Shown: positions 1 to 22,585 of the stretch, piece after piece | Layout: each line of letters begins with the position of its first letter | Position numbering within the stretch: the stretch's first letter is position 1 | Virus record (IMG/VR): IMGVR_UViG_3300024518_003106 | Coordinates: 1-22,585 of that record | Source: a virus | Strand: one strand, 5' to 3' | Length of the DNA: 22,585 nucleotides | Translations under genes and position numbers: made by a program | The notes under the pieces: model-generated | What the model saw: the letters and a program-made list of their open reading frames with translations, nothing else | Database searches by the model: none | Told to the model about the DNA's origin: nothing

Positions 1-1278
1 ATGAGCCTCGTTATTACGCAAGGCTATAGTGGTTTGCTCTCTATACTGCGCTTCAGTTACATCAGGACTTTTACCAAAAGTATCTTGAATACCAAGTTTA
101 GCGCGGCCAATAACTTGTTCTGTTGCGCTGTCTCCTAGATTATGTCCTCGCATAGAAGCATATTCTGTAATACCGACATTCAAAGTCTCTACAAGATCAT
201 AAAGCCAGTTAGTAGCAATTTTCGTTTCTACAGATACTTCTGTTGCTTGAAGCTGAAAGTTCGCATTATAAAATAGACCGGGGCTTTCGATTAAGCCCGC
301 AGTGACTTCTCGATTAAATGTTATCGGAGACATTAAAAGTCTTTTAAACGGAGTATCCGGAAGTCTCTCTAGCCCAAATGCCGGTGCTAAACCCGCCGCT
401 TCGCGCTCTTCACGCGGAGTTGGGCCAGAAAATCCTTCTCTTGTTGCAGCGGCCCCCGTACCTTTAAATATTGGCCGTGTATCGTCCGCGCCTGGATGGA
501 CTTCCCTTCCACCACCAGTTTTTGGAAAGGGAGGACTCCCTGGACCACCGCGAGTACTAGATGAAAAATTATCTACATCATCCAAATACTGCTTTGAAAG
601 TCTATTGACATACTTGCTGCCAAATTGCCCTGCTATTCCTCCAAATATGCCTACAATGCCAGTAGACAAAACTACATTCATCATACTTTCTTCGGCTGAT
701 CGTGTTGGCTGAGTATCGCTCAAAATCATTTCATCGAGCGTCATAGCCAGGAATGTCGGTGTAGCTGTAGTTTTAAAACCACGTGCAAATCCGATGCCTG
801 TTTTTAACGCTCCAAAGGGAACTGCTACTTGCAAGGGATCGGTTACTGCTCCCGCAAGCGACCCTAGTGCGGTATACCAACCATTAGACTGCATAATCTG
901 TTTAGACAATAACTCTTCACGAATCCTTCTATCAGTTAGATAAACAGATGTTTCTTTGGTTAATCCCACATATTCCAAAGGAAACATGAGAGAATATTTG
1001 CCTATTTCAAATGGATCAATATCAGGAGCATCTTCTCCCTCTGCCTGCCTAATAGCCCTATTGTGAGAATCGGAAGCAGCAACGCTGGCAAATATATTAT
1101 TATGCTTGAACCCTTCCGATATAATCCGCAACGGACTCCATTGATGATCGCGAATCATAACGGAAGACTCGGTTGCGCGGAAAGGCGGCATCCCGGCAGG
1201 AGTCGGAGGACTATAATTTAAAGGCGAAGGCTCCCAAGATTCGCCTGGGGCTTCATTATTAAATCTGGATTCAGCCAT
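1..1278 (-). CDS. Internal virion (ejection) protein, N-terminal part, cut by the window edge
   Basis: This frame is open from an ATG at 1278 to base 1, giving 426 codons with no stop, so the C-terminus lies outside the window. It starts 11 bases after the stop of the 1231-codon gene, with AAGAG a few bases upstream as a ribosome site. The N-terminal ~130 residues are polar and Pro-rich. Two hydrophobic Gly/Ala-rich stretches follow, at about residues 135-165 (including LGSLAGAVTDPLQVAVPFGAL) and 200-218 (VVLSTGIVGIFGGIAG), and then a polar Gly/Pro linker. In T7-like phages the last and largest genes before the tail fibre encode internal core proteins (gp15, gp16) that leave the head and form a channel across the cell envelope. 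Order and hydrophobic pattern fit a gp16-type ejection protein. A lytic transglycosylase domain is not visible in this part. Family assignment is inferred from position and composition. Confidence 0.75.
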   Translation of the reverse strand, partial: MAESRFNNEAPGESWEPSPLNYSPPTPAGMPPFRATESSVMIRDHQWSPLRIISEGFKHNNIFASVAASDSHNRAIRQAEGEDAPDIDPFEIGKYSLMFPLEYVGLTKETSVYLTDRRIREELLSKQIMQSNGWYTALGSLAGAVTDPLQVAVPFGALKTGIGFARGFKTTATPTFLAMTLDEMILSDTQPTRSAEESMMNVVLSTGIVGIFGGIAGQFGSKYVNRLSKQYLDDVDNFSSSTRGGPGSPPFPKTGGGREVHPGADDTRPIFKGTGAAATREGFSGPTPREEREAAGLAPAFGLERLPDTPFKRLLMSPITFNREVTAGLIESPGLFYNANFQLQATEVSVETKIATNWLYDLVETLNVGITEYASMRGHNLGDSATEQVIGRAKLGIQDTFGKSPDVTEAQYREQTTIALRNNEAH

Positions 1279-1289
1279 TTATTAAACTC

Positions 1290-4200
1290 TTATCCAGTCG
1301 GAGGATAGTTTTTTGCGGAAAGTCTTTGATGTTCAAGATGTTGCGAAAGTTTAAGACGCTTTTCTTCGCCAGCTTTTTTAAGATGCATGCGTTTCCAATA
1401 TTCTTCCCGCGTTTCTCCTGCTCTCTGGGGCTCTTTCTGAGACATTCTGACTTGTATTTCATCATCAACAAATTCAAGGAATGATTCAGGCAGAGAGGAA
1501 GCACTCAATATTTCAAGCTCTTCGAGAGTTGCCATTACAAGATAACGGGTTGGATTATCTAATATTTTATTAAAGAGCGCAGCGCCCTCAGGTGTCATGC
1601 CTTTGGTTATCTTATTTTGATCTTTAGCAGGCACACTTGCTTTTTTAGTTCTTAAAGGATTTTCCGTAAAAAATATTTTGGAAATATCTTCAAGGTCTGA
1701 TGGTTTAAGTCCTTTTGTTATCGGAACAAACTTTGCCAGTACAGATTTTGCATCTATATTTTCATTAGCTGCTTCATTTATTTTTGTTTCTGAAGACATA
1801 AAGCTGAAAAGTTTTGCATCATTCATTTCAGGGAATATGCCCAAATCAATTAATTCCCTGTGCTGAACAAGATTGGCCTCAGTGTCGGGCGATGACGCAA
1901 GTCTCCAGCCACTTCCAGTCAGGAAGTCACGCATAGCATCTTCATCTGAAACAGTGCCCTCAGGAGCCTCCTCAACCTGTTCTCTTGTTCCGCCGCCACC
2001 TGGGCCAGCGGGTGTGAACGCGGATGTGAACTCTGCTTCGATATCATCATCGAGAGCTATGATAATCTCATTTGCTCGAGCGCTTGACTTTTCATCGGTT
2101 AGGTCTTCGTTTACCGAATAACCCCCAATAAACGATAGAGGGATTTTGCTTTGGTCAGCCTCCCCAACATCAGGCACCTCTTCAAGGACCGTACTGTCGC
2201 CAGTATTTGCCCCCCATTTCATTTTGAGAATCTGTGTAATTTCAGATGCTCTATTTTCTATTCTTTCAAACAAGTTGGGATTATTTTCATCGAGCTTCAT
2301 TGTCTTTTTATATTTATCGGAAAAATGTTTTACTACATTATCTAAAAAAAGAATTTCTTGAACAATGGGAACCTTTTCTCCAAATACTGTTGCGTCTTCA
2401 GCAGATTTTCTCAAAACATTGGTTAGCCATTGCGGTGGGCTTTCGTCTTGTGGAAGACTCCATATTAAATTCTCACCAAATCTTTCATAGATAGGAGTGG
2501 TCCCTTCTTCTTTGTGCCAAACAAAACGATATTGCTGTTGGTTTTCTTTGCCCTGTTTTGAAATCGGTATTGCTTCGATCTCGCCAGTTCTAATAGCTTC
2601 ATACAAATCAAAGTCTGTATCTACATCAAACATTACATTGTCTGTAAATAGAGGAGCCAATAATTCGTATATAGCCATCTCAGAAATAAGAGTATTTATG
2701 GCCCCACCGGCATGTGGTATATCAGTAACAAATAGTGAACTCGGCTGGGCCTCCAGCGGATAAGGCACTATCTTCTCCGTGCCGCCCACGTTAGTGAAAC
2801 CAATATTATTTCTTTCCTGAATTATTTCAAAAGCCTGTTGGAATGCTTTGGCTTGGCCATTTTTTGAATATCCATATATCTCCATCAGAGCTTTGGCAGT
2901 ATTCCGTATTTCTTCCACGACAAATCTAGGTAGCGGTTCATCGGATGGCTTATTGCCTAAGATCGCCACAATGGGCAAAGTGGTAAATTTACCACCCCAA
3001 ATACCTTCCCAAATTTTTCCAAGTATAGCTTTTTCTGCATCCCATGTACCGTCACCTCGTAGTCTCTTGATATTTACTTCCTCAAAGAAATTAAGTGCAC
3101 CCTTAGGTGTCCAATTCTGAAGCGCCTCCTGTAGATTAAAATCGATCATCTCTTCCGAGCTACCAAAGTTTGCGTTTCTTGCACTTTCTTCCGCGTTTTC
3201 TCTTTTATCAATAGCCCTCCTAGCTTCATTCATCTGGTGCCAATTGGCTTCATACAAAACCCCAAGATTTGCTAGAGACGATATGTTAATTAGATTTGCT
3301 AATGATTCATTATTTATCTGTGCTAAAATATTAGGAGGAATCTCGCCGGGCTCTATTGTTTCACCTACATTAGCATCATTAGCAGCATGATCGATAACAG
3401 CGGCTTTTAAAAATTGCCCTATGCCACTTACAATCTCAAAACTATTTTCTTGATTGGGCATACCCGCCATATTCATTTGATTTATTATTTGATCGGGTAA
3501 GGGAAGGTTTTTAGCCACCAGTTTCAGAATTTCTGAAATACCTCGGTCATCTAAAAACAAGCGGGCCATGTTTGGCTCGCCCGTGATTTCAAGAGCGAGC
3601 TGCGTATACACCGTTGCAATGCTTTGTTTTTCTCCTTTTGTTATTGCCATTCCTGTGAGCGACGGAGGTCGATCCATAAGCCTGGTAACATCCGCTTGTG
3701 CAGCCTGTAGGGTGTCTTCTGCATTCTTGGCTGTTTGGCGCTTTCCATATGCAGCCTGCAATTCACCCTCGAGTTGCTTCAAGCGATCATTTGCTTTTAT
3801 ATGAATATCTGCATTACTTGGATTGTCCTCCTTCCATGCATTAATTTCTTTTTCTAAGGAGTAATACTGTGTGAGGATTTCCGTAAGGTTTCCTTGCTCA
3901 AGAAGGCCTAACCACACGGTAGCCTGTTGTTCTATTTTTAACTCAAATTCAGAATCTATTACTTTTATGTTGTTGTCTTGATTTTCTTTTATTTCTGCTT
4001 GTAGAGTGGCTTCGTGGGCCAGCAGTTGTTTCTCATCTTGTCTTAGTAGCTCAGATAACTCAGTCCTTTGATCCGGAGACATATCCTTTGTTAATGGATG
4101 ATCGCCATCAATTATGGCATCAAAAAACAAAGAACTAGCTGTCTTGGCCTCAGTCCTTAAATTTTCCTGTTCTTCGAAATAGCTAGCTGGTGGAGGTATT

Positions 4201-4985
4201 TCAGCGCCGCCATAGGGGGCAAAAGACTGAGCAATCTGATCGGTGTAACCTCTTAATTCATGATATCCCAAAGCACGGGGGATCGAAGTATCTAGCTGAC
4301 TAAATGTGAGATTATATTTTTCCGGGGTCACTAGATTAGCAGTAACGCCGTCTTCTAAGGTCTTAGTAAGTGCATCGATCTCTTGAGATGTTGCCTCAGA
4401 AATCTCACCTTCGTTTCTTATATTAGATAGGATTGTGTCTACTTTTGATTTTACATCCTTATCAATATCGGCGCTAAGTTGCTTATCGGCTTGTCGCTTT
4501 TGATTTCCCGCAATCTCTTTTCCATACTTACTCACATATTGTTCGGCATACATATTAGCACTTGGGACTAAATCCTCGTCCATGTTCTGGGTTAAGCCAG
4601 ATTGAAAGGATTTAAATTCTTCTAAAAAATTTTCTAAATTAAATTGATTATTAAGATAAAATGTATTGGCCTGTTCATCGATATGCGTCTGTATGCGATA
4701 CTCATATGCAGCTATAGCTGAAGCGTTATAAGCGGCATTAAAAACTTTCTCCTCGTCATCATGAAGCTGAAAATCTTTCAATTGATCCTTAGTGAGATTG
4801 GAAACATCCCGTGTGCCAGCCTTCGTCCCCTTTATGCCAATTTCTTCAGCAGTCTTATTAAAAAAATGCTGTGATAATTGACCAATTTGATCAGCGGCTT
4901 GACTCCATCCTTCTGATAAATTTGCCGAACGGACTATACCAGGGATATTAACCGAGATTTCCGATCTATAGGTTCTATTAACCAT
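1290..4985 (-). CDS. Large internal virion protein, 1231 residues
   Basis: The start ATG at 4985 overlaps the stop of the upstream gene by one base (TAATG), so translation is probably coupled. The protein is long, soluble, acidic and Gln/Glu/Asn-rich, with helical and probably coiled-coil segments in the first ~450 residues. A Gly/Pro-rich break lies near residue 1040 (PAGPGGGGTREQ), and the C-terminal tail is basic. I see no signal peptide, membrane segment or recognisable enzyme motif. Its place after tail tubular B and a gp14-like protein, and before a second ejection protein, matches the internal core proteins of T7-like phages (gp15/gp16 region). It is longer than T7 gp15, which has about 750 residues, so it may combine several domains. 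The virion role is inferred from synteny. A tail-associated structural protein is the main alternative. Confidence 0.8.
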   Translation of the reverse strand: MVNRTYRSEISVNIPGIVRSANLSEGWSQAADQIGQLSQHFFNKTAEEIGIKGTKAGTRDVSNLTKDQLKDFQLHDDEEKVFNAAYNASAIAAYEYRIQTHIDEQANTFYLNNQFNLENFLEEFKSFQSGLTQNMDEDLVPSANMYAEQYVSKYGKEIAGNQKRQADKQLSADIDKDVKSKVDTILSNIRNEGEISEATSQEIDALTKTLEDGVTANLVTPEKYNLTFSQLDTSIPRALGYHELRGYTDQIAQSFAPYGGAEIPPPASYFEEQENLRTEAKTASSLFFDAIIDGDHPLTKDMSPDQRTELSELLRQDEKQLLAHEATLQAEIKENQDNNIKVIDSEFELKIEQQATVWLGLLEQGNLTEILTQYYSLEKEINAWKEDNPSNADIHIKANDRLKQLEGELQAAYGKRQTAKNAEDTLQAAQADVTRLMDRPPSLTGMAITKGEKQSIATVYTQLALEITGEPNMARLFLDDRGISEILKLVAKNLPLPDQIINQMNMAGMPNQENSFEIVSGIGQFLKAAVIDHAANDANVGETIEPGEIPPNILAQINNESLANLINISSLANLGVLYEANWHQMNEARRAIDKRENAEESARNANFGSSEEMIDFNLQEALQNWTPKGALNFFEEVNIKRLRGDGTWDAEKAILGKIWEGIWGGKFTTLPIVAILGNKPSDEPLPRFVVEEIRNTAKALMEIYGYSKNGQAKAFQQAFEIIQERNNIGFTNVGGTEKIVPYPLEAQPSSLFVTDIPHAGGAINTLISEMAIYELLAPLFTDNVMFDVDTDFDLYEAIRTGEIEAIPISKQGKENQQQYRFVWHKEEGTTPIYERFGENLIWSLPQDESPPQWLTNVLRKSAEDATVFGEKVPIVQEILFLDNVVKHFSDKYKKTMKLDENNPNLFERIENRASEITQILKMKWGANTGDSTVLEEVPDVGEADQSKIPLSFIGGYSVNEDLTDEKSSARANEIIIALDDDIEAEFTSAFTPAGPGGGGTREQVEEAPEGTVSDEDAMRDFLTGSGWRLASSPDTEANLVQHRELIDLGIFPEMNDAKLFSFMSSETKINEAANENIDAKSVLAKFVPITKGLKPSDLEDISKIFFTENPLRTKKASVPAKDQNKITKGMTPEGAALFNKILDNPTRYLVMATLEELEILSASSLPESFLEFVDDEIQVRMSQKEPQRAGETREEYWKRMHLKKAGEEKRLKLSQHLEHQRLSAKNYPPTG

Positions 4986-5443
4986 TACGTTGTCTTACTT
5001 ATTGATTTATAAGATTTATACGAAGAGTATCCAGTTTGGGCCGCTTTTCCAAAAGCAGACCATTTTTTGGATTGAGCCTCGGCTTTAGATTGTGCTGCAC
5101 CAAGTTGATTAACTTGTATTCCAGTAAGTGTATTTGACCGAATAGTTGATAAAGTTCTATCTAATTCTGCCAATGCGAAAGTATCCCTAGCGACTGGTGT
5201 TCCGCCAGTACGGGGATTTCTTTGACCTTGTGCTGCACCTTGCGCTATAGACGCCTGTAGTAATTGGCGATGACGCTGCATCTCTGCTGCTTCCTGTTGC
5301 AATCCTTGAACTCGAATCGCCTCACGCTGCGCATCGTATTGCTGTCTTTCCAAATCAGCCTGTTTTTGGGCTTCTCCAGCAGCTTTCAATTGGAATCCCA
5401 TACTAACTGCGCCCATAATCATCGGTAATGCTGCGGCACCCAT
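4985..5443 (-). CDS. gp14-like internal virion protein, 152 residues
   Basis: This small protein starts with a hydrophobic Ala/Met/Gly stretch (residues 2-25, including AALPMIMGAVSMGFQLKAAG). A Gln/Ala-rich helix follows (about 26-75), then a Ser/Lys/Tyr-rich tail. T7 gp14, the internal protein that inserts into the outer membrane during DNA ejection, has the same layout of a short Ala/Gly/Met-rich hydrophobic N-terminus and a long Gln-rich helix, and the same position after tail tubular B. Both ends are coupled: the start overlaps the tail tubular B stop by one base (TAATG), and its own stop overlaps the next start in the same way. The call rests on architecture and synteny, not on a catalytic motif. 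Confidence 0.75.
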   Translation of the reverse strand: MGAAALPMIMGAVSMGFQLKAAGEAQKQADLERQQYDAQREAIRVQGLQQEAAEMQRHRQLLQASIAQGAAQGQRNPRTGGTPVARDTFALAELDRTLSTIRSNTLTGIQVNQLGAAQSKAEAQSKKWSAFGKAAQTGYSSYKSYKSISKTT

Positions 5444-7368
5444 TAGAAAACCACCTCTTTTTCTATACCAAGTATTGTCAATGGCAATGGCGCATCTTGC
5501 GTAATTGTAACTTGGCCTAATTTATCATAGCCCAGAATGAAAAATTCATACGTTCCGGTCTTGGCAACAGGTGCTGCACTCAAATCATCAGTGACCTCAT
5601 ATAAGGGAACAACATTGCTACCAATAGTCCATGTGTAGGAATCAATAACAGCTAGATTGACACGCGCAATACGTTTCAATTCACCTAAAATAGTTCCTAT
5701 AGATAGAGTGAACTCCACAGGAAGGGTTGTTATCGTCGGAGCAAAATCAAATCCAATATCAACATTGCTGTGCGCCGCAGTAGATGTAATTGCAGCAGAA
5801 GCTACAGTATATGTTCCGCCATGAGTCGTATCGACATTATCAAGAATGTCTACGCTTTCCCCCTCAAGATGAGAAAGCCCGGTCCATGCTGTTATCTCCG
5901 ATCCAGTCTTTGTGATATTGCAATCAAGAGTGCTGGTATAATCTAGTTTTTCTAAATAATAGACAGTAGAAGAATTTATACTTCTCTCGACGCAGAAAAA
6001 AATGGCATCTTCCACCTCTGTGATGGATATAAATTTATCACCTGTTTTTGTCTGCCACTTAGACCATCCAGATATACTCTCAGAGCGCATCGTATTGAGT
6101 TGAGCAACATCTCCATCAGTATTGATGATGTATAAATATTGTTCAGGATGTTCACTGGAACCAGACAAAACCTCACAATCCTTAGGAGTCCCCATAATTT
6201 CAGGAACGAGCTTGGAAAGAGATTCCGATGAATATGCTTGCTCAATGTCTGAAAACAAAAACTCCCTAAGATGCTTTCCTGTTCTATCAACAAATAAAGT
6301 CACACCATCCATTTTGCGTGGCGGAACATCGAGACTCCCAAAACTGGTTTGCTCTTGAAAAGCGATATTCGTGGGAGTGAAGGGAACAGCCTCAGTGGTA
6401 GGCACAAAAAATTCAGCTTGGTTGGTGAATATTTGCAAGTGCCGAGAAGACACCAAATTCATGATTGAATTTACTTGATCGCTACCAATGGTTTGCTGAA
6501 AGCCTTCAGCATCTTGTGCCGTACCAAGACTAAATTTATAAAATGCGCCAATGTGAGAACCAAACAATGTATCGGGAAGAGACTTTGATCCACCAAATAT
6601 TAATCTCTGTAAGTGAAATCTAGCTGTTCGAGGATAGCCTTTGGCATCATGAAATGCCGGTTCATCCCAATCGGTATCAGCAGTTGTCGATGGCAGAGTT
6701 TCCCGTACAGTTCCGGTAAGAACCGTTGCAGAGGTATATCCGGTAACAAGAATCTCTTTTGCCTTATATCGGATAATTTCATTTATATAATCTGTAGTCC
6801 AATGTCCGGACGAAAGGGTAAGCGTAACGCCGCTGCCCGTAGTAGCGCTCGGAGTTAGCGTGATGGATTCTTGTGCATATTTGTAATATGGCTGATGAAG
6901 CGGAGCGCCGGAAGAATCTTGCTCAAATGTTAAAAGAGACCAAGTAAACGAAGAAGCGCCTGTGCGCTTTAATTCATAAATAGGATGATCTTCGTGAACA
7001 ACGATCATGGTATCGCCAGCTTGCGCCCATCTCAATTCATCAAGCTGTGCCAAGGTATATGGAACACTAGATGAGATTGTCTGATCGAGAGAGCCGTCTG
7101 AACTATACACATCGATACGGCTGGCCTGGAATGCCACTATATATTGCTGGCTTTCAGAAAATACAAACTTCGTCAATCTGGACTTCCCATTGAGGGTGGC
7201 CATGTATTTCGTTCCCGGTCTACGGGATACGCCGCCATGCAGTAACGGCCTAAAATTTGTAAGAGTTTCCAGGCCATTTTTATAAGCTGAGATATCGGAA
7301 CGCATTCTCATTCCAGGGTCGAGTTGCCCCGAAACAAAAGAATTTTGTAATCGTCTAACTTTTGTCAT
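5443..7368 (-). CDS. Tail tubular protein B (T7 gp12-like), 641 residues
   Basis: The N-terminus carries the pattern typical of tail tubular B proteins: N-S-F-x-S-G-Q-L-D-P near residue 10, then a D-x-x-x-Y-x-x-G segment, and a GG-x-x-R-R-P-G-T motif around residues 46-54. The rest is beta-rich and Ser/Thr-rich, as expected for the propeller-like nozzle protein that forms the lower tail tube and the attachment point for fibres. The length is somewhat below T7 gp12 (about 790 residues). The start ATG overlaps the stop of tail tubular A by four bases (ATGA). This is one of the most reliable calls in the window. Confidence 0.92.
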   Translation of the reverse strand: MTKVRRLQNSFVSGQLDPGMRMRSDISAYKNGLETLTNFRPLLHGGVSRRPGTKYMATLNGKSRLTKFVFSESQQYIVAFQASRIDVYSSDGSLDQTISSSVPYTLAQLDELRWAQAGDTMIVVHEDHPIYELKRTGASSFTWSLLTFEQDSSGAPLHQPYYKYAQESITLTPSATTGSGVTLTLSSGHWTTDYINEIIRYKAKEILVTGYTSATVLTGTVRETLPSTTADTDWDEPAFHDAKGYPRTARFHLQRLIFGGSKSLPDTLFGSHIGAFYKFSLGTAQDAEGFQQTIGSDQVNSIMNLVSSRHLQIFTNQAEFFVPTTEAVPFTPTNIAFQEQTSFGSLDVPPRKMDGVTLFVDRTGKHLREFLFSDIEQAYSSESLSKLVPEIMGTPKDCEVLSGSSEHPEQYLYIINTDGDVAQLNTMRSESISGWSKWQTKTGDKFISITEVEDAIFFCVERSINSSTVYYLEKLDYTSTLDCNITKTGSEITAWTGLSHLEGESVDILDNVDTTHGGTYTVASAAITSTAAHSNVDIGFDFAPTITTLPVEFTLSIGTILGELKRIARVNLAVIDSYTWTIGSNVVPLYEVTDDLSAAPVAKTGTYEFFILGYDKLGQVTITQDAPLPLTILGIEKEVVF

Positions 7369-7958
7369 GCACGACCTGCGCCAAGCAGTCTCGATTTAGA
7401 CAGTCTTGTAACGTCCATTCTTTTAGCGGTCTGACTTTGTGCATCATTGCGCCTAGCTTCTGCCATGAGCAATTTTGCCTCTTGATTAAGGCTCATTGCA
7501 TATTCAGCATCTCGGGCAAGAGAAAAAGCAAACCGTGAAGCAAGACCAATAATTATTGCGCCCTTGAAGTCAGCAGGCCAATCGTTTTCATCAACACGGT
7601 ATGTGTAATGCGCAACAACATCATCCGAATCATTGTCTGTATCTGTATAAATTAAATCCTTGAAACGCTCAAAAACGATATCGCTATCTCCGTGCGTAAC
7701 ACGATGCAACATCAAAAGATCAGAGGGAATATCATATCCATAATCCCAGCTTTCGAGGGGAGCGTCTGAACGCTTATTTAAAGAGAATTGTGTTTTAGCC
7801 CAATTCCACCGAACACGGCCAATTTCAGAGGCAACATAATTTTCATAAATAACAGAAGCCACATTGGATTCCGTTATACCTTGGGTAAAGGAGGTAATAG
7901 TGGAGCCACCAATAGTTACAAGAGCTTCACTGGATATAGTGATATTGCTATCAGCCAT
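7365..7958 (-). CDS. Tail tubular protein A (T7 gp11-like), 197 residues
   Basis: Length and composition match the gp11 family, the adaptor ring between portal and tail nozzle. Features typical of the family are an early ALVTIGG-type helix, a W-N-W motif (about residue 55) followed by a W-D-Y-G-Y-D-I-P-S-D-L segment, a Y-T-Y-R-V core strand, and a C-terminal helical region rich in Ala and Arg. It lies directly upstream of tail tubular B with a 4-base overlap. A terminator-like hairpin lies in the 55-base gap between it and the preceding 87-codon gene, so its transcription may be lower than that of the capsid gene. Confidence 0.9.
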   Translation of the reverse strand: MADSNITISSEALVTIGGSTITSFTQGITESNVASVIYENYVASEIGRVRWNWAKTQFSLNKRSDAPLESWDYGYDIPSDLLMLHRVTHGDSDIVFERFKDLIYTDTDNDSDDVVAHYTYRVDENDWPADFKGAIIIGLASRFAFSLARDAEYAMSLNQEAKLLMAEARRNDAQSQTAKRMDVTRLSKSRLLGAGRA

Positions 7959-7969
7959 GTTGCTTTCCT

Positions 7970-8002
7970 AAAAAGGACCGGGAGCGCCCTATAAGCGCCC
8001 CC
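7970..8002 (-). terminator. Terminator or attenuator between capsid and tail genes
   Basis: On the minus strand, GGGGGCGC (8002-7995) pairs with GCGCTCCC (7987-7980) around a seven-base loop, giving eight pairs with one G-T wobble. A run of five T follows at 7974-7970, after a 5-base spacer. The spacer makes it weaker than a classic intrinsic terminator, so partial read-through is likely. T7 has its terminator T-phi at the equivalent place, after the capsid gene. Confidence 0.5.
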
Positions 8003-8013
8003 GTTCCAATTCG

Positions 8014-8277
8014 CTAATCGGTGTCTGTTAGACTGATGGCCGTTCCATCTGAGACGTCGACATTGGTTCCATCGTTGGACAAAACCACCATCCACGTAAC
8101 GGTTGGAGTGGCTGAGTCAACGACAAGAATTACATCGTTGACCTTGAGAACACTAATAGCGTCGTTAAAAAAGCCCGCGCTATCCACCGTAGCCTTAGCA
8201 TCAGCACCGATATAGTGCCAAAGCGTAAAGCTATTGCCATATGCGAGAGCGGTGAGACTTGTATAAGCAAATGCCAT
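8014..8277 (-). CDS. Small virion structural or head-decoration protein candidate, 87 residues
   Basis: This beta-rich, acidic protein has no Cys. It starts MAFAYTSLTALAYGNSFTLW and continues with HY-x(2)-A-D-A-x-A-T-V-D-x-A-G-F-F-N, then V-N-D-V-I-x-V-V and a strand ending in V-D-V-S-D. I recall similar short proteins next to the capsid gene in other podophages, usually annotated hypothetical or structural. It begins 12 bases after the capsid stop, with a strong GGGGGGTAAG ribosome site, so high expression with the capsid is likely. A head-decoration or head-fibre protein is the best guess from size, fold and position, but no specific family can be proved here. Confidence 0.7.
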   Translation of the reverse strand: MAFAYTSLTALAYGNSFTLWHYIGADAKATVDSAGFFNDAISVLKVNDVILVVDSATPTVTWMVVLSNDGTNVDVSDGTAISLTDTD

Positions 8278-8289
8278 TATCTTACCCCC

Positions 8290-9108
8290 CTAGCTTTCTT
8301 GACATGAAACTTCGATGATACCTTCGGCATCAATCAAAACCGCATTCATCTGCATCTTGTTAACAAACAGATGAGCTTGCTTTTGACCTTGCCAAGTAAC
8401 ATCAAGTTCTACGTCTGCACCAATGGCATGACCCATCGATGACTGATGATAGGCAAATGTTTTGCGAATATTAGACGCAACATCTAGCCCGGAAAATGCG
8501 AAGAAGTTGAAACCAAGCCAACTTTTCGCAGTTACACCGTCCAGCCACGGGCCTTCGCCGGGGCCGATATAGTCAAGACTTGCAAACTCTTGCAAATCCA
8601 TCAGATCGGTCCATTGCTGATAGCCAACAACCCAATAGCGTCCGCCATCTTCCGGTACATCATTATTACCGAGAGTTTCAAACGCCTCGGTTACTTTAGC
8701 TTTTGTCAAAGCCGCAGAACCGTGAGCAATCGTGCTGGTAGTGGCATCCATCGCAGTCGTGATAAGCGAGTCAGTCTTGCGACCTAGCGCCCAAGCACCA
8801 GAACTAGCAGCCACCATACGTTCATCGATATTGATCCGAAGTTCATCGAGATCATCGACATACTCTGATGCGTACCAGTCCTGAAGGGTCACGTTGACAT
8901 TGGTGTGGGCCAAATTCATTGGCGTCACATCGCCGCCGCGCGATTTCTGTGACGCAGCGCCCTTGGCGACTTTTTGGAAAGTCGTTTTGTTTGCTACGCC
9001 GTTCTTCGTACGAACAGTATTCCGAAGGCGTGAACCCTGCCGTTGATAGGCAAGATGCACATCCGCTTCAAACTGCTCGATGAAGGCAGTAGAGATGGTA
9101 TTAGCCAT
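8290..9108 (-). CDS. Major capsid protein, 272 residues
   Basis: It lies directly after the scaffold gene and before the tail genes. The sequence has the general features of HK97-fold phage coat proteins: a helical N-terminal arm (residues 1-40), a polar loop with K-S-R-G-G-D (about 54-60), D-D-L-D-E-L in the spine helix (about 84-89), a P-E-D-G-G-R-Y-W-V-V-G core segment (about 151-161) and a D-V-x-W-Q-G-Q-K-Q-A-H strand (about 234-244). Similar 270-350 residue coat proteins occur in many podophages of proteobacteria. The gene has its own 131-base leader with an AAGGAG ribosome site eight bases before the ATG, unlike most neighbours, which are coupled. Confidence 0.9.
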   Translation of the reverse strand: MANTISTAFIEQFEADVHLAYQRQGSRLRNTVRTKNGVANKTTFQKVAKGAASQKSRGGDVTPMNLAHTNVNVTLQDWYASEYVDDLDELRINIDERMVAASSGAWALGRKTDSLITTAMDATTSTIAHGSAALTKAKVTEAFETLGNNDVPEDGGRYWVVGYQQWTDLMDLQEFASLDYIGPGEGPWLDGVTAKSWLGFNFFAFSGLDVASNIRKTFAYHQSSMGHAIGADVELDVTWQGQKQAHLFVNKMQMNAVLIDAEGIIEVSCQES

Positions 9109-9239
9109 TAGGCTTTCTCCTTCTCAGCTTCACCTAGGTCTAACGGTTGTGCTATTTTGCCGTATTCCGGTTATGCCTTTCGGGGCCGGAACGGTTTCAA
9201 CAGGGCCGCAAACTGACCGTGGCGCTACATGCCCTCAAG
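9109..9239 (-). promoter_or_regulatory. 131-base leader of the capsid gene with a hairpin
   Basis: This is one of the few real gaps in the late operon. It holds an inverted repeat, TTCCGG (9165-9170) and CCGGAA (9186-9191), with a smaller GCC/GGC pairing inside. The heptamer AACGGTT is repeated at 9142-9148 and 9191-9197. No T-run follows on the minus strand, so the hairpin does not look like a terminator. RNA processing, 5' stabilisation of capsid mRNA, or a promoter are possible. I see no clear sigma70 promoter in it. Confidence 0.4.
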
Positions 9240-10070
9240 CTAGGATGCGTTGAGGGGTGCAGATTCTTGATCGCCGGGGAACGCAGCCTCCCAGGCTGCA
9301 TTTACCTCGGCTACATATGAAGCTTCGCGCTTGTTGCTATCCCAATAGCGCGGATCACGCTGCATTTGCTTGATTTGTTCTTTCGTTTTTATCTGAACGA
9401 CATTCATTGGAGAACCCGGAGCATTGATTTGGGTGTTCTTGGTCAAATCGATTATCTCCTCCATCATGGCAACTCCGGAAGCATCGACCAAAAACCCTTC
9501 AAGGGATTTTTGTGTTTCCTCACTGAAATTAGCCTTAGAAAAAAGATTAACCGATTTTATGCGTTCAGAAGCATTATCGCCCAGTTTTTTCATTTCTTGT
9601 TCGTAATTGGGCAAGGAGTCAATTTGCATCTGAACATAATCTTTTACAGCAGCATCAAATTGCTCTTGGTTTAAACCATTTTGATATGATGTCTCTTTCC
9701 ACCATTTAAGGAGCGGATCAGATTCATCCATTTGCCACTCAGAGCCTTCCGGCAAATTAAGGCCCTCTGGCATTTCATATTTATATTGATCCGCTGTTTC
9801 CGGACGTTGCTCGAGACGTTTGGCCTCTAGCTCGCTGGCAATTTCTGCTCGCGTTTCTGCATTCCATTCCTCAGAGGTTTTGCCGCCACGAGTAATCTCG
9901 CCAAGTCGTTTTTCAGTTTCTGAATATGATTTGGCCAGATTCTCTATATTGGCAGAATCAGTATCGGTATTCCAAAATTTTTCAGGCATCCATTCGGGTC
10001 GTTCTCCCGAAGAGATATCACCACCACTTCCATCTATATCGGAACTGAATGTGGGTTTTGGAAACTTCAT
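9240..10070 (-). CDS. Scaffolding / capsid assembly protein, 276 residues
   Basis: This acidic, highly charged and largely helical protein lies directly before the capsid gene, the classic scaffold position. The motif R-P-E-W-M-P-E-K-F-W at about residues 24-33 is common near the start of podophage scaffolds, followed by L-A-K-S-Y-S-E-T-E-K-R-L. A Glu/Lys-rich region and a Q-M-x-R-D-P-R-Y-W segment (about 234-242) near the C-terminus also fit. Scaffold proteins guide coat assembly and leave the procapsid. The start ATG overlaps the preceding stop by four bases. Confidence 0.88.
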   Translation of the reverse strand: MKFPKPTFSSDIDGSGGDISSGERPEWMPEKFWNTDTDSANIENLAKSYSETEKRLGEITRGGKTSEEWNAETRAEIASELEAKRLEQRPETADQYKYEMPEGLNLPEGSEWQMDESDPLLKWWKETSYQNGLNQEQFDAAVKDYVQMQIDSLPNYEQEMKKLGDNASERIKSVNLFSKANFSEETQKSLEGFLVDASGVAMMEEIIDLTKNTQINAPGSPMNVVQIKTKEQIKQMQRDPRYWDSNKREASYVAEVNAAWEAAFPGDQESAPLNAS

Positions 10071-10375
10071 CGTTGTTCCTTTCCTTTTTCCATACGTCGC
10101 GCAAGAATGCCGACTAAAAATCTTTGGCCCTCGAGGTGTCGTAATGCCATATCATCAATACCGGGACCAGTCACATTATTTAGTGTGATTGATTTTAAAT
10201 AGTCCATTAAACTTTCACCGGCAGGTGTTGTAAAAACAGAAGCAACAAGAGCATTTAATTCATTCTCGGATTCCTGAGAACGAACCACTCCATCAAGACC
10301 CATTTTATCCGCCGTCTTGGCAGCATCGCGAATATCAATAACGCGATTCCAAGAGGGCTTTGATTTAACGCTCAT
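10067..10375 (-). CDS. Bbp19-like head-region protein, 102 residues
   Basis: The C-terminal half has the pattern I associate with the Bbp19-like phage domain: V-F-x-T-P-A-G-E-S-L-M-D-Y-L (about residues 47-60), then L-R-H-L-E-G-Q-R-F-L-V-G-I-L (about 79-92), where the E-G-x-R element is the most characteristic. Such proteins sit between portal and scaffold genes in many podophages, and their role in head assembly is unknown. Both ends are coupled by 4-base ATGA overlaps, with portal upstream and scaffold downstream. The domain match is from memory and should be checked by profile search. Confidence 0.72.
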   Translation of the reverse strand: MSVKSKPSWNRVIDIRDAAKTADKMGLDGVVRSQESENELNALVASVFTTPAGESLMDYLKSITLNNVTGPGIDDMALRHLEGQRFLVGILARRMEKGKEQR

Positions 10376-11985
10376 ACAGTTTGTGCCATTTTAGCAATTT
10401 GATCCGGCGGAACTCCTTCTGCAACAGCTTGTTCGGCCATACCAGCCATTTGCTGAGTCAGTTCCTGACGGCTCGCATCAGTGCGGACTAATTTTTCCGG
10501 AACACCCCATTTTTCAGCAAGGAATTTTCCAATTTCTTCCTGCTCTGCCATAAGATTCGCCATTTGTGGGCCAAAGCGCATGTTCAGCTGCTCAAGCCAG
10601 CGATCAACATTCATAATATCCTGCTGTTCCTGGGCTCGGCCTAAAGGTGAGACAGGATGAGCGCGGACTTCGCGACCATTGATTGCAGGTAAACTAATAC
10701 GGCCACCCTTTTTGAGAATGTACGCAACACGTTTCATTATGGGTTGCGTTTTTTCTGTTTGAATGCGGCCAAATGGTGATCCGGTCTGGCGAGAAAATTC
10801 AGCCATACGTTCGCTGATTTCCGTTGCAGAGCGAACAGGTTGTTCAAGACCACCGAGAGGTTGGTCAAACAAAGACAACCTGATCTTATTTTGCAAATCT
10901 TCAAGAATGATTTGAGCTACATCAAAGCTGCCGCCGGGAGTAAGTGGACGAATACCAGCACCGCCTGCCGAGACTGGAATCATCGTACCGGATACCATCT
11001 GGACAGTATGTGGATTTATGATTGTATCGTCATCATATTGCCACATTCCTACAATCGAGGTTTCCGCATTTTCAAGAATCAGCTCAACAACCAAGTTAGC
11101 CACTTTAATATCAGCTAATGCATTGAGCAGGGGGCCTCTTCCATAGACCTCCGAGGAGGATGTAGACCACCTGAAAATTATCCAGGGGCTCGATCCGGCT
11201 CCCTCGAATCTATCGCGGACTAAAATATGCTGATGCTCAAGAGAAATAACCCGATAATCGTAAGCCTCGTCTTTAGTGGTTCGCGCACGATCCCGTAAGG
11301 TACAGCTAATTACGGTAATCTCTCGATCCGGCGTAGATTTGATATCGTCTTCAATTTCCTTACTCAAATCCGCCCTTGGATAGATTTGAGGAATTTCACT
11401 AACTTTTATCTTTCGCGGCCAATACACATGATCGATAGCGGAAAACGGACCACCATCCAAGATCAGTTCCGGCAATGGGACGGCGCGAAATGAAATGAGA
11501 TTGTCGAGATCGCCCTCCTCACAAAGCAGAGCGCCAGTTCCAACAGCAAGATCAATGTTGGCTTCGTGGTCTTCTTGGTCAAAATTAGAACCATTTTGAA
11601 TTGTGTCAAAAATATGTTCATTAACCTCATCCAATACGAGGTTCACTTCATTATGCTGATCTTTGGGAATTTCCGAACCAGCGCGCAATTGTGACCAATG
11701 TGCAAAATTAGGCGTAGTATAGGATTTAACACGGGATGCAAAATTCTGGGTTGAGTGAACGGCAGTGGAATCAAATATCAAATCACTGCGGCTTTCCCCA
11801 ACATTTGGCTGATAGAAACCAGCCCTATTAGGTAAGGCCAGATCATAGCAATCCTGCCATCGAGGAAGCCATTTATCACGCCTTCGATGTGCTTTTACAT
11901 ACCGGCGAATAATATTATCTATTTCAGAGGAGCCGGTTGGAACATCGGTTTGTGTCCCAGGAATATAGTTTCCCGCTGGGATCAT
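10372..11985 (-). CDS. Portal protein (T7-type head-tail connector), 537 residues
   Basis: Length and motifs fit the gp8-type portal family. These include a basic N-terminal helix with W-x-D-C-Y-D-L-A-L-P-N-R (about residues 43-54), then F-D-S-T-A-V-H-S-x-Q-N-F-A-S-R (about 71-85). Further on are a Y-G-R-G-P-L-L-N-A-L-A-D-I-K segment, an R-P-L-x-P-G-G stretch, and R-S-A-T-E-I-S-E-R-M in the C-terminal third. The portal dodecamer sits at one capsid vertex, docks the terminase and nucleates assembly. The start overlaps the preceding small gene by four bases and the end overlaps the Bbp19-like gene by four. Confidence 0.93.
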   Translation of the reverse strand: MIPAGNYIPGTQTDVPTGSSEIDNIIRRYVKAHRRRDKWLPRWQDCYDLALPNRAGFYQPNVGESRSDLIFDSTAVHSTQNFASRVKSYTTPNFAHWSQLRAGSEIPKDQHNEVNLVLDEVNEHIFDTIQNGSNFDQEDHEANIDLAVGTGALLCEEGDLDNLISFRAVPLPELILDGGPFSAIDHVYWPRKIKVSEIPQIYPRADLSKEIEDDIKSTPDREITVISCTLRDRARTTKDEAYDYRVISLEHQHILVRDRFEGAGSSPWIIFRWSTSSSEVYGRGPLLNALADIKVANLVVELILENAETSIVGMWQYDDDTIINPHTVQMVSGTMIPVSAGGAGIRPLTPGGSFDVAQIILEDLQNKIRLSLFDQPLGGLEQPVRSATEISERMAEFSRQTGSPFGRIQTEKTQPIMKRVAYILKKGGRISLPAINGREVRAHPVSPLGRAQEQQDIMNVDRWLEQLNMRFGPQMANLMAEQEEIGKFLAEKWGVPEKLVRTDASRQELTQQMAGMAEQAVAEGVPPDQIAKMAQTV

Positions 11986-12497
11986 GCTAGATTTTCCTGA
12001 CTACCGCCAAGCCCTGAAGATTTTGAATATCCCAGATCACCCGCCGCAGATGCTCGCTGTCTTGAAGTAGCCGCTGCTGCGCGTCGTTTAGCAGACGCAG
12101 CTTCTGGACTAAGAGGCTGTGCTACTGAATTGGATGCTTGCCCCGTGCCAGAAACATCGCCTCTTGGGTCCGAAACATCGTCATCACGGCGCGCAATTTC
12201 TTCAATTCTGGCTTGATAACCAGGGAATGCTGCTACAGGGTCTGTCGGCGTTGCGGAGGTCGAAAACATTAACTCAGGATTTCTCGATACATAGCGAGGC
12301 CCTGCCATTGTATTGGCCTCTTTCCAATCTGGATGTATTGGCGGCGTCGTGCGTCGGGCTCCTGCCTGTGAGTGGGTCGCTGCCTTGCTATAGATAGTAC
12401 CGGCGACGGGATGATTGGTATAGCTCCAGCCCGAGCCAATTGCTTGCTTGTGTAATTTCTGTCTCGCTGTAAGACCGCTACGCGGTGATGGACCCAT
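11982..12497 (-). CDS. Small phage protein with shared PRGDVSGT module, 171 residues
   Basis: I do not recognise a family. The protein is polar, Ala/Ser/Arg-rich, and probably largely disordered. Residues about 105-157 hold a module (P-R-G-D-V-S-G-T, then A-S-N-S-V-A-Q-P, S-P-E-A, K-R-R and D-L-G-Y) that recurs in the next upstream gene. A second duplicate-like feature is the tail L-G-Y-x(5)-L-G-G. It is preceded by a 25-base gap carrying AGGAG six bases from an ATATATT spacer and the ATG. The same ribosome-site block is used at 15690-15707. Its stop overlaps the portal start by four bases. A head-tail accessory or portal-binding role is inferred from position only. Confidence 0.7.
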   Translation of the reverse strand: MGPSPRSGLTARQKLHKQAIGSGWSYTNHPVAGTIYSKAATHSQAGARRTTPPIHPDWKEANTMAGPRYVSRNPELMFSTSATPTDPVAAFPGYQARIEEIARRDDDVSDPRGDVSGTGQASNSVAQPLSPEAASAKRRAAAATSRQRASAAGDLGYSKSSGLGGSQENLA

Positions 12498-12511
12498 AAT
12501 ATATTCTCCTA
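12494..12511 (-). promoter_or_regulatory. Reused ribosome-site block (copy 1)
   Basis: Eighteen bases, read on the minus strand as TAGGAGAATATATTATGG, include the Shine-Dalgarno AGGAG and the ATG of the 171-codon gene. An identical 18-mer precedes the 81-codon gene at 15690-15707. It probably sets strong initiation independent of coupling. Confidence 0.7.
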
Positions 12512-12522
12512 ATTTTTAGGGT

Positions 12523-12957
12523 TTAGACCCCTAATTTCTCATCCTCAAAACCAATATCAAGCTGGGCAGAGGCTTGTTGGCGCGCAGTGCGGCGTTTTAA
12601 GGATTGCGCTTCCGGACTAACTGGCTGTGCCACTGAATCAGATGCAGTCATTGTGCCAGAAACATCACCTCTTGGTGGAGATAGATTGTCGTCAAGACGA
12701 ACCTTATATGCAGGAGGGCCACCCGTAGGTTTATCTATTCGGCCCAAGAAACTATCCATAGATTGTTGTTGTGAGGGGCTAGGCTTAAAATAATCTTTAT
12801 TGAAAGATGCGTCTTCCCCTTTTTGATTCAATGCTGCACTAAAGAAACGGCCCAACGCACTCCGATGGTCTTTTCCCTTACCGCCAGCGGAAAATCCTGA
12901 ACTAGCCGTAGTTCCGAAAGATTTGCCTCCGATTGTACTTTTCCCAAATGGAGGCAT
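12523..12957 (-). CDS. Small phage protein with shared PRGDVSGT module, 144 residues
   Basis: No known family is recognised. The N-terminal 45 residues are Gly/Ser/Lys-rich, the middle is Gln-rich, and residues about 88-137 carry the module shared with the neighbouring 171-codon gene: P-R-G-D-V-S-G-T, A-S-D-S-V-A-Q-P, S-P-E-A, K-R-R, Q-A-S-A and D-I-G-F. The C-terminus E-K-L-G-V resembles the L-G-G endings of its two neighbours. Start and preceding stop overlap by one base (TAATG). This looks like an old tandem duplication with diverged N-terminal halves. Location between TerL and portal suggests a packaging or head-vertex accessory role, which is inference. Confidence 0.7.
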   Translation of the reverse strand: MPPFGKSTIGGKSFGTTASSGFSAGGKGKDHRSALGRFFSAALNQKGEDASFNKDYFKPSPSQQQSMDSFLGRIDKPTGGPPAYKVRLDDNLSPPRGDVSGTMTASDSVAQPVSPEAQSLKRRTARQQASAQLDIGFEDEKLGV

Positions 12958-13184
12958 TATTCAGTTCCTCCTAGATTTTCATCATCTGGATATCCAAGCA
13001 TATCGCCTGTTAAAAGGCTTTTGAAGCCGCGCTTGCCACGTGCTTTTTGTTTTTTTTCTTCTTCAGCTATTGCTTCAAGACGCGCTTTCTCAGCAGCGGC
13101 TTTTTCTTCTGCTGCCTTTCGGGCGCGCTCTGCCGCACCGCCATCGCCGCCACCTTTGTCTCTACCACCGAAAATACCACCCAT
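12957..13184 (-). CDS. Glycine- and Ala/Lys/Glu-rich small protein, 75 residues
   Basis: It has a glycine-rich head (MGGIFGGRDKGGGDGG), a highly charged Ala/Glu/Lys helix (about residues 17-48) and an R-G-K-R-G-F-K-S-L-L-T-G segment (about 50-61), followed by M-L-G-Y and L-G-G. Short proteins with an MGG(I/L)F head and an R-G-x-x-S-x-L-T-G tail are frequent near terminase and portal genes in podophages and are of unknown function. The ending resembles the L-G-Y...L-G-G tails of the two proteins downstream. Ribosome site GAGGAAA; the start overlaps the previous stop by one base. Confidence 0.72.
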   Translation of the reverse strand: MGGIFGGRDKGGGDGGAAERARKAAEEKAAAEKARLEAIAEEEKKQKARGKRGFKSLLTGDMLGYPDDENLGGTE

Positions 13185-13576
13185 TATACAATTTCCTCAA
13201 ATGCAGGTTTTGCACCTTGTTTAATCATGGCGCGATAAAGTCCATAAGGAGTAAGACAGAAGCCATGAAAACCAATTACATCCTTTAGCATTGATACGCA
13301 GGTTCTAATTGCATAGCCATGTGTGACATTATGTTTTTCTGTCCATTGTAGAGCTTTACCTTGTTTTCTACAAAATACAATAAATTTATCGACATCATAG
13401 GGCTCTGCGGCACGAACTATACATTGTCCGGGCTGTGGCTCTACAAAAAGCCACTTTTCTAATTCAGGGTCTTTGGCAACAGCCATGACATGCCGAAAGC
13501 CTTTTTTTGTCCAAATACGCGCCCAGGCACTCTGTTGTAGATGGCCATAATCCATAAACAGCACATACCAAATCAA
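13184..13576 (-). CDS. Phage protein of unknown function with conserved-looking Cys and TPYGLYR motif, 130 residues
   Basis: The longest frame begins with a TTG at 13576 that overlaps the terminase stop (TTGA). An ATG at 13555 would remove seven residues that read like a first beta-strand (WYVLF), so the TTG start is kept with caution. No good ribosome site is seen for either. The middle has G-F-R-H-V-x-A-V (about 26-33) and E-K-W-L-F-V-E-P. The C-terminal part has C-V-S-M-L-K-D-V-I-G (about 93-102) followed by T-P-Y-G-L-Y-R (about 109-115). This Cys helix plus T-P-x-x-L-Y-R pattern is one I associate with small papain/transglutaminase-like phage proteins near terminases. Enzyme activity is speculation. 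Confidence 0.68.
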   Translation of the reverse strand: MIWYVLFMDYGHLQQSAWARIWTKKGFRHVMAVAKDPELEKWLFVEPQPGQCIVRAAEPYDVDKFIVFCRKQGKALQWTEKHNVTHGYAIRTCVSMLKDVIGFHGFCLTPYGLYRAMIKQGAKPAFEEIV

Positions 13577-15108
13577 CGGTGTGCAAAGCGTTGATTCTGA
13601 GATCGCCTTATCCTTCCGCCGTTTCTACGATCAAAAATATTCTTTTTTTCGTGAAGAACAATAGGCTCTGCTGGTTTTGGGCCTCGAACAAGGGTTTTGC
13701 CTTCACCAGCACCAAGCATCATATACTGAAGCGCATCATGAATATGAGAAGATTTATTTTTGGCAGGCCGCTCCTGATATTGATCCATTGTTCCGGCAAA
13801 CAGCGCATAGTGATATCCGCTACTGAATCCCTGTATTAACACTTTGCAACTAGGATCGATCAACATTCCAGGCTGGCCGTCAATCATACGATTGAGAACA
13901 TCCTCTACAGCTTCGATTCTCAAATCCGGATTATTAGAATGTGCAGGTCTGGCCAAAACACCTTCTGCCTTCAAAATGCGGAAAGGTGTGTTTTCATCAG
14001 TTTGAGCGCGATGATCTCCGGCAGGATCACCGTAAATTAAAAATTTCACATGCTCGTGCAGTGAAAACTCTCCCATCGCCTGTTTTAATTCTCCGGCAAA
14101 CCTTTTTGCCCCCATGTTGGTTCTGACAACCTCTTTGAGTATTCTCCACCGTCCGTGAATGCGTTGTGCAAAGGTCGCGGCGGGTGTCAGGCCAAAATCT
14201 ATACCTATCCAGATATCTGTGTCGGCACTTGCAGTCAGGGGTTCAGCAGCCACGTGAACTTCGCGTCTGAAGCTCGAATAAACAGGCTTGCCGGTAGAAT
14301 GGTCGCCTAATTCATTTCTAACGTAGACATCTATCCAATCTTTGTCTTTTCCCTGAATAAGACCCGGATAATAGGCGGTATCGAGATTTTTTAAGTTCTC
14401 GGCACGGTCATTGATTGCATATGCGATCACTTCGCCTTGTGCATCCCGCTCCTCGACCATTGCGGCAGGCTGTCTGAAAAATTCCCAGTCGGGGGGAGTA
14501 ACAAGCGTGAGTTTATCGGTTTCAGACAACCAATCGGGTATCGGAGCCTCACCAGCCATGATCGGCCACCAATGTTCCTCACTTGGCGCGTTGGTGTCCA
14601 TTATAAGCCCGGAGAAGGTGGCACCGCCGTCCTTTATGGCAGGGAAGCGCCGCAATCTCGATGTTGCTGCATCGATGATGGCTTTGGGGACTTCTCTGGC
14701 TTCATTAATCCAGGCCATCGTTAGCTCGAGGGACAAAAGTTTTTTGATATCCTCCTGCTTATCAAGGGCAAGAAAAATGACCTCCATTTCGATATCGTTT
14801 ACCTTGACCATATGAATGAAGGGTGGCGACCACGAAAAATGGCCAAAATCAGACTCGGGAAACCATTCAAGCCATGTTTTTGCCGTTGTGAGCTTCAATT
14901 CGGGGAAAGTGTTGCGAATAATGGCGTGTCTGGTGCGTCTAATGCCATTCTCGTCGGGCTGTTGCGCACAAGCGCGCCGAAATAGCTCAATACAGGAGGC
15001 TGTTGAGGTGCCGGAACCAATAGGACCGCGTATGCCACGGACGAATTTATCCGACTTCATGTATGCCTTCAGGACTTCTCCATCAGGCTTATAATTAATA
15101 GCTACCAT
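13573..15108 (-). CDS. terL: Terminase large subunit (packaging ATPase and nuclease), 511 residues
   Basis: The packaging motor subunit translocates DNA through the portal and cuts it. ATPase: the P-loop position is G-P-I-G-S-G-T-S (residues 28-35), where Thr34 replaces the usual Lys. Walker B-like L-T-M-A-W-I-N-E (129-136) ends in Glu136, and M-D-T-N-A-P (170-175) fits the coupling motif. Nuclease: I-G-I-D-F-G (301-306, Asp304), Y-G-D-P-A-G-D (359-365) and H-I-H-D-A-L-Q-Y (455-462, Asp458) give the expected acidic residues. The start overlaps the preceding 69-codon gene by one base (TAATG) within the 14-base palindrome 15103-15116. Identity is secure; the P-loop change is the oddity. Confidence 0.95.
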   Translation of the reverse strand: MVAINYKPDGEVLKAYMKSDKFVRGIRGPIGSGTSTASCIELFRRACAQQPDENGIRRTRHAIIRNTFPELKLTTAKTWLEWFPESDFGHFSWSPPFIHMVKVNDIEMEVIFLALDKQEDIKKLLSLELTMAWINEAREVPKAIIDAATSRLRRFPAIKDGGATFSGLIMDTNAPSEEHWWPIMAGEAPIPDWLSETDKLTLVTPPDWEFFRQPAAMVEERDAQGEVIAYAINDRAENLKNLDTAYYPGLIQGKDKDWIDVYVRNELGDHSTGKPVYSSFRREVHVAAEPLTASADTDIWIGIDFGLTPAATFAQRIHGRWRILKEVVRTNMGAKRFAGELKQAMGEFSLHEHVKFLIYGDPAGDHRAQTDENTPFRILKAEGVLARPAHSNNPDLRIEAVEDVLNRMIDGQPGMLIDPSCKVLIQGFSSGYHYALFAGTMDQYQERPAKNKSSHIHDALQYMMLGAGEGKTLVRGPKPAEPIVLHEKKNIFDRRNGGRIRRSQNQRFAHR

Positions 15109-15116
15109 TAATGGTA
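15103..15116. repeat. 14-base perfect palindrome over the terL start
   Basis: TACCATTAATGGTA is its own reverse complement and covers the stop of the 69-codon gene and the terL ATG. About one palindrome of this length is expected by chance in a window of this size, so it is listed only as a possible protein-binding site. Confidence 0.5.
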
Positions 15117-15317
15117 TGTCTTGGGATCAAGAATACCGGCATCGACAAGCATCTTGATCTGCTGCTCGGCAACCACCGGCCCCAGAGAGGCAATAATTTT
15201 ATCACATTCGCGGTCATTGATATGACGATTGGGATAATGCTCCATCTGCACACGCCGAACTGCGCTGCGAAGTCTTTGGAGATCGTGATGGGTTAGAGTG
15301 GTTATCCAATCATCCAT
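15108..15317 (-). CDS. Small conserved-looking phage protein upstream of terL, 69 residues
   Basis: Acidic/His-rich helical protein with H-H-D-L-Q-R-L-R (about residues 10-17), V-Q-M-E-H-Y-P (about 23-29) and C-D-K-I-I-A-S-L-G-P (about 38-47). I recall similar short proteins, with the L-R...V-R-x-E-H-Y-P pattern, just before large terminases in podophages, annotated as hypothetical. It is coupled at both ends by TAATG overlaps, with the 43-codon gene upstream and terL downstream. A terminase accessory role is plausible from position but untested. Confidence 0.75.
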   Translation of the reverse strand: MDDWITTLTHHDLQRLRSAVRRVQMEHYPNRHINDRECDKIIASLGPVVAEQQIKMLVDAGILDPKTYH

Positions 15318-15448
15318 TAAGTATATCTTCTAGTAGACTTGCGATTGCGCGGCTTTCGGGCTGTACGCGTTCCGCCTTTTCGCCCAGGCTTTGAGCCAGT
15401 TTGATTGCGCGGGGTCTTGGCCGTATAGCTTAGCTTGCCTTTGGCCAT
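15317..15448 (-). CDS. Very basic 43-residue protein
   Basis: ATG at 15448 to TAA at 15317-15319, 43 codons. The sequence is dominated by Lys, Arg, Thr and Gly (for example TPRNQTGSKPGRKGG and ARKPRNRKSTRRY) and has no acidic residue. The start overlaps the stop of the 81-codon gene by one base and the stop overlaps the next start by one base, the same TAATG pattern as at the other junctions in this operon. This is strong evidence that it is a real gene despite its size. A nucleic-acid-binding role is inferred from charge. Confidence 0.75.
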   Translation of the reverse strand: MAKGKLSYTAKTPRNQTGSKPGRKGGTRTARKPRNRKSTRRYT

Positions 15449-15693
15449 TAGTTTGGCTTCTTAGAAGATTTACTCGCACTCTTTCGACCACTTGTTCGCC
15501 GATTTTTCCTTTTCATTGCATTTTCATGGGCTTTTAGTTCAGCAGCTTTTTGAGCAGCCTTTTTTTGAGCAGCTGGTGTTCCCGCTGTTGCGCCTCGAAT
15601 GCGTCTAGCAGTCTCAGTATCAGCCCTTTTGGAGGGAGAGGTTTTAGAACCACCCTTTTTACGGGTAGATTTTTTGCGTACAGGGGGAGCCAT
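15448..15693 (-). CDS. Histone-tail-like basic protein, 81 residues
   Basis: Lys/Arg/Ser/Ala-rich low-complexity protein: a basic head (P-V-R-K-K-S-T-R-K-K-G-G), an Ala/Lys/Gln helix (about residues 40-60) and a basic Ser-rich tail. The composition resembles histone H1 tails or ribosomal-protein extensions, but no fold-specific motif is seen. It is preceded by the 18-base ribosome-site block shared with the 171-codon gene, suggesting efficient initiation. It could bind DNA during packaging or in the virion, which is inference from composition and location between terS and terL. Confidence 0.72.
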   Translation of the reverse strand: MAPPVRKKSTRKKGGSKTSPSKRADTETARRIRGATAGTPAAQKKAAQKAAELKAHENAMKRKNRRTSGRKSASKSSKKPN

Positions 15694-15707
15694 AATATAT
15701 TCTCCTA
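15690..15707 (-). promoter_or_regulatory. Reused ribosome-site block (copy 2)
   Basis: Identical to 12494-12511: minus-strand TAGGAGAATATATTATGG with Shine-Dalgarno, A/T spacer and the ATG of the 81-codon gene. Its first three bases are also the TAG stop of the 59-codon gene. Confidence 0.7.
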
Positions 15708-15884
15708 TGCTTTCTTGGATTTACGCACACGTTTCTTCTTTTCCGGTGCGGGAGGAGCCATTGCGGCCCGACGAGCCTCTGCTCGATCATGGTAGTCAGA
15801 TGCAGCTTGAGCCCCACAACTGCATATACCAGAACCTGCATTAATAGAGCAGCCCTTAGTGTGAGCGTATTGCTTGCTAGCCAT
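15705..15884 (-). CDS. Small Cys-containing basic protein, 59 residues
   Basis: ATG at 15884, TAG at 15707-15705. The first half contains G-C-S-I-N-A-G-S-G-I-C-S-C-G (about residues 11-24) with three Cys; the second half is Ala/Arg-rich and ends in E-K-K-K-R-V-R-K-S-K-K-A. Ribosome site AGAAGGG lies upstream. It starts five bases after the stop of the 80-codon gene and ends just before the 81-codon gene. No known family is recognised. The Cys group could bind metal, and the tail suggests nucleic-acid contact. Confidence 0.7.
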   Translation of the reverse strand: MASKQYAHTKGCSINAGSGICSCGAQAASDYHDRAEARRAAMAPPAPEKKKRVRKSKKA

Positions 15885-15889
15885 AAAAA

Positions 15890-16132
15890 TTAACCCTTCT
15901 TTCGCCTTGTACGGGATGGTCGCAGATTGACTGCCTTGTGTTTCGGTTTGTGGGGGCCCTTATAATTCTTAGAACGCTTCTTGGCAGCAGTAACAGCAAC
16001 CTCTTTTGACGAATAGCTCCTACTATCTAAAATTGTACCAGCGTCAGACCCTACACTATCAACATTTACCCATCTGCCAGCACGGCCAGGAACAGAAGGA
16101 TGGCGACGAGTTACACTCTTCTCATGCGCCAT
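15890..16132 (-). CDS. Basic small protein, 80 residues
   Basis: First gene after terS in the leftward operon, with AAGGAAAGGGG upstream of the ATG. It has a central W-V-N-V-D-S segment (about residues 22-27) and S-Y-S-S-K-E-V-A-V-T-A-A-K-K-R-S-K (about 39-55), then a strongly basic tail ending R-T-R-R-K-K-G. The strand-plus-helix middle faintly resembles small DUF2188-type proteins, but the match is too weak to assign. It is the first of four basic tiny proteins in a row. Confidence 0.68.
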   Translation of the reverse strand: MAHEKSVTRRHPSVPGRAGRWVNVDSVGSDAGTILDSRSYSSKEVAVTAAKKRSKNYKGPHKPKHKAVNLRPSRTRRKKG

Positions 16133-16306
16133 TATTAACCCCTTTCCTTAAAAACAATAACTCTATCAAATTTGAGATAAATAAAGGCATATTTACTGCA
16201 TCAACCTTTTAGAGAAATTATAGGGATGTTGTACCTTATGTAGTGTAACGCGCCCGACTTTCGGAGGGGGGGTCTGATATGTACACTTTTTCGATATGTC
16301 ACGCAT
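16133..16306 (-). promoter_or_regulatory. 174-base gap after terS
   Basis: The gap is non-coding as far as I can see. On the minus strand it contains a perfect TATAAT at 16222-16217, but the best upstream box, TTACAC at 16248-16243, is 20 bases away, which is too far for a normal sigma70 promoter. There is a small hairpin CCGA-CTT-TCGG (16254-16264) next to a C/G tract. A weak internal promoter for the packaging genes is possible. Confidence 0.3.
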
Positions 16307-16747
16307 CTATCCAAGATCGATGGTGATTGCTACAGCGTGCTGGTGCGAAACCTTCTCCGGTGCTTTAAAGCCCGACCGATCAAGAATGTCCTTGCTTGCC
16401 TCGAGCCTGACATACTCTGACTTGCCTGATCTACTGAGTTCAGCGACTGCGTGAGCAGCGTCAATGGCGCTTGTACCAACGAGTTCAGCTACCTTCTGGA
16501 AGATGTAGGCTTGAACGTGAGGTAATCGCAACGTCCTGCTTGCTGCACTTCTACCACTTTCTCCCTTGGCATATCCTGCTATTTCCGATGCTTTTGTCAC
16601 GGTCACACGTTTCATCACGCCGTCGTCATCGGGAACGCCATTTACATACGTATCCGCCAGTATTTGTTGCCTTCTTGTAAGGCTGATGTCGGGCAAGCCC
16701 GGAACAGGGTGTTTGATCGAGCTTTTAGAGCGTCTCTGCTTTGCCAC
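16307..16747 (-). CDS. terS: Terminase small subunit, 146 residues
   Basis: The start is GTG at 16747, with AGGA five bases upstream. The N-terminal part has L-T-R-R-Q-Q-I-L-A-D-T-Y-V (about residues 23-35), then V-T-K-A-S-E-I-A-G-Y (about 50-59) and S-R-T-L-R-L-P-H-V-Q-A-Y-I (about 70-82). This is the HTH arrangement of phage small terminases (DNA recognition), followed by a helical oligomerisation region and a short beta C-terminus. TerS binds the packaging site and regulates TerL. It lies at the head of the late operon, but terL is about 1.2 kb downstream, separated by five tiny genes. Confidence 0.85.
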   Translation of the reverse strand: MAKQRRSKSSIKHPVPGLPDISLTRRQQILADTYVNGVPDDDGVMKRVTVTKASEIAGYAKGESGRSAASRTLRLPHVQAYIFQKVAELVGTSAIDAAHAVAELSRSGKSEYVRLEASKDILDRSGFKAPEKVSHQHAVAITIDLG

Positions 16748-16783
16748 GAGCGTCCTGTCAGTTAGGGATCAGTGGGTAATTCA

Positions 16784-16813
16784 ATTAGAGCCGTGTAGCG
16801 GGAACGATGTCAA
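16784..16813 (-). promoter_or_regulatory. Sigma70-type promoter for the leftward packaging/virion operon
   Basis: On the minus strand a perfect -35 TTGACA (16813-16808) is followed after 18 bases by TCTAAT (16789-16784), one mismatch from TATAAT. Transcription would begin near 16777, giving a leader of about 30 bases before the GTG of terS. A host-RNA-polymerase promoter is therefore likely. Confidence 0.65.
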
Positions 16814-17142
16814 CCCCCCACACTTATCGTTTTAATATCAATGTCATGCCATTCCACACCGTGGAGCGTGGGAATACTCATTTACACAAATAACGTAAAT
16901 TGGACACTTTTCAACGTCGAGTCGCTTACGCGTTTGTCATGGGTTTCACCCCTGACTACCCCACAATGAGCATCCGCTCCTTGACCTGGAGAACCGTTGC
17001 GTCGGTTCATCTCGCTAGAGTATCGAACGCTGTTCGATGTCGCTATGCGCTCCCATCGCTAAAGCGATTGCAACAAGGGCAACCTTAGAAGCGTTTCGCA
17101 AGAGCGAAACCCACTTCTTAGTTTTGCCGGGAGGAATGTTGC

Positions 17143-17271
17143 ATGCTCGAGGCCGTTACGACGACTGAGCTCCGTATCGAACCTGTATCGCGTTACTCGC
17201 GTCGACACGAATCAAATGTTTCGTGTCTTTGGCTCGGACTCACGCTCAACAGAACCGAACTCCGCTTCTAG
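17143..17271 (+). CDS. Possible 42-residue peptide in the intergenic region
   Basis: ATG at 17143 to TAG at 17269-17271. A near-perfect ribosome site GGGAGG ends eight bases before the ATG. The peptide starts MLEAVTTTELRIEPVSRYSR, is polar and basic and has no recognised domain. It lies inside the hairpin-rich region, and its codons include the arms of the 17204-17227 repeat, so the frame may be accidental. The ribosome site is the only positive support. Confidence 0.35.
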   Translation: MLEAVTTTELRIEPVSRYSRRHESNVSCLWLGLTLNRTELRF

Positions 17272-17486
17272 TCGCTTCACTACCTTGGGAGTGTAGGTGT
17301 GTGTGTGGAACTTGGCCTGGGCCAACCCTCCGTCGCTCCGTTGTCGCTCCTCCGGGGGGAACCCCTCACGACTGTAAGGAAGAACCCGTTATTTAAATGG
17401 GTTGCAAGCAACGCTTTTTAGTAGGGTTTCTCTTTCAAATTCAGTCTTATGCAAATTCAAGGGGTCGGCGCGCTTCACTCACCAAT

Positions 17487-17565
17487 CGATCCTAATCATC
17501 CCCTGCGCTTCTTTTTGTCCTGCTTGAATCATTCAAAATGTTCAAGATGCGCAGAGGAAGGATCG
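17487..17565 (+). ncRNA. Nested stem-loop structure, candidate regulatory RNA leader
   Basis: Three nested pairings are visible: 17487-17493 with 17559-17565 (CGATCCT/AGGATCG, seven pairs), 17503-17508 with 17549-17554 (CTGCGC/GCGCAG) and 17523-17528 with 17541-17546 (CTTGAA/TTCAAG). Two alternatives compete: TTGAA (17524-17528) can instead pair with TTCAA (17532-17536), and TCGCT (17563-17567) with AGCGA (17579-17583), which would break the outer stem. It lies about 110 bases before the first rightward gene. Function is unknown. Confidence 0.45.
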
Positions 17566-17677
17566 CTAGGCTCCTTGCAGCGACCTAAACGTAGTTTACC
17601 CCTTGAGTTCGCGTGAGGCGAACCCTGATTGCCCCCTACCAAGTACCACTCACCCACTTCATTGGAGGACTTTGAGA

Positions 17678-17818
17678 ATGGATAAAGTTTGTGCGATGTG
17701 CGGCGACATCAGAAATGCCGCTGATACCGAAGCAAGTGAGCATCACCAACTGTGCAATCCTTGCTTGATTGACATCGAGGAAACAATTGACCCAAACGCA
17801 TATGCTTGTTTCTCATGA
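17678..17818 (+). CDS. Zinc-ribbon microprotein, 46 residues
   Basis: The start at 17678 is chosen because GGAGG lies nine bases upstream; an in-frame extension to 17603 lacks such a site. The protein has two CxxC knuckles, C5-A-M-C8 and C26-N-P-C29, spaced 17 residues apart, with His22-His23 between them. That is a typical small zinc ribbon. The rest is acidic. It is the first gene of the rightward cluster, and its TGA overlaps the next start (ATGA). Early-gene zinc microproteins often bind host proteins or nucleic acid, but no family is assigned. Confidence 0.72.
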   Translation: MDKVCAMCGDIRNAADTEASEHHQLCNPCLIDIEETIDPNAYACFS

Positions 17819-17937
17819 TCGCATTTTCTTTTGCAACTGCGATAGCAATAATGCTCTGGATCGTCTCACTCCCAACCATTTATGGGGCGATCCGGAGCTT
17901 TCTTAAACCTCGAACTCGGAGGAAAACCGATGACTGA
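17815..17937 (+). CDS. Small membrane peptide, 40 residues
   Basis: ATG at 17815 overlaps the stop of the zinc-ribbon gene by four bases; TGA at 17935-17937 overlaps the next ORF start at 17930. One hydrophobic segment spans about residues 2-26 (FSFATAIAIMLWIVSLPTIYG), followed by a basic tail K-P-R-T-R-R-K, giving an expected N-out/C-in orientation. No signal cleavage site is obvious. Coupling on both sides supports a real gene. Possible roles are membrane-directed takeover, superinfection exclusion or lysis; none is shown. Confidence 0.6.
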   Translation: MIAFSFATAIAIMLWIVSLPTIYGAIRSFLKPRTRRKTDD

Positions 17938-18214
17938 TGTTAGAGACTACGGCCGCGCAGATATAAACTTCAATGGCAAATTCTGCAAACAGTGCGCCCT
18001 GGATAACGGCTGGGTTGAACACTGGTGCAACGATTTCGCTGGACTAGCTGTTGATCCAAGAGCGAGAACAAATTTCTGCGTCAACAAAGAAGAGCAGGAA
18101 CGCTTATCTAAAGCATCCGTCATCTGCGAAGGATGCGGCCCCACCCAGGTCGATCACACGGGATGGTGCCTCGCAACAGATTGTCTTGAACAACACGGAA
18201 AAAGGGAGGATTAG
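17930..18214 (+). CDS. Eight-cysteine zinc-binding protein, 94 residues
   Basis: The start at 17930 has GGAGG seven bases upstream; an earlier in-frame start would overlap the membrane peptide almost fully. Cys pairs are C19-K-Q-C22 and C66-E-G-C69, with single Cys at 33, 50, 80 and 85, enough for two metal sites. The C-terminal element C-E-G-C-G-P-T-Q-V-D-H-T-G-W-C resembles a short motif I recall from other small phage and bacterial proteins of unknown function. No enzyme motif is visible. A DNA- or protein-binding early function is plausible. Confidence 0.72.
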   Translation: MTDVRDYGRADINFNGKFCKQCALDNGWVEHWCNDFAGLAVDPRARTNFCVNKEEQERLSKASVICEGCGPTQVDHTGWCLATDCLEQHGKRED

Positions 18215-18217
18215 AAA

Positions 18218-18388
18218 ATGGGCTTTGAAATTCTACTAGCTATAGTTTTCCTCGCAGGAGTTGCCGCATTTCCTTTATATGCGCACATCTTCGAAGGTGA
18301 AAACAGTCCCAGAAATCTCGCCAGGCTTAGAAAAAAGATGCGAAAGCATCGCAAAAATCGACGCCTGAGAATTGGACAATTGAAATGA
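18218..18388 (+). CDS. Small membrane protein with basic tail, 56 residues
   Basis: ATG at 18218 with GGGAGGA seven bases upstream, TGA at 18386-18388. A single hydrophobic segment covers about residues 3-25 (FEILLAIVFLAGVAAFPLYA). It is followed by a long, strongly basic helix (R-L-R-K-K-M-R-K-H-R-K-N-R-R), so the C-terminus should be cytoplasmic. Its stop overlaps the next start by four bases. Size and layout are compatible with a class III-type holin or a membrane-bound early protein, but no lysis enzyme lies nearby. Confidence 0.65.
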   Translation: MGFEILLAIVFLAGVAAFPLYAHIFEGENSPRNLARLRKKMRKHRKNRRLRIGQLK

Positions 18389-18474
18389 AGATCACCGTGA
18401 TCTTTTTTATTCTGATGGCAGTAGCTGTCGCCATCTCCCACACCATCTCCCACACCATCGCCCTAACGATGTGA
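18385..18474 (+). CDS. 29-residue hydrophobic peptide with internal repeat
   Basis: ATG at 18385 overlaps the previous stop (ATGA); TGA at 18472-18474. The peptide begins MKITVIFFILMAVAVAISHT, which is a hydrophobic segment preceded by Lys2, and then repeats I-S-H-T. The repeat comes from a 12-base tandem duplication at 18432-18455. The coding region ends inside an 8-bp inverted repeat (18461-18468/18479-18486). The overlap supports translation, but the size makes this uncertain. Confidence 0.45.
   Translation: MKITVIFFILMAVAVAISHTISHTIALTM
18432..18455 (+). repeat. Two tandem copies of a 12-base unit
   Basis: CATCTCCCACAC occurs twice in succession and is in frame in the 29-codon ORF, where it encodes the repeated I-S-H-T. 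A third partial unit (CATC) follows. Confidence 0.85.
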
Positions 18475-18486
18475 GGCCCGTTAGGG
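18461..18486 (+). repeat. Inverted repeat at the end of the membrane-peptide cluster
   Basis: CCCTAACG (18461-18468) and CGTTAGGG (18479-18486) form eight perfect pairs around a ten-base loop that contains the stop codon of the 29-codon ORF. No T-run follows, so it is not a standard terminator; mRNA stabilisation or an operator is possible. Confidence 0.6.
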
Positions 18487-18546
18487 AACAGGACATAACA
18501 CAGAGCTTTTACGATTCATTTTAACACGAACAGAAGGACGAATATC

Positions 18547-19356
18547 ATGCCTAAAGCTAATCAAGCGACGACCCTGAAAACCTCGACGGTCATCAAGCCT
18601 GATGGAACGAAGATCGATGCTCCGGCGAAGACGATTCCATATACCATAGGACCAGATATTGAAAAAGGCCTGGAGGCTCGGGGAATCAAGCCATTGGCAG
18701 AAACGGACGAGCAAAAGATGAACCGGCTCGTAAACGAGCGGGTTGCCATCGAGATGGCTGCTCAAGCGCAGGATGCTGCAACAGACAGCATGCCTGCTCA
18801 CGAAGAAACCAAGCGCGAAGAATTTACAGCACAATTACTGGCAGCGATTAAAACGCTGGCTGAGCTTTTCGATATAGACATCGAGCAAGTTCATCCAGAT
18901 CAACCGCCAGTGCAATATGCGCAAGGAACGCTTCTTCGCGATCTCTGCTATATGATGAACCGCAACATTGAATATAATAAAAGAATGCTGCAACAAAGAT
19001 CAGAATCGATCAACAAAATGTGCAATCAGCACAGGGGAGATGAGCAATCTGACACCAGCATTCAGAATATGACCATATTCATGCGCGGACTTGAAGATCA
19101 ACTTGAGCTTTGGACATGCGCTGATGATGCGGCGAAAGAAGCTCATTCCTTCTATACCGGAAATGAATACGGCGTGAATAAACGCGCCGCAATCGATCAA
19201 GCGGGAGCTACTGCCGCAGTCTCTGAGGCAAGAAAGATAGCCTCCAGACACCTTGCGGCTAACCCAAAAGCTGAAGCGAATCGCGCTGATAACGAAAAAA
19301 AGGCGCTTCTGGCAGAAAATGAACTGCTTCGCAAAGCAGTCTCAGACACCCGCTAG
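18547..19356 (+). CDS. Unknown soluble protein, 269 residues
   Basis: ATG at 18547 with GAAGGA eight bases upstream. I do not recognise a family. The protein is hydrophilic, Ala/Glu/Asp-rich and largely helical. Its N-terminal 45 residues are Thr/Lys/Pro-rich. A helix follows around E-E-F-T-A-Q-L-L-A-A-I-K-T-L-A-E-L-F (about 91-108). Then come a Met/Asn-rich middle and a coiled-coil-like C-terminus with E-K-K-A-L-L-A-E-N-E-L-L-R-K (about 250-263). There is no membrane segment or zinc motif. It is the last gene before a strong terminator, so it closes the first rightward transcription unit. A small hairpin (19325-19330/19335-19340) lies in its last codons. Confidence 0.75.
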   Translation: MPKANQATTLKTSTVIKPDGTKIDAPAKTIPYTIGPDIEKGLEARGIKPLAETDEQKMNRLVNERVAIEMAAQAQDAATDSMPAHEETKREEFTAQLLAAIKTLAELFDIDIEQVHPDQPPVQYAQGTLLRDLCYMMNRNIEYNKRMLQQRSESINKMCNQHRGDEQSDTSIQNMTIFMRGLEDQLELWTCADDAAKEAHSFYTGNEYGVNKRAAIDQAGATAAVSEARKIASRHLAANPKAEANRADNEKKALLAENELLRKAVSDTR

Positions 19357-19370
19357 ACTAAGCTGAACTA

Positions 19371-19415
19371 CCCGCTGCCGTTCCTTCCCCAAAGGGAGCG
19401 GTAGCGGGGCTTTTT
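19371..19415 (+). terminator. Strong intrinsic terminator
   Basis: CCCGCTGCCG (19371-19380) pairs with CGGTAGCGGG (19399-19408), ten pairs with one G-T, with further pairing possible inside the loop. It is followed by GC and five T (19411-19415). Placed 15 bases after the stop of the 269-codon gene, it ends the first rightward unit. Confidence 0.88.
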
Positions 19416-19662
19416 CATGTGCTGCGCGTAGTCGATGTACGCTGCTTCGCAGCTAACATCGATCTCGTTTCACTCGCAAAGAAATGAATTGCTGCGCAAT
19501 ACATAAAATGGCGATCAATAGAAGATCGCTACCGGCTGAGTACTCATCCCTGAACAGGATGAGTACCAAGACCGGGAAACCCCGACCCAGTTCGCCCTCA
19601 TACGCCTCAAAGGAAAAAGGACGTAACAAAATTTTTTTATGAAATTACAGGGAAATGGGAAA
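19416..19662 (+). other. Second hairpin cluster between two rightward units
   Basis: No gene is seen here. After the terminator come five more dyads in tandem: TCGATGT (19432-19438) with ACATCGA (19456-19462) enclosing GCTGC/GCAGC (19441-19445/19449-19453); ATTGC/GCAAT (19488-19492/19496-19500); GCGATC/GATCGC (19511-19516/19524-19529); GTACTCATCC/GGATGAGTAC (19540-19549/19557-19566, ten perfect pairs); and CGGG/CCCG (19573-19576/19581-19584). The final part is A-rich with seven T at 19632-19638. A promoter for the next unit should be here, but no clear -35/-10 pair is visible. Confidence 0.7.
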
Positions 19663-19887
19663 ATGACAAAAATGAATAAAGCACAGAACGAATATATAGA
19701 AATACATCTCTCAATAGCAGCAAATGCCGAATTATCAGCAAACCAACTACTTGCAGATGAGCATTTCATGCTTGCTCTTGAAGCAGATGAAGCCCTTACA
19801 TCCCTGAGAAAATCCAAATTTGAAACTACACTTTTGTCAGAGGATGAACATGAAAAACTGGAAGCTGCTCATCAAAAAGGAGGCTGA
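19663..19887 (+). CDS. Small acidic helical protein, 74 residues
   Basis: Two starts are possible: ATG at 19639 (82 residues) directly after a T-run with no nearby ribosome site, and ATG at 19663, which has GGGA a few bases upstream. The second is preferred. The protein is Glu/Ala/Leu-rich and helical (H-L-S-I-A-A-N-A-E-L-S-A-N-Q-L-L-A, then A-L-E-A-D-E-A-L-T-S-L). No family is recognised. It ends three bases before the GTG of the winged-helix gene, so both are probably translated from one mRNA. Confidence 0.6.
   Translation: MTKMNKAQNEYIEIHLSIAANAELSANQLLADEHFMLALEADEALTSLRKSKFETTLLSEDEHEKLEAAHQKGG
19878..19883 (+). promoter_or_regulatory. Ribosome site that fixes a GTG start
   Basis: A perfect AGGAGG lies seven bases before GTG 19891. 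No ATG in this frame lies near it, so the GTG start of the winged-helix gene is well supported. Confidence 0.8.
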
Positions 19888-19890
19888 AAA

Positions 19891-20235
19891 GTGATAACCG
19901 ATAAAAAATGGACCCCACCATTTGATATGGATAGCCTATTTGGATACCCATATTCACCGGCTCGCGGCAAAACAGACACCAGCGATGAAGCTGCTGAATC
20001 CCTCAAAACGCCGACTACATTGCGCAATAAGGCGCTCGAACTTATTACAATTAGTGGCCAAGACGGCTTAACAGCCGATGAAGTTGCCAAACTAATGGGG
20101 AAAACAGGGCTGGAGATATTATCTATCAGACCCCGAATTACCGAACTGTCAAAACAGGAGAAAATAGAAGATTCAGGAATCCGACGTTTTAATAGTAGTG
20201 GAAAGAGGGCAATAGTATGGCGTGTAAAACATTAA
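19891..20235 (+). CDS. Winged-helix DNA-binding protein, 114 residues
   Basis: GTG start supported by AGGAGG. After a flexible N-terminus (residues 1-40), residues about 42-112 form a winged helix: a first helix with R-N-K-A-L-E-L-I (45-52), then G-L-T-A-D-E-V-A-K-L-M-G (59-70), a recognition helix S-I-R-P-R-I-T-E-L (78-86), and a wing with I-E-D-S-G-I-R-R-F-N-S-S-G-K-R-A-I-V-W (92-110). This arrangement is common in small phage proteins of replication regions and in repressor-like regulators. The last 19 bases overlap the RusA gene. It could control the adjacent hairpin-rich region or act in replication; neither is shown. Confidence 0.78.
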   Translation: MITDKKWTPPFDMDSLFGYPYSPARGKTDTSDEAAESLKTPTTLRNKALELITISGQDGLTADEVAKLMGKTGLEILSIRPRITELSKQEKIEDSGIRRFNSSGKRAIVWRVKH

Positions 20236-20615
20236 GTTTTAATCTCATGGGACAGCCTGTGCCATGGGCAAGGTCAAGACAATCCGGTAAACGGCACTTC
20301 ACAAGCAAAAAAGTAAGCGACTATAAAGACGCTTTAAGATGGGCTGCTGTGGGCCAAGAAAGAACCTTCTTCGAAGGCCCTGTACGAGTTGACCTAACTG
20401 TTCATATTGGTATTCCCAAAAGTTGGTCAAAAAAGAAACAAAAAGAATGCCATAACTTTCATCCAGGCCGTCCCGATTTAGACAATTATATAAAAATCGT
20501 ATTGGACGCAATGAATGACATAGTTTGGAACGATGACGCCCAAGTACAAATTATTCATGCGGAGAAATATTATAACAAATTACCTAAAATTGTAGTTTTG
20601 ATACGGGAGTTATAA
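20217..20615 (+). CDS. rusA: RusA-type Holliday junction resolvase, 132 residues
   Basis: The signature G-R-P-D-L-D-N-Y-I-K (residues 84-93) followed by L-D-A-M-N-D-I-V-W-N-D-D-A-Q-V (96-110) is the RusA active-site region. Asp87, Asp89 and an Asp of the 106-107 pair correspond to the three metal-binding aspartates of E. coli RusA, and Lys93 to its catalytic lysine. The N-terminal P-V-P-W-A-R-S-R segment is also typical. RusA dimers cut Holliday junctions and help resolve branched DNA before packaging. Ribosome site AGAGGG lies seven bases before the ATG; the start overlaps the winged-helix gene. Confidence 0.93.
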   Translation: MACKTLSFNLMGQPVPWARSRQSGKRHFTSKKVSDYKDALRWAAVGQERTFFEGPVRVDLTVHIGIPKSWSKKKQKECHNFHPGRPDLDNYIKIVLDAMNDIVWNDDAQVQIIHAEKYYNKLPKIVVLIREL

Positions 20616-20908
20616 TGACAAAACACTCGAAAGAAATACCTGATGATTTCTCAATCACAACAGAAATGAGGGAATGGGCGAATGAAAAAACTGGGGAACT
20701 TGACATCACAAATGAGACAGAGAAATTTTGCGCCTACTACAGAGCAAACGCAAAAAAGTTCGTCAGATGGGATCAAGCATGGCGAAACTGGCTCCTCAAA
20801 GCCGTCGAGTTCCGTAACGCAAACAAGCGATTCCAATCTAGCGATGACAAAAGAAGCAACAGAAGGTCTAACCTTACTGAAGCCGTTCTTACTAGAAAGA
20901 ACAGATGA
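20615..20908 (+). CDS. Replication-protein-like C-terminal domain as a stand-alone protein, 97 residues
   Basis: Start overlaps the RusA stop by one base (TAATG). Residues about 31-68 (E-T-E-K-F-C-A-Y-Y-R-A-N-A-K-K, then W-D-Q-A-W-R-N-W-L-L-K-A) match a helical motif usually found at the C-terminus of phage replication initiators or helicase-loader-like proteins, where it reads roughly F-x-x-Y-x-x(4-7)-W-x-x-x-W-R-N-W. Here the N-terminal DNA-binding part is absent and only a short acidic head precedes it. The basic tail is encoded in DNA overlapping the next gene. The assignment is from motif memory. Confidence 0.65.
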   Translation: MTKHSKEIPDDFSITTEMREWANEKTGELDITNETEKFCAYYRANAKKFVRWDQAWRNWLLKAVEFRNANKRFQSSDDKRSNRRSNLTEAVLTRKNR

Positions 20909-21314
20909 AGATCAAAAATGGGTTATGCCTTTCGCAGAAGATTTCAATCCAGATGACCTCGATGTAATGCGTATAAATTGTGAGGTAGCACTGGAAGGAG
21001 CGCCTGACGAAACAATCGCACAAGCAATAGATCAGGTATGGGAAACATTATCATGCGAGCCGCTCTCAGTTCATGCTTATCAAGGATATATCGAGGCTCT
21101 ATCTGATATCCCACGCGATCTTATATGGGATGCTGTTAAGGGCATATTACGCAACTATGTGTATCCAACGCCTCCAAAACCAGCCCATTTCCGAGAACAA
21201 GTATCTGAAGAAATGTCCAGCCGCCGCTTGATATTGTTTCGAATCAATATCATGGCAAAACATAAAGAATATATAAAATCCTTAAAGGAGCGTGATAATG
21301 CAATTCACAAATAG
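20844..21314 (+). CDS. Possible replication accessory protein, 156 residues
   Basis: The open frame extends upstream to 20682, but that part is antagonistic to the 97-codon gene and reads as low-complexity Ser/Thr, so the ATG at 20844 is preferred. No clear ribosome site is seen there, and ATG 20925 is an alternative. The core A-L-S-D-I-P-R-D-L-I-W-D-A-V-K-G-I-L-R followed by Y-P-T-P-P-K-P-A-H-F-R-E-Q-V (about residues 86-124) resembles a helical domain of phage helicase-loader/primosome-like proteins (L-x-D-I-P...P-x-P-A-x-x-R). It overlaps the previous gene by 65 bases and the next by 17. Function tentative. Confidence 0.62.
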   Translation: MTKEATEGLTLLKPFLLERTDEDQKWVMPFAEDFNPDDLDVMRINCEVALEGAPDETIAQAIDQVWETLSCEPLSVHAYQGYIEALSDIPRDLIWDAVKGILRNYVYPTPPKPAHFREQVSEEMSSRRLILFRINIMAKHKEYIKSLKERDNAIHK

Positions 21315-22275
21315 ATTAAATATACCGGAAGCTCTTTGCGAAGCAGTCAAAAACGACCCATATGATGCGGGAGATGTTGACATTACAGTGACGCAATTAA
21401 TAAGACCTCCGCAACAAGTAGCCCTGCAAAAATATCACCGGGAAAATATTATAGAAGATGTATCGGATCGCATTTATGCTCTTATGGGCCAAGCAATGCA
21501 TACTATATTACAGCGATCCTCAGTTTCCGGATTTGTGGAAAAAAGAATGTATGCAGAGGTCAATGGATGGATAGTCGGAGGCACCTTTGACGCACTTGTA
21601 ATTGCAAATCAAGAAAACAATCAAGAAAACAATACTGAGTCTGAATATATCCTTCAAGATTACAAACAGATGTCCATATGGGAAGCCAAATATGGATTAA
21701 AACCAGACAAAACCGAACAATTAAACCTGTTACATTATCTAATAAATAATGGAACCCGCAAACTCTGGCTTTCAGACAAAATCACCAAGCCAAATATATC
21801 CAAATTAGAAATTATTGGAATTTTTAGAGATTGGTCAAAGCCTCAAGCGCGTCGAGATAAAACATACCCTCAACATCAAGTTGAAAAATTTCCAATTGAA
21901 ATGTGGTCATCATCTCAACAGGAAAAATTTATTAAAGAACGGGTAGAAGCCCATCAGCAAGCTCAATTTCTCATAGATAAGAAGCACATAAAAAAGCTAC
22001 CGCAATGTACTGATGATGAAAGATGGGCAAGTGATAAACAATATGCTCTTAAAAAAGAAGGCAGGAAATCTGCCGTCAAAACAGAAAATACCTCAGAAAA
22101 ACTCTGGGAATGGGCCAAAGAAAAGGGTCTTGTAGACGAAGGCATCCATGATCGAGAGCTCAAAAAAGGATACTCTGTAGAAGTACGTCCCGGAGAAAGC
22201 AAGCGATGCATTGACTATTGCAATGTATCAGCCTTCTGCAACCAATTCTCTGGGCCGAACCTGAGGGGTTTTTAA
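21298..22275 (+). CDS. PD-(D/E)XK nuclease, Cas4/RecB-like, with four-Cys cluster, 325 residues
   Basis: ATG at 21298 is chosen over GTG 21292 because AAAGGAG ends seven bases before it. Nuclease motifs are G-Q-A-M-H (His68), G-G-T-F-D-A (Asp98), L-Q-D-Y-K (Asp121, Lys123) and T-E-Q-L-N-L-L-H-Y (Gln141), in the order of RecB/Cas4-type exonucleases. Cys237 and C304-x3-C308-x5-C314 could hold an Fe-S cluster or zinc, as in AddB and Cas4. It probably acts in recombination or DNA processing with RusA. An internal 12-base repeat (21607-21630) encodes Q-E-N-N twice in a surface loop just before the catalytic strand. Confidence 0.85.
   Translation: MQFTNRLNIPEALCEAVKNDPYDAGDVDITVTQLIRPPQQVALQKYHRENIIEDVSDRIYALMGQAMHTILQRSSVSGFVEKRMYAEVNGWIVGGTFDALVIANQENNQENNTESEYILQDYKQMSIWEAKYGLKPDKTEQLNLLHYLINNGTRKLWLSDKITKPNISKLEIIGIFRDWSKPQARRDKTYPQHQVEKFPIEMWSSSQQEKFIKERVEAHQQAQFLIDKKHIKKLPQCTDDERWASDKQYALKKEGRKSAVKTENTSEKLWEWAKEKGLVDEGIHDRELKKGYSVEVRPGESKRCIDYCNVSAFCNQFSGPNLRGF
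21607..21630 (+). repeat. Two tandem copies of a 12-base unit in the nuclease gene
   Basis: AATCAAGAAAAC occurs twice, in frame, encoding the repeated N-Q-E-N of a polar loop between the Asp98 and Asp121 motifs. Slippage expansion is the likely origin. Confidence 0.7.
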
Positions 22276-22585
22276 ATGAGCTTTAGATGCCAAATATGCT
22301 GCGGGCCAACTCTAGTTATCGATTCTCGATGGCATGCAGCTACTGAAACTGTACGTCGGCGTCGACAGTGCCGGATTTGTAATCTTCGACAATCAACCCA
22401 TGAAACCGTAAGACGACCCATGTTCTCACTTCCAACGGTGCAATTGGAAATGGCTACACCAGTCGTTGAAATCTCTCAGCCACCACCAGAGCTAATATAT
22501 TGTATGCCGCGCGCTGAACATCCACGGGTACGAGCCGCTCTCAAGTCCGTTCGCCGAAATCGTAAAAAAGATCGCACAAAAGATC
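22276..22585 (+). CDS. NrdR-like zinc-ribbon protein, N-terminal part, cut by the window edge
   Basis: ATG at 22276 directly follows the nuclease stop, with GAGGGG eight bases upstream; 103 codons are visible and no stop is reached. Residues 5-36 match the NrdR zinc ribbon: C5-Q-I-C8, V-I-D-S-R (14-18), V-R-R-R-R-Q-C (26-32), C32-R-I-C35, then an S-T-H-E that corresponds to T-T-x-E. In bacterial NrdR, a repressor of ribonucleotide reductase genes, an ATP-cone follows. Here the next ~60 residues are Pro-rich and basic (K-S-V-R-R-N-R-K-K), with no ATP-cone sign. So it is an NrdR-type ribbon in a different context, probably DNA-binding. Confidence 0.75.
   Translation, partial: MSFRCQICCGPTLVIDSRWHAATETVRRRRQCRICNLRQSTHETVRRPMFSLPTVQLEMATPVVEISQPPPELIYCMPRAEHPRVRAALKSVRRNRKKDRTKD

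Follow-up and report, generated by a model that had tools for sequence, protein, structure and literature searches.

A candidate two-domain structured noncoding RNA beside terS in a pelagiphage-like virus

Between the divergent packaging and early units of the virus analysed here lies a noncoding region, and it raises the question of whether this region serves as DNA, as RNA or as neither. A preliminary description had presented positions 16880-17623 as an array of a dozen short hairpins, many with the same TCGC/GCGA/CGAA core, that might be a packaging site, an origin, a set of operators or a structured RNA. We call the whole stretch of DNA that was analysed, a virus record 22,585 bases long, the window. 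Its minus strand carries the head and packaging genes: terL (13573-15108), terS (16307-16747), a head-tail adaptor and the major head protein. The plus strand carries small early genes, a RusA resolvase and an exonuclease. Among named cultured phages, Pelagibacter phage EXVC031P Hodr is the closest (terL 53.5%, capsid 46%), and the capsid matches HTVC010P-type pelagiphages at ~32%. ARAGORN found no tRNA genes in the window.

We compared the hairpins of 16880-17623 with those in 500 dinucleotide shuffles of the same sequence, counting perfect, non-overlapping hairpins with loops of 3-11 bases. With arms of 5 bp or longer, 12 hairpins were counted, 2.5 times the shuffle expectation (4.8 +/- 2.0), and none of the 500 shuffles reached this number. 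Six hairpins had arms of at least 6 bp (1.3 in shuffles; 1/500), and 4-bp arms were in weak excess (20 vs 15.2; 28/500). The hairpins are thus denser than in shuffled controls. TCGC was enriched in the region (12 vs 5.2 expected, 0/500 shuffles). Since GCGA and CGAA were not over-represented relative to shuffles, the claim of a common core is restricted to TCGC. The stems differ from one another, and the direct repeats in the region are short and occur in two copies only.

Folding of single sequences gave a similar picture. The 761 nt of 16880-17640 beat 20 of 20 shuffles on both strands (z -4.2 and -4.0), and z scores across four lineages, on both strands, ranged from -4.6 to -9.2. A coarse fold scan in 200-nt steps did not single out 16880-17623 (best z -2.0), because a large share of its bases pair over long distances.

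We then compared the region with related sequences. Viral contigs were searched by terL and terS, which yielded 160 loci. One contig (L002/L082) is 99.75% identical to the window over 1,200 nt, and three further lineages, L003, L083 (with L004) and L085 (with L006), are 66-74% identical to it over large parts of the region. L163, L164 and L165 came from a search with a 24-base core motif, and L168 from one with a second motif. The L163-type lineage is distant from the window (terS 32%, capsid 28% identical) and keeps both core motifs at a spacing of 173 bases, compared with 128 in the window. A scan of genome collections added L178 (JABIQT010000044.1), of the L163 type, in a MAG titled Candidatus Latescibacterota SI072_bin148. 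L178 shares 96% identity with L163 over 1.4 kb and is therefore probably a phage contig despite this binning. The element is carried by several distinct phages, all of them known solely from environmental sequence.

Other candidates were set aside. The two remaining genome-collection matches were due to chance, and L167 has a single motif that lies inside an apparent gene. When viral contigs were scanned with relaxed 14-base motifs, the matches listed included no further member; model R1, a covariance model described below, was applied to L200-L299 (best E 0.97, L236), and the others were judged by motif pairing only. No nucleotide relative of the whole region or of the joined core motifs was found in the phage database. 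During these scans CTAAACGTAGTTTCCCC was seen to recur in L202, L246, L276, L304, L257, L287 and L288, where it is repeated, probably within coding sequence, and has no relation to the RNA.

The window, L003, L083 and L085 were aligned over the full length as a small set of four divergent lineages. Their consensus structure has 150 pairs, with 93.4% of cells paired. Both sides had changed in 41 of the 150 pairs, compared with 16 in shuffles (0/500 reach 41) and at most 11 when partners were slid. Consensus folding was 13-17 sd below column-shuffled alignments (z -13.4 on the plus strand, -17.5 on the minus strand). The consensus was derived from the same alignment on which pairs were counted, and the L163 lineage provides an independent test. 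R1, built from the four window-type sequences without L163, matched L178, L163 and L165 at E values of 4e-10 to 1e-8, and these matches include compensated pairs in the outer stem. R1 found no further match among the terS/terL relatives. These data indicate that pairing is conserved along the entire element in four lineages, through nested and long-range covarying helices, and over the core in a fifth; of the readings first proposed, they back a structured RNA.

The alignment with L003, L083 and L085, the consensus pairs and the column shuffles place the whole structured noncoding element, ~730 nt long, at 16935-17660. A first hairpin at 16941-16954 (16941-16944/16951-16954) marks the edge of the conserved unit, with 81% of cells paired and no double change. 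In the consensus fold a 5' domain (16955-17294) follows, closed by helix 16955-16962/17287-17294. It contains hairpins at 16964-16983, 16991-17008, 17022-17038, 17055-17068 and 17205-17226, together with helix 17162-17170/17264-17274. Most helices of this domain show double changes; the closing helix shows none.

The 3' domain (17297-17657) is closed by the long-range helix 17297-17321/17633-17657, which covaries over a gap of ~310 nt, with four of its pairs changed on both sides. When its strands were taken in isolation, 4 of 500 shuffles matched the covariation score. The helix is 85% paired, compared with at most 45% in slid versions. Within this domain lies a conserved 3' core (17442-17621), in which 97.9% of cells are paired. 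Both sides had changed in 12 of its 47 pairs (3.9 in shuffles), and slid structures were less than 50% paired. The core consists of a stem formed by TTCAAGGGG (17456-17464) and CCCCTTGAG (17599-17607), an inner arm (17487-17565) and the hairpin TAAACGTAGTTTA (17586-17598). It is common to all five lineages; the 5' part could be aligned only poorly in L085 and was not recognised by blastn in L163.

Comparison of the lineages thus indicates that 16935-17660 is one noncoding two-domain element rather than separate hairpins. The hairpins of the preliminary description are real and in excess, and they belong to a single element in which several supported helices span 50-360 nt. Both conditions named beforehand as refuting that description, a hairpin density no higher than in shuffles and a lack of conserved pairing, were examined, and the results went against each of them. 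The limits given there were nearly right, with the conserved unit running from ~16935 to ~17660 and a separate palindrome at 16851-16875.

This imperfect palindrome, of the type ATTTCACACC-n-GGTGTGAAT, is kept in four relatives in the alignment upstream of terS (L003, L083, L085 and L084) and lies ~40-50 bp upstream of the terS -35. It is probably a regulatory site separate from the RNA, and possibly an operator or activator site. A conserved TTGACA on the minus strand at 16799-16813 is, by alignment and position, the probable -35 of the terS promoter; it was absent from the output of a consensus promoter scan at default stringency. A second noncoding stretch of the window, at 19357-19640 on the plus strand, is also very strongly structured (z -8.2, 0/200 shuffles). 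It has a strong terminator-like hairpin at 19371-19408, after the gene at 18547-19356, followed by several long hairpins, and L083 has only ~50 bp of it in common.

The element does not appear to be coding, nor does it match a known family. Three ORFs of 55-62 aa lie within the region, and a protein-coding reading was rejected since these ORFs are interrupted by stops or frameshifts in relatives. When all 4227 Rfam families were searched, nothing in the window reached the gathering threshold. At a relaxed threshold the region, L163 and L085 gave no GOLLD or ROOL match. The best sub-threshold match was to Clostridiales-2 in L085, outside the core, and at 23.1 bits against a cut-off of 58.6 we regard it as chance. 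The RNA family appears to be undescribed, as judged from Rfam and some full-text searches, short of a complete literature survey.

Which strand would be transcribed? The indicators for the element (wobble pairs, consensus energy, single-sequence z scores and model transfer) are contradictory. Consensus energy favoured the minus strand by 24.9 kcal/mol, compared with 6.8 +/- 6.5 in shuffles. Wobble-pair tallies were mixed, with neither strand clearly favoured, and single-sequence z scores were similar on both. Strand-specific models scored L163 equally (48.5 and 47.3 bits), and substitutions between L163 and L178, placed on single-sequence folds, were uninformative. Comparative folding leans to the minus strand, and the context in L163, with its small plus-strand genes and their ribosome-binding sites, favours the plus strand. 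No promoter for the element was recognisable on either strand.

The neighbouring genes were also compared. In the window lineage the element adjoins terS and sits between the divergent units. An ATG with a ribosome-binding site starts a gene at 17679, ~20 nt past the end of the element, and no terminator-like site was found between the two. This downstream gene encodes a Cys-rich small protein in the window, L003 and L083 (less clearly in L085) and is unrelated in L163, a comparison that covers few lineages. In the L163 lineage three small plus-strand genes precede the core, which lies ~0.9 kb from terS, and the gene that follows it is unrelated.

We consider it very likely that the element functions as RNA in some way, and we favour, with moderate confidence, an independent large noncoding RNA, ~730 nt long and structured as two domains. 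The closure of both domains, a 3' core that stays constant while its arm and its 5' partner change, and the turnover of neighbouring genes together suggest an RNA that works as a folded object. The RNA of 16935-17660 would fold into its two domains and act as such an object, alone or with protein, in the way presumed for the phage RNAs GOLLD and ROOL. We infer its transcription, its independent action as opposed to that of a cis-only leader, and any role in the cell. A view of the region as chance hairpins in ordinary intergenic sequence, or as a set of small unannotated genes, is extremely improbable. It could appeal to the short ORFs and to the coarse fold scan that passed over the region, but compensatory changes and shuffle tests speak against chance, and the stops and frameshifts in relatives speak against genes. 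As far as sequence comparison allows, this reading is refuted.

Two functional alternatives were weighed against an independent RNA. The element may be a long cis-acting 5' leader that works by antitermination, attenuation or sensing, for the early genes if it is read from the plus strand or for terS and the late genes if it is read from the minus strand. We think this unlikely but regard it as a serious rival, because nothing resembling a terminator lies between the element and the gene at 17679, whose ribosome-binding site and ATG follow within ~20 nt. The lean of the comparative energies to the minus strand, which is the terS strand, would also suit it. However, the neighbours change, with the L163 type following three small plus-strand genes and preceding an unrelated one, and two closed domains in more than 700 nt would make a large leader. 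Less likely still is a site that acts as DNA, whether a packaging site, a replication origin or an operator array, with hairpins forming in single-stranded or supercoiled DNA. In the window lineage the element adjoins terS and stands between divergent units, which counts in favour of such a site, and the strands fold about equally well with no clear preference in wobble pairs. Against it, covariation extends to nested helices whose sides lie up to 360 nt apart, which is not expected of such sites. The L163-lineage core keeps no constant position beside terS, which weakens the packaging-site reading, and the operator reading finds no repeated binding unit, just short direct repeats in two copies.

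In more distant relatives, the junction between terS and the first divergent gene is also strongly structured and noncoding, at 400-800 nt, with unrelated sequence. The junctions of L108 (805 nt, z -6.1/-9.1), L189 (734 nt, z -6.8/-12.1) and L160 (397 nt, z -8.9/-7.6) are examples, and those of L094, L118 and L119 are strongly structured as well. When three sister clusters were aligned, pairs changed on both sides were found in number only in the L108 group (14/67 and 18/75 on the two strands). None of the sister junctions reached threshold against Rfam. L108 and L101 have long-range complementary segments AGATAAACG... / ...CGTTTATCT, ~250-330 nt apart. In L089, L094, L101, L108 and L112 a long conserved hairpin around TTCCTTTT ... 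AAATGGGTTC lies directly before the ribosome-binding site of the first plus-strand gene, and it looks like a structured leader. We treat unrelated structured RNAs at the sister junctions as a lead, not a result. If sister lineages do carry their own unrelated RNAs there, the locus itself becomes a worthwhile question.

Large structured RNAs have been described in other phages. GOLLD is phage-encoded, often >800 nt long, with an elaborate covarying structure that is conserved at the 3' end and less so at the 5' end, and its function is unknown (PMC12286853). ROOL is phage-encoded, ~660 nt long and complex in fold, also with unknown function (PMC12286853). Both build homo-oligomeric RNA cages and often lie near tRNA genes, a frequent and not strictly defining feature (PMC12286853). 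The present element shares with GOLLD its size class (~600-900 nt), extensive covarying structure and a conserved 3' part with a variable 5' part. It shares with ROOL a phage origin, a similar size and a complex fold. In contrast to GOLLD, it has no sequence or covariance-model match and no tRNA genes in its window; it differs from ROOL in lacking a model match, in its motifs and in not being near tRNA genes.

Phage ICP1 produces an abundant noncoding transcript of ~800 nt that is not near tRNA genes (PMC7567579). The present element is likewise a noncoding phage region of similar length away from tRNA genes, but transcription has been demonstrated for ICP1. The cabRNA of staphylococcal phages is a structured RNA transcribed from within terminase genes and sensed by host CBASS (PMC10686824). 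The likeness lies in a structured phage RNA connected with terminase genes; cabRNA lies within them, whereas the present element is intergenic.

As judged from these comparisons, the element best fits a new large phage noncoding RNA family, like GOLLD and ROOL in kind and unrelated to them in sequence. More tentatively, and with some doubt, it may represent a new giant-RNA family of podophages related to pelagiphages, one of several sequence-unrelated large RNAs at the terS/early junction, and perhaps assembling into RNA particles like those of GOLLD and ROOL. The covarying two-domain model offers a ready basis for probing, cryo-EM and gene-removal designs. Only a handful of large, ornate RNA classes have been described from bacteria and the viruses that infect them. 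One more family in pelagiphage-like phages, unrelated to the others, would suggest that such RNAs have arisen repeatedly, giving a new system to compare with GOLLD and ROOL.
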